Shown: positions 1 through 47,215 of the stretch, one piece after another | Position numbering within the stretch: the first letter of the stretch is position 1 | Layout of the letters: each line of letters begins with the position of its first letter | DNA from: a virus | DNA length: 47,215 nucleotides | Virus record (IMG/VR): IMGVR_UViG_3300046007_002078 | Coordinates: 1 to 47,215 of that record | Strand: one strand, 5' to 3' | Made by a program: the position numbers and the translations under genes | Notes under the pieces: model-generated | Seen by the model: the letters and a program-made list of their open reading frames with translations, nothing else | What the model was told of the DNA's origin: nothing | Databases searched by the model: none

Positions 1-1
1 T

Positions 2-748
2 ATGGCAATAATCTATAGCTACCAACGGAATACAGACATACTAGCTACAGATCTTGTTATAGGTTCATCAACTAAGGTTGTAAACGGTAAAAAGAAAAAT
101 GTAACTAAGAACTTTGAAATAGGCACTATTGCTGAATTCTACAATGAGATAAGTGCTATTGCTATTGCGGGTCAAAACAATTTCTTTTTCCAAAATCAAA
201 TTGCTCCAGGTAGAAAGCAAGGTTCTATCAGTTTTATTAGCGGAGGAGGTACCGGTACACCTTTCAGTAATATTACAGTATTACGTATAAGTAAGTTTGC
301 TACTTCCGGTAATGTTATAATAGACTATATAAATACATTAGTTAGCCAAGCAATCATCATTGCACAATGTGATGATCTTAATAACTTCGGTATATATAAA
401 TTCATTAGCATAACACCAGTAGCGGGTAATCCGAATTTCTTTGACATCGTTCTAGAATCGGTTGGTGCACACGGAAGTATATTACAAGATAAGTTCTATG
501 CTATTGCGGTATATCCAGGATTTGTTAATCCAGATATTGATCCAAATGTAGGTGATAAGAATTTTGTTTACACACAATTGGTGGCATCGTCGGTATGGAA
601 CGTAGTGCACAACTTAGATAAATTCCCGTCTGTATCAATAGTAGATGACGACAACAATCAAGTATATGGTTCTGTTGTATATAATACGGTAAACGATTTG
701 ACAATTACATTCACGGCCCCATTTTCGGGTAAAGCATATATAAATTAA
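2..748 (+). CDS. Tail-fibre/tail-tip-like protein
   Basis: 248 residues, probably a host-contacting tail appendage. The N-terminus (MAIIYSY, then a hydrophilic stretch and FEIGTIAEFYNE) resembles the start of small tail proteins of marine and Bacteroidota phages as I recall them. The C-terminal 60 residues (VWNVVHNLDKFPSVSIVDD and a final FSGKAYIN) look like the beta-rich tip domain that often ends phage fibre proteins. The ATG lies at base 2, so an upstream extension cannot be excluded, although the MAIIYSY start looks natural. A similar C-terminal domain recurs in the next gene, 5 bases downstream. It is co-directional with two more fibre genes and the lysis cassette. The structural role is inferred from this context and composition. 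Confidence 0.6.
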   Translation: MAIIYSYQRNTDILATDLVIGSSTKVVNGKKKNVTKNFEIGTIAEFYNEISAIAIAGQNNFFFQNQIAPGRKQGSISFISGGGTGTPFSNITVLRISKFATSGNVIIDYINTLVSQAIIIAQCDDLNNFGIYKFISITPVAGNPNFFDIVLESVGAHGSILQDKFYAIAVYPGFVNPDIDPNVGDKNFVYTQLVASSVWNVVHNLDKFPSVSIVDDDNNQVYGSVVYNTVNDLTITFTAPFSGKAYIN

Positions 749-753
749 TAATT

Positions 754-1995
754 ATGGCAATACAATATTTAAGTAGTATAAATTTAACTACAAATCAATT
801 ACAGTATGCGGTTATACAACCAGCTACAACTGATCCTACTTTGTATACACCTGCTGAAGGACAGGTATACTATAACTCAGTAAATAAAAAATTAAAGCTT
901 TATACCGGCACCATTAGTGGCTGGGTAGATGTTGGTGCAGGAGTAACTTCCTTTGCCGCGACAGATGGCACATTTATAAATCTAACACCTAATACAACAC
1001 AAACAGGTGCTGCTACATTAATTGCTGATCTTAGTGCTACCGGAACACCGGACAACACAAAGTATTTAAGAGGTGATAATACTTGGTCACCTGTTAGTGG
1101 TATATCAGGCACAACTTATGACTTAGACACTATTCAGGTAGCAAGTAACGTTGCTATTGTTTTAGTTGGCTCAGATTCTACTACAGATACGGTAACTTTA
1201 GTTGCTGGTACAAATATAACCCTAACCGATGATGGTGCTGCTAATATAACTATAGATGCTGCAAACCCTGATCAAACAGTAACATTAACGGGTGAGGTTA
1301 CTGGTACAGGTACAACTAGTATATCTACAACTGTTTCAAACGGGGTTTTAGATGTTGCTAATTTTAATGCAGCAGCAATCGTAACAGAAGCTGAAGGGAT
1401 TGAAAATAATGATAACGATACTACATTACCAACAAGTGCAGCTGTTAAAGCTTATGTTGATGCAGCCGTAGTCGGTGGCTTAATATACCAAGGTGGATAT
1501 GACGCAGCAACTAACACCCCGAACTTAGATTCACCTCCTACAATAGCAGGTATCAAAAAAGGATGGACATATACAGTTACAGTTGACGGTACGTTCTTTA
1601 CGGAGCAAGTTAGAGTAGGTGATGTATTAATTGCAGAAATTGATTCGCCAACAACTTTAGCAAACTGGACAACTGTTCAGAATAACATCGACATAGCCAG
1701 CTTAACACAAATAGGTATTGGTAATGTAAATGCCGGAACCGGAATTGCTGTTAGTTATTCAAATGGTACCGCTACAGTAAGTGCTCAAACAAGTTCATAC
1801 GTTACAACAATATCGGCTACCTCAACAATAACACATGGTTTAAATACAAGAGATGTAAATGTACAATTATACGATACGGTTACATTTGAAACTATATTCT
1901 CAGACGTTGCGCGTCCAACTGTAAATACAGTTACAATAACGTTTGCAACGGCACCAACCAACCCTATTAGAGTATTAGTTACAAAGGTTGGGTAA
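754..1995 (+). CDS. Tail-fibre-like protein
   Basis: 413 residues, Thr/Ala/Asn-rich and almost without Cys or Trp, typical of a beta-structured fibre. The early part (about residues 25-60) reads 'ATTDPTLYTPAEGQVYYNS..KKLKLYTG', a pattern used in fibre proteins to describe short beta repeats. The middle holds 'KYLRGDNTW' and 'NDTTLPTSAAVKAYVD', both common in phage tail-fibre chains. The C-terminal 65 residues (ITHGLNTRDVNVQLYD ... NPIRVLVTKVG) are a tip domain similar to the one ending the upstream gene. It sits 5 bases after that gene and 17 bases before the 891-residue fibre, so all three are probably translated from one message. A host-range role is inferred. Confidence 0.65.
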   Translation: MAIQYLSSINLTTNQLQYAVIQPATTDPTLYTPAEGQVYYNSVNKKLKLYTGTISGWVDVGAGVTSFAATDGTFINLTPNTTQTGAATLIADLSATGTPDNTKYLRGDNTWSPVSGISGTTYDLDTIQVASNVAIVLVGSDSTTDTVTLVAGTNITLTDDGAANITIDAANPDQTVTLTGEVTGTGTTSISTTVSNGVLDVANFNAAAIVTEAEGIENNDNDTTLPTSAAVKAYVDAAVVGGLIYQGGYDAATNTPNLDSPPTIAGIKKGWTYTVTVDGTFFTEQVRVGDVLIAEIDSPTTLANWTTVQNNIDIASLTQIGIGNVNAGTGIAVSYSNGTATVSAQTSSYVTTISATSTITHGLNTRDVNVQLYDTVTFETIFSDVARPTVNTVTITFATAPTNPIRVLVTKVG

Positions 1996-2012
1996 TTTAA
2001 TACAAATTTAAT

Positions 2013-4688
2013 ATGAGCCAAAAATTTTACAGCGAGGTAACTCTCGAAACTTTAAATAATGCTACTACTGACACCGATCGATTCTTGGTAGGTGATAGTG
2101 GTACTATAAAATATAGAACAGGTTCGCAATTACTGTCTGATTTAGGTGTTAGTGGATTATATGTACCATATACAGGTGCAACCGGTAATGTTGATTTAGG
2201 AACACATACTTTAAGTTCTTATAACTTAATAGTTAATCATACTAGTGGAAGTGGTGTAGCTGCGTCAATAACTAAAGGTGGTAGTGGAGAAGCATTAACT
2301 ATAAACAAAACAAGCGGCAGTGGAAATGCAATGAGCGTAACTGGTGGATTAACTTCATTAGTTGACTTGACACTTTCTAGTATACCAAACGCAACTATAG
2401 ATACAGATAGATTTATAGTATCAGATGGTGGTGCTATAAAATATAGAACTGGAGCGCAAGTGCTGTCAGACATAGGTGGTCAACCTGCTTTAACTAATCC
2501 TATTACAGGAACAGGTACATTAAACTTTGTATCTAAATTTACATCAACAGGTTCTACGCTAGGTGATAGTCAGATATTTGACAATGGAACAAACGTAGGT
2601 ATTGGAACAAACATACCAAGCTCTACATTACAGGTTGGGAACGGCACTGGATTAAAAAACATTTTAATAAGCGGTAACGGTAATAACTTAGGCTTAGGTG
2701 GCTTAAGTGTTTCTTTCTTAGGATTTGCAACAGGTACTATTTCTACAGTAAATACATCAGGAGCGGTTCCTTTGGGTGTTGGTACAAGATCAACACAACC
2801 ATTAGTCTTGGGTACAAATAACGCTGAAAGAATGCGAATTGATTCTTCAGGCAACGTTGGTATTGGAACAAGTTCACCAGTTGATTATCAAGTTTTTGGT
2901 TATGGTGCAAATATAGAAAACAGAGGCGGTCGAGGTGGTGGCTTTGTTTCTACAAATTCAACTGCAACACACAGAATGGTTTTAAGTGTGGATAGTTCGG
3001 CTGGTGTTGGTATGATTAAAAGTGTAACAAATACACCTTTAACTTTTGGGGTTAACGATTCAGAACGTATGCGTATCACTTCAAGTGGAAACGTAGGAAT
3101 TGGAACTTCAAGTCCGGCTTCTGCTAATAAATTAGAGGTAAACGGTAGAGTATTTACTGATCAATTACAATATACAAGAGCAATTAATATAAGTGATGCG
3201 AATCTTGATGATTATGTAAATGCAGGTTTCTATAATGGAACAAATATTACAAATGCCCCGAGTTCAGGTTGGTTTTGGGTAACAGTTGAAAGATATTCAG
3301 ATACTGTAGATTGGGCTCATCAAACAGCAACAACTTTTGGTTCAGGAAATACAGCTAACTTAATATATACAAGAACAAAAACAGGTGGTATTTGGACAAA
3401 CTGGAAAAAATTAATAGATTGGACAGACATCAATGGAACAACAAATTATGTATCTAAATTTACAGGTAATAATTCATTAGGTAATAGTCAGATATTTGAC
3501 ACTGGTACAAACGTAGGCATTGGAACGACAAACCCAAACTATCAAACAGCCGGAAGATTAGTTGTTGATATAAACGGCTCATCTCAATCTTTGTTAGGTT
3601 TTAGTATTGCAACAAATCCAAGTGCTTATATTGCAGCAACTTCAACATTAACTGAATTAGCGTCTGTTTCAAATCCGTTGTTATTTACAGTAGGTTCAGA
3701 ACGTATGCGTATTACTTCAGGCGGAAACGTTGGAATTGGAACGACAACGCCAAGTGAAAAATTAACAATTACTGACGGAAAATTGTTTTTAAGTACATCT
3801 GATCCAACAATTGGTGGAAAAATTTATGGATATAACGATACATCTGTAAATTTATATTCGGGTGGTTTAAAGTTTCAAACAAGATATTTTGATGGTTCAA
3901 ATTATGTTTATGCTGATAGAATTACTATTAATGGTTTGGGAAACGTAGGAATTGGAACGACAAATCCAACATATAAATTTGAAGCAAACGCTGGTTCTTC
4001 ACAATATATTAATGCAAGGTTTTATGGTTCAAGTCATTCATTAGTACAAATAGAAAGTACAAGTGCAGGATTTCAATCATTATTATCTTTTGCGTCGCCA
4101 ACAAGAATATATTCTACTGGATTGCAAGGAGATGGCAGATTTAGTATTTACGATAATACTGCTAATTTAGAAAGATTTACAATTTCTACAAGCGGAAACG
4201 TAGGTATAGGAACAAGTAGTCCGAGCGCATTATTACAAACAACCGCAACTAATGCAAGTGGTATTATTTCTTCTTTAGCATTAGAAAATTTTATATCTAC
4301 AAACCCCGCAAACGGAAATGGTGTTGCAATAGATTTTAGGTTAAATAATAATAATAATCCAAGTTACGTTGCAGGTAAAATAAGTTTAGTAAATACTTTT
4401 TTTAGGTCTAATACTGATATGATATTTTCAGTAGCAAATTCAGATACACTAAACGAACGTATGCGTATTACCTCAAGCGGCAACGTTGGGATTGGAACAG
4501 CAAGTCCAAACGCAAGTGCAATACTTCATTTACGCTCAACTACACAAGGGTTTTTGCCTCCAGTTATGAGAACAGGAGAAAGAAATGGCATAAGTAACCC
4601 TGCGGTAGGATTAATGATATTTAACGAAGAAGACGGGGCGGTACAAGTATTTACCGATGAAGGTTGGAGAACATTAGCTTGGGCATAA
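2013..4688 (+). CDS. Tail fibre with VGIGT repeats
   Basis: 891 residues, a long repetitive fibre. From about residue 195 to 830 it carries eight copies of the (G)NVGIGTxxP motif, most preceded by ERMRITSSG or a variant, as in trimeric beta-stranded fibres of flavobacterial phages and adhesins. Residues about 9-45 (NNATTDTDRFLVGD, IKYRTG, SDLG) are repeated at about 119-155 (PNATIDTDRFIVSD, IKYRTG, SDIG), showing an internal duplication. The C-terminus (STTQGFLPPVMRTGERNGI ... EGWRTLAWA) is the ending typical of Bacteroidota fibre and adhesin proteins, here without an S74 chaperone. Probable function is receptor binding. Repeats make this gene prone to recombination and assembly error. Confidence 0.75.
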   Translation: MSQKFYSEVTLETLNNATTDTDRFLVGDSGTIKYRTGSQLLSDLGVSGLYVPYTGATGNVDLGTHTLSSYNLIVNHTSGSGVAASITKGGSGEALTINKTSGSGNAMSVTGGLTSLVDLTLSSIPNATIDTDRFIVSDGGAIKYRTGAQVLSDIGGQPALTNPITGTGTLNFVSKFTSTGSTLGDSQIFDNGTNVGIGTNIPSSTLQVGNGTGLKNILISGNGNNLGLGGLSVSFLGFATGTISTVNTSGAVPLGVGTRSTQPLVLGTNNAERMRIDSSGNVGIGTSSPVDYQVFGYGANIENRGGRGGGFVSTNSTATHRMVLSVDSSAGVGMIKSVTNTPLTFGVNDSERMRITSSGNVGIGTSSPASANKLEVNGRVFTDQLQYTRAINISDANLDDYVNAGFYNGTNITNAPSSGWFWVTVERYSDTVDWAHQTATTFGSGNTANLIYTRTKTGGIWTNWKKLIDWTDINGTTNYVSKFTGNNSLGNSQIFDTGTNVGIGTTNPNYQTAGRLVVDINGSSQSLLGFSIATNPSAYIAATSTLTELASVSNPLLFTVGSERMRITSGGNVGIGTTTPSEKLTITDGKLFLSTSDPTIGGKIYGYNDTSVNLYSGGLKFQTRYFDGSNYVYADRITINGLGNVGIGTTNPTYKFEANAGSSQYINARFYGSSHSLVQIESTSAGFQSLLSFASPTRIYSTGLQGDGRFSIYDNTANLERFTISTSGNVGIGTSSPSALLQTTATNASGIISSLALENFISTNPANGNGVAIDFRLNNNNNPSYVAGKISLVNTFFRSNTDMIFSVANSDTLNERMRITSSGNVGIGTASPNASAILHLRSTTQGFLPPVMRTGERNGISNPAVGLMIFNEEDGAVQVFTDEGWRTLAWA
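2595..4499 (+). repeat. Coding repeats: eight VGIGT units
   Basis: Imperfect DNA repeats encoding NVGIGT(S/T/A/N)xP, spaced irregularly, inside the 891-residue fibre gene. The DNA of each unit is close to aacgtaggtattggaac, with third-position drift. Units differ in length and in the sequence between them, so this is a diverged beta-repeat array rather than a fresh tandem duplication. Confidence 0.8.
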
Positions 4689-4708
4689 ATAATAAAAACT
4701 AAATAAAT

Positions 4709-5041
4709 ATGACAAATTTTAAATGGGTCTTTGGACCAATGGAGTGCTACGTTGATGTAGACGGATTAATGGACGTAGTGTATACAGTAAATTGGAGATA
4801 CCAAGCTACGAGAGAAAATGAAGGTAAAGAATACTTTGCTGAAGTATATGGGGCAACAGGAGTAGCTTTTCCTGATCCAGCAACATTTGTTCCTTATGAC
4901 CAAATCACAGAAGAAATGGTAATTGGTTGGATGGAAGCATCTTTGGATGTACCTGCAATGCAAGTAAATTTAGACAAACAAATTGATTTAGAAATCAATC
5001 CTGTAACAATAAGTTTACCACCACCTTTTAAAAATGAGTAG
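4709..5041 (+). CDS. Small conserved phage protein next to fibre and lysis genes
   Basis: 110 residues. The sequence has an alternating beta pattern with 'ECYVDVDGLMDVVYTVNWRY', then 'FAEVYGATGVAFPDPATFVPYDQITEEMVIGWME', and a proline-rich tail PVTISLPPPF. I recall proteins of this build (two beta halves, '..PDP..F.PYDQ.TE..VIGW') in many marine phages near the tail-fibre end, with no known function. The protein has no signal peptide or membrane segment. Its end overlaps the holin-like gene by 8 bases, so it is coupled to the lysis cassette. It could be a small tail or fibre-associated protein; this is not shown. Confidence 0.65.
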   Translation: MTNFKWVFGPMECYVDVDGLMDVVYTVNWRYQATRENEGKEYFAEVYGATGVAFPDPATFVPYDQITEEMVIGWMEASLDVPAMQVNLDKQIDLEINPVTISLPPPFKNE

Positions 5042-5249
5042 TAGAGAAAAAATAGATCTATTTTTAAATAAATGGGTCAGCAGAAAGCTTACGGTATTTG
5101 TCGTGGCTTCTGCTGGTCTATTCTTTAAAACAGTAGATTCGCAGGATTGGGTTATAATAGCTACAACATATATTGCTGTAGAAGGAGCAACTAATATAGT
5201 GGAACGTTTAATGAAAGCAAAGAATGACAACCAAGGAAACAATATCTAA
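5034..5249 (+). CDS. Putative holin (small membrane protein)
   Basis: 71 residues. A charged N-terminus ([18 protein letters not shown]) leads into a hydrophobic segment (about residues 19-32, [13 protein letters not shown]) and a second weaker one (about 40-52, [13 protein letters not shown]), then a basic, hydrophilic C-terminus. Size, membrane segments and position directly before an M15 endolysin fit a class II-type holin that opens the inner membrane for lysis. It overlaps the upstream gene by 8 bases and the endolysin by 26 bases, typical of a lysis cassette. Assignment is from context and topology, because holins share little sequence. Confidence 0.6.
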
Positions 5250-5688
5250 ATACGGCAAGCCAAATGTAACTGGTGATGGTTATCTTGTTACAATACTATT
5301 GCCTTATCCGATGCGATTAGCTTGGGACACCGAATCTGTTGTACATAAGATGAGATGCCATAAATTAGTATCTGGTAGATTCTTAGCGGTATTTAACGAA
5401 TTGTTAAGAGTATATGGTTATGCTAAAATAAAAGAATTAGGTATTGATTTATTTGGTGGTTGTTTTAACTTTAGAAAAATGAGAGGTGGTAATGATTGGT
5501 CTATGCACTCATGGGCAATAGCCATCGATTTAGATCCCGGTAGAAACCAATTAAAAGAAACAAGTAAAACCGCAAGGTTTGCAAGGCCGGAATATAAAGC
5601 TATGATTGATATATTTTACAAGCATGGGTTTATATCTTTAGGAAGAGAGAAAAATTATGATTGGATGCACTTTGAAATAAAAGAATAA
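5224..5688 (+). CDS. Endolysin, M15 family peptidase
   Basis: 154 residues, a single catalytic domain of the VanY / L-alanyl-D-glutamate peptidase (M15) family that cleaves peptidoglycan stem peptides at lysis. The zinc ligands expected for M15 are visible: H95 and D102 in [12 protein letters not shown] (H-x6-D) and H149 in DWMHFE. There is no N-terminal signal peptide, so access to the wall depends on the holin-like protein encoded just upstream. It overlaps that gene by 26 bases and ends one base before the spanin gene. The length is close to other phage M15 endolysins and no cell-wall-binding domain is present. Confidence 0.85.
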
Positions 5689-5689
5689 T

Positions 5690-6160
5690 ATGAAAAACCT
5701 GATATTGATATTAGCATCGACAGTACTTATAGCGTGTGGTGCCAGAAAAGTAAATAAAGTAGATAAAGTAGAAGACAAAACAGTTGTAGAAGTTGTTACG
5801 CAAAAAGATTCTATTCAAACTACCAATAAAACAGAAATTAAATACGATGTCGAGAATTACGAAATATCAGTAGTACCTATGGATTCCACTAAAGAATTTG
5901 TAGTAGAAGGTAAAAAGTATTTTAATGCTCGTATTTTAATCAAAAAAAAGAAAGATAACACTTTATACTCCAACGATAATAAAGTGTCTAAAACAAGCTT
6001 AAAACAAGCTAAAACAATAACTAAGGAGCGTAAGACTGAGAAAACAAAAGTTGTAGATAAAAAAGAAGCTAAAACATTTTGGTTTTGGTTATCGTTCTGG
6101 ATTATATTACTATTATTAATTATTTGGTTGTATCAAAAATTTAAAAGTAAACTGTTTTAA
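5690..6160 (+). CDS. Putative unimolecular spanin (u-spanin)
   Basis: 156 residues. The N-terminus is a lipoprotein signal with lipobox LIAC (Cys16). The centre is charged and lysine-rich (about residues 18-128), and the C-terminus is a single strongly hydrophobic segment (about 130-148, FWFWLSFWIILLLLIIWLY) followed by a basic tail. A protein anchored to the outer membrane by a lipidated N-terminus and to the inner membrane by a C-terminal TM is the layout of u-spanins such as T1 gp11, which fuse the two membranes in the last step of lysis. It follows the endolysin by 1 base. The topology is seen in the sequence; the function is inferred. The alternative is an unrelated lipoprotein, but position argues for a spanin. 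Confidence 0.75.
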   Translation: MKNLILILASTVLIACGARKVNKVDKVEDKTVVEVVTQKDSIQTTNKTEIKYDVENYEISVVPMDSTKEFVVEGKKYFNARILIKKKKDNTLYSNDNKVSKTSLKQAKTITKERKTEKTKVVDKKEAKTFWFWLSFWIILLLLIIWLYQKFKSKLF

Positions 6161-6177
6161 CCTAAAACGGCAAAATA

Positions 6178-6190
6178 TACGTAATAATAC
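6178..6190 (+). promoter_or_regulatory. Candidate promoter motif TACGTAATA upstream of groEL
   Basis: TACGTAATA begins exactly 45 bases before the groEL start codon, in the 62-base gap after the lysis cassette. The same nonamer begins exactly 45 bases before the secreted-protein gene at 9549, and a one-base variant (CACGTAATA) lies at 20727. The equal spacing suggests a phage promoter or transcription-factor site. This is inference from two to three copies. Confidence 0.35.
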
Positions 6191-6222
6191 AACTATCAAC
6201 TTAAATTAAATAAAATCAAATC

Positions 6223-7776
6223 ATGACAGAAGCAATCGTAAAGAATCTTAACTTTGGCGAAGATGCAAAGAATAAGATATTCGAAGGTATTACTAAATTA
6301 ACTAGAGCCGTAAGTTCAACACTTGGTGCTAGTGGTAAATGTGTAATATTAGAAGATGGAGCTGGTAGGCCAGTAATTACAAAGGATGGTGTAACAGTAG
6401 CGGATAGTATTATACTATTAGATCCAGTAGAAAATATGGGTGCAACGTTACTTAAGGAAGCCGCAAGAAAAACAGTTAAAGAAGCTGGAGATGGTACAAC
6501 AACTGCAACAGTATTGACCCATTCTATTTTACATCATGCTTATAAAGTTCCAAAAGGTACTAGTAGCAGAGAATTAAAAGAAGGTATTGAGAATGCCACA
6601 GAAAAAGTAATTAAATATTTAGAAAGTATTGCAATACCAGTATCAGGAGATATGATTGATAACGTAGCTACTATATCTGTTAATAACGATCCTGAATTAG
6701 GTAAAGTTATTGCGGATGCTTTTAGAGCTGCTGGTGACAATGGTATTGTAATGATGGAAATGTCAGATCTTAATACTACAGAAATAGAGGTTATTGATGG
6801 TATTCAATATGATAAAGGATTAGTTAATTCGCACTTTGTAACTAATGCTTCAAAGAAAGCGGCAGAGTTAGATAATGCTTTAGTTCTTATCATTGAATCA
6901 CCAGTTGAAAATATTAGACAAATACAAGGTGTTTTAGAACACTGTATGAAAATAAAAAAACCATTACTTATTATTGCAGATATGGAACCACAAGTTCTTT
7001 CGGTAATTGCAATGAATAAAGTTAAAGGTAATTTAAAAGCAAACGTTATTAATGCACCAACATACGGTGTTAATAAAAAAGATACATTAGATGATTTAGC
7101 ATTATTAACTGGTGCTACAATTATTAACGAAGATCTTGGAGATGATATGGATCTTATAACTCCAGAACATTTAGGATCATGCATTAAAGCTGTAACAACC
7201 GATGCAGAAACAATTATTCAAGTTGGAGAATATTCACAAGAAGTATTGGATCTTATTGATACAGTAAAAAAACAATTAGAAACAGCTAAGAACCCGGCCG
7301 AGGTAATTAGATTGGAAAGAAGATTAGCAAGATTATCAGGTAAAGTGGCTGTCGTAAAAGTTGGCGCTGGATCCGATATAGAATTAAAAGAAAAAGCAGA
7401 TAGAGTTGAAGATGCAATCTGTGCAACAAAAGCGGCTATTAAAGAAGGTATTGTACCAGGCGGAGGAATTGCTTTATTAAATGCTGCAATGTATATTGGT
7501 GGATTAACAGAAGGGGAATGGGTATTACTAGATGCAATCAAAGCTCCTTATCATACAATATTATTAAATGCAGGAATTGAAATACCAATACCACAAGAAG
7601 AAGGCTTAGGTTTAAATGTTATAACTGGTGAAACAGTTAATATGATTAAAGCCGGTATTATTGATCCATTACTTGTAACAAAGTCTGCATTAAAGAATGC
7701 TTCTTCAGTTGCTACAACTATTTTATCAACCGATTGTGTAATCAATAATCTTAGAATTAATGAAGGCAATAGGTAA
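6223..7776 (+). CDS. groEL: Phage GroEL-like chaperonin
   Basis: 517 residues, full-length group I chaperonin that would fold proteins, probably phage virion proteins, in an ATP-driven ring. Equatorial ATP-binding motifs are present: KDGVTVA at 54-60, GDGTTTATV from G89 with D90, and VPGGG around 411-415. The catalytic Asp in RVEDA is D397 (E. coli D398). The apical domain is recognisable (KPLLIIAD, NKVKGNLKANVINAPTYG). It is about 30 residues shorter than E. coli GroEL and lacks the Gly-Gly-Met C-terminal tail, ending in LRINEGNR. It is divergent from host chaperonins along its whole length, which argues against recent capture. It overlaps groES by 17 bases, in the order groEL then groES, the reverse of most bacterial operons. 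Confidence 0.93.
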   Translation: MTEAIVKNLNFGEDAKNKIFEGITKLTRAVSSTLGASGKCVILEDGAGRPVITKDGVTVADSIILLDPVENMGATLLKEAARKTVKEAGDGTTTATVLTHSILHHAYKVPKGTSSRELKEGIENATEKVIKYLESIAIPVSGDMIDNVATISVNNDPELGKVIADAFRAAGDNGIVMMEMSDLNTTEIEVIDGIQYDKGLVNSHFVTNASKKAAELDNALVLIIESPVENIRQIQGVLEHCMKIKKPLLIIADMEPQVLSVIAMNKVKGNLKANVINAPTYGVNKKDTLDDLALLTGATIINEDLGDDMDLITPEHLGSCIKAVTTDAETIIQVGEYSQEVLDLIDTVKKQLETAKNPAEVIRLERRLARLSGKVAVVKVGAGSDIELKEKADRVEDAICATKAAIKEGIVPGGGIALLNAAMYIGGLTEGEWVLLDAIKAPYHTILLNAGIEIPIPQEEGLGLNVITGETVNMIKAGIIDPLLVTKSALKNASSVATTILSTDCVINNLRINEGNR

Positions 7777-8023
7777 TAATATAGTTATTTTGCCTAAGAA
7801 GGTAGAAGCTACAAAGAAAACAAAAGACGGTCTTATTTTAAAAGAAAAAGATAGTGAAGATATTAGATATAAAGAAGCAATAATTGTATCGATCAGCGAT
7901 GAAATAAAAGTCATTAAAGAAGGTGACGAAATATATTATGATAAACACGCTGGCCATACTATTGAATTTGAAGGTAATAAATATACAGTTATAAAACTAC
8001 AAGATATAGTTGTTGTATTATGA
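7760..8023 (+). CDS. groES: GroES-like co-chaperonin
   Basis: 87 residues, the usual GroES length. The start MKAIGNNIVILPKKVE matches the GroES beta strand 'RPLxDRVxVxxxE'. KTKDGLIL sits where the mobile loop and its GGIVL-type hydrophobic tripeptide lie. KEGDEIYYDKHAGHTIEFEG followed by YTVIKLQDIVVVL matches the 'VGDxVxFxxxxGxxxxxxxxxYxxxxExDIL' core. It would cap the GroEL ring encoded just upstream. The start overlaps the groEL end by 17 bases and the stop overlaps the next start (ATGA), so translation is probably coupled. Confidence 0.85.
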   Translation: MKAIGNNIVILPKKVEATKKTKDGLILKEKDSEDIRYKEAIIVSISDEIKVIKEGDEIYYDKHAGHTIEFEGNKYTVIKLQDIVVVL

Positions 8024-8466
8024 AACGGTTAGAAGCTAGTGACCTACGTGAATCTGGTTTATTAAAACATTACAGAATAATTAGGAGATGGGCTTGTAGA
8101 AATAACGGTCTTGCTGATGCAGATTTAGAATTATTAATATATTTTGATTGTTTAGATTTCTTTACTAGACATGATTATGAGGTAGGTACTTATACATATA
8201 GTTGGGATAAGATGCGCTGGGACAGGTTGTTAAAAGAAGGGTGGATAGTGGTTTGGAGAAAACGTAACCATACAACTCAAAAATACAATATATATAAAGT
8301 CTCTTTCAAGTGCAAACAACTAATAAGTAGAATGTACCGTATTATGATTGGAGACGAAGATATACCAACAAGCGAAAGAAGAAATACTATAATGAGAGGT
8401 AAAACATATACAGACACAGTTTTACAATCAGCAATAAAGAACGTTAATAAAGATAAAACACGATGA
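8020..8466 (+). CDS. Hypothetical protein, possible winged-helix fold
   Basis: 148 residues, basic. The first 100 residues look like a compact helical domain with a beta wing: 'LLKHYRIIRRWACRNNGL', 'ADLELLIYFDCLDFF', then 'DKMRWDRLLKEGWIVVWRKR' and 'TTQKYNIYKVSFKCKQLISRMY'. The helix, helix, hydrophobic strand, charged turn pattern is like MarR-type winged-helix proteins, so DNA binding is possible but not demonstrated. It is coupled to groES by an ATGA overlap and to the next gene by another. I recall relatives in other marine and Bacteroidota phages only as unnamed proteins. Confidence 0.6.
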   Translation: MKRLEASDLRESGLLKHYRIIRRWACRNNGLADADLELLIYFDCLDFFTRHDYEVGTYTYSWDKMRWDRLLKEGWIVVWRKRNHTTQKYNIYKVSFKCKQLISRMYRIMIGDEDIPTSERRNTIMRGKTYTDTVLQSAIKNVNKDKTR

Positions 8467-8765
8467 AAAATTATTTACAAGATGTGCAACCTAAAATGAC
8501 AGTTGACAATTATACAAATGCATCACAAACTTTAAATCCAAAGATGGATGCAAATACAGATTTAACATCACAACCTAAAATGGCTAATCCTGCTTTAGCG
8601 TCTACGCCAAGACCAATGAATCCTAATATTAAGAATAGTGGCGCACCTGTACCATTTAGTCCACAAAGTGCATCAACAATTAATGGTGTATTCGGAACAG
8701 GTATGGAAAATTCATTTGATAGAACAATGTCAAGTATGGATCCAGCTCAAGAACCTCAAATGTAA
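8463..8765 (+). CDS. Hypothetical disordered protein
   Basis: 100 residues, rich in Pro, Asn, Met, Ser and Thr, with a recurring 'xPKM' pattern (QPKMTV, NPKMDA, QPKMAN) in the first half and MNPNIKNSGAPVPFSPQS in the second. No fold or motif is recognisable and the protein is probably unstructured. It starts inside the stop of the previous gene (ATGA overlap), which supports it being a real translated gene. Function unknown. Confidence 0.55.
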   Translation: MKNYLQDVQPKMTVDNYTNASQTLNPKMDANTDLTSQPKMANPALASTPRPMNPNIKNSGAPVPFSPQSASTINGVFGTGMENSFDRTMSSMDPAQEPQM

Positions 8766-8783
8766 TTACTAAACAACAAAGAT

Positions 8784-8999
8784 ATGATGAATAATAAAAC
8801 AATCGACCCGCACTTAGTTAAAATGGAGAAACCTGGTGTATCTGGATTAAACCATTTATGGGACGGACCATTAGATATGTCTGCTTATCCAAAAGGACAA
8901 GGATTTAGTGGGGGTAAAAATGGTATGAAATTAAAATTAGATTGTGGATGCGGAGGCGCACCACTTGAGCCTATTACGCAACGTGCTAAAAGAAGATAA
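8784..8999 (+). CDS. Small protein with Cys-Gly cluster
   Basis: 71 residues. The centre is Gly/Met-rich (PKGQGFSGGKNGMKLKL), then comes DCGCGGAPLEPI with two closely spaced cysteines, and it ends in a basic RAKRR. Two cysteines are too few for a zinc finger alone, but a metal site in a dimer is possible. It lies 18 bases after the previous gene and 3 bases before the next small gene. Similarity in style (small, basic, Gly/Met-rich) to the neighbours at 8463 and 9923 suggests a related accessory set. Function unknown. Confidence 0.5.
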   Translation: MMNNKTIDPHLVKMEKPGVSGLNHLWDGPLDMSAYPKGQGFSGGKNGMKLKLDCGCGGAPLEPITQRAKRR

Positions 9000-9002
9000 A
9001 AA

Positions 9003-9167
9003 ATGACATTTACGGATTTGAAGCTTTATACTCTAAACTCAGTGTCATTAATGTTAAGTATGACAGCAATAGAACCATTCCTAAAAATAACTTTGTTATT
9101 GGTATCAATAGGGTATACATTACATAAGTGGATGCATATAGGTGGTAAAAAAGAAGAGAACAATTAA
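9003..9167 (+). CDS. Small single-TM peptide, holin-like
   Basis: 54 residues. A hydrophobic helix at about residues 26-40 (FLKITLLLVSIGYTL) follows an amphipathic N-terminal half, and the tail is charged (HKWMHIGGKKEENN). The ATG lies 3 bases after the previous stop and the frame ends 11 bases before the next gene, filling the gap exactly, which supports it as a gene. One TM plus a charged tail would fit a class III holin, an antiholin or another inner-membrane modulator. No sequence family is recognised, and the main lysis cassette is 3 kb upstream. Confidence 0.5.
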   Translation: MTFTDLKLYTLNSVSLMLSMTAIEPFLKITLLLVSIGYTLHKWMHIGGKKEENN

Positions 9168-9178
9168 TATATAAACTT

Positions 9179-9490
9179 ATGGCGTTCAAACTAAGAAGTC
9201 CATACGAAATTGATAACACTCCTATCTATCAACAAGATATGGGTGATGATGTTTTAGGCATGGCTACAAATAAAGGTAGTATACTTATAAATAAAAATGT
9301 TTCGCCTGCTGTATTAAAAAAGAATAAAACAATCTCTCATGAGAAAGTTCATTTAGATCAAATGAATAGGGGTGATTTAGATTACAACGATTCGTATGTA
9401 TTCTGGAAAGGTAAAAAATACCCTCGAGCTACAATGAAAGAGGGTAGTAAGAAATTGCCATGGGAACAAGAAGCTTATGCAAAACAATAA
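9179..9490 (+). CDS. Small HEXXH-motif protein, putative zinc peptidase
   Basis: 103 residues. It contains HEKVH at 54-58, preceded by a hydrophobic strand and polar turn (LKKNKTISHEKVHLDQM), and a later Glu-rich WEQEAYA at 95-101. H54, E55 and H58 with E96 or E98 could form a gluzincin-type zinc site. The spacing and the helix around HEXXH look like a minimal zincin domain. At 103 residues it is shorter than most active metallopeptidases, so an inactive or structural derivative is possible. It is cytoplasmic, as no signal peptide is present. It lies among small accessory genes between groES and the tRNA. Confidence 0.55.
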   Translation: MAFKLRSPYEIDNTPIYQQDMGDDVLGMATNKGSILINKNVSPAVLKKNKTISHEKVHLDQMNRGDLDYNDSYVFWKGKKYPRATMKEGSKKLPWEQEAYAKQ

Positions 9491-9503
9491 AAAGTAAATA
9501 TTA

Positions 9504-9512
9504 TACGTAATA
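9504..9512 (+). promoter_or_regulatory. Candidate promoter motif TACGTAATA upstream of secreted-protein gene
   Basis: Second exact copy of TACGTAATA, starting 45 bases before the ATG at 9549, the same distance as the copy before groEL. The stretch between motif and start codon is almost pure A/T with no Shine-Dalgarno, as for the groEL leader. It probably marks a separate transcription start for the secreted-protein gene. Confidence 0.35.
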
Positions 9513-9548
9513 TATATATTAATACTAATCTAATTAAATATATACATT

Positions 9549-9908
9549 ATGAGAAATTTATTTATTATTACAGCATTGACATTATCGTTATTCTCTAACG
9601 CTCAAAAAATGAGTAAAGAATTTTTAAAAGGAGAATGGACATCAAATGGAGAAGCAACGGAGATTTTGTTTTCTTTTACAGATAAAAAAGAATTTATTAT
9701 TCAAGAAGTTTCATCAACTAGTGGAAGACCACTTGATGTTATAAGTTATCAAATTACAAAAGGGGCTTTATATGTAAAAGCATATTTTGAACCAAATGAC
9801 TTTGAATCAATAACTAAATTTATAATTGTAGATAATGATACTATGGTGGCCAACATAGTTAGTGAACATCCTGGTCAGGTTATATATAAAAGAATAAAAA
9901 ACAACTAA
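9549..9908 (+). CDS. Secreted small protein, lipocalin-like in outline
   Basis: 119 residues. The N-terminus is a clear Sec signal (MRNLFIITALTLSLFSNAQ) with probable cleavage before Gln19, a common Bacteroidota pattern. The mature part begins with 'FLKGEWTSNGEATEILFSF', then alternating strands, resembling the 'xxGxW' opening of small lipocalin-like beta-barrels found in Bacteroidota. A periplasmic phage product expressed inside the cell suggests an accessory (moron-type) function such as altering the infected cell surface; this is inference. It has its own 58-base leader with the TACGTAATA motif. The low-complexity, host-like style sets it apart from the virion genes. Confidence 0.6.
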   Translation: MRNLFIITALTLSLFSNAQKMSKEFLKGEWTSNGEATEILFSFTDKKEFIIQEVSSTSGRPLDVISYQITKGALYVKAYFEPNDFESITKFIIVDNDTMVANIVSEHPGQVIYKRIKNN

Positions 9909-9922
9909 AAAAAATAAACAAA

Positions 9923-10750
9923 ATGAAAACTCCATTTAAAATGACTCCAGGCAGAGGTAATATGCCAAAAACAGGGAGAGGTATTTCTCCTACATTAATG
10001 AGCAAATCTCCAATGTACCAGACAGGTGATGTTGAAAAAACCGGCTATGGTATGATGAAAGAGAAAGAGAGTAGAGCTAAAGTGAAAGCGGATCCAGCAG
10101 GATATGCAAAAAGAGACAAAGAAGCAGGAATGACAAGAAACTTTGCTACAAACGAACTTAAGCCAAACGCTTATGAAAAAAAATATTTACCTGGAGGTGA
10201 GGGTCAAAACGATAGAATTATAGATGGAGCTGGAAAAGTAATAGCGGAATCTAAAGGTACACACCCTAATGCTAGAAAAAAATTAAAAGCTGAATATGAC
10301 AGAGCAAAATTAATTACAGATACGCAAAGATCTAATAAAACAGAAGTACTTAATGCTTTTGGAGGAGGAACGCCTACTGAAAAATTAAGTGAGAAACAAA
10401 AACAAGCTTTAATAAATGCAACTAGAGCTAAAGTTTCTGAAACGCCTGCTAAACAAATGTCAAAAGGTGCATTTAAAAAACCAGCAATGACTTCTACAAC
10501 TGCAAAACCAAAAGCGTCAAAAACGCCAATGAAACAGTACATTGATCCTAAGGCCAAAGAAAGAGAACAAAAAAGATTGAAAGATATGACTCCAAGCCAA
10601 AGAAAAGCAGAGGGTACCAGTTTAGCCGGAGATAGAGGTAGAATTAAGAGAGAAGGGCCAACAGGACCGCAAAAAGGCAAAATGGACACAAAATCTAACA
10701 GAAAATCTCCAGCTATGCAAATGAGTAAATTAAAAAAGAAGTCTTGCTAA
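9923..10750 (+). CDS. Very basic, probably disordered protein
   Basis: 275 residues with extreme Lys/Arg, Met, Pro and Thr content and almost no large hydrophobics. Short motifs recur: MTPGRG, SPTLMSKSPM, TPAKQMSKG, KTPMKQY, SPAMQMSK. It ends in KLKKKSC. Such composition suits binding to DNA or RNA, or an internal virion protein that neutralises packaged DNA, but no domain is recognisable. It lies 14 bases after the secreted-protein gene and directly abuts the next gene (TAA then ATG). The style resembles the smaller proteins at 8463 and 8784. Confidence 0.55.
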   Translation: MKTPFKMTPGRGNMPKTGRGISPTLMSKSPMYQTGDVEKTGYGMMKEKESRAKVKADPAGYAKRDKEAGMTRNFATNELKPNAYEKKYLPGGEGQNDRIIDGAGKVIAESKGTHPNARKKLKAEYDRAKLITDTQRSNKTEVLNAFGGGTPTEKLSEKQKQALINATRAKVSETPAKQMSKGAFKKPAMTSTTAKPKASKTPMKQYIDPKAKEREQKRLKDMTPSQRKAEGTSLAGDRGRIKREGPTGPQKGKMDTKSNRKSPAMQMSKLKKKSC

Positions 10751-10990
10751 ATGAAAAATATATCTACAAAAGGTTATAAAAGAAATAGTCCTGATAAAAA
10801 CAGAGCATACAACATTATACCAAGCGGAGATATAACAATGGAAGATGTAGATTTTCCAGTATTAGGCATAGACAATAAAGGTAATAAAAAAGTAATGCAA
10901 CCAGGGAACAATTATAAGTTTCCTGGAAGTGTTGTTTTAGAAGTGCCAATAAAAAAACAAAGTTTATATAATAGATTATTTAAAAAATAA
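10751..10990 (+). CDS. Small conserved-looking phage protein
   Basis: 79 residues. The order is basic N-terminus (STKGYKRNSPDKNRAYNIIP), an acidic beta centre (ITMEDVDFPVLGIDNKGN) and 'MQPGNNYKFPGSVVLEVP', then a basic tail. I recall similar 'YNIIPSGxITMxxVxFPV' proteins in other Bacteroidota phages with no known function. It starts directly after the basic protein's stop, so the two are probably co-translated, and a tRNA-like gene follows 5 bases later. No signal, TM or catalytic motif. Confidence 0.55.
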   Translation: MKNISTKGYKRNSPDKNRAYNIIPSGDITMEDVDFPVLGIDNKGNKKVMQPGNNYKFPGSVVLEVPIKKQSLYNRLFKK

Positions 10991-10995
10991 ACTGA

Positions 10996-11070
10996 TAGCA
11001 GGTGGGAGGTAAGGTATCTCACGGGTCTCATAAGCCCGCTTAAACTGGTTCGACTCCAGTACGTTGCTAC
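10996..11070 (+). tRNA. tRNA-like gene, anticodon CAT (Met or Ile2)
   Basis: The anticodon arm is perfect in form: CGGGT (11022-11026), loop CTCATAA (11027-11033), GCCCG (11034-11038), anticodon CAT at 11029-11031. The T arm is ACTGG, TTCGACT, CCAGT (11044-11060). The D arm is weaker (GGAG or GGGA against TCTC, around 11005-11020). The acceptor is odd: TAGCAG (10996-11001) pairs with TTGCTA (11064-11069, one G-T), which leaves three unpaired bases after the T stem and one mismatch. CCA is not encoded. CAT could be Met or, if modified to lysidine, AUA-reading Ile. It may be a decaying or unusual tRNA. Confidence 0.6.
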
Positions 11071-11097
11071 TAATTATTAACAATTAAATCAAGTAAA

Positions 11098-11355
11098 ATG
11101 AAAAAAGTGGAAACAAAAACTATTAAGAAAGATCAATTAGAAAAAATCGTTGCTCAACAAAAAGACTTAAACGTATTGTTAACGAACATTGGTGTTCTAG
11201 AAACACAAAAGCATTCGTTATTACATCAGGTTGCTGAAGTCAACAAAGAAGTTGAGGATTTTAAATCAGAATTGGAATCTGAATATGGTGCTATTAATAT
11301 TAACCTAGAAGACGGTAGTTATACTGAAATCGAAAAGGAAGAAAGTAATGGCTAA
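11098..11355 (+). CDS. Small coiled-coil protein
   Basis: 85 residues. Residues about 10-65 form a heptad-like helix (DQLEKIVAQQKDLNVLLTNI, HSLLHQVAEVNKEVEDFKSE), followed by a short acidic tail with INLEDGSY. It is predicted as a dimeric or trimeric coiled coil. I recall similar 80-90-residue helical proteins placed just ahead of the terminase and co-chaperonin genes in marine phages, without function. It is the first gene after the tRNA, and its end overlaps the next gene by 8 bases, so it opens the packaging/virion operon. Confidence 0.6.
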   Translation: MKKVETKTIKKDQLEKIVAQQKDLNVLLTNIGVLETQKHSLLHQVAEVNKEVEDFKSELESEYGAININLEDGSYTEIEKEESNG

Positions 11356-11575
11356 TGTCATTAGAAAAATAAGTATTGGGGCTGACTATAAGAATGAAGC
11401 AATGCACTATTCAGTACATCAAGAAGTATACGGGGGACATAAAATCTCCCATATACTATTTGAGGAAGCGGATAATTCATACAATATTTATATAAAGAAA
11501 AGCGATGAGGTTATGCCGTGGAAGAAATTTAACAGTCACATGGCTATTTCAGTGGAATATGATTTAGAATACTAA
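11348..11575 (+). CDS. Hypothetical small phage protein
   Basis: 75 residues. 'ISIGADYKNEAMHYSVHQEV' is followed by 'YNIYIKKSDEVMPWKKF' and an acidic 'SVEYDLEY' end. It appears to be a small beta-rich domain. Not recognised beyond a vague resemblance to unnamed proteins preceding phage co-chaperonins. It overlaps the upstream coiled-coil gene by 8 bases and the next gene by 1 base (TAATG), so expression is coupled to the co-chaperonin and terminase genes. Confidence 0.6.
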   Translation: MANVIRKISIGADYKNEAMHYSVHQEVYGGHKISHILFEEADNSYNIYIKKSDEVMPWKKFNSHMAISVEYDLEY

Positions 11576-12192
11576 TGAGAAGTGCATTTAGCTTTATTGT
11601 TAAACCTGTAGGTAACAGATACGACAATACAGTTAAAGTTGGTGATAAAGATTTAGTTGTTAACACATCGATTGAATCTTTTAAAGCTGTTAATAATATG
11701 GCTGAAGTTTTAGCTGTACCCTTATTTGGAACAACTGATATTAAAGTTGGAGACAAAGTAATAATACATCATAATGTTTTTAGAAGATTTTATGATATAA
11801 AGGGTAAACCAAAGAACAGTAGATCATACTTTGACGAAGACAAGTATTTTGTAGATTTTGATCAGATATATTTATATGGTGATGTTGGTAATTGGAAAGC
11901 TTTTGGCGACCGTTGCTTTATACAACCAATAAAAAATAATAACAGTTTTAGCTTAGAAAAAGAGCAAAGACTTATTGGAATACTAAAATATGGTAATAGC
12001 TCCTTAAATGAAGTGAAAATAGTACCAGGTGACTTAGTAGGATATAAACCATACGGGGAATTTGAATTTATTATAGAAGGTAAACGATTATACTGTATGA
12101 AATCAAATGATATTGTAATTAAATATGAATATAGAGGAGACGAAGCAGAATATAATCCAAGCTGGACACAAAGCGGTATTGGAGTTAATTAA
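11575..12192 (+). CDS. Phage co-chaperonin with two GroES-like domains
   Basis: 205 residues, likely a virion-assembly co-chaperonin acting like T4 gp31 with a GroEL ring. The N-terminal half (about 1-108) has 'FSFIVKPVGNRYDN', 'AEVLAVPLFG' and 'DIKVGDKVIIHHNVFR', the GroES barrel pattern with the 'VGDxVxxH' turn. The C-terminal half (about 112-190) repeats it: 'DRCFIQPIK', 'EQRLIGILKYGN', 'KIVPGDLVGYKPYGEFEF', 'KRLYCMKSNDIVIKYE', the last matching the GroES 'YRMxxxDIL' end. Similar proteins are annotated as co-chaperonin GroES in marine phages. It overlaps the small terminase-like gene by 68 bases. A second, standard-size GroES lies at 7760. Confidence 0.7.
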   Translation: MRSAFSFIVKPVGNRYDNTVKVGDKDLVVNTSIESFKAVNNMAEVLAVPLFGTTDIKVGDKVIIHHNVFRRFYDIKGKPKNSRSYFDEDKYFVDFDQIYLYGDVGNWKAFGDRCFIQPIKNNNSFSLEKEQRLIGILKYGNSSLNEVKIVPGDLVGYKPYGEFEFIIEGKRLYCMKSNDIVIKYEYRGDEAEYNPSWTQSGIGVN

Positions 12193-12403
12193 GGTTGCTG
12201 AAGAAGCTATCTTAGATAATGGGGAAGATGACTTAGCCGCAGATAAATTAAAAAATGCCGCAGCAACAAAAAAGTTAGCTATCTTCGATGCATTCGAGAT
12301 ACTTAGTCGTATTGAAGAAGAAAGACAAAAATTAGATGCTCAAGATGCGAGCGAAAAAGCAAGCAAAGTTTTTAAAGGGTTTGCGGAAGGGAGATCTAAA
12401 TAA
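12125..12403 (+). CDS. Putative terminase small subunit
   Basis: 92 residues, helical. 'AGHKAVLELIKVAEEAIL' is followed by 'DLAADKLKNAAATKKLAIFD' and 'AFEILSRIEEERQKLD'. It lies directly before and overlaps the large terminase by 1 base (TAATG), the usual small-subunit position, and a short all-helical protein fits the oligomeric DNA-recognition subunit. I recall close relatives beside terminases in marine phages. The start lies 68 bases inside the preceding co-chaperonin gene; the next in-frame methionine is too far downstream, so the long overlap is likely real. No classic helix-turn-helix can be identified by eye. Confidence 0.6.
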   Translation: MNIEETKQNIIQAGHKAVLELIKVAEEAILDNGEDDLAADKLKNAAATKKLAIFDAFEILSRIEEERQKLDAQDASEKASKVFKGFAEGRSK

Positions 12404-14625
12404 TGTACGAACAAAATTTAATAACCACATTAACTGACTATATTAAACCAACTATTATAAGTAGGCTTAATAAAAGCAAGAAGTGGGAATACGGATATAA
12501 TAAAGATCATGATGTAATTGTTATAAGCAAAACAGGTAAGATTGGAGAAATTGTAGAAATACAAAATTTAAAGATTGCATTACCTTATATTGAAAACGCT
12601 TACAAAAGATCTAATAAGAAGGAAGAACAATATTGGGAACAAGCTAAATATCCAAAAGAGCTTGAGCGTATCAAAAGCGTATTTGACTGGAATAAATATC
12701 CAGATAAATTTAAAGAAAATTGGTATGACTTTATTGATGCAGAATTCAAATACAGAGAAGAAGGTTTTTCTTTTTACAACAATGGCGTACCTACTTATAT
12801 AACTGGTACACATTATATGTATTTACAATGGAGCAAGATTGACGTTGGTGCTCCGGATTTTCGTGAATCTAACAGAGTGTTCTTTATATTTTGGGAAGCT
12901 TGTAAAGCAGATAATAGATGTTATGGTATGTGCTATTTAAAGAATAGACGTTCAGGATTTTCATTTATGTCTTCTGCTGAATTAGTTAACCAAGCTACAT
13001 TAAGTTCTGACACAAGATATGGAATACTATCGAAGTCAGGAGCCGATGCAAAGAAAATGTTTACGGATAAGGTTGTACCTATATCAATAAACTATCCTTT
13101 TTTCTTTAAACCAATTCAAGATGGTATGGACCGTCCGAAAACTGAATTAGCTTATAGAATACCTGCATCAAAATTAACAAGAAGAAAATTAGATGCTCAA
13201 GAGCAATTAGAAGAGCTTGAAGGATTAGATACTACGATTGACTGGAAGAATACTGGAGACAATAGCTATGATGGTGAAAAGTTAAGATTATTAGTTCATG
13301 ATGAAAGTGGTAAATGGGAAAAACCGGATAACATTCTAAATAACTGGCGAGTTACAAAAACGTGTGTTAGATTAGGTAGTAAGATCGTAGGTAAATGTAT
13401 GATGGGATCTACTTCTAACGCTTTAGATAAAGGAGGAGAAAACTTTAAGAAATTATATTATAGTTCAGATGTAACTAAGCGTAACCGTAATGGTCAAACA
13501 AGTTCTGGATTATATTCTTTATTTATACCAATGGAATGGAACTTTGAAGGTTTTATAGATAAGTTTGGTATGCCTGTTTTCTTAACTCCAGAGCAGCCTA
13601 TTAAAGGAGCAGATGATATGTGGATTGATTATGGGGTTATTGAGCATTGGCAAAATGAAGTTGATGGTTTAAAATCAGATCAAGATGCATTAAACGAATA
13701 CTACAGACAGTTTCCAAGAACCGAGCAACATGCTTTTAGAGATGAAGCAAAGCAATCTTTATTTAATCTTTCAAAAATATACGAACAAATAGATTATAAT
13801 GATGATTTAAGAAACTCAAATGTTTTAACCCAAGGAAGTTTTCAATGGGAGAACGGTGTGCAAGACAGCAAAGTGATGTTTGTACCAAATAAAGACGGTA
13901 GATTTTTAATTTCTTGGATTCCTCCGCTAAATCTTCAAAATCGTGTGATTATAAAGAATGGGGTTAAATACCCAGGTAACGAACATTGCGGTGCTTTTGG
14001 TTGTGATAGTTACGATATATCAGGAACAGTTGATGAAAGTAGAGGCTCTAAAGGAGCTTTACACGGATTAACAAAGTTTTCAATGGAAGATGTTCCACCT
14101 AGTCATTTCTTTTTAGAATATATAGCTAGGCCTCAAACAGCTGAGATATTCTTTGAAGATGTTTTAATGGCTTTGGTATTTTATGGAATGCCAATATTAG
14201 CAGAGAATAACAAACCTAGATTGCTTTACTACTTAAAAAGAAGAGGATATAGAGGTTATTCAATGAACAGACCGGATAAGATATGGAATAAGTTATCACC
14301 AGCAGAAAAAGAAATTGGTGGTATACCTTCAGCTTCACAAGATATGTTACAAGCTCATGCAGCAGCTATTGAATCCTACATCGACAAATATGTGGGTTTA
14401 TTAGAAAGAGGTTACGGTGATATGTATTTTCAAAAAACTTTGAATGACTGGTCTAGATTTAATATAAATAATAGAACTAAGCATGATGCTACTATTAGTT
14501 CAGGTTTAGCTATAATGGCTTGCAACAAAAACGCTTACACACCTGTATTTCACGCTCCAAAAGAGACCGTGTCTTTAGGTTTTAAAAAATATAATAACGA
14601 AGGTTTTAGTTCAAAAATAATATAA
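12403..14625 (+). CDS. terL: Terminase large subunit
   Basis: 740 residues, the packaging motor: an N-terminal ATPase that pumps DNA through the portal and a C-terminal RNase-H-like nuclease that cuts concatemers. The ATPase has an atypical Walker A around 180-187 (KNRRSGFS, following YGMCYL) and a Walker B at 296-301 (LLVHDE). The nuclease domain shows 'GAFGCDSYDISG' with D535, and later 'MALVFYGMPILAENN'. The length exceeds T7 gp19 (586 residues) and is nearer to the large terminases of big Bacteroidota and marine podoviruses. It overlaps the small-subunit gene by 1 base and is followed 3 bases later by the portal gene. Confidence 0.88.
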   Translation: MYEQNLITTLTDYIKPTIISRLNKSKKWEYGYNKDHDVIVISKTGKIGEIVEIQNLKIALPYIENAYKRSNKKEEQYWEQAKYPKELERIKSVFDWNKYPDKFKENWYDFIDAEFKYREEGFSFYNNGVPTYITGTHYMYLQWSKIDVGAPDFRESNRVFFIFWEACKADNRCYGMCYLKNRRSGFSFMSSAELVNQATLSSDTRYGILSKSGADAKKMFTDKVVPISINYPFFFKPIQDGMDRPKTELAYRIPASKLTRRKLDAQEQLEELEGLDTTIDWKNTGDNSYDGEKLRLLVHDESGKWEKPDNILNNWRVTKTCVRLGSKIVGKCMMGSTSNALDKGGENFKKLYYSSDVTKRNRNGQTSSGLYSLFIPMEWNFEGFIDKFGMPVFLTPEQPIKGADDMWIDYGVIEHWQNEVDGLKSDQDALNEYYRQFPRTEQHAFRDEAKQSLFNLSKIYEQIDYNDDLRNSNVLTQGSFQWENGVQDSKVMFVPNKDGRFLISWIPPLNLQNRVIIKNGVKYPGNEHCGAFGCDSYDISGTVDESRGSKGALHGLTKFSMEDVPPSHFFLEYIARPQTAEIFFEDVLMALVFYGMPILAENNKPRLLYYLKRRGYRGYSMNRPDKIWNKLSPAEKEIGGIPSASQDMLQAHAAAIESYIDKYVGLLERGYGDMYFQKTLNDWSRFNINNRTKHDATISSGLAIMACNKNAYTPVFHAPKETVSLGFKKYNNEGFSSKII

Positions 14626-14628
14626 TAG

Positions 14629-17046
14629 ATGGTTTATACTAATAATAATAGTTCTTTTCCTAGTCAGGTAGTACCAGATTCAGAGAAACAAAGCTACGAG
14701 TACGGAGCTAAAGTAGGTAGAGCTATTGAAAACGAATGGTTTAGGGGTGATAGAGTTGGTGGTGCTGGAAACAGATGGGGATCCAACTGGCAGAACTTCC
14801 ACAGATTAAGATTATATGCTAGAGGAGAACAATCAGTTCAAAAGTATAAAGATGAATTATCAATCAATGGTGATCTATCTTATTTGAACCTTGACTGGAA
14901 ACCTGTACCTGTTATACCTAAGTTTGTTGACATTGTTGTTAACGGTATATCTAGCAAGAACTACGATATTAAAGCATACGCACAAGATCCCGATTCAATT
15001 AAAAAGAAAACAAATTATGCTTCCGCAATATTGGAAGATATGATGGCTAAAGATCTTTTAAATGAAATACAAGGAACATTAGGGGCAAATCTATATAACA
15101 CTATGGATCCTGCTAATTTACCAGAAGATAAAGAAGAATTAGAAATTAGACTTCAATTAAGTTATAAGCAAGAAATTGAAATAGCTGAAGAAGAAGTAAT
15201 AAGTCAAATATTAGATAACAATAAATATCCGTTAATAAACAAAAGATTAAATTACGATTTAGTTGTTTTGGGTATTGCAGCAACAAAAACAAATTGGAAC
15301 AAAGCAGAGGGAGTAACAATAGATTATGTTGATCCTGCTAACCTTGTTTATTCTTACACAGAGGATCCCAACTTTGAGGATATATATTATGTTGGTGAAG
15401 TTAGATCTGTTACGTTAGAAGAGGTTAAAATGCAATTTCCACATTTAACAAAAGCTGATTTAGAAGAGATTGAAAAATATCCAGGTGATGTAAATTATAC
15501 ACGTAACTATTACGGACAAGATTATGACACTTCTAATGTACAGGTATTGTATTTTGAATACAAAACATTTTCTAATCAAGTATTTAAAATTAAACAAACA
15601 GATGTTGGTTTAGAAAAAGCATTAGAAAAAACGGATGATTTTAATCCACCAGAAAGCGATACATTTAGCAAAGTATCAAGAAGTATTGAAGTTTTATATT
15701 CAGGAGCAAAGATATTAGGTCACGAAAAAATGTTAGAATGGAAACTAGCAGAAAATATGACAAGACCATTTGCTGATACAACAAGAGTACAAATGAATTA
15801 TGCTATTTGTGCACCAAGAATGTATAAAGGAAGAATTGAATCATTAGTAAGCCGTATAACAGGCTTTGCAGATATGATCCAGCTAACGCATTTAAAAATA
15901 CAACAAGTATTAGCCAGATTAGTTCCGGATGGAGTATTTGTTGATGTTGATGGTCTAGCTGAAGTTGATTTAGGTAATGGTACAAATTATAATCCAGCAG
16001 AAGCATTAAATATGTATTTCCAAACAGGTAGTATCGTTGGTAGATCAATGACACAAGATGGAGATATGAACAGAGCTAAAATTCCAATACAAGAATTACA
16101 AACTTCATCTGGTAGTGGTAAGATACAATCATTGATACAAACATATCAATATTACTTACAAATGATACGTGATGTAACCGGATTGAATGAAGCTAGAGAT
16201 GCTAGTACACCAGATAGAGATGCTTTAGTTGGTTTACAAAAAATGGCAGCTGCAAATTCAAATACAGCAACAAGACACATATTACAATCTAGTTTATATT
16301 TAACTTTGCGTATATGTGAAAATATTTCAAGAAGAGTTGCTGATTCATTAAACTTCCCATTAACAGCAAGTTCATTAATGCAAAGTATATCGGTATCATC
16401 GGTAGAAACATTAAAGGAATTACAAAACTTGAACCTACATGATTTTGGTATTTTCTTAGAATTAGAACCAGATGAAGAAGAACAAGCACAACTAGAACAA
16501 AATATACAAGTTGCTTTACAGTCAGGAGGTATTGACCTTGAAGACGCTATTGACTTAAGGCAAATTAAAAATATTAAGTTAGCTAATCAATCTCTTAAAT
16601 ACAAGAGAAAGAAAAAGATGGAAAGAGATCAAGCCAATCAACAAGCTAATATACAAGCACAAGCACAAGCGAATGCGGAATTAGCAGAAAAAACGGCGAT
16701 GTCTGAAGTACAAAAGCAACAAGCAATTACGGAACAAAAGATTCAATTAGAAAAATCTAAGTTACAATTTGAGATTCAAAAGATGCAGCAGGAAGCATTG
16801 ATAAAGAAACAATTGATGGCAGAAGAATTTAGTTATCAAATGCAATTAGCAGAAATGCAGGTTGCTCAAGCACAAGAAAAACTTAATAAAATGGAAGATC
16901 GTAAAGATCAAAGAACAAAGTTGCAAGCCACACAACAATCTGAATTGATTGAACAAAGACAAAACAACACATTACCAAAAGATTTTGAATCAGCAGGATT
17001 TGACAATCTTGGGGGATTTGGTTTGGAGCAGTTCTCTCCTAAATAG
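14629..17046 (+). CDS. Portal protein
   Basis: 805 residues, the dodecameric vertex ring through which DNA is packaged. The N-terminal half has the portal-like 'NWQNFHRLRLYARGEQSVQK' and 'VPVIPKFVDIVVNGI', the clip and stem region contains 'QVLARLVPDGVFVDVDG' and 'MIRDVTGLNEARDAS', typical of T7- and P22-like portals. The C-terminal 150 residues (about 655-790) are Gln/Ala/Lys-rich with heptads (QQANIQAQAQANAELAEKTA and following), a long coiled coil. It is much longer than T7 gp8 (536 residues), mainly through this tail. It sits between the terminase and scaffold genes. Confidence 0.85.
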   Translation: MVYTNNNSSFPSQVVPDSEKQSYEYGAKVGRAIENEWFRGDRVGGAGNRWGSNWQNFHRLRLYARGEQSVQKYKDELSINGDLSYLNLDWKPVPVIPKFVDIVVNGISSKNYDIKAYAQDPDSIKKKTNYASAILEDMMAKDLLNEIQGTLGANLYNTMDPANLPEDKEELEIRLQLSYKQEIEIAEEEVISQILDNNKYPLINKRLNYDLVVLGIAATKTNWNKAEGVTIDYVDPANLVYSYTEDPNFEDIYYVGEVRSVTLEEVKMQFPHLTKADLEEIEKYPGDVNYTRNYYGQDYDTSNVQVLYFEYKTFSNQVFKIKQTDVGLEKALEKTDDFNPPESDTFSKVSRSIEVLYSGAKILGHEKMLEWKLAENMTRPFADTTRVQMNYAICAPRMYKGRIESLVSRITGFADMIQLTHLKIQQVLARLVPDGVFVDVDGLAEVDLGNGTNYNPAEALNMYFQTGSIVGRSMTQDGDMNRAKIPIQELQTSSGSGKIQSLIQTYQYYLQMIRDVTGLNEARDASTPDRDALVGLQKMAAANSNTATRHILQSSLYLTLRICENISRRVADSLNFPLTASSLMQSISVSSVETLKELQNLNLHDFGIFLELEPDEEEQAQLEQNIQVALQSGGIDLEDAIDLRQIKNIKLANQSLKYKRKKKMERDQANQQANIQAQAQANAELAEKTAMSEVQKQQAITEQKIQLEKSKLQFEIQKMQQEALIKKQLMAEEFSYQMQLAEMQVAQAQEKLNKMEDRKDQRTKLQATQQSELIEQRQNNTLPKDFESAGFDNLGGFGLEQFSPK

Positions 17047-17057
17047 AACAACACAAC

Positions 17058-17080
17058 TAATTATATAATATTTTATCATG
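17058..17080 (+). promoter_or_regulatory. Leader element A, identical to that at 19819
   Basis: A 23-base stretch ending in the ATG of the scaffold gene is repeated exactly at 19819-19841 before another virion gene. It is A/T only except for one C and the G of ATG, and contains TATAAT at 17064-17069, 9 bases before the ATG, as in a -10 box. It probably drives or boosts scaffold and capsid expression, either as a promoter or as a translation enhancer. There is no -35 match that I can defend. Confidence 0.45.
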
Positions 17081-18238
17081 TCAGAACAAATTAAACAAGA
17101 AGGAGACTTTAAAATTAAAAAAGCTAAAGTTCCTACTATTAAACATGTATCAGCTCAGTCTGTTGCAAAAGTAGATTTAACAAATAAACCCGTAGAAGAT
17201 GCCGTTCAAGAGCAAACAACAGATGAAGGCGTGTTACAGCCAGGACAACCCGAAATGGGATTGCAAGAAGTGGTCGAAGGAAACTCCGAACAAAAAATCA
17301 TTACCGAACCGGTTGATGAGAAAGAAGTAGTTGTAGTTAATATTACAGAAACTACTGAAGAAGCAAAAGAACTTGAGGCGGAAGCTGATAAAGCAATTAA
17401 TGATTTTAAAGTATCAGGTAAACCATTGCCGGAGAATATTGAAAAGTTAATTACTTTTATGGAAGAAACAGGAGGAGACATTGAAGATTATACTCGTTTA
17501 AATACGGATTATTCTAAATTGAATCCAGAAGTTCTATTAAAAGAATATTACAAGAAAACAAAACCGCATTTAGATTTAGATGAGATTGACTTTCACATGG
17601 AAGAAACATTCTCGTATGATGAAGATGAGGATGACGAGCGAGAAATTAAAAAGAAACGTATCGCTTTCAAAGAAGAGGTTGGTAAAGCCAAAAGCTTTCT
17701 AGAGGATCTTAAGAGTAAATATTATGATGAAATTAAATTAAAGTCTAATGTAAACCCAGATCAACAAAAAGCAATTGATTTTTTCAATCGATACAAAGAA
17801 GATCAACAATCAGTTGAGCAAATGCATTCAGCATTTAAAGATAATACCAAAAAGTTTTTTACACAGGATTTCAAAGGTTTTGATTTCAACGCGGGTGGAA
17901 AAACATTCAGGTTTAATCTACAAAATACTGACGCTGTTGCGGATAAACAATCAAACATTACTAACCTACTTAAGAAGTTCTTAAATGAAAAAGGTGAAGT
18001 AACAGATATGACTGGGTATCATAAAGCAATGTATGCTGCTGAAAACACTGACAGTATTGCAAACCATTTTTACGAACAAGGTAAAGCTGACGCTATTAAA
18101 GAGATGTTAGCCAAATCAAACAATATTTCAACAGAACCTAGACAAACATCTGCTGGTGAAATTAACGTGAATGGTTTTAAAGTAAGAGCTATCAATGGTG
18201 TTGATTCTTCAAAATTAAGAATTAAGAGTAAATTTTAA
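17078..18238 (+). CDS. Putative scaffolding protein
   Basis: 386 residues, strongly acidic in the first half (EELEAEADKAINDFK, SYDEDEDDEREIKKKR) and predicted mostly helical, with a C-terminal basic end (GVDSSKLRIKSKF). Its place between portal and major capsid genes and its charged helical build match scaffolding proteins such as T7 gp9, which guide capsid assembly and then leave. No protease motif is visible. The start codon lies at the end of the duplicated 23-base leader, and the gene is followed 17 bases later by the capsid gene, so the two should be expressed together. Confidence 0.7.
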   Translation: MSEQIKQEGDFKIKKAKVPTIKHVSAQSVAKVDLTNKPVEDAVQEQTTDEGVLQPGQPEMGLQEVVEGNSEQKIITEPVDEKEVVVVNITETTEEAKELEAEADKAINDFKVSGKPLPENIEKLITFMEETGGDIEDYTRLNTDYSKLNPEVLLKEYYKKTKPHLDLDEIDFHMEETFSYDEDEDDEREIKKKRIAFKEEVGKAKSFLEDLKSKYYDEIKLKSNVNPDQQKAIDFFNRYKEDQQSVEQMHSAFKDNTKKFFTQDFKGFDFNAGGKTFRFNLQNTDAVADKQSNITNLLKKFLNEKGEVTDMTGYHKAMYAAENTDSIANHFYEQGKADAIKEMLAKSNNISTEPRQTSAGEINVNGFKVRAINGVDSSKLRIKSKF

Positions 18239-18255
18239 ACTAAAACAAACACATT

Positions 18256-19746
18256 ATGGCAACAGTAAATGTTACCCCGAACTTCGGTTCGATTAAGCCG
18301 TCACAAAAGCAACAAGCTTTAGACACAAATTATTTAAACTTTACGGATCCAAGTAATGCGGATTTCGTATCATTTGCACAACAATATTTACCAGAAGTTT
18401 ACGAAGCTGAGGTAGAGCGTTATGGAAACAGAACATTATCTGGTTTCTTGCGTATGGTTGGCGCTGAAATGCCAATGTCTTCTGACCAAGTTATCTGGTC
18501 TGAACAAAACAGATTACACGTTGCATATACTGGAGTTAACGTAAAAAGCGCTGTAGGTAATACATTAGAGATTGAATCTACTGTAGCAACGCCTGGAGTA
18601 AGCCCTGCTAATTATGTAGCTAACGTTATTTCAAAAAACCAAACGATTGTTATTATGAATCCTGCAACAGGATTAGAGGTTAAAGCTATTGTTATTACTT
18701 CTGGAGCGAATGATACTTCTTCTAACGCTGCAAATGGAGCATTAACTGTTGCTCCTTATACTGCCGTTTCTTTAGCTGCTGCTGGATTTTCTGATACCGA
18801 CGATAATTTAAAAATCTTCGTTTATGGTTCTGAATACAAAAAAGGTTCTACTTTAACAGGTGATGACTACACTAGTATTGAGCCTTCATTTACTCAGTTT
18901 AATAACTCTCCAGTAATTATCCGTAACAAATATGCTGTTAATGGATCTGATACTGCACAAATCGGATGGGTAGAAATTGCTACTGAAGATGGAGCTGATG
19001 GTTACTACTGGTACTTAAAAGCTGAATCTGAAACAAGATTACGTTTTGAAGACTATTTAGAAATGACAGTTGTAGAGGGTGAATTAGCTGCTGCAGGATC
19101 TGCTGCATTAGCCGCTGGTAAAAAAGGTACACAAGGTTTATTTGCTGCTGTTGAAGACAGAGGAAATATCTTAAATAACTTTAGTCCAGTTGGTGGTTTA
19201 GGTTCTTTCGATAATATCTTGAAAAACTTAGATACTCAAGGAGCGATTGAAGAGAATATGTTATTCTTAAATCGTCAATTATCTTTAGATTTTGATGATA
19301 TGTTAGCTGGTTTATCTGCTGGTTCAGCAGGTGGGGTTGCTTACGGTTTATTTGAAAACTCATCTGAGATGGCATTAAACTTAGGTTTCTCTGGATTCAG
19401 AAGAGGTTCTTATGACTTCTACAAAACTGACTGGAAATACTTAAACGATGCTTCAACTCGTGGAGCAATGACAGGTGTTGGTAGTTCAATCGAAGGTGTA
19501 TTAATTCCTGCTGGAACTTCTACAGTTTACGATCAAATTTTAGGAACTAACATCCGCAGACCATTCTTACACGTTCGTTATAGAGCTGCACAAGCTGATG
19601 ACCGTAGAATGAAATCTTGGATCACTGGATCTGTTGGAGGTGCTTACACATCTGACTTAGATGCAATGGAGGTACACTTCTTATCTGAAAGATGTTTATG
19701 TGTGCAAGGTGCTAATAACTTCGTGTTATTCACTGCTTCAGCATAA
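18256..19746 (+). CDS. Major capsid protein
   Basis: 496 residues, the expected HK97-fold shell protein. Supporting points are the position after portal and scaffold, a start of 'TPNFGSIKPSQKQQALDTNY' type, the segment 'YLPEVYEAEVERYGNRTLSG', and the terminal 'DLDAMEVHFLSERCLCVQGA' that resembles capsid C-terminal strands of large podoviruses. Codon use differs from all neighbours: all 22 Ile codons are ATT or ATC and none is ATA, while flanking genes use ATA freely. This is what one expects of the most abundant virion protein. A rho-independent terminator follows, so scaffold plus capsid form a discrete unit. Confidence 0.82.
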   Translation: MATVNVTPNFGSIKPSQKQQALDTNYLNFTDPSNADFVSFAQQYLPEVYEAEVERYGNRTLSGFLRMVGAEMPMSSDQVIWSEQNRLHVAYTGVNVKSAVGNTLEIESTVATPGVSPANYVANVISKNQTIVIMNPATGLEVKAIVITSGANDTSSNAANGALTVAPYTAVSLAAAGFSDTDDNLKIFVYGSEYKKGSTLTGDDYTSIEPSFTQFNNSPVIIRNKYAVNGSDTAQIGWVEIATEDGADGYYWYLKAESETRLRFEDYLEMTVVEGELAAAGSAALAAGKKGTQGLFAAVEDRGNILNNFSPVGGLGSFDNILKNLDTQGAIEENMLFLNRQLSLDFDDMLAGLSAGSAGGVAYGLFENSSEMALNLGFSGFRRGSYDFYKTDWKYLNDASTRGAMTGVGSSIEGVLIPAGTSTVYDQILGTNIRRPFLHVRYRAAQADDRRMKSWITGSVGGAYTSDLDAMEVHFLSERCLCVQGANNFVLFTASA

Positions 19747-19765
19747 GCATAAATAATTGTAAATT

Positions 19766-19797
19766 TTACCCTCGTTGAATCTACGGGGGTAATTTTT
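19766..19797 (+). terminator. Rho-independent terminator after major capsid gene
   Basis: Stem TTACCCTCGT (19766-19775) pairs with ACGGGGGTAA (19783-19792) over 10 base pairs with one T-G, loop TGAATCT, followed by TTTTT. It begins 20 bases after the capsid stop and is placed to reduce read-through into the downstream genes after high capsid transcription. Confidence 0.85.
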
Positions 19798-19818
19798 ACT
19801 CTTTTAATAAACAATAAT

Positions 19819-19841
19819 TAATTATATAATATTTTATCATG
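19819..19841 (+). promoter_or_regulatory. Leader element B, identical to that at 17058
   Basis: Second copy of the 23-base A/T-rich element, again ending exactly at the ATG (19839) and containing TATAAT at 19825-19830. It starts 22 bases after the U-tract of the capsid terminator, which is what a restart promoter would look like. Sequences on both sides of the two copies differ, so it is a short conserved element and not a gene-end duplication. Confidence 0.45.
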
Positions 19842-20726
19842 GCACAAGCTAAAACTGCTGCTAAAGCAAAAACTATTCAACCAAGTACATACGTTGAACC
19901 AGAAAATACATTTGAACAATTTGAACAAAGTGTTGAAGAAACCTATATTGAAGAACCAGTTGCTAAAACAAAACCGCAACCTTCAGCCCCTAAATGGGAA
20001 ATTAAAGATAGAACATATATTTTAGCGGGACCACACTCCCCTTTAACATATACTATTTCTTCAAGACATACAAGTAGATTTCCTTTATTATGGTTTGACA
20101 AAGATAATGGTGATCAAAAAGAATTAAGATATGCTACGAACCAAAACTCTGTTTTTGTAGAAGATCAAAAAGGAGAATCAACCTTGGGACATATCATATT
20201 TAAAAACGGTACTTTATTTGTACCAAAAGAAAAACAAAACTTACAAAAACTATTATCATTATATCACCCAGACTTAAACAAGAAATACAGAGAGTTTGAT
20301 CCTGTTATTACTGCTGGAGATGATTTAGATGATATGGATATACAATTAGATGCAATGAATGCAGCAAGAGAAATGGATATTGATCAAGCTGAAGCAATAT
20401 TAAGGGTTGAGATTGGATCTAAAGTTTCTAAAATGACTTCTAAAGAAATTAAAAGAGACTTAATGTTATTTGCTAGAAACAATCCAGATTTATTTATTGA
20501 TTTAGCAAATGATGAAAACGTACAGCTTAGAAATGTAGCTATTAGGGCTGTTGAAGCGGGTATCGTAACTTTATCACAAGATCAACGCACATTCTTATGG
20601 ACATCGAACAATAGAAAATTAATGACTGTACCATTTGATGAAAACCCATACTCAGCTATGGCAGCATTCTTCAAAACAGATGAAGGTATAGAAGTTTTTA
20701 GGTCTATAGAGAAAAAAATAGATTAA
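19839..20726 (+). CDS. Virion-region protein of unknown function
   Basis: 295 residues. The first 50 are low-complexity and acidic (AKTAAKAKTIQPSTYVEPEN, FEQFEQSVEE), then comes a beta-rich part with 'RTYILAGPHSPLTYTISSRH', 'LRYATNQNSVFVEDQKG' and 'HIIFKNGTLFVPKEKQNLQK', and a helical C-terminal half (HPDLNKKYREFDP, LMLFARNNPDLFIDLANDEN). It is not recognised beyond a general resemblance to proteins found just after capsid genes in large marine phages. A minor head or head-completion role is plausible from position only. It has its own leader (element B) after a terminator. Confidence 0.6.
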   Translation: MAQAKTAAKAKTIQPSTYVEPENTFEQFEQSVEETYIEEPVAKTKPQPSAPKWEIKDRTYILAGPHSPLTYTISSRHTSRFPLLWFDKDNGDQKELRYATNQNSVFVEDQKGESTLGHIIFKNGTLFVPKEKQNLQKLLSLYHPDLNKKYREFDPVITAGDDLDDMDIQLDAMNAAREMDIDQAEAILRVEIGSKVSKMTSKEIKRDLMLFARNNPDLFIDLANDENVQLRNVAIRAVEAGIVTLSQDQRTFLWTSNNRKLMTVPFDENPYSAMAAFFKTDEGIEVFRSIEKKID

Positions 20727-20736
20727 CACGTAATAT

Positions 20737-20779
20737 TAATATATAGAGCGGTGGCTTAACGGTTACCGCTTATATATTA
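20737..20779 (+). other. Long hairpin resembling a tRNA D-arm half
   Basis: TAATATATA and AGCGGT (20737-20745, 20747-20752) pair with ACCGCT and TATATATTA (20765-20770, 20771-20779) to give a 15-bp stem with a single bulged G (20746) and a 12-base loop GGCTTAACGGTT. It fills the 69-base gap between two virion genes. The GGCTTAACGG core looks like a tRNA D-loop, but no anticodon or T arm follows. It may be an RNA processing site, a weak terminator without a U-tract, or a tRNA remnant. Confidence 0.5.
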
Positions 20780-20795
20780 TAATAAAATAAGCAAA

Positions 20796-21719
20796 ATGGC
20801 AATAAACGTAGATACAGTTTACAAAACCGTTTTATTAATACTTAACAAAGAGCAACGTGGTTACATGACTCCTGATGAGTTTAATAAAATAGCAACTCAA
20901 GTTCAACTTGAAATATTCGAGGATTATTTTAATAATCTTAATCAACAATTAAGAGTACCGGATAATGACAGTGAATATGCTGATAGGATTAAAAATTTAG
21001 ATGAGCAATTAGCTGTATTTAAAACTATAGGTAATTGTACTTATGTAGGTAATAGCGAATGGGAATTACCGACGTCGTCAGGCATGGCTGTATATTCTTA
21101 TAGCTTTACTACGGTTAATGGTCAATCTGAATATCCGCTTGGTAATCAATTAAATCAAGCAACAATACAAAATGGTTTGATGAAAGTTTATTTTGGAGGA
21201 GTTTTACAAAATCCATCTGCGTATTCTACAGCAAATAACAATATAATATTAAGTTCTATACCAACAACCGCTTTTAGTGTGCTTGTTACGGTTACTGCTA
21301 ATGACTTTTACAGATTAGGTACTGTGATATATGACGATACAATTGAGATGCAGAGAGTGCAACGAAACAATTTGTTATATATAAATAAATCACCTTTAAC
21401 AAAACCGACAAAAAAATACCCACTATATATATACGAAGAAGAAAAACTATACGTATATCCAAATACAATAACAACAGGTGTAACTGCTTCATTTGTACGT
21501 AAACCAAAAGATGTTATATGGAACTTTACAGCAACTGCTCCTTATTATACATATTCGTATAGCCCTAATACTTCGCAACAATTTGAATTAATGGTTTCTG
21601 AACAAACAAATGTTATAACAAAAATATTGTTATATTCAGGTGTTGTTATTAAAGATCCACAAATAATTCAAGTTGCAGCACAGCAAATACAAAACGAAAA
21701 CATAAATTCAAAATCATAA
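20796..21719 (+). CDS. Putative head-tail connector / tail-tube protein
   Basis: 307 residues. The helical N-terminus 'LILNKEQRGYMTPDEFNKIA' and 'QVQLEIFEDYFNNLNQQLRV' is a pattern I recall in structural proteins of marine podoviruses that follow the capsid gene. A beta-rich insert spans about 100-170 (YSFTTVNGQSEYPLG, LMKVYFGGVLQNPSAYSTAN). The C-terminal part contains 'KKYPLYIYEEEKLYVYPN' and 'TASFVRKPKDVIWN', repeated strand patterns. With the next gene it occupies the place of T7 gp11 (tail tubular A). It is separated from the upstream gene by the hairpin and ends 6 bases before the next gene. The assignment is positional. Confidence 0.6.
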   Translation: MAINVDTVYKTVLLILNKEQRGYMTPDEFNKIATQVQLEIFEDYFNNLNQQLRVPDNDSEYADRIKNLDEQLAVFKTIGNCTYVGNSEWELPTSSGMAVYSYSFTTVNGQSEYPLGNQLNQATIQNGLMKVYFGGVLQNPSAYSTANNNIILSSIPTTAFSVLVTVTANDFYRLGTVIYDDTIEMQRVQRNNLLYINKSPLTKPTKKYPLYIYEEEKLYVYPNTITTGVTASFVRKPKDVIWNFTATAPYYTYSYSPNTSQQFELMVSEQTNVITKILLYSGVVIKDPQIIQVAAQQIQNENINSKS

Positions 21720-21725
21720 TAAAAT

Positions 21726-22949
21726 ATGGCATTTCCAGATGGTGGTTTAATTACCGAAACAAATAGACAATATTATGCTGGAGCGCAAGGTTTCCAAGTA
21801 GAAGATTTAGGTGGACAAACGGAATTTACATTCACTTTTGACACTGAATTATTTTTAGGTAGCTGGGATCAAGATGATGCTGGTTATGCTTTAAATAATT
21901 TTAAATTATATACAAGTACAAACGGTATTGACTTTGTAGAATATTTATTAGAGTATAGGTTATTAAAAAACACAATAACATTTGATACAGCTGTTCCGTA
22001 TGGTCATGTAGTAGTTGTTCAACTTAAATCAGTTGAAGGTGGTAATTATGGAGACTACGACGCTTATGGGAATGCCGTAGAGAACAATTACGGAGGTTAT
22101 TCTTATATTACCTTAGATGATGTCATAAATAACTTTATTGTCGCTTACGTGGGTTCTGGTAAGCTTATATCAGATGTTAAAAGAACTGATGTATTATTTC
22201 ACGCAAAACGTGGGCTGCAAGAATTTAGCTACGATGTACTAAAAAGCGTAAAATCTCAGGAACTTACAATACCTCCAAGCTTAAGTATCATATTACCACA
22301 AGATTATGTAAACTATGTTAAAATGTCCTGGATAGATAATCAAGGGATTAAGCATCCTATTTATCCAACATCGTTAACAATAGATCCTTCAGAAACACCA
22401 TTACAAGATAATATAGGTCAACCAATACAAAGTAGTTATGATGATAACTTAGAGGGCTCTTCAATAACTGAAGAGAGATGGAAGAAAATGAACAATGGTA
22501 AATTACTAAACTATATTAATGGAGTTGGTAATAACGATGGATTTGGTAATGGATGGAACAATGGTTATGATTATGGTTACTACGGTAGACGATATGGTAT
22601 GGACCCACAATACGCAAACTACAACGGCACATTTACAATAAATGACAGAGAGGGTAAAATATCATTCTCAAGTAATTTAGTTGGTATGTTAATTGTATTT
22701 GAATACATATCCGACGGTTTAGCTTACGAATTAGATAGTAAGATACCTAAGATGGCAGAAGAAGCAATGTATGCACATATATTGCATTCAATAATATCTA
22801 CAAGATCAAATCAACCTGAATATTTAGTACAACGTCTTAAAAGAGAAAGAAGTGCTAAATTAAGAAATGCTAAGATTAGATTATCTAATATTAAATTAGA
22901 AGAGTTTACACAGGTTATGAGAGGAAAATCAAAATGGATTAAACACTAA
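21726..22949 (+). CDS. Putative tail tubular A / adaptor-like protein
   Basis: 407 residues. The N-terminal about 105 residues form a beta domain ('FTFTFDTELFLGSWDQ', 'ITFDTAVPYGHVVVVQLKSV') of the kind used for docking fibres or tube proteins. The central domain 'RTDVLFHAKRGLQEFSYDVL' followed by 'ELTIPPSLSIILPQDYVNYV' and 'IDNQGIKHPIYP' matches, as I recall it, the adaptor/tail-tube proteins of crAss-like and other Bacteroidota podoviruses (T7 gp11 / P22 gp4 relatives). Near residues 265-295 there is a Gly/Asn/Tyr-rich stretch (NNDGFGNGWNNGYDYGYYG). A basic C-terminus follows. It is 6 bases after the 307-residue gene and 6 before the giant tail gene. Confidence 0.65.
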   Translation: MAFPDGGLITETNRQYYAGAQGFQVEDLGGQTEFTFTFDTELFLGSWDQDDAGYALNNFKLYTSTNGIDFVEYLLEYRLLKNTITFDTAVPYGHVVVVQLKSVEGGNYGDYDAYGNAVENNYGGYSYITLDDVINNFIVAYVGSGKLISDVKRTDVLFHAKRGLQEFSYDVLKSVKSQELTIPPSLSIILPQDYVNYVKMSWIDNQGIKHPIYPTSLTIDPSETPLQDNIGQPIQSSYDDNLEGSSITEERWKKMNNGKLLNYINGVGNNDGFGNGWNNGYDYGYYGRRYGMDPQYANYNGTFTINDREGKISFSSNLVGMLIVFEYISDGLAYELDSKIPKMAEEAMYAHILHSIISTRSNQPEYLVQRLKRERSAKLRNAKIRLSNIKLEEFTQVMRGKSKWIKH

Positions 22950-22955
22950 AATTAA

Positions 22956-25900
22956 ATGGCAGAAGTAAAAAATAGTTTCCTGAAGTCTAAGATGAATCAA
23001 GACTTAGACGATAGACTTATCCCTAATGGAGAATATAGATATGCAAATAATATTTCGGTTGGTAAATCTGAGACAGATGACATTGGAGCATTAAAGAATG
23101 TTTTAGGTAATAATTTACTTACTTTAACTGATAACAACGAATTTTTACCAGGCACTACTACACCTAATCCTAATTATATACCAGGATTAGAGTGTATCGG
23201 TACGTTTATGGATAATCAAAATAACCGTATGTTTCAATTTTTAACAAACTATACGGACCCAAATCCAAATCTAATAACTTTTCCAGAAGACGCTCCTTTT
23301 CCAAGTGGTATAACAGAATGGAAAATGAAAATTGCTGTATATGATTTTGATTCACCTGAAACATATATTACATTAGTAGAAGGTACATTCTTAAATTTTG
23401 CAAAAAATAAAGAATTTAAAATAACAGGAGTTAATTTAGTAGAGGGTTTATTATTCTGGACTGATAATAGAAATCAACCTAGAAAAATAAATGTTGCAAA
23501 TGCTCTAACAAGCATAAATTATTACACAAATGAAACGCAAATATCTGTAGCAAAATATGCTCCTATTGATCCAATACTATTATATAGAAAAGCAACAGCT
23601 ATTGCAGATGCGGATTCAGTTGGTAATGTAATTGAAATTGAAACAGAAAATATTTCTATAGTTCCTGGAATGACATTAATAACAGACGGAATATCTGGTT
23701 CAGATTTTTGTACTGTTGTTGATGTCACTGGTACAACTATAACTTTTTATGAAAACCTTCCTATAACAGTGGTAAGTGGTGCTCAATTAACTTTTTTAAT
23801 TTCAACCATGTCCGACAAATCATCTGTGCCTACATGGCCTGGTGATCCCGCCTTCTTAGAAGATAAATATGTTCGTTTTAGTTATCGTTTTAAATATGAT
23901 GACAACGAATATTCGTTAATGGCTCCATTTACACAAATAGCATATATACCTAAACAGAAAGGATATTTTATTGCAGGTAATGAAACGGATGCTTATAGAA
24001 GTACTGTGTTAAACTGGTTTGAAAATAATGTAAATAACATTGAACTAGTGATCCCGTTTCCTGACAAAATAGGTAATCTTAATAATAGTTACAAGGTATC
24101 TGAGATTGATATTTTATACAAAGAATCAGATTCTACGGCAGTAAAAGTTTTTGAAACATTGCCAATAAGCGCTATAAATACCACTTTAAATACTAATAAT
24201 AATTATTATATACAACCATACCAGTCGCAAAAGCCATATAAAACATTACCAGAAGACCAAACAGTAAGAGTATATGACAAAGTGCCGGTAAGAGCAAAAT
24301 CTCAAGAGTCAGCTGGTAATAGAATAATTTATGGGAATTACTATGATAAATATACTTCATTGTCCTCTATAAATTATTATATATCCGTGCAACCAAAATC
24401 AACAAACGGAACAAACTTTATAGAATATCCAAATCATACATTAAAAAAGAATAGAAATTACCAAGTAGGTTTTGTAATATCTGATAAATTTGGTAGACAA
24501 TCACCAGTTATTTTATCTTCAAGTGATTTGACTGGACTTAACATAGGTGGTGGTGAATTCGCAAAAGGATCAACAATTTATTCAAGTTACGAAAATTCTA
24601 TTTTATTTGAAAATGTACGCGACTGGTTTGGAGATGCTTTAATATTATATTTGAATAGCCCAATAGATCAAGAAAGAAATATACCTTCTGGTCAACCGGG
24701 GTTATATGCAATACCTACTTCAAATTCAGGGTTTGCAATTACCACTTCAACAATAACTGATACAACATATACTTTCACTTTAGATCCACCAGTGCCTGGA
24801 GGAGCAGCAAATATTATACCTCTTCCAGGAGATATAATGAGAGGGTTTTATACAGATTATGTAAAAGTAATTAGTGTGTCACCAACTCCAACGACTCCTT
24901 ATTCAGGCTCTTATACAATAACTACAAGCGGTAGAGTCAATGATATATATTTACATGTTGATCAAGAAGGAGGTGTTAAAGATATTAAATTTTCTTATAA
25001 ATACAATCCTATTGGATGGTACTCATATAAAATAGTTGTTAAACAACAGGAACAGGATTATTACAACGTATACCTTCCAGGAATGTTAAATGGCTATCCT
25101 AAAAACCAAACTTCTGGGTCACAAGTTGTTTATTCAGGTGTTGGCCCAACAGCTACGTCTACATTACAAAACGGTATAAATACTACACAGTTTCCTGTTA
25201 GTGAAACGGGTAATACATCTCACATTGTATTAATTAATGATAATATTAATAAAGTACCAAGAGATTTGTCAGAAGTTGGTCCTGACCAAAAACAATATAG
25301 AAGTAGCGTACAATTATATGGTAGAGTAGAAAATACTAAGGCTACATTAGAAATAATAGGTGATGATCCTGATTATTCTGCTAAAGTAACAGTAATAAAT
25401 TATACTGTTGGACCAGGCTTAAATGAAGATTGGGTATTAATAAAACCAGGAGACGGAATTCAATGCGTTGAAGCAAATACTCCTGTCACAAATACAGATC
25501 CATCCGCCACAGGAGGTACTATGCCTAATCCATATAGATGGTTAGGTAATACAGTTGTTGTTAATAATGTTGTTTCTGGAACTACTGGAACTATAACAAT
25601 ATCATCACCTAACTGGGTATTAGGTGGGTCAACGGCACCTATACAATATACTCATTTTATAATAACGAGAGCAGAGAATGTACAGTATTTTCCAACAAGA
25701 AAGGCAGATACGGTTATATCTATTGCATCGGCGGATGAATTTAATTTTTTAGATAGTTCTGAAGATAATTTAAGTGGAACTGCTGGATTAAATTTTTATC
25801 AACTACAAACCAAACCTTTAATAGGTAGAGTTTCTACGGTTAATCAAATTGGAGTTGTTGCTTCTGAAATGATACCTTTCTTAAGTGTATATGAAACAAG

Positions 25901-28163
25901 AGCTGAACAAAGTTTATTAGAATTATTTTGGGAAACCGCTACAACCGGTTTAATATCTGATTTGAATGCAGATGTATTAACAGGGTTTAATGGTCCCGTA
26001 AGTTTTGGTAATGTTAATTATACCCATTTTGAATGGCAAGATCCAAATGGAAGTGGAGATGTAAAAGGAGCTGAAGACTCAAAATACATAACCGATGAAT
26101 TCTATGTTTTAAATCAAAACGGAATTATCTTACCGAATACAACAGTTACTATTGATACAATTTTTGATGGAAGTGGTGTTAGTAGATTAGGCGATTTTGG
26201 AATAGAAGCAACTAATGATGGTACGAATGATTTATATAGATTGTTTATAACGCCAACATCTACATTTGTATTTAATAACAATGCTGCTATAAAGGAATCA
26301 TATACTTTTACATTTAATGTAGTTGATATTTCTATTCCAGACCAACCTATTTCATCAACATTAACTATAAATGGCAGATTAAGCAATAACACTCCAATTA
26401 TAACTACTTCAGTAACAAATTATAATATAACACAAAACACAACAGACTTTGTAACTTTAGAAGCAAATAATGGTTCGTTTTTATTATCTGAGACTGGGTT
26501 AAAATGGAGTATATATAGTGGTAATCCTAGTTCTTATTTTCAAATAGGGGAATATACTGGGGTATTAAAATTAGATGACGATCAAATACCATTAGGTATA
26601 TATAATTTGGTAATAAAAGTACAAGACGCTGTTAATACATCTACTGGTGCAATTTTACCTGTTGAAGGAACTAATTTTGGTACAAAATTTGCTCTTATTG
26701 AGTTAATTATAAACGTAGGGGATTCACCTGTACCTTATTGGTTAAGACCTAATTATACAAGTCAACCTATACAATCAAATGGTATTTGTGGTACTTCATC
26801 TGCAAATGACGCTGGTATGGTTTACATAGGCAAAAAAGAAAATCTGACAAGTGCGTACTTGCCTACTATACCTGGCTTTAGTGGTACTTATGATATTATT
26901 GAAAACGTAGAAGTTGAGAATGCACAGGATTATGGGTATGGTGAAATTGAGGCGGAAGGATTATTTGAAGGTGAGTATAGATTTTCAGTTAAACTAGATG
27001 TCTTCGCTCTTCCAATATGTCCAGATGGACCAGCAGGATTTGCTTCTGCTAAAGGTAGAGCTCAAATATATTTATATAAAAGAATATATAACGAAGCTAC
27101 ACCAGGAGTTTGGGTATTAATAAATAATGAAAATAATTATGGTATTTCTCCTGTCTATGAAATTGGACCTTTAATAGTTTCTACTTTTGATGATATGGGA
27201 ACAATAACTTATGGTCAACCAAAATCATTAACGACCACTTTTACAATTCAAGCAGAAGAAGCAGAAGAAGATGAAAATGACTACGAATACGCAGTTGGAG
27301 TTAGGTTAATAAGTGAATTTAATAATGGTTATGGCACTGGACCGTATGTTACAATATATGGTAATGATGCTAACTACTCCTATAACCAAACATATCCATT
27401 TTCACCCCCAACAAATCCACCAGTTACAAATGAATATGAATATTATACAGGGGTGGAAGAAATTGTTCCAGATCCAATAGGCTATCCATCAGGTGTGCCT
27501 TACACTGCGCCTGATGCAACTAGAGGTATTTATTATAGTTCACCAACAAATGCAATAGCCTTAGGTGATGTTGACAATGGAGATACATTAATTGTAGTCA
27601 CATTAAGCACAATTAATCAACAAGCGGTACCGGGTCTTACCGCATATATTACTGAGCCTGGAGGGTTTCCTCCACTTGGGTTTGGCGATGTGGTATATGT
27701 TAACCCATTAAATGCCGCTGAAATAACAATACAGTTAGCCAACCCTTGGATTAGTGGCAATATGAGTTTGATTGGTAAAAACTTACAATTAATTACTGAA
27801 GGCAATAGTTTAACAGGTAGATTATACGCTAATACGGAAGAAGGAACAGAAATAAAAAGATTCTATACGGATTCTAATTTTACACAAAAATGGATTCCAC
27901 CGGTTGCAAATAGATATTATAATTTTATAACATCAAAAAATTATAATCCAGACGGAGCGGAATTTGTAGGAGGAGCTCTTAAATATAGTGAATTCCCATA
28001 TTATTGTGCGTTTATTAATGGTGAAGGTGAAGTTGTAAATCAGCCTACTCCAGCTCCAAATATACAAACGGCATGGATAGGGCAAAATACCGCTAATACA
28101 GCACCTATGATTATTACAAACTATAGTTATAATGTATTATATACAGAACCACCAATTCCATAA
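22956..28163 (+). CDS. Large tail-tube/nozzle protein (1735 residues)
   Basis: The N-terminus (NSFLKSKMNQDLDDRLIPNG then EYRYANNISV) is the opening I recall from tail 'stabilization' or tube-B-type proteins of marine and crAss-like phages. A beta-propeller-like region follows (VRFSYRFKYDDNEYSLMAPF, VPVRAKSQESAGNRIIYGNY). Around residues 1145-1250 lies a cadherin/Ig-like repeat (FQIGEYTGVLKLDDDQIPLG then YNLVIKVQDAV). The last 500 residues are further beta domains. It takes the place of T7 gp12 (tail nozzle) but is more than twice as long, so it probably carries extra exposed domains that contact the cell surface. No coiled coil or enzyme motif was seen. Confidence 0.7.
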   Translation: MAEVKNSFLKSKMNQDLDDRLIPNGEYRYANNISVGKSETDDIGALKNVLGNNLLTLTDNNEFLPGTTTPNPNYIPGLECIGTFMDNQNNRMFQFLTNYTDPNPNLITFPEDAPFPSGITEWKMKIAVYDFDSPETYITLVEGTFLNFAKNKEFKITGVNLVEGLLFWTDNRNQPRKINVANALTSINYYTNETQISVAKYAPIDPILLYRKATAIADADSVGNVIEIETENISIVPGMTLITDGISGSDFCTVVDVTGTTITFYENLPITVVSGAQLTFLISTMSDKSSVPTWPGDPAFLEDKYVRFSYRFKYDDNEYSLMAPFTQIAYIPKQKGYFIAGNETDAYRSTVLNWFENNVNNIELVIPFPDKIGNLNNSYKVSEIDILYKESDSTAVKVFETLPISAINTTLNTNNNYYIQPYQSQKPYKTLPEDQTVRVYDKVPVRAKSQESAGNRIIYGNYYDKYTSLSSINYYISVQPKSTNGTNFIEYPNHTLKKNRNYQVGFVISDKFGRQSPVILSSSDLTGLNIGGGEFAKGSTIYSSYENSILFENVRDWFGDALILYLNSPIDQERNIPSGQPGLYAIPTSNSGFAITTSTITDTTYTFTLDPPVPGGAANIIPLPGDIMRGFYTDYVKVISVSPTPTTPYSGSYTITTSGRVNDIYLHVDQEGGVKDIKFSYKYNPIGWYSYKIVVKQQEQDYYNVYLPGMLNGYPKNQTSGSQVVYSGVGPTATSTLQNGINTTQFPVSETGNTSHIVLINDNINKVPRDLSEVGPDQKQYRSSVQLYGRVENTKATLEIIGDDPDYSAKVTVINYTVGPGLNEDWVLIKPGDGIQCVEANTPVTNTDPSATGGTMPNPYRWLGNTVVVNNVVSGTTGTITISSPNWVLGGSTAPIQYTHFIITRAENVQYFPTRKADTVISIASADEFNFLDSSEDNLSGTAGLNFYQLQTKPLIGRVSTVNQIGVVASEMIPFLSVYETRAEQSLLELFWETATTGLISDLNADVLTGFNGPVSFGNVNYTHFEWQDPNGSGDVKGAEDSKYITDEFYVLNQNGIILPNTTVTIDTIFDGSGVSRLGDFGIEATNDGTNDLYRLFITPTSTFVFNNNAAIKESYTFTFNVVDISIPDQPISSTLTINGRLSNNTPIITTSVTNYNITQNTTDFVTLEANNGSFLLSETGLKWSIYSGNPSSYFQIGEYTGVLKLDDDQIPLGIYNLVIKVQDAVNTSTGAILPVEGTNFGTKFALIELIINVGDSPVPYWLRPNYTSQPIQSNGICGTSSANDAGMVYIGKKENLTSAYLPTIPGFSGTYDIIENVEVENAQDYGYGEIEAEGLFEGEYRFSVKLDVFALPICPDGPAGFASAKGRAQIYLYKRIYNEATPGVWVLINNENNYGISPVYEIGPLIVSTFDDMGTITYGQPKSLTTTFTIQAEEAEEDENDYEYAVGVRLISEFNNGYGTGPYVTIYGNDANYSYNQTYPFSPPTNPPVTNEYEYYTGVEEIVPDPIGYPSGVPYTAPDATRGIYYSSPTNAIALGDVDNGDTLIVVTLSTINQQAVPGLTAYITEPGGFPPLGFGDVVYVNPLNAAEITIQLANPWISGNMSLIGKNLQLITEGNSLTGRLYANTEEGTEIKRFYTDSNFTQKWIPPVANRYYNFITSKNYNPDGAEFVGGALKYSEFPYYCAFINGEGEVVNQPTPAPNIQTAWIGQNTANTAPMIITNYSYNVLYTEPPIP

Positions 28164-28216
28164 TATATAATACTATAATTAAATTAAAAACCATAAAAAA
28201 AACGTGATTATAAAGT

Positions 28217-29743
28217 ATGGCAGCAATATTAGAATTAAAATACTTTAACTCCTTTTGGTTAAAGAAGTTAGACACAATAGTGGAAGTAGAAAATACAGGT
28301 GCAGAAGTAGAGGGTAATGTTTCTAATAATGCTACTATAAATATAACATCTTCCAATAATGAAATTAGAGTTGGACAAAATGTTAGTTGGACCGGTGCGC
28401 CTACCCCAAATCCTTCCGTATATAAAGTAATAAGTCCTACTCAATTTATATTAAGTGAGCCTGTAACTGTAGCAGATGGCGTAGGTCTACTTTTTGGTCC
28501 ATTAACTGATTTTACTTATATACCAAATGCTTATGCAGATGGTCCGACTGATTGGTTTATTGAAGAAGCTAGAATACGAGGTGGATATAATAATACAAAT
28601 GTCGATCTTGGAGTTAAAGCTTATATTGTGGAGGATAATATTCTACAACAGCATAGACAAAATTCTTTGATATATTCTGGAGTATTTAATTCTAGAACAG
28701 GAGTTAATAAAACAAATGAATTTTCAGTTGGTGAAGATATAACAAGAAGTTTAGATCCAGCAAATGGTTCTATTCAAAAATTATATTCAGAAGATACAAA
28801 CTTAATTGTATTCCAAGAATTTAAAGTTAGTCAAGCATTAATTGATAAAGATGCTATTTATTCAGCGGAAGGACAACCAATGACAACATCTGGAGCTCAA
28901 GTAATTGGCCAGATTCAAGCTTATGCTGGTAACTATGGTATTGGTACTAATCCTGAAAGTTTTGCTGTTTATGGCTTCCGTAAGTACTTTGTAGATAGAA
29001 ACAGAAATGTTGTATTAAGATTGTCACAAGACGGTATATCTGAAATATCAGAATATGGAATGGGTGATTTCTTTAGAGATAATCTTTCTGAAATTGGTAA
29101 TGATGGATTTATCTTGGGTATGTGGGACATGCATAATAAAGAATATGTGTTATCAATGCAACCTGTTGATGGAACTTATAAGACATTGACATTTGATGAA
29201 GATGTTGCTGGTTGGACAAGTTTCTTTGATTTTAAACCAAACTGGGGTGGAAGTTTAAGAAATAACTTTTACACATTTAAAAATGGTGAAATATGGAAAC
29301 ACTATTCGCCAGGTAATAGTGGATGGGGTAGATTCTATGGTGTTACTTATGATTCATCAGTTGAGGTTATATTTAACCCTGATGTATCTTTAGTTAAGAC
29401 TTTTAAAACAATAAATTATGAAGGAAGTACTGGTTGGGAAACTTTATCGTTTTACACTGACTCTGATATTTCAGTTCCTATATCTAAAGCATCTTATACA
29501 ACGACTCTTGCTGATTTAGAATTACAATTATTTACTAATTCATTCAAGAGAAAAGAAGATAAATACTTTGCAAATCTTATTAATATTACACCTGCTTCAA
29601 ATAGCGAAGTTGTATGGGGTAACTCAATGACAGGAGTTAAAGGGACAACAGCAACGGTTAGAATGAATTATTCTAATGAAACATTACAGAAGAGTGGGAC
29701 ACTGTTTGCGGTATCTTCTGATTACATAGATTCATCTTACTAA
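28217..29743 (+). CDS. Virion structural protein, tail-nozzle associated
   Basis: 508 residues, beta-rich. Characteristic stretches are 'DWFIEEARIRGGYNNTNVDL', 'GSIQKLYSEDTNLIVFQEFK', 'ALIDKDAIYSAEGQPMTTSG' and 'SFAVYGFRKYFVDRNRNVVL', a propeller-like pattern. I recall this module as the C-terminal part of tail stabilization/nozzle proteins in related phages, so the 1735-residue gene and this one may be a split of one ancestral chain or two interacting nozzle parts. It starts 53 bases after the giant tail gene and ends 11 bases before the cupin gene. The start at 28217 is the first ATG after the gap. Exact role unproven. Confidence 0.65.
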   Translation: MAAILELKYFNSFWLKKLDTIVEVENTGAEVEGNVSNNATINITSSNNEIRVGQNVSWTGAPTPNPSVYKVISPTQFILSEPVTVADGVGLLFGPLTDFTYIPNAYADGPTDWFIEEARIRGGYNNTNVDLGVKAYIVEDNILQQHRQNSLIYSGVFNSRTGVNKTNEFSVGEDITRSLDPANGSIQKLYSEDTNLIVFQEFKVSQALIDKDAIYSAEGQPMTTSGAQVIGQIQAYAGNYGIGTNPESFAVYGFRKYFVDRNRNVVLRLSQDGISEISEYGMGDFFRDNLSEIGNDGFILGMWDMHNKEYVLSMQPVDGTYKTLTFDEDVAGWTSFFDFKPNWGGSLRNNFYTFKNGEIWKHYSPGNSGWGRFYGVTYDSSVEVIFNPDVSLVKTFKTINYEGSTGWETLSFYTDSDISVPISKASYTTTLADLELQLFTNSFKRKEDKYFANLINITPASNSEVVWGNSMTGVKGTTATVRMNYSNETLQKSGTLFAVSSDYIDSSY

Positions 29744-29754
29744 AATTTAATTAA

Positions 29755-30228
29755 ATGAATGACAAATTAGAAACAAAAACTGAGAATAGAATAATTAGCC
29801 AAGACTATATTGATAAGGTAGAACATTTAGAGCAAACGTTGCTAGCAATGAACGATCCTAATGTAGCTAAAGGTAATACAGATTTGTTTCCATTAAAGCA
29901 TTCATTTTCACACGGTATATACATAAGGGAGATGTTTATGGAGAAAGATAGCGTTGTTATTGGTAAACTTCATAAATTCTCCCATACGTGGTTTTTATTA
30001 AAAGGTCAATTGCTAGTATCAACAGATGAGGGATCAAATCAATATATAGCCCCTTGTTATGTAAACGCTCCGGCAGGTACAAAAAGAATCATATATGCGG
30101 AAGAGGATTCAATATTTATAAATGTCCACCCAAACCCGGATAATATAACAGATACGGATGAGCTTGAGGATATTTTAGCATGCACATCGTATAAAGAATA
30201 TAATGAATATAAACTATTAAAAGAATAA
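29755..30228 (+). CDS. Cupin-like protein in the virion operon
   Basis: 157 residues. A cupin-type core is visible: 'SVVIGKLHKFSHTWFLLKGQ' then 'LLVSTDEGSNQYIAPCYVNA' and 'AGTKRIIYAEEDSIFINVHP' at about residues 62-124, with H73 and H77 and the late H123 as candidate metal ligands. Cupins bind metals, sugars or small molecules. Proteins of this type are known to me from tailed phages between tail and ejection genes, without an assigned function. Lack of a signal peptide and the tight position (11 bases after, 3 before neighbours) fit a minor virion or assembly protein. Confidence 0.65.
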   Translation: MNDKLETKTENRIISQDYIDKVEHLEQTLLAMNDPNVAKGNTDLFPLKHSFSHGIYIREMFMEKDSVVIGKLHKFSHTWFLLKGQLLVSTDEGSNQYIAPCYVNAPAGTKRIIYAEEDSIFINVHPNPDNITDTDELEDILACTSYKEYNEYKLLKE

Positions 30229-30231
30229 TAT

Positions 30232-31278
30232 ATGAGTATGGTAGTAGTTGGAGTTATAGGTGCCGCAGGTACTATAACTTCAGGATTAATTGGAATGGGG
30301 GCTGCGAAAAAAAGAGAAAGATCGGCTAGAGAAGCAAAAGATAGATTGGGAGCAGAACTTAATAGATTAGAAAGCAGCAGACAGGCTATTATAAACCCTT
30401 ATGAAACAACTAAGGATATGAGTAGTTTAGCTAAAGATTTATCTGGAACACTTAGTAATCCTTATGCTAATTTAGGGGTTGCCACCAATGCAGCTAAATT
30501 TGAGGCAGAGCAAATTGATGTTTCATTAGCAAACACATTGGACACATTGAAAGATACAGGCGCAGGAGCAGGAGGTGCTACAGCGTTAGCTACAGCGGCA
30601 TTAAAAGCTAAACAAGGTATATCTGCTAGTATTGAATCTCAAGAAGCTAATAATGAGAAAATGAGGGCACAAGGCGAAGCAAATCTACAACTTGCCAAAA
30701 TGGAAGAGAAACAAAGAGTGCAGGGTGTTCAATTAGCTGAAGCACGACGTGTACAGGAAAGCGAAGCTCAAGGTAAAATGTTTGCGTTTAATGCTCAAGA
30801 GACTAGAGAGCAAGGAAGAATAGATAGAGTCGCTGGCCAACTAGCAGGAGCAGAAGGACAAGAAATGCAAGCTCAAGCGGATAGAACCGGAGCTCTTACT
30901 GGTATGATCGGTGGTTTATCATCAATAGCTGGATCAGTTGCGGCCGGTAGAAAAAGTGGAGATAATACAACAACTAATAATACAACAACTAATAATTCTA
31001 CAGCCGCTCCGACAGCTAGCCCTTCAAAAGGTGTTAGAAATAAAAGATATGGTTGGGAATCTGACAGAAGATTAAAAGAGAATATTGTTAAAGTAGGAAA
31101 ATCAAATAGTGGGCTTAATATATATAATTTTGAATATAAAGACAAAAAATTCGGAGAAGGTATTTACCAAGGTGTAATGTCTGATGAAGTTCCAAAAGAA
31201 TCTGTAATAGTAGGCTCCGATGGATATGACCGAGTTAACTATTCTTTATTAGATGTAGAATTTAAAAAAATAAAATAA
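30232..31278 (+). CDS. gp14-like ejection protein with C-terminal S74-type chaperone domain
   Basis: 348 residues. The N-terminus is hydrophobic (VVGVIGAAGTITSGLIGMGA) and is followed by a long Ala/Glu/Gln-rich helix (about 30-240), the build of T7 gp14, an ejection protein. A Ser/Thr/Asn-rich linker (about 245-265) precedes the end domain 'SDRRLKENIVKVGKSNSGLN' (277-296) and 'YQGVMSDEVPKESV', the signature of the S74 intramolecular chaperone of endosialidases, which normally trimerises and cuts itself off fibres before its Ser. The gene is followed directly by the 469-residue and giant genes, in the order gp14, gp15, gp16 of T7. Confidence 0.7.
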   Translation: MSMVVVGVIGAAGTITSGLIGMGAAKKRERSAREAKDRLGAELNRLESSRQAIINPYETTKDMSSLAKDLSGTLSNPYANLGVATNAAKFEAEQIDVSLANTLDTLKDTGAGAGGATALATAALKAKQGISASIESQEANNEKMRAQGEANLQLAKMEEKQRVQGVQLAEARRVQESEAQGKMFAFNAQETREQGRIDRVAGQLAGAEGQEMQAQADRTGALTGMIGGLSSIAGSVAAGRKSGDNTTTNNTTTNNSTAAPTASPSKGVRNKRYGWESDRRLKENIVKVGKSNSGLNIYNFEYKDKKFGEGIYQGVMSDEVPKESVIVGSDGYDRVNYSLLDVEFKKIK

Positions 31279-32688
31279 ATGGGAGCATATTCAAATCCAG
31301 AAACACCTATCGATACTCAATCGGGGCAATACTATAGAAACCTTACAAATACAATAGTAAGTAATACTGTTAATACTATAAATACATGGGTCGCAAAAGC
31401 TGAAGAAAATAAAAAGAAGAATGAGGCTATAGCCATGAAAGTTGGCGAAGAAGAGAGTGCATTATATAGAAATTTAAGTTCTACACAACAGCAAAATCCA
31501 ACCGTTAATTTTGAAAATTTATATAGACCCAAAATAAAAAGATATGCTGAGTTAAGAACAAAAGTACTTAATGGTACAAGCGCTGATCCGTCTGCAGATA
31601 GAATGGAAGCAGATGAAATATATGCAAGTGTAGCTAATATTAAAAATTCAATAGTTGATTTATCAAGTGAGGATTTTGATGTAAAATGGAATAAAAGAGG
31701 TGTTGCTGGAGGTATTTCTATGGATTCTGATCCTAATGTAGTAAAGGGGTTAGCAATATTCTATGGTAAACTTCCGGGAAAAAAAGAACCAAGGTTTGAA
31801 AACGGAAAAGTAGGAGCATTTGTTTGGGACGTATATGAAGGAGATACATTAGTACAAACATTTTCAGCTGAACAATTAAAAAAAGCAGCAAGTGGCCAAG
31901 GGTTACTAAGAGTAATACCAAATGCTGCGGATTCTATTGATGCTGTAAAAGTCGCTAACCCCGATATATTTGAATTAAAAGATGGTGTACCAACTGGTAG
32001 ACTTAACGAAAAGTATTACACTGAAGTATATGAAAAGCCATTACCAGGTGAAGAAGTTACTATAAGTGGTGGATACGAAAAAAAGACTACACAATATATG
32101 CCTACTGGAAAACTTACTGATGCGTCTATTCAATCACTTAGGGATAACACAAACTTTAATACTGTTATGACAGCTAAAGCTGACGGATTAATAAACGGTA
32201 CTAGTAATAATATTGAAGCAATAATGTTTCATAATACATATTTTGCTAAAGAAGATAAAAATAAGATTGATCCTAATCGTCCAATGAGCGAAGCTCAAAA
32301 AGAAAAATTTAGATCTGACTATAAAGAATTTATAATACAAGGATTACCAAAAGAACAAGTTGTTGCAGGTGCTAAACCAATTGAAAAGTCTGAAATTGGT
32401 AAGATGGTTATTAAAAAACAAACAGGAGGGACAGGAGGCCAAGGTGGTAATAAGCCAAGTGAACCGTCAAACAAAAAAATATTAAATGATAACCTAAATA
32501 GTTATTACCAGACCAAGGACTATGTGTTTAAAGGCAATGGTACATTCGTAAAAGTAGGTCAAGATGGGTTATTATACGAAGTTGATAACGAAAGAGACAA
32601 GATTGGTAATCAAGAACCTATAGATTTAAAGCAAGCTAGAGTAATATTAGGCCTACCTGCAAATGGAATTTTAACAGTAAATAAATAA
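31279..32688 (+). CDS. Putative internal virion protein (gp15 position)
   Basis: 469 residues, starting on the base after the previous stop. It is mostly helical in the N-terminal third (NTIVSNTVNTINTWVAKAEE, then KKKNEAIAMKVGEEESALYR), with mixed content afterwards and a linker rich in Gly/Lys (about 375-395, KKQTGGTGGQGGNKPSEPSN). The C-terminus is 'QDGLLYEVDNERDKIGNQEP'. No family is recognised. The place between a gp14-like protein and a giant protein, as for T7 gp15, suggests an ejectosome component. The start ATG abuts the upstream TAA. Confidence in the role is modest. Confidence 0.55.
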   Translation: MGAYSNPETPIDTQSGQYYRNLTNTIVSNTVNTINTWVAKAEENKKKNEAIAMKVGEEESALYRNLSSTQQQNPTVNFENLYRPKIKRYAELRTKVLNGTSADPSADRMEADEIYASVANIKNSIVDLSSEDFDVKWNKRGVAGGISMDSDPNVVKGLAIFYGKLPGKKEPRFENGKVGAFVWDVYEGDTLVQTFSAEQLKKAASGQGLLRVIPNAADSIDAVKVANPDIFELKDGVPTGRLNEKYYTEVYEKPLPGEEVTISGGYEKKTTQYMPTGKLTDASIQSLRDNTNFNTVMTAKADGLINGTSNNIEAIMFHNTYFAKEDKNKIDPNRPMSEAQKEKFRSDYKEFIIQGLPKEQVVAGAKPIEKSEIGKMVIKKQTGGTGGQGGNKPSEPSNKKILNDNLNSYYQTKDYVFKGNGTFVKVGQDGLLYEVDNERDKIGNQEPIDLKQARVILGLPANGILTVNK

Positions 32689-32702
32689 TTAAATAATACT
32701 AT

Positions 32703-35700
32703 ATGGCTAATTATATAAACAAATTAGGAGATATTTTTACACAAGAAGAAATTGATGCAGCTGCAGAAGAAAATGGAGTAGATGTTGATGTTGTTATTAA
32801 TAATAATGGATTAACGCTACAAGAAGAAGAGCAGGACAATATTGTGGGAAAGGAAGAGGGTGTAGTTGTAACGGATCCACCAACTGCACCAAAGAGAAAA
32901 TCGGGTTCGTCTTCAAAAAATACTTCATCGGCATCGAGTGGTAAGAAAAAATATCCATGGGATCCTACAAATAAAACAAATACCCAAGGGAGCTCTTTAG
33001 CAAATTTTAAAACAGGTAAAGAAACCAAAGAAACTGTTGAAAGAAATGTAGCTAAAGTAATTAAAAAATCACCTAATAAAAGCGAAGAAGAAGCGTTCAC
33101 TATGCTACAAGCCGCTGACAAAATGGACGCTGACATTTCTGAAATTGTTTATGACGATTATAATTTAGAAGATCTCGTTTTTAAAACAAAAGAAGCAAGA
33201 AAACAATCTGATGTTGCTAATGAAAAATATAAAGCACAAAAAGAATTAGAAAAAGAGGCTTACCGAAAAAATTTTGAAATTAATAATCCAGATAAAATTC
33301 CATCTTGGGCATTTGAAGGAGATGAAGAGGATGTGGCTGCTAAATTAGCACCTGTTTTGGAAAGTTACGGGTTAGAAGCTGTATCTAGCGGATTTGGAAA
33401 TGAAATAACAGTACAAATTTTAGATTATGAAAATCCAAAGTTTGGTACTGTTAATGAAAGTGCTTCATTTGACTTAGAAGAATTTAAAAAAGATAGAGCC
33501 GGATTTATTGCAAAGTTCAATAAACAAATGAACTTAATGAAGGACACTCAATATATTAAAAAAGTAAAAAATAGAGCACAAGGTTCTTTTAATGCTTTTC
33601 AAAAACAATTTGGACTTGATGAGGATAGAAGGAGTTTTGATGAAATTGAAAATGAAATAAACAAAGAAAGATTAAAAGAATTTAAAGTTTTAAAAACTAA
33701 GTTTGGTGCATTATTACCAAAAGGTTATTTTAAAGGTGACAATAAAAAATATACAGATTACGTTCATTATATCTCTAAAGGGACTTTAATGGATAAAGAC
33801 ATTGAAGATATAGCTTTTTATAAGTACAAAGACAAATTATTTGATGGTAGAACTTTAGAGGAAGAAAAAAAGAAATATAAAGAAGAAGTTGCAACCTATT
33901 CTTTTCCTTTACCTGGTGTAACAGCTTCAAAAAATCCTTTTACAGAGCAAGAAAACCCGTTTGATGGTTTTAAAGAAAAAGCTACTAAAATTCAAAATGC
34001 TGTTGAGGAAGTGAAAGAACCTTCGGTATTTGATTTGGTTGAGCATCGTTCTAAAAATAAAGCAAAGGATCTTGATGGTAAAATACAAGATTTTGTTAGT
34101 TTTGAATTGTCAAGAAATAAGTCTGCTAATAAATTAGGTAATATACTTACATCTGATTTAAGAATTTTACAAAGAGAATATGAGAAAGGACTAATTAAGA
34201 ATTCTAAAGACTTAAAAAATAAGGAAGAACAATATACAATTGAAGCTTCCGCATTTGAAAAAGAACTAAAAGTATTTAAAGAGAAAAGCGATGAGTTACT
34301 AAGTCAGCCCTTAAAAGCTGCAGCTGATGTCGATGCTCTAAAGTTGAACTACCTAGACTTACTTAGTAAGCAACAAAAGCTTGATAAAGCTAAAGAAAAC
34401 TTACAAATATCTGGGTTAAGCCTAACAAAAGAAGCTAATCTTGCTCCGGTTGCTTTAACAAACTTTAGTAAAAATTACGATAGACTAAGTGAATTAGCTT
34501 TAGGCTTTAAAGAGCTTGGAACAAAATTAGCAATGGGAGGAGTTGATTTATTAAAAAATGCAAATCAGACTAACGCCGCCGCTGTATTTTCTCCTGAGAT
34601 TACTAAATATTCCATAGATTTATTAAATGGTTATGAAAAAGAAAAGCAAAAACTACAAACAAATTTAAAAGTAGATGAAATTAGGAGCGTTAGAGATATA
34701 GGTAAATGGGTAGCTGGTTCTACAGCACAAACATTACCATCTTTAGCAATGGCTTTTACAGGAGAATTAGCATTGCCTTTATTCTTTTTATCTGGCTACG
34801 GTGAAGCAACATCAAAAATAGAATTAGAAAAGCAAGATGTTTTAGAAAAAATTACAGAAGCAAAAAAACAAATATTACTTTTAGATCCAACAAAAGATCA
34901 AGCTAAAATAGAAGAATTAAACAACATTATTGAGCAAGAGGGTTCTAAAATAAATATGGATGAAGGGTCAGAAATGGCATATAAACTTTTATATGGTACT
35001 TCTGAGGCTGCATTTGAATTAGTAACTTTAGGGACATTAAAAAGTCTTAAAGCAGGTATAAAACAATTACCTAAGCAAGCAATAAGAAATGGATTTACTG
35101 GTATATTAAAAGAAGGTAGTTCTGAATTCGCAACTACAGTTTCTCAAAACTTTGGCGATATCTACATAAAAGGAGAGGAATCAAAAAGTTTATTTGAAGG
35201 TGGGTTAGAGTCGTTTGCTCAAGGTGGTCTTATGGGTCTTGGTTTTTCTAGTGCTGCAGGAGTAGGCGTTTTAAAAAGAGCTGTAGCTAGCGAATTAGCT
35301 ACAAGAAAAGATATTTTACAATCAAAAGAACTTGTTAAGCGTATAGTTGATTTAACGGGCAATAAGTCTTTTATGCTTGATCAAAATATATCTATCGATC
35401 AATTAACAGAAAATTTACATCCAAAGGTAAAAGAAGAGGTAATATCGTTGGTTAACCAGGTAACTGAGGTTGATAATAATATATTAGATAGATTAAACTA
35501 TGAGTACTCTGCTGATAATTTATTAGAAGTTGGTAAAATTAACGCTAGAATACGACAAATAAATAAGTCTGTACAAGAAATCAGTGCTGATCCAACATTG
35601 TCATTAGCTCAGGTAACGGAATTAAAAAAATCTTATGAAAAAGACTTTAATGAGTTAAATGAAAAAAGACAGGAAATCTTATCAAAAGGAGATGGTGATA

Positions 35701-38700
35701 TAAAAGCAGAATTAGCAAAGCAATTTAATTTTTCAGCTTTAGAGTTTTATAATAATAGAGTTAAATTGGAAAGAAATAAGTTTAAGCTTTCTTTAATGCG
35801 TCAATTTGATGGGTTAACTGAAGACGAAAAAGCTGACTACGAGCTAAAAGCAATGGCTATCCAGGAAAACGATAATCAAGAAAACAATAATCAAGAAAAA
35901 GATAATCAAAAAAACAATAATAATAAAAATCTTTTATATACAGGCGATATGGCCCCAACAGCTGTAGACCTATATATTCAAGACAAAGCAAGAGAAGTCC
36001 TTAATAAGAAAAGGGACATAATTAAACGCTTTATAAAAGAACAGGGTATCGAAAACGAAATTGATATTGTAACATTTGATGTTACTGAAAATGAAAACTT
36101 AACGCAACTAATTGACAGAGCTACAGCTTTATATGCTGAAAAAAATGGATTAAGTAATAATGACGCAGAAGTTTTAAAATTTAAAGAAGACTTAAAAAAA
36201 GGATATATAGATGGTGTAATATTAAGTGATAATAAAACAATAATTGAGTTTGTTCCTAATGCCGCAAAAAACGGTAGAGTAAGTATATTATCTCATGAAA
36301 TTGGTCACCATGAAATAACAAAAGTATTTGGCAATGAAAAAACAGGAGAAGCATTCTTAAAATTTATTGAAAAAAATTATCCTAGCTCTTATATAAAAAT
36401 AAAAGATAGACTAGATGAGAATGAAAATTTTATTGAAGGAACTGAAACTTTAAAACCAGAAGCCACACAAGAACCTTTTACCTATTTTATTGACACATTG
36501 GCAGATAACAATGCAATACCTAATAAAAAAGTATTAGCGCAAATTGCTGAATTCTTAGACAGTAAACAAAAAGTAATATCATTTACAAATATGCTTGGTC
36601 AAAATGATGCGGCTATGTTTAACTATTTAATTGACTTTACTAATAAGACTTACTTTAATAAAGGAGGTAAAATGCCTAGTAAAAATTACATTGTAGGTAC
36701 TGATCAAGAAGGGGATACTCCTAATGTTACTAGAGCATCGAGAAGTATTGATGAAAGAATGGATAAACTTGATTTACAATTATCTAATAATGAAATTGAT
36801 TTTGAAAAGTATGAATCTGAGATGAAAAAACTTGAACAAGAAGAGTTTGAGCAATCTAAAAAAACATACGAAGAAGAAAAGAAGGTTGTAAAGAAAGAAA
36901 CAACCAAAAAAGAAACAACTAAAAGAGAACCGTCTGAAATAAGTGAAGCAGCTGCAAAAGCAAAAGCTAAGCTTGATACAATTGGTAATGATCCAAAAGG
37001 TTTTAATCCAAATAATCCAGCAATTTACGATGAACTGGATAAAATGGTTAGAGTAAAATCTAGAAACTATAAAACTTCTAATGGTACAATTATTGATCTT
37101 ACAAATAAAAATAAAGGGGGGTTAGATGGTTTTAGCATGGAAGAGATGACCAGTTATGTAACAGTGTCAATGCTTCCTTATATCCAAAAATTTGATCCAT
37201 CAAAGAACGACAGTTTGTATGGATATATAAATGCACAACTAGCTAACAGAATGAAAGCAGCTTTAAAATCTGGACAAGTTGCTGATGTTGTATTTACAGA
37301 AGACGTTACTGAAATGACTAAACTTTCTAATGAGGATGTTCAAACAAAAACAAAATCATTACCAGAAGTAAAGAAATTTCAAAATATTTTAGAATCAGGG
37401 GTATTTAGTCCTGATGTTATAGAAAATGTTCAAGCAAAAATATTACCAATATTAAGAACATTAAAATCTAAAATAAACGAAAAAACAACTTTAAATAAAA
37501 CTGTTGCTCCTATAATTAATGAAATACGTACTGAGATTGGTAAGCAAGCTGATATTGACATTAAAAAAGCAATGGGTGGTAAAGAAGATCAAGTTTTACA
37601 AAATTGGTTAATTACAAATAAAAAGACGATACTTGAAAATTTAACCACAACATGGTTAATGGGTAAAGATAATGGAAAAACAGTTTCAGGAGGTATGCCT
37701 TTTGCTATTCAAAAGAGAGTAAATGGGCAATGGTTAAGTTATCCCGATTGGATTGGTAAAAAAGTGGATCGTGAAGCTGTTACAACAGATTTAGCCGGTA
37801 GAACCTCTGGTACAGAATTAGCTAGAAGATTACCTGAAGTTAATAAAAATATTTCTACAGAAGAATTTTTATCTGCAGTTATAGACCTTAAAAACGGGGA
37901 CGTTATTAGAGGTAGAAAAGAAGCATTGGCTAAAGCAATGAGTGAGGAATTAGCATTTGATATAATTTCAAATGATATGGCCAGTGAAGGACCATTGTAT
38001 CAAGCATTAGAAAAAAATCAAGAAATATTAGGTGCTGAATTAGATAAATTAACGGTACAAAACTTTGATAGACTAATAGAAAGAGGTAATATTAAACGTT
38101 CTCAAACAAAAGAAGTTAAAAGATTATATTTCCTATTTAAAGAACTAAGCAAAAAAGCAAATGATACTAAAGCAATTAGAGCTGTAAATTATCAATTAAA
38201 CAAATTCAAAGATGACGAAGACTTTAAAAACCTAAGAGGCCTTATTGAAAATAAAATTAATACTATAAAAGGCTTGCAATGGAGAGCATACGAAGTAATG
38301 CAAGCTGCTTTTATAAAAAGACAATTAGGCACGGGAATTAATTCTGATTTTACTGTGAGAGTGCAAGGTGGAACAAATCCTTATATTGCTGACATTGCTA
38401 TAAAATTAAAAAAATCTTTATTACGTGTTTATGTGGAAGCTAAAAAAGCGGCTGATGCAGATATACCATTAGGGTCTTTTATGGCAAATTCATTTGAGAA
38501 AAAAGTTTTAGAGAAAAAATTTGAAGACTTTAAGTTTTCTAAAGATTCTGAAGCTTTAGCTTTTATTAAAAAATTTACAGAACAAAAACAAGGATTATAT
38601 GATTTTATAGGTAAAGGAGTTGGCGAAAAAACAACTGCTGGTTATATTAAACTTACAGAAAAACAAATAGCTGAATTAAAAGCTGAAAAGAATATAGGCA

Positions 38701-41700
38701 ATAGATATGTAGTTGGTTATACTGATATACCATTACAAATGTTAAAAGCTATTAATGATATTAAATCGCAACCAATAGATATTATAACTATAGGTAATAC
38801 CGTATTTGATTTTTTTAAAGGGTATGAAGGGGTTGATAATTTTGAAAATGTATTTAAAAATATTAAAAACAAACCTGAAAATTTTATGGATAAACTTTTT
38901 TCTATAAAAACAGAATATCAAATAACTAGAGAAAATACGGTGCAAATTAGAAATTATATTAATTTTAATGAAAACATACAATTAACAGATGGAGAAAGTA
39001 TTAATGCTATTGAATTAATTAATAATTATACTAAAGACAAAACAACAGAAAACGAGAGTGGAACAAATAAAAATATAGAGCAGTTAAACACTAAAACTAT
39101 ACAAGGTATATTTGACACAAAAAGTAGGTTGGCTAATGAAAAAGCTTTAGAAAACGCATTAAATCCTCGAAGAGAAAGTAAAACAATATCTACAGTATCT
39201 GATTTTATAAATGCAAATAATTTAAAAAGAATTGATGCAGAAACATCATTTGATATATTAAATGATCTTAATAAAGAGATTGAAAATTATTGGGGTATAG
39301 TACCAAATGATGTTATCGTTAAAATGGGTAGAGCTGTTGACTATGCTTTTGATGTAATTGAAGATCGCGAAAATGAAGGTGGACCATTAATGGCTGCTGT
39401 AAATGATGCTTTGAATTTAGAAACGGTTAAGTTTGCTGAAAAGCAATTAAACGAGTTTGTTGAAAACAACAGACCAAAAGGCACAATGTATAGCAAAACA
39501 TTGGATTTTGAATTCAATGATATATTAGAAAGAAACACAGGCGTTGCTGCATTTACAAAAGTATCTGATGTAGTCGCTAAAAGAACAGGTATAAAGAAAA
39601 ATACATTATCATTCTTTGTGCCACCTTCTGCTGATGACTTTAGAGGTTTAACAACTTATATGTTTGCTGGTAAAGGTAAACAAGGCGAACAAGATCAAGA
39701 ATTCTTTGATAAAAACTTAACTGTACCGTATGTTAAAGGTATTAATACTTTAGATTCAGTACGTCAATCTATTAGAAAAGAATATAAGATGTTGCTTAAC
39801 AACTTTCCTGATATTAAAAAGAAACTTGTGAAGTTAACACCAGATAAAGGTTTTACTTATGATCAAGCTGTAAGGGTTTATCTTTGGTCTAATGCTGGTA
39901 AAGAAATTCCTGGATTAAGCAGGTTAGACAAAAATAAATTATTATACTTTGTAAAACAGAATCCTGATTTACTAGCTTTTGCAAACGCATTGTCAATAAC
40001 AGGTAGACAAGACGGTGGGTGGATTGATCCATCTACAACTTGGGATAGTGAAACTATTATATCTGATTTACATAACATTACTGAGGGAGCTGGTAGAAAG
40101 AAATACCTTGAAGAATTCATAGAGAATGCTGATGCAATATTTACAAAAGAAAACCTAAACAAGATACAATCTATATATGGTACAAATGTAAGAGAAGCAT
40201 TAGAAGATTCTTTATATAGAATGAAGAACGGTAAGAATAGACCAGAGGGTACTGATAGAGTTACAAATACTTGGATGAACTGGATTAACGGTTCTACAGC
40301 GGCAATTATGTTCTTCAATACTAGATCAGCATTGTTACAGACAATATCAGCTATGAACTTCTTAAATTGGAATGATAACAATCCGTATATGGCAGGTAAA
40401 GCTTTCCTTAATCAGAAACAATACTGGTCTGACTTTGCAATGATTATCAATTCTGATAAATTAAAAGAAAGAAGATCTGGATTAAAAGCCGATGTTACCC
40501 AAGCGGAGATTGCTAATGCAGCAAACAGTGCTAAAAACAAATTTCATGGAGTTATATCTTATTTACAAAAAATAGGATTTACACCTACACAAGCGGCGGA
40601 TAGTTTCTCTATTGCTGTGAGTGGTGCAACATTTTATAGAAATAGAGTTAACACATATTTGAAAGCAGGTGATACTGTAGAAGTGGCGGAAGAAAAAGCA
40701 TTTAATGATTTTTCAATTATAACGGATCAGTCCATGCAATCTGCCGATCCAATGTACGTTTCAAAACAACAAACGACTGCATTAGGACGCATTATATTGG
40801 CTTTTGGTAATACTCCAATGCAATATAATAGATTGATCAAAAAAGCTACGTTAGACTTAGTTAATAAGCGCGGAGACTGGAAGACAAATATTTCTAAAAT
40901 TGTATACTACGGAGCATTACAGAATATGTTATTCTCAGCATTGCAATCTGCATTGTTCATACCATTAGGTTATGATGACGACGAAGAGCCTGATACTTCT
41001 AAAATGACTAAGGAAGAAAAGAAAGCTTATGAAAAGTTACAGAAAAAGCAGGAAGATAAAATAACAAACGTGATCAATGGTATGGCCGATACTTTATTAA
41101 GAGGTTCGGGTGTATATGGAGCAGCTATTGCAACTGCAAAAAATACCATAATGGAATACTTCAAACAAGAAAAGAAAGAAATGTTCGCAGATCATGCTTA
41201 TACCGTATTAGCTTTAACAAGTGTATCACCTCCAATAAGTTCAAAAGCAAGAAAACTTTATGGTTCAATTAGAATTAGTAAATTTGAAAAAGATGTTATT
41301 GCTGAAAGAGGTTGGGAAGTTACAAGAGATGGTAAATTAAATCTTGCCCCAAACTATAGAATACTAGGTAATGTAACAGTAGCAACTACAAACTTACCAT
41401 TAGATAGAGTTGTTGAGAAAGTTAACAACATGGCTGAAGTAATGGATTCTAGAAATACCAAATTACAAAGAGCTGCATTAGCATTAGGTTGGAAAGATTG
41501 GGAACTTAACGTAAAGAACGAAGAGAATGAAACGATCAAAGCAACTGCTAAGGAAAAGCGTAAAGAAGAAGGTATTGAGAAAGCTATTGAAACTAGAGCA
41601 GAAAACAAAAAGCTAGAAAAAGAAAAGTATAGAGCTATGTCTGTTAGTGAAAAAGCCGCTTATAGAAAAGAAATTAAAGAAGAAAAAAGAAAACAAAAAT

Positions 41701-41735
41701 TTCTTAAAAGAAAAAGAAAAAGAAAAATGGGTTAA
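32703..41735 (+). CDS. Giant ejection-type protein (3010 residues) with zincin motif
   Basis: Last plus-strand virion gene, in the gp16 position, probably ejected into the host with the DNA. The N-terminal third is helical and charged, with hydrophobic stretches at about 676-702 (LPSLAMAFTGELALPLFFLS) and 838-861 that could enter a membrane. An Asn/Gln/Lys linker (about 1055-1077) leads to a zincin motif HEIGHH at 1198-1203, with E1253 or E1257 as candidate third ligand. A Lys/Thr linker (about 1393-1411) precedes a sigma-region-2-like helix at about 1490-1515. The conserved C-terminal part (about 2515-2700) resembles large polyvalent or internal virion proteins of marine phages. It ends in a Lys/Arg tail. 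No RNA polymerase or lysozyme motif was found. Confidence 0.75.
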   Translation: MANYINKLGDIFTQEEIDAAAEENGVDVDVVINNNGLTLQEEEQDNIVGKEEGVVVTDPPTAPKRKSGSSSKNTSSASSGKKKYPWDPTNKTNTQGSSLANFKTGKETKETVERNVAKVIKKSPNKSEEEAFTMLQAADKMDADISEIVYDDYNLEDLVFKTKEARKQSDVANEKYKAQKELEKEAYRKNFEINNPDKIPSWAFEGDEEDVAAKLAPVLESYGLEAVSSGFGNEITVQILDYENPKFGTVNESASFDLEEFKKDRAGFIAKFNKQMNLMKDTQYIKKVKNRAQGSFNAFQKQFGLDEDRRSFDEIENEINKERLKEFKVLKTKFGALLPKGYFKGDNKKYTDYVHYISKGTLMDKDIEDIAFYKYKDKLFDGRTLEEEKKKYKEEVATYSFPLPGVTASKNPFTEQENPFDGFKEKATKIQNAVEEVKEPSVFDLVEHRSKNKAKDLDGKIQDFVSFELSRNKSANKLGNILTSDLRILQREYEKGLIKNSKDLKNKEEQYTIEASAFEKELKVFKEKSDELLSQPLKAAADVDALKLNYLDLLSKQQKLDKAKENLQISGLSLTKEANLAPVALTNFSKNYDRLSELALGFKELGTKLAMGGVDLLKNANQTNAAAVFSPEITKYSIDLLNGYEKEKQKLQTNLKVDEIRSVRDIGKWVAGSTAQTLPSLAMAFTGELALPLFFLSGYGEATSKIELEKQDVLEKITEAKKQILLLDPTKDQAKIEELNNIIEQEGSKINMDEGSEMAYKLLYGTSEAAFELVTLGTLKSLKAGIKQLPKQAIRNGFTGILKEGSSEFATTVSQNFGDIYIKGEESKSLFEGGLESFAQGGLMGLGFSSAAGVGVLKRAVASELATRKDILQSKELVKRIVDLTGNKSFMLDQNISIDQLTENLHPKVKEEVISLVNQVTEVDNNILDRLNYEYSADNLLEVGKINARIRQINKSVQEISADPTLSLAQVTELKKSYEKDFNELNEKRQEILSKGDGDIKAELAKQFNFSALEFYNNRVKLERNKFKLSLMRQFDGLTEDEKADYELKAMAIQENDNQENNNQEKDNQKNNNNKNLLYTGDMAPTAVDLYIQDKAREVLNKKRDIIKRFIKEQGIENEIDIVTFDVTENENLTQLIDRATALYAEKNGLSNNDAEVLKFKEDLKKGYIDGVILSDNKTIIEFVPNAAKNGRVSILSHEIGHHEITKVFGNEKTGEAFLKFIEKNYPSSYIKIKDRLDENENFIEGTETLKPEATQEPFTYFIDTLADNNAIPNKKVLAQIAEFLDSKQKVISFTNMLGQNDAAMFNYLIDFTNKTYFNKGGKMPSKNYIVGTDQEGDTPNVTRASRSIDERMDKLDLQLSNNEIDFEKYESEMKKLEQEEFEQSKKTYEEEKKVVKKETTKKETTKREPSEISEAAAKAKAKLDTIGNDPKGFNPNNPAIYDELDKMVRVKSRNYKTSNGTIIDLTNKNKGGLDGFSMEEMTSYVTVSMLPYIQKFDPSKNDSLYGYINAQLANRMKAALKSGQVADVVFTEDVTEMTKLSNEDVQTKTKSLPEVKKFQNILESGVFSPDVIENVQAKILPILRTLKSKINEKTTLNKTVAPIINEIRTEIGKQADIDIKKAMGGKEDQVLQNWLITNKKTILENLTTTWLMGKDNGKTVSGGMPFAIQKRVNGQWLSYPDWIGKKVDREAVTTDLAGRTSGTELARRLPEVNKNISTEEFLSAVIDLKNGDVIRGRKEALAKAMSEELAFDIISNDMASEGPLYQALEKNQEILGAELDKLTVQNFDRLIERGNIKRSQTKEVKRLYFLFKELSKKANDTKAIRAVNYQLNKFKDDEDFKNLRGLIENKINTIKGLQWRAYEVMQAAFIKRQLGTGINSDFTVRVQGGTNPYIADIAIKLKKSLLRVYVEAKKAADADIPLGSFMANSFEKKVLEKKFEDFKFSKDSEALAFIKKFTEQKQGLYDFIGKGVGEKTTAGYIKLTEKQIAELKAEKNIGNRYVVGYTDIPLQMLKAINDIKSQPIDIITIGNTVFDFFKGYEGVDNFENVFKNIKNKPENFMDKLFSIKTEYQITRENTVQIRNYINFNENIQLTDGESINAIELINNYTKDKTTENESGTNKNIEQLNTKTIQGIFDTKSRLANEKALENALNPRRESKTISTVSDFINANNLKRIDAETSFDILNDLNKEIENYWGIVPNDVIVKMGRAVDYAFDVIEDRENEGGPLMAAVNDALNLETVKFAEKQLNEFVENNRPKGTMYSKTLDFEFNDILERNTGVAAFTKVSDVVAKRTGIKKNTLSFFVPPSADDFRGLTTYMFAGKGKQGEQDQEFFDKNLTVPYVKGINTLDSVRQSIRKEYKMLLNNFPDIKKKLVKLTPDKGFTYDQAVRVYLWSNAGKEIPGLSRLDKNKLLYFVKQNPDLLAFANALSITGRQDGGWIDPSTTWDSETIISDLHNITEGAGRKKYLEEFIENADAIFTKENLNKIQSIYGTNVREALEDSLYRMKNGKNRPEGTDRVTNTWMNWINGSTAAIMFFNTRSALLQTISAMNFLNWNDNNPYMAGKAFLNQKQYWSDFAMIINSDKLKERRSGLKADVTQAEIANAANSAKNKFHGVISYLQKIGFTPTQAADSFSIAVSGATFYRNRVNTYLKAGDTVEVAEEKAFNDFSIITDQSMQSADPMYVSKQQTTALGRIILAFGNTPMQYNRLIKKATLDLVNKRGDWKTNISKIVYYGALQNMLFSALQSALFIPLGYDDDEEPDTSKMTKEEKKAYEKLQKKQEDKITNVINGMADTLLRGSGVYGAAIATAKNTIMEYFKQEKKEMFADHAYTVLALTSVSPPISSKARKLYGSIRISKFEKDVIAERGWEVTRDGKLNLAPNYRILGNVTVATTNLPLDRVVEKVNNMAEVMDSRNTKLQRAALALGWKDWELNVKNEENETIKATAKEKRKEEGIEKAIETRAENKKLEKEKYRAMSVSEKAAYRKEIKEEKRKQKFLKRKRKRKMG

Positions 41736-41740
41736 TAAAA

Positions 41741-41777
41741 GGAACTAAGATAAATAGGCACCATACCTAAAAGTTCC
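41741..41777 (+). other. Small hairpin after the giant gene
   Basis: GGAACT (41741-41746) pairs with AGTTCC (41772-41777), and inside it TAGG (41755-41758) pairs with CCTA (41766-41769). There is no U-tract. It may be an RNA-stability element just upstream of the main bidirectional terminator. Confidence 0.4.
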
Positions 41778-41784
41778 AATAACC

Positions 41785-41820
41785 AATAAAGGGGATTCAC
41801 ATAATGTGGTCCCCTTTATT
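41785..41820. terminator. Bidirectional terminator at convergent gene ends
   Basis: AATAAAGGGGA (41785-41795) and TCCCCTTTATT (41810-41820) form a perfect 11-bp stem; CACA/TGTG inside the loop (41798-41801, 41805-41808) can extend it. The A-rich and T-rich flanks give a U-rich tail in both directions. It lies between the ends of the giant virion gene (plus) and the ribonucleotide reductase gene (minus) and should insulate the two blocks. Confidence 0.85.
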
Positions 41821-41886
41821 AATTTATATGGTTATTATATTCGATTTATATATAAAGTATAAATCCAACATCTCGTACCTAAGTAA

Positions 41887-43755
41887 CTATACAATCTCAC
41901 AATTACCTCCTCCGCATGCTGCTGAATCAGTAAAGTTAGTGTTATCTTGTATTTCCACTACTTTTGATAGATCAACATCTTTTAATGTAGACATCATTTG
42001 TTCATAGACTTCTTTAGTACAATCCTCAAATGGAGTTTGTTTATATGTACCACCATTATACGGCAAAACAGATAATCCATTATAGTACTCTTTGTTTGCC
42101 CACATCCATTCACCTACAATTTTCCATTCATCATCTCTGACAGAAACCGTACAAGATACATTATGAGTATTGTTACCTTTCTCATGACCAGTTTTAACCC
42201 AGTCTTTAGATATAAGCTTTACTCTTTCTAATAAATCTAATGTAGATTCATATCTTGTTATAGCTCCTTCTGGTGCTTTCTGAGGGACTGAAATTACTGA
42301 TTGTAATGTAGGATTAAAATATTCATCTTCTAACAATTCTGGATGATTGATTGCAAGATAAGTGTATATTGCTTCATTCTTGCCTAATCGCATTCTTCTG
42401 ATGTAATAGTCGTTATGCCACGCATGGATTCCGCTTGATGTTCCAAGTACCAAGCTAGTAGTACCTGCAGGCTTAACAGCTGTTGTACGGGCTGCAGCAT
42501 TAATTCCAAGCAATTTAGCTGTTTCTCTGTTTGTTTCTTTAACAACTTCTGCTGCTTCTTCATAATTTAATTCTAGATTTGATTTAGACGCAATACCTGT
42601 CATTGATACTCCAAGCAATGCATCTTTTTCTGTGTTCTTTCTCCATATATCACGAAGATAATGGAAGTCTGAATATGACGCTTGTAACGTGCCTAAGAAT
42701 GATGCTGCTGATGATCTTGCATTAAAATCTTCTTGGCTTTCAATATTAGACATATTAATTTCTGTTAGATTACAGAACTGATACGGTCGTAAAGCAATTT
42801 CACAACAAGGATTAGTACCCCAATCTTTATCATTAGTAAGATATATTCCGGGTTCGCCTGAGCCAGAAGCTTCAATTCTTTCCCAAACTTTGTCAAATGT
42901 TTTCTTATCAATTTTGTGTCTTAAAAGTACTACTGAATTATTTGCTCTACCTCTTTGTGGGTTATCTTCCCACCAGCTACCAGCTTTACAATTTAACATT
43001 GCCGTACTATCTAAGTCAAACAATGAAATCATTGCTGCTCTTCTAATTCCACCTGCTAAAACCGCATCGGCAATATGACACTGAATATCATGACATTCAA
43101 TATCTGTTAATTTAGATCTATCCTCTTTTTCACGAAGGATAGCTTCAATCTTAACCAATGCCAATCTTAACGGCTCTGGTCCTGGTGCTTTACCTCCAGC
43201 TGTAACAAGCAATGCTCCTTTTTGTCTAATATCAGAAAGATCAAATTCAATATGTGATGTTAATTCCCCTGTATATGATTTGAACAATGTCTTAATTGCA
43301 TCGGCCCAACCAATAATACTATCCTGTACAACATAACGTTTCTTACGATCGTAGTTTGGTTTTCTTATTTCAGGTAATTTATCAATGTTGTGATTCTGGA
43401 CTGAATACCCCACACCAGTTCCGCCAAGAAGTAAAAACATAGTTTCAGCAAAACTACGGATATTATCGACAGGTAAAAAAGCACAATTATAAATGCGAGC
43501 ATTATTGAGTTCAATAGCTTTACCACCAAATTGTAGGCTTCGCATCGAAGGTAAAACTTTTTTATTGAAGACAAAATTTTTGTATACTTGTTCAATTGAT
43601 TCTTTCATTTGTGGAAACTTCGACACGTGCATCTCCATATTCCTGGTTACTAATTCTTCCCACGTTTCTCTACGTTCTTTTGCTGGCACATACTTTGCAT
43701 ACTTTGTGTATACGGTAATATCACTTAAGATCTGCTTATCTAGGCTTAAACTCAT
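41887..43755 (-). CDS. nrdJ: Class II ribonucleotide reductase (adenosylcobalamin-dependent)
   Basis: 622 residues, reduces ribonucleoside triphosphates to deoxy forms for phage DNA synthesis. The key cysteines of monomeric class II enzymes (Lactobacillus leichmannii RTPR) are visible: C91 in YNCAFLP, N315-P-C317-C-E319 with C317 as thiyl-radical site, C328 exactly 11 residues later (as C408/C419), and a C-terminal CGGGNC pair (C614, C619). 'GGTGVGYSVQ' and 'PAGTTSLVLGTSSGIH' are typical substrate loops. It is about 115 residues shorter than RTPR. It needs vitamin B12 from the host or medium. It is the last gene of the minus block; upstream is an 84-residue gene with a 1-base gap. Confidence 0.92.
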   Translation of the reverse strand: MSLSLDKQILSDITVYTKYAKYVPAKERRETWEELVTRNMEMHVSKFPQMKESIEQVYKNFVFNKKVLPSMRSLQFGGKAIELNNARIYNCAFLPVDNIRSFAETMFLLLGGTGVGYSVQNHNIDKLPEIRKPNYDRKKRYVVQDSIIGWADAIKTLFKSYTGELTSHIEFDLSDIRQKGALLVTAGGKAPGPEPLRLALVKIEAILREKEDRSKLTDIECHDIQCHIADAVLAGGIRRAAMISLFDLDSTAMLNCKAGSWWEDNPQRGRANNSVVLLRHKIDKKTFDKVWERIEASGSGEPGIYLTNDKDWGTNPCCEIALRPYQFCNLTEINMSNIESQEDFNARSSAASFLGTLQASYSDFHYLRDIWRKNTEKDALLGVSMTGIASKSNLELNYEEAAEVVKETNRETAKLLGINAAARTTAVKPAGTTSLVLGTSSGIHAWHNDYYIRRMRLGKNEAIYTYLAINHPELLEDEYFNPTLQSVISVPQKAPEGAITRYESTLDLLERVKLISKDWVKTGHEKGNNTHNVSCTVSVRDDEWKIVGEWMWANKEYYNGLSVLPYNGGTYKQTPFEDCTKEVYEQMMSTLKDVDLSKVVEIQDNTNFTDSAACGGGNCEIV

Positions 43756-43756
43756 A

Positions 43757-44011
43757 TTAATCTATTTCTAATTTAGGGGTTACTATTTCTTCATCTACTA
43801 CTTCAATATTCTCTGGTCTTGCTTCTGCACCTTCTTTTACCTTTTCAGCTAACTTTGCTACAGCTTCATCATAATCAGGCATAAACCTAATTGTTTCAAA
43901 TGTACCTGAAGCTAATGTCTTTATGTTTTGGTTTTCTTGTAACAGATATTGTACAATGTTAGTTAATGAAGCTATTTTATTCTTCATTCCGATTAACTCG
44001 TTCTCTTTCAT
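43757..44011 (-). CDS. Small coiled-coil/acidic protein before RNR
   Basis: 84 residues. The N-terminal half is helical and heptad-like (ELIGMKNKIASLTNIVQYLL then QENQNIK), followed by 'FMPDYDEAVAKLAEKVKEGA' and an acidic tail. No domain is recognised. It ends one base before the RNR start, so the two are probably co-translated, and it might be a small RNR-associated or unrelated accessory protein. Start is the first ATG, 18 bases after the stop of the next upstream small gene. Confidence 0.55.
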   Translation of the reverse strand: MKENELIGMKNKIASLTNIVQYLLQENQNIKTLASGTFETIRFMPDYDEAVAKLAEKVKEGAEARPENIEVVDEEIVTPKLEID

Positions 44012-44029
44012 TCTTTTTAGTTTTAATTA

Positions 44030-44191
44030 TTAGTCTTTACTTATTTCAAGTGATATATCAAAAAATGGTATATATAATACGTGCATTAAAGCATCATCAT
44101 ATTCATATACTCTATATCCAAATAGTATACCTGGATATACTCCGATCTCTAAAGACCAGAAGTTTCTGCCCGCATTTCCGTTAAATGTCAT
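44030..44191 (-). CDS. Small phage protein, 53 residues
   Basis: The frame reads MTFNGNAGRNFWSLEIGVYP then GILFGYRVYEYDDALMHVLY and an end of IPFFDISLEISKD. The aromatic, evenly spaced pattern 'FWSLEIGVYPGILFGYR' and 'HVLYIPFFDISLEI' is what I recall from short conserved phage proteins in nucleotide-metabolism blocks. It overlaps the upstream 61-residue gene by 11 bases and precedes the 84-residue gene by 18 bases, filling what would otherwise be a 170-base gap. Function unknown; possibly membrane-peripheral. Confidence 0.6.
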   Translation of the reverse strand: MTFNGNAGRNFWSLEIGVYPGILFGYRVYEYDDALMHVLYIPFFDISLEISKD

Positions 44192-44366
44192 CTTTCGTTT
44201 GTTTTGGGTTATTAAACATCTCTATTGTTTTTATTAGTTCTTTATATCTTATTTTGCCAAACGTTTCAAATGACCACATATACCATTTTTCGATTTGTCT
44301 ATCTGCATATCTTTGCCTTGCTAATCTTTTTGTTTCAAAAGGATTAATCGTACTGTCTCGTCGCAT
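44181..44366 (-). CDS. Small basic hypothetical protein
   Basis: 61 residues, basic and helical: 'RRDSTINPFETKRLARQRYA' then 'IEKWYMWSFETFGKIRYKEL'. No family is recognised. It overlaps the end of the upstream nuclease gene by 46 bases and the downstream 53-residue gene by 11 bases. Long overlaps are common in this block, but the 46-base one leaves the true start slightly uncertain. The next in-frame Met is too far inside to be likely. Confidence 0.5.
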   Translation of the reverse strand: MRRDSTINPFETKRLARQRYADRQIEKWYMWSFETFGKIRYKELIKTIEMFNNPKQTKDDI

Positions 44367-44764
44367 TCAGAATTTTTTTGAGGTTTATATAAGGTTCTTG
44401 TGTCACCATTATCTTTCATGTGCTTTTTAAACATTTTCCAGCGTAAAGGAAATGAGTCATTAGCCCTACCCTTAGTTTCTATAATAAAACTTTCACCTTC
44501 AAAATCTGGTGTGTATTTCAAATTAAGTACTTTCTTATTACCTCTGTTTATAAAATCACCTTTGCTATTAGATTGTCTTTCAAAACAATCGTTATCAAAA
44601 TTAAAAGCAGGTATTAGTTCATAAGTTTTGTACTCATAATGAAATTTTATACCAGCATCCTGCAATGCTTTGTACATATACTTTTCAAGACCGGATGCGA
44701 AAGTGATGCCATCATACACCACTTTCTTTGACACAACTGGTCCTTTCTTTTTAGTTCTTTTCAT
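44321..44764 (-). CDS. Endonuclease I-like Holliday junction resolvase
   Basis: 147 residues, close in size to T7 gp3 (149). It has the PD-(D/E)XK layout of that enzyme: E27 in SGLEKYMYKAL, D87 in YTPDF, and E96-T-K98 in FIIETKGR, equivalent to T7 E20, D55, E65 and K67. The role would be resolving branched replication intermediates, and perhaps degrading host DNA. The basic N-terminus (MKRTKKKGPVVSKK) and a C-terminal 'FKKHMKDNGDTRTLYKPQKN' fit DNA binding. It starts 14 bases inside the upstream MazG-like gene. A related possibility is a general phage PD-(D/E)XK nuclease of unknown specificity. Confidence 0.72.
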   Translation of the reverse strand: MKRTKKKGPVVSKKVVYDGITFASGLEKYMYKALQDAGIKFHYEYKTYELIPAFNFDNDCFERQSNSKGDFINRGNKKVLNLKYTPDFEGESFIIETKGRANDSFPLRWKMFKKHMKDNGDTRTLYKPQKNSECDETVRLILLKQKD

Positions 44765-45008
44765 TCTTCTCTATTCTTCTTATTACAGCATCCATAAGAT
44801 CTTCTGAATAAACTTCTTTAGCTTTCTGTAAATAAAGAACAGCATCCATTAATTCTTCTTGTAAATGATTAAGCCATTCAAAAATTCTTGATTGGTCTTG
44901 TTCTAATGTAACGCCGTATTTTTTGTAACCTACATCAGATCTTGAAATGAATTTATCTACTACTCGTTCAACTACTGGGTCTCGAAACTTAATACTTTTT
45001 TCTGTCAT
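44751..45008 (-). CDS. Small all-alpha NTP pyrophosphohydrolase-like protein
   Basis: 85 residues. 'RSDVGYKKYGVTLEQD' is followed by 'IFEWLNHLQEELMDAVLYLQ' with E51-E52-x-x-D55, the metal-binding helix of the MazG/dUTPase-like all-alpha NTP-PPase superfamily. This short form is a common phage family ('YGxTL ... WLxHxQEELMDAxxYL') that probably clears unwanted dNTPs. It is too short for both canonical helical motifs, so a dimer or tetramer is expected. It lies between the nuclease and the GIY-YIG/MazG fusion in the nucleotide block. Substrate is unknown. Confidence 0.7.
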   Translation of the reverse strand: MTEKSIKFRDPVVERVVDKFISRSDVGYKKYGVTLEQDQSRIFEWLNHLQEELMDAVLYLQKAKEVYSEDLMDAVIRRIEKNEKN

Positions 45009-45009
45009 A

Positions 45010-45939
45010 TTATAAAGTTGTTTTAATTGTTACACCTGGATATGGTTTCATTAATATTGATTCATGATAACCTGTTGTTTTATTATGCTCTGGAAAATTA
45101 GGATATTGTGTTATTGTCGTAAAAGTATTTGTATCTGTATCTTTAACAAAAGATCCATTGACCATTTTACCTGTACGGTTTTTAATAATAGTATATGCTG
45201 ATAAAACACAATCTTCTACTTTTAATCCTTCTATTGCAGCTAAGTTTGTTAATACAACCATCATATCACCAATAGCATCTATAAATTCTTCTCTATCATT
45301 TTTAAGTATTGCTCTAGCTAATTCACCTGCTTCTTCTTGTAATTTAACAAATTGTGTTTTAGCATCACCATTTCTATATAATCCACGTTCATCAGCCCAC
45401 TCTCTTATTAAATCATAAACATTTGGTTGTTCTTTTGCTGGAGGGGTTAAAGTTTCTTCTATATGCTTAATAGGATTAAAATTGGTTGCTACGGCTTCAT
45501 GTAAGGCTTTATTATATATAAAGCATCGATTAGGATTGAACATTGAAACTTTTACATTATTCATTATCCAGGCAATCAATTCTTTATTTAATAGATAATT
45601 ACCAAACGGGGTTTCAAAAGTTAATCCAATTGCATCGTTTAATTGCCCTTTTAGTTTATTCACCGGACATGGAAATGTTGTTGTTTGATCTGTTACATTT
45701 AATTTCATTTTATTTGATTTTTTAGGTTTATTAATTACTTTTTTATAAGAATCTCGATCTACCTTGTAGCCGTATAAACGTTGAAGCTCTGATTCTCTCC
45801 TTGATATATAATCTATATCTTCAGATGCTTCCAGAACTTCGTATTCTCCAATCTTATAGCCTTGTGCTATAGTTACTCTCTTATTAAGATTACGTGTAAC
45901 TCCTATTTTTTTAGTCGGAATGTGATAAATAAAATACAT
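45010..45939 (-). CDS. GIY-YIG-like plus MazG fusion protein
   Basis: 309 residues with three parts. Residues 1-65 look like a GIY-YIG nuclease core: FIYH (3-6), KIGVT (11-15), R21, and RRESELQ with E49/E51 as candidate catalytic Glu. Residues about 80-165 are a linker region with a possible small domain (LLNKELIAWIMNNVK). Residues about 172-265 are MazG-like: Q-E202-E203-AGE206-L, then EFIDAIGDMM (E218, D221, D225) and IIKNRTGKM. MazG hydrolyses NTPs or dNTPs to monophosphates. The protein would clear nucleotides and possibly nick DNA. It lies 9 bases from the thyA-family gene and 1 base from the MazG-like gene. Confidence 0.75.
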   Translation of the reverse strand: MYFIYHIPTKKIGVTRNLNKRVTIAQGYKIGEYEVLEASEDIDYISRRESELQRLYGYKVDRDSYKKVINKPKKSNKMKLNVTDQTTTFPCPVNKLKGQLNDAIGLTFETPFGNYLLNKELIAWIMNNVKVSMFNPNRCFIYNKALHEAVATNFNPIKHIEETLTPPAKEQPNVYDLIREWADERGLYRNGDAKTQFVKLQEEAGELARAILKNDREEFIDAIGDMMVVLTNLAAIEGLKVEDCVLSAYTIIKNRTGKMVNGSFVKDTDTNTFTTITQYPNFPEHNKTTGYHESILMKPYPGVTIKTTL

Positions 45940-45948
45940 AAATTTGAT

Positions 45949-46719
45949 TTAAACGGCTACTTTTGCAGTAATTACTGGGCCGTGATTATAATTAATTAGT
46001 TTTAACTCGTTTAATTTATATTCGTATGTTGGTTGTACATACATTGGTTGTTGTAAATATTTATCAACAGCTTCTATTTGATTATCATAAATGTGTGCAT
46101 CAATAATCTGTACCTCTAACAAATTTGGTTTATACTCCGTTAATGTTGCTACATATAAAAGTATTTTAGTAAACAATGCCATATCATAAGGTATTCCTAA
46201 AAATAAATCCCCTGATCTTTGTAATACAAACATATTAAGTTTATCACCTTCTATAAAGAATTGAAAATATAAATAACAAGGTGGTAATCGCATTTCTTTA
46301 ATTTGTGCAGGATTCCATAAACTAATAATATGTCTTCTACTGTCCGGCGTTAATATTATACTTTGTATTAATAATTGCATTTGATCAATGCCTTGGCCAT
46401 TAAAGTCTCTCATCTGATAACCATATACAGGACCAAGATCTCCATTTTCATCTGCCCAAGCATCCCATATCTTTACGCCAGCTTCTTTAAATCGTTTTGT
46501 ATTTGTTTCCCCATTCATAAACCATTCAAATTCTGTATCAAATGTTTTTTGAAACATCTTTCTACCTGTTATCAAAGGAAAATGTTTTGAAACATCAACT
46601 TTTAAACTAGCATTGAATATTGATTTACTACCAACTCCAGTTCTATCAGCTCGTTTAGTACCTGTAAGAATGCATTCTTGCAATAGATCTCGATATTGCT
46701 CTTCATATTGTTGCGTCAT
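45949..46719 (-). CDS. Thymidylate-synthase-family enzyme, dCMP-type (putative dCMP hydroxymethylase or methylase)
   Basis: 256 residues from the chosen start. The family catalytic set is intact: RTG at 26-28, W85, R128-R129, C148 in LPPCYLY, R168-S169-x-D171, and H209/Y211 in DAHIYDNQ. At the position of the dUMP-selecting Asn (E. coli N177, in PFNIASY) it has D179 (PYDMALF), as in T4 dCMP hydroxymethylase (D179). The Asn to Asp change is known to switch Lactobacillus casei thymidylate synthase toward dCMP. So the product is probably hydroxymethyl- or methyl-dCMP, not dTMP. Start is uncertain: 46719 follows the upstream stop by 1 base; 46734 and 46761 are in-frame alternatives that overlap it. 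Confidence 0.8.
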   Translation of the reverse strand: MTQQYEEQYRDLLQECILTGTKRADRTGVGSKSIFNASLKVDVSKHFPLITGRKMFQKTFDTEFEWFMNGETNTKRFKEAGVKIWDAWADENGDLGPVYGYQMRDFNGQGIDQMQLLIQSIILTPDSRRHIISLWNPAQIKEMRLPPCYLYFQFFIEGDKLNMFVLQRSGDLFLGIPYDMALFTKILLYVATLTEYKPNLLEVQIIDAHIYDNQIEAVDKYLQQPMYVQPTYEYKLNELKLINYNHGPVITAKVAV

Positions 46720-46720
46720 A

Positions 46721-47065
46721 TTAGAATAGTTCATAATTAATAATTTGTTTTGGTTTCTCAATTTCTTCTTTAATAACTTTTTTAGGTTCTACTTTCTTAA
46801 TTACTTCAACACCACTATATTTGTCATAATAATAAGTATAGAATTTAAAAAGCTCTTTCCAGATTTCTACTTTCTTATAAGTTAATGGACTTTGAGTTAC
46901 TTTACTATTGTTTGTAATAGTAAGGTACCATTCTGCTGCACTTTTTGCAGTTGGTGAAACATATATTTTATTTTTTATACACCAATCTTTAGCAGCTTGT
47001 TCTCTGTCATTTGGTGCATAGTTACCCATATCAACAGTTTCTTTCTTTTTAAATCCACTACCCAT
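46721..47065 (-). CDS. Hypothetical protein
   Basis: 114 residues. The N-terminal half 'DREQAAKDWCIKNKIYVSPT' and 'SAAEWYLTITNNSKVTQSPL' and the helix 'EIWKELFKFYTYYYDKYSGV' suggest a small helical domain. The last 35 residues are lysine/glutamate-rich (KKVEPKKVIKEEIEKPKQII). No family is recognised. It lies upstream of the thyA-family gene, abutting its likely start, and downstream of a gene cut by the window edge, so it belongs to the nucleotide block by position only. Confidence 0.6.
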   Translation of the reverse strand: MGSGFKKKETVDMGNYAPNDREQAAKDWCIKNKIYVSPTAKSAAEWYLTITNNSKVTQSPLTYKKVEIWKELFKFYTYYYDKYSGVEVIKKVEPKKVIKEEIEKPKQIINYELF

Positions 47066-47068
47066 ATA

Positions 47069-47215
47069 TTAAATTTCCCAAGGCATTTTATCATTAGAAG
47101 TATCTATTGGTATATGAGGAATAAAGCAACCACTTTGACTTTCCCATTTAAAATGACATTCAGCACCATTCTCTCCAAGATTTTGAAACTTACATTTTAA
47201 TACTTTAACCTTAAC
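47069..47215 (-). CDS. Hypothetical protein, partial (5' end outside window)
   Basis: 48 C-terminal residues are visible, open to the right edge: VKVKVLKCKFQNLGENGAEC, then HFKWESQSGCFIPHIP and an end of PIDTSNDKMPWEI. Three cysteines (C8, C20, C30) and H21/H34 could form a metal site, but the set is incomplete. The frame ends 4 bases before the start of the next gene (47065), consistent with the tight packing of this block. No family is recognised. Confidence 0.5.
   Translation of the reverse strand, partial: VKVKVLKCKFQNLGENGAECHFKWESQSGCFIPHIPIDTSNDKMPWEI

Follow-up and report, generated by a model that had tools for sequence, protein, structure and literature searches.

The window (the whole stretch of DNA analysed, namely the complete IMG/VR record IMGVR_UViG_3300046007_002078 of 47215 bases) encodes, in an operon with a MazG gene, an enzyme of the thymidylate synthase (TS) superfamily that we consider, with modest confidence, to have been re-tuned from dUMP to dCMP, with 5-methyl-dCMP as the predicted product and with 5-methylcytosine DNA that would be poorly cut by restriction enzymes. 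The prediction for the phage is that it probably makes modified cytosine for viral DNA, most likely 5-methylcytosine. The observed residues, fold, clade, gene linkage and weak palindrome avoidance speak for this reading, in which the dCMP substrate, the methyl product, the dCTPase role of MazG, the phosphorylation, the incorporation and the protection are predicted steps. If true, cytosine replacement would no longer be a trait of a few cultured phages alone and would also occur in a large uncultured group akin to Flavobacteriia phages; modified cytosine in viral DNA would help a phage to resist bacterial DNA-cutting defences. The gene and its two key codons are as follows.

45949..46719, minus strand: ThyA-family enzyme, predicted dCMP C5-methylase, with Asp and Tyr at E. 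coli positions 177 and 147, respectively (Pfam PF00303, residues, model)
46183..46185, minus strand: codon of Asp179 (position 177 in E. coli), which specifies the base (computed from the frame starting at 46719)
46273..46275, minus strand: codon of Tyr149 (His147 in E. coli), adjacent to the catalytic Cys148 on its C-terminal side (computed from the frame starting at 46719)

The open reading frame 45949-46719 lies on the minus strand, and the plus strand of the same region is full of stops. With the ATG at 46719 as the start, the protein has 256 aa, while the alternative in-frame starts ATG 46734 and TTG 46761 would give 261 aa and 270 aa, respectively. The sequence-only reading that preceded this work had picked out a real gene, but left its strand unstated and overlooked the change of His147 to Tyr. 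The protein matches Pfam Thymidylat_synt (PF00303) with 252 bits (cut-off 24.3), and its AlphaFold2 model, for which the protein and its viral relatives were the input, has a pLDDT of 93.2 and a pTM of 0.92; the TM-score of this model to E. coli TS is 0.93, and its best fold matches are TSs. As judged from the profile, the modelled TS fold and the catalytic Cys, Arg and Glu, the protein is a member of the TS superfamily. Residues R26, E63, W85, W88, Y99, R128 and R129, as well as C148, Q167, R168, S169, D171, H209 and Y211, are invariant in a 20-row alignment and are the equivalents of TS catalytic and binding residues, which agrees with the earlier claim that all catalytic residues are kept. 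The identity to phage and bacterial ThyA is ~40%, the closest match in INPHARED is about 42% identical, and no cultured relative was found.

Asp179 of the protein is part of the motif QRSGDLFLGIPYDMALF and aligns with Asn177 of E. coli ThyA and with Asp179 of T4 gp42, as had been proposed from the sequence. A second pocket change concerns His147, which is replaced by Tyr (LPPCY). Both Asp177 and Tyr147 are present in 52/52 viral-contig relatives (51-99% identity), in none of which was the canonical dUMP-type combination of Asn177 and His147 found; the latter is present in all of the 80 bacterial ThyA proteins found with the same query, and in the more distant viral matches that were checked (L054-L074). 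Five of the six peptide patterns used in the viral-contig scan do not contain the Asp, so the sample of relatives is hardly selected on Asp177. Of the 52 relatives, 42 encode this Asp by GAT and 10 by GAC, so the residue stays the same although its codon varies. Neither chance nor faulty sequencing accounts for Asp177, since the residue is fixed in 52/52 relatives and both Asp codons are in use.

The significance of these two positions is indicated by the MetaGPA study of sewage and coastal phage DNA, in which residues 177 and 147 were the top two TS residues that separated cytosine-modified from unmodified contigs (PMC8670742). A link between Asp177 TS and modified cytosine is already on record in the literature. 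According to PMC8670742, which cites the original report, the Asn177Asp substitution switches the dUMP enzyme to 5-methyl-dCMP formation, and Asp179 of T4 gp42 was reported as the key determinant of the preference for dCMP over dUMP (PMC6400193). If confirmed, the window enzyme would be a naturally occurring equivalent of thymidylate synthases engineered from Asn to Asp.

In a ThyA tree of 92 rows, obtained by a quick search, as was the tree without trait columns, the window clade is recovered as a single branch (SH-aLRT 99), which three further viral Asp177 groups (motifs QRSADVFLGLPYD, FRSSDLFLGLPYD and MRSLDLFVGLPYD) join at 82-94. Asn177 ThyA and the XP12-like and T4-like enzymes stand apart from this assembly; the deep nodes of this tree are only moderately supported (82-94). 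When the columns around 147 and 177 were removed, the D177/N177 label required 4 changes, as compared to about 26 with shuffled labels. Clustering with dUMP-type ThyA, named beforehand as the outcome that would speak against a dCMP-type enzyme, was seen in neither tree. The dCMP-type pocket proposed by the sequence-only reading is thus backed by the fixation of D177 and Y147 across the clade and by the grouping with viral D177 enzymes, and gains further support from the linked MazG gene and the weak palindrome avoidance. A pattern scan (L084-L203) also revealed several other uncultured viral groups with Asp177 ThyA-like enzymes, nearly all paired with MazG; the large group with the motif QRSADVFLGLPYD keeps His147.

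It is improbable, in our estimation, that the enzyme is still a dUMP thymidylate synthase with a tolerated Asp177, raising the dTMP supply of an AT-rich phage. Its identity to phage and bacterial ThyA, the retention of all other TS residues and the best fold matches would fit this role, position 147 can differ in an Asn177 TS (Val in PDB 1bko), and the related phage MW202828 carries ThyX, while the window clade is devoid of it (0/44 records), which leaves room for a thymidylate role of the window-clade gene. The reported effects of Asn177Asp (PMC8670742) and of gp42 Asp179 (PMC6400193), the invariance of D177 and Y147 in 52/52 relatives versus that of N177 and H147 in bacterial ThyA, the position of the clade outside N177 ThyA and the MazG linkage that sets D177 genes apart argue against it. 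The idea that the phage has another thymidylate synthase, which would free the ThyA-like gene for a different role, was rejected given the same ThyX count.

The genes downstream of the ThyA-like gene, on the same strand, include the following.

45010..45939, minus strand: MazG/PRA-PH-domain protein of 309 aa, proposed dCTP pyrophosphohydrolase (PF03819, 27.6 bits; PF01503, 27.6 bits)
44751..45008, minus strand: 85-aa protein (PHROGs of unknown function)
41887..43755, minus strand: ribonucleotide reductase of class II type, same module (phrog_367, 435.7 bits; Pfam Ribonuc_red_lgC and RNR-II insertion domain)

The MazG gene begins 9 bp downstream of the ThyA-like gene. It is present in 44/44 records searched (that of the window included), and in 52/52 loci it lies less than 3 kb from the ThyA-like gene, in 49 of them less than 300 bp. 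The linkage was counted in two ways, with a home-made profile and with the curated Pfam MazG model. With the former, the three sister Asp177 groups scored 39/46, 25/28 and 6/7 contigs with a MazG-like gene no more than 300 bp away, the XP12-like contigs 7/9, and the Asn177 ThyA contigs only 9/106. With the latter, MazG was detected in 34/34 sister Asp177 records, in 33 of which it adjoins the ThyA-like gene on the same strand, but exceeded the cut-off in only 1/40 Asn177 ThyA records; it was detected in 0/5 XP12-like records, the MazG of which is divergent. Of the new evidence obtained here, this difference between Asp177 and Asn177 genes carries the most weight. A single origin of the linkage, followed by its retention, is possible if the four Asp177 groups form one clade.

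Phage T4 removes dCTP with gp56. A human dCTP pyrophosphatase is a member of the MazG-like superfamily (PMC4491611), and a putative role of the window MazG protein in the conversion of dCTP to dCMP follows naturally. The contrast between sister Asp177 records (34/34) and Asn177 records (1/40) in the Pfam count suggests that the ThyA-like and MazG proteins form a module leading from dCTP through dCMP to modified dCMP. The linkage likewise supports the view that the ThyA-like gene belongs to a nucleotide module of the phage, and TS has been described to co-occur with PRA-PH domains in modified contigs (PMC8670742). A single-sequence fold model of the MazG protein was poor (pLDDT 39) and was left out of the argument. 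The combination of Asp177 with an adjacent MazG gene offers a usable rule for sorting phage ThyA, mostly labelled in databases simply as thymidylate synthase, into a probable dCMP type and a dUMP type.

Certain other features of the module deserve mention. The first ~70 residues of the MazG protein (45730-45939, minus strand) have by eye a GIY-YIG-type look, with no Pfam match. The 85-aa protein, in which an EExxD-like helix motif reminiscent of MazG-type proteins can be seen by eye, is encoded in 51/52 loci; its cluster (cluster 6) is present in 12/12 genomes compared, and also in MW202828. Within one gene neighbourhood, the ribonucleotide reductase changes class: the window and six relatives have a class II enzyme, and three other relatives have class I NrdA/NrdB (clusters 95/96 in G024, G030 and G034).

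Residues outside the base pocket bear on the product. The signature of hydroxymethylases comprises an acidic residue (Asp or Glu) at the third position ahead of the catalytic Cys, a Ser/Thr-x-Tyr motif and the loss of the TS C-terminal tail (PMC6400193). At the first of these positions no Asp or Glu was found in the window clade, where Leu is present throughout. Ser/Thr-x-Tyr was not found at the site of gp42 residues 94-96, occupied in the clade by Pro-Val-Tyr and in a few members by Lys-Val-Tyr, and the C-terminal tail is kept, 51 of the 52 proteins ending with VAI, VAV or IAV. Given the missing signature, a dCMP methylase is predicted, and not the hydroxymethylase that the sequence-only reading had named. 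Judged from these residues, 5-methyl-dCMP would be a likelier product than 5-hydroxymethyl-dCMP, and the base pocket appears to be of the dCMP type while the chemistry residues appear to be of the methylase type. In hydroxymethylation, water instead of hydride ends the reaction, giving 5-hydroxymethyl-dCMP and regenerated THF, and 5-hydroxymethylcytosine replaces cytosine. We regard this activity as unlikely for the window enzyme, although D177 is common to it and T4 gp42, the lack of dihydrofolate reductase (DHFR) in 44 records would fit a THF-sparing reaction, and the signature is derived from few enzymes, the XP12-type ones also being devoid of Asp/Glu at Cys-3. Apart from the three signature sites, the identity to gp42 of only 24%, the separate tree branch and the failure to find any hydroxymethylcytosine-decorating sugar or carbamoyl transferase in three near-complete relatives speak against it. 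A ribonucleotide substrate, as that of the CMP hydroxymethylase MilA, was rejected: the MilA study ties Ser169 and the Arg pair to deoxyribose substrates, and the window enzyme keeps Ser169 and R128/R129, which are of the deoxyribose type, where MilA has Ala and Lys (PMC5175136). At the base-specifying position itself, MilA has Asp, as does the window enzyme (PMC5175136).

In the pathway that we propose for a methylase, the ribonucleotide reductase would provide deoxynucleotides, and the MazG-family pyrophosphohydrolase would cleave dCTP to dCMP, both supplying the substrate and lowering unmodified dCTP. Asp177 of the ThyA-like enzyme would recognise the N3 and 4-amino side of cytosine, with Tyr taking the place of His147 in the pocket at the 4-position. 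The methyl group would come from 5,10-methylenetetrahydrofolate, and hydride transfer from the folate would finish the reaction as in TS, so that the product would most likely be 5-methyl-dCMP. Host or unrecognised kinases would make 5-methyl-dCTP, which would be inserted in place of dCTP, and the resulting DNA would be poorly cut by host restriction enzymes. Two findings speak against this pathway: a Pfam search of 105 accessory proteins of three near-complete relatives revealed no nucleoside monophosphate kinase, and DHFR, which would restore THF once a methyl group has been transferred, was found in 0/44 clade records, hence the host must supply both activities, unless the kinase is the product of an unrecognised gene. 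The same search of 105 proteins revealed no sugar transferase, carbamoyltransferase or DNA methyltransferase; a plain 5-methyl modification needs no decorating enzyme and thus fits their lack. We consider it very doubtful that 5-methyl-dCMP is mainly deaminated toward dTMP/dTTP, as a second thymidylate pathway with DNA left unmodified. It is true that dCMP deaminase accepts 5-methyl-dCMP, that the XP-12 deaminase turns 5-methyl-dCTP into dTTP (PMC12088426), and that the phage genomes are AT-rich (GC 0.31-0.36). However, a gene of the dCMP deaminase family was found in 0/44 clade records, so this route would need a host enzyme, and it leaves the weak palindrome avoidance unexplained.

That avoidance was expressed as the mean log2 observed/expected of 12 GC-containing 4-bp palindromes. 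Its values range from -0.20 to -0.44 in 31 window-clade genomes, from -0.35 to -2.37 in 25 terminase-related genomes or contigs that lack PF00303 (one of which has ThyX), and equal -0.04 in DLP4 of the XP12 family; the window clade represents one evolutionary contrast in this comparison. The observed/expected ratio of GATC is 1.02 in the clade versus 0.23 in this terminase-related set, while CATG is still low in the clade (0.55). The weak avoidance fits DNA that has no need to avoid restriction sites, in a supportive but not diagnostic way. Its use as a diagnostic trait was abandoned, and the statistic counts as support only, since Asn177-ThyA contigs of mixed hosts (median -0.30) overlap the window clade and the Asp177 FRSSD group still avoids GATC (0.47). 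If confirmed, the enzyme would predict which environmental phages resist restriction enzymes and are possibly mis-sampled by methods needing unmodified cytosine. The strong avoidance of GATC in the terminase-related phages without the ThyA-like gene (L446-L516, MW202828; observed/expected about 0.21-0.23) suggests heavy restriction pressure on this phage family.

Among the systems compared, the XP12 type (Xanthomonas phage XP12 and Stenotrophomonas phages AXL1 and DLP4 of Mesyanzhinovviridae, represented in our comparisons by DLP4) shares with the window Asp177, a changed residue 147 and a TS-like gene beside a nucleotide pyrophosphohydrolase gene, and XP12 DNA contains 5-methylcytosine in place of cytosine (PMC9206674). 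Membership of the window enzyme in the XP12 clade was nevertheless ruled out by its separate branch; the identity is 28%, and residue 147 is Pro in XP12-type enzymes, whose Cys-3 residue is Asn and whose C-terminus differs. DHFR and dCMP deaminase genes lie beside TS in the XP12-type operon while the window clade has neither, so the window module is no copy of it, and the parallel may be convergent, as a BLAST comparison of the DLP4 and window MazG proteins gave no significant match. T4 gp42 agrees with the window enzyme in its TS fold and in the Asp that specifies the base, but lacks the C-terminal tail that the window enzyme keeps, and a MazG gene is adjacent in 0/6 T4-like contigs, unlike in the window clade; a T4-type hydroxymethylase was rejected, as its signature is missing in the window enzyme. 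The cytosine-modified MetaGPA contigs have TS changed at the same positions 177 and 147 and a co-occurring PRA-PH gene (PMC8670742); they were chosen by the resistance of their DNA to enzymatic treatment, whereas the window clade is compared with their published description from its sequence alone. Canonical ThyA agrees with the window enzyme in fold, catalytic residues and C-terminal tail, but differs in having Asn177 and His147, in its tree branch and in being rarely MazG-linked. It is quite possible, if short of probable, that the two-gene ThyA(Asp177)-MazG operon, spread over several uncultured phage groups (that of the window and its three sisters), replaces cytosine with 5-methylcytosine by a pathway distinct from those of T4 and XP12, in which MazG would convert dCTP to dCMP and a methylase with TS chemistry would form 5-methyl-dCMP, with no decorating enzymes involved.

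No relevant publication on modified DNA and thymidylate synthase in Flavobacterium phages emerged from a literature search. The closest annotated genome to the window is that of podovirus MW202828 (terminase 63% identical), followed by Flavobacterium elemo phages and then by Maribacter, Cellulophaga and Tenacibaculum phages; a host from Bacteroidota is therefore likely. Two of the 44 clade records have terminal repeats, of 102 and 127 bp, and are probably complete genomes. The near-complete relatives G018, G034, G024 and G006, in which no DNA polymerase family was recognised, encode a T7-like primase-helicase, an ERF annealing protein, an exonuclease and a resolvase-like nuclease. In the window itself (6223-8023 and 11575-12192), there are genes for a GroEL-like chaperonin (Cpn60) and Cpn10, and for a second GroES-like protein directly before the terminase gene.
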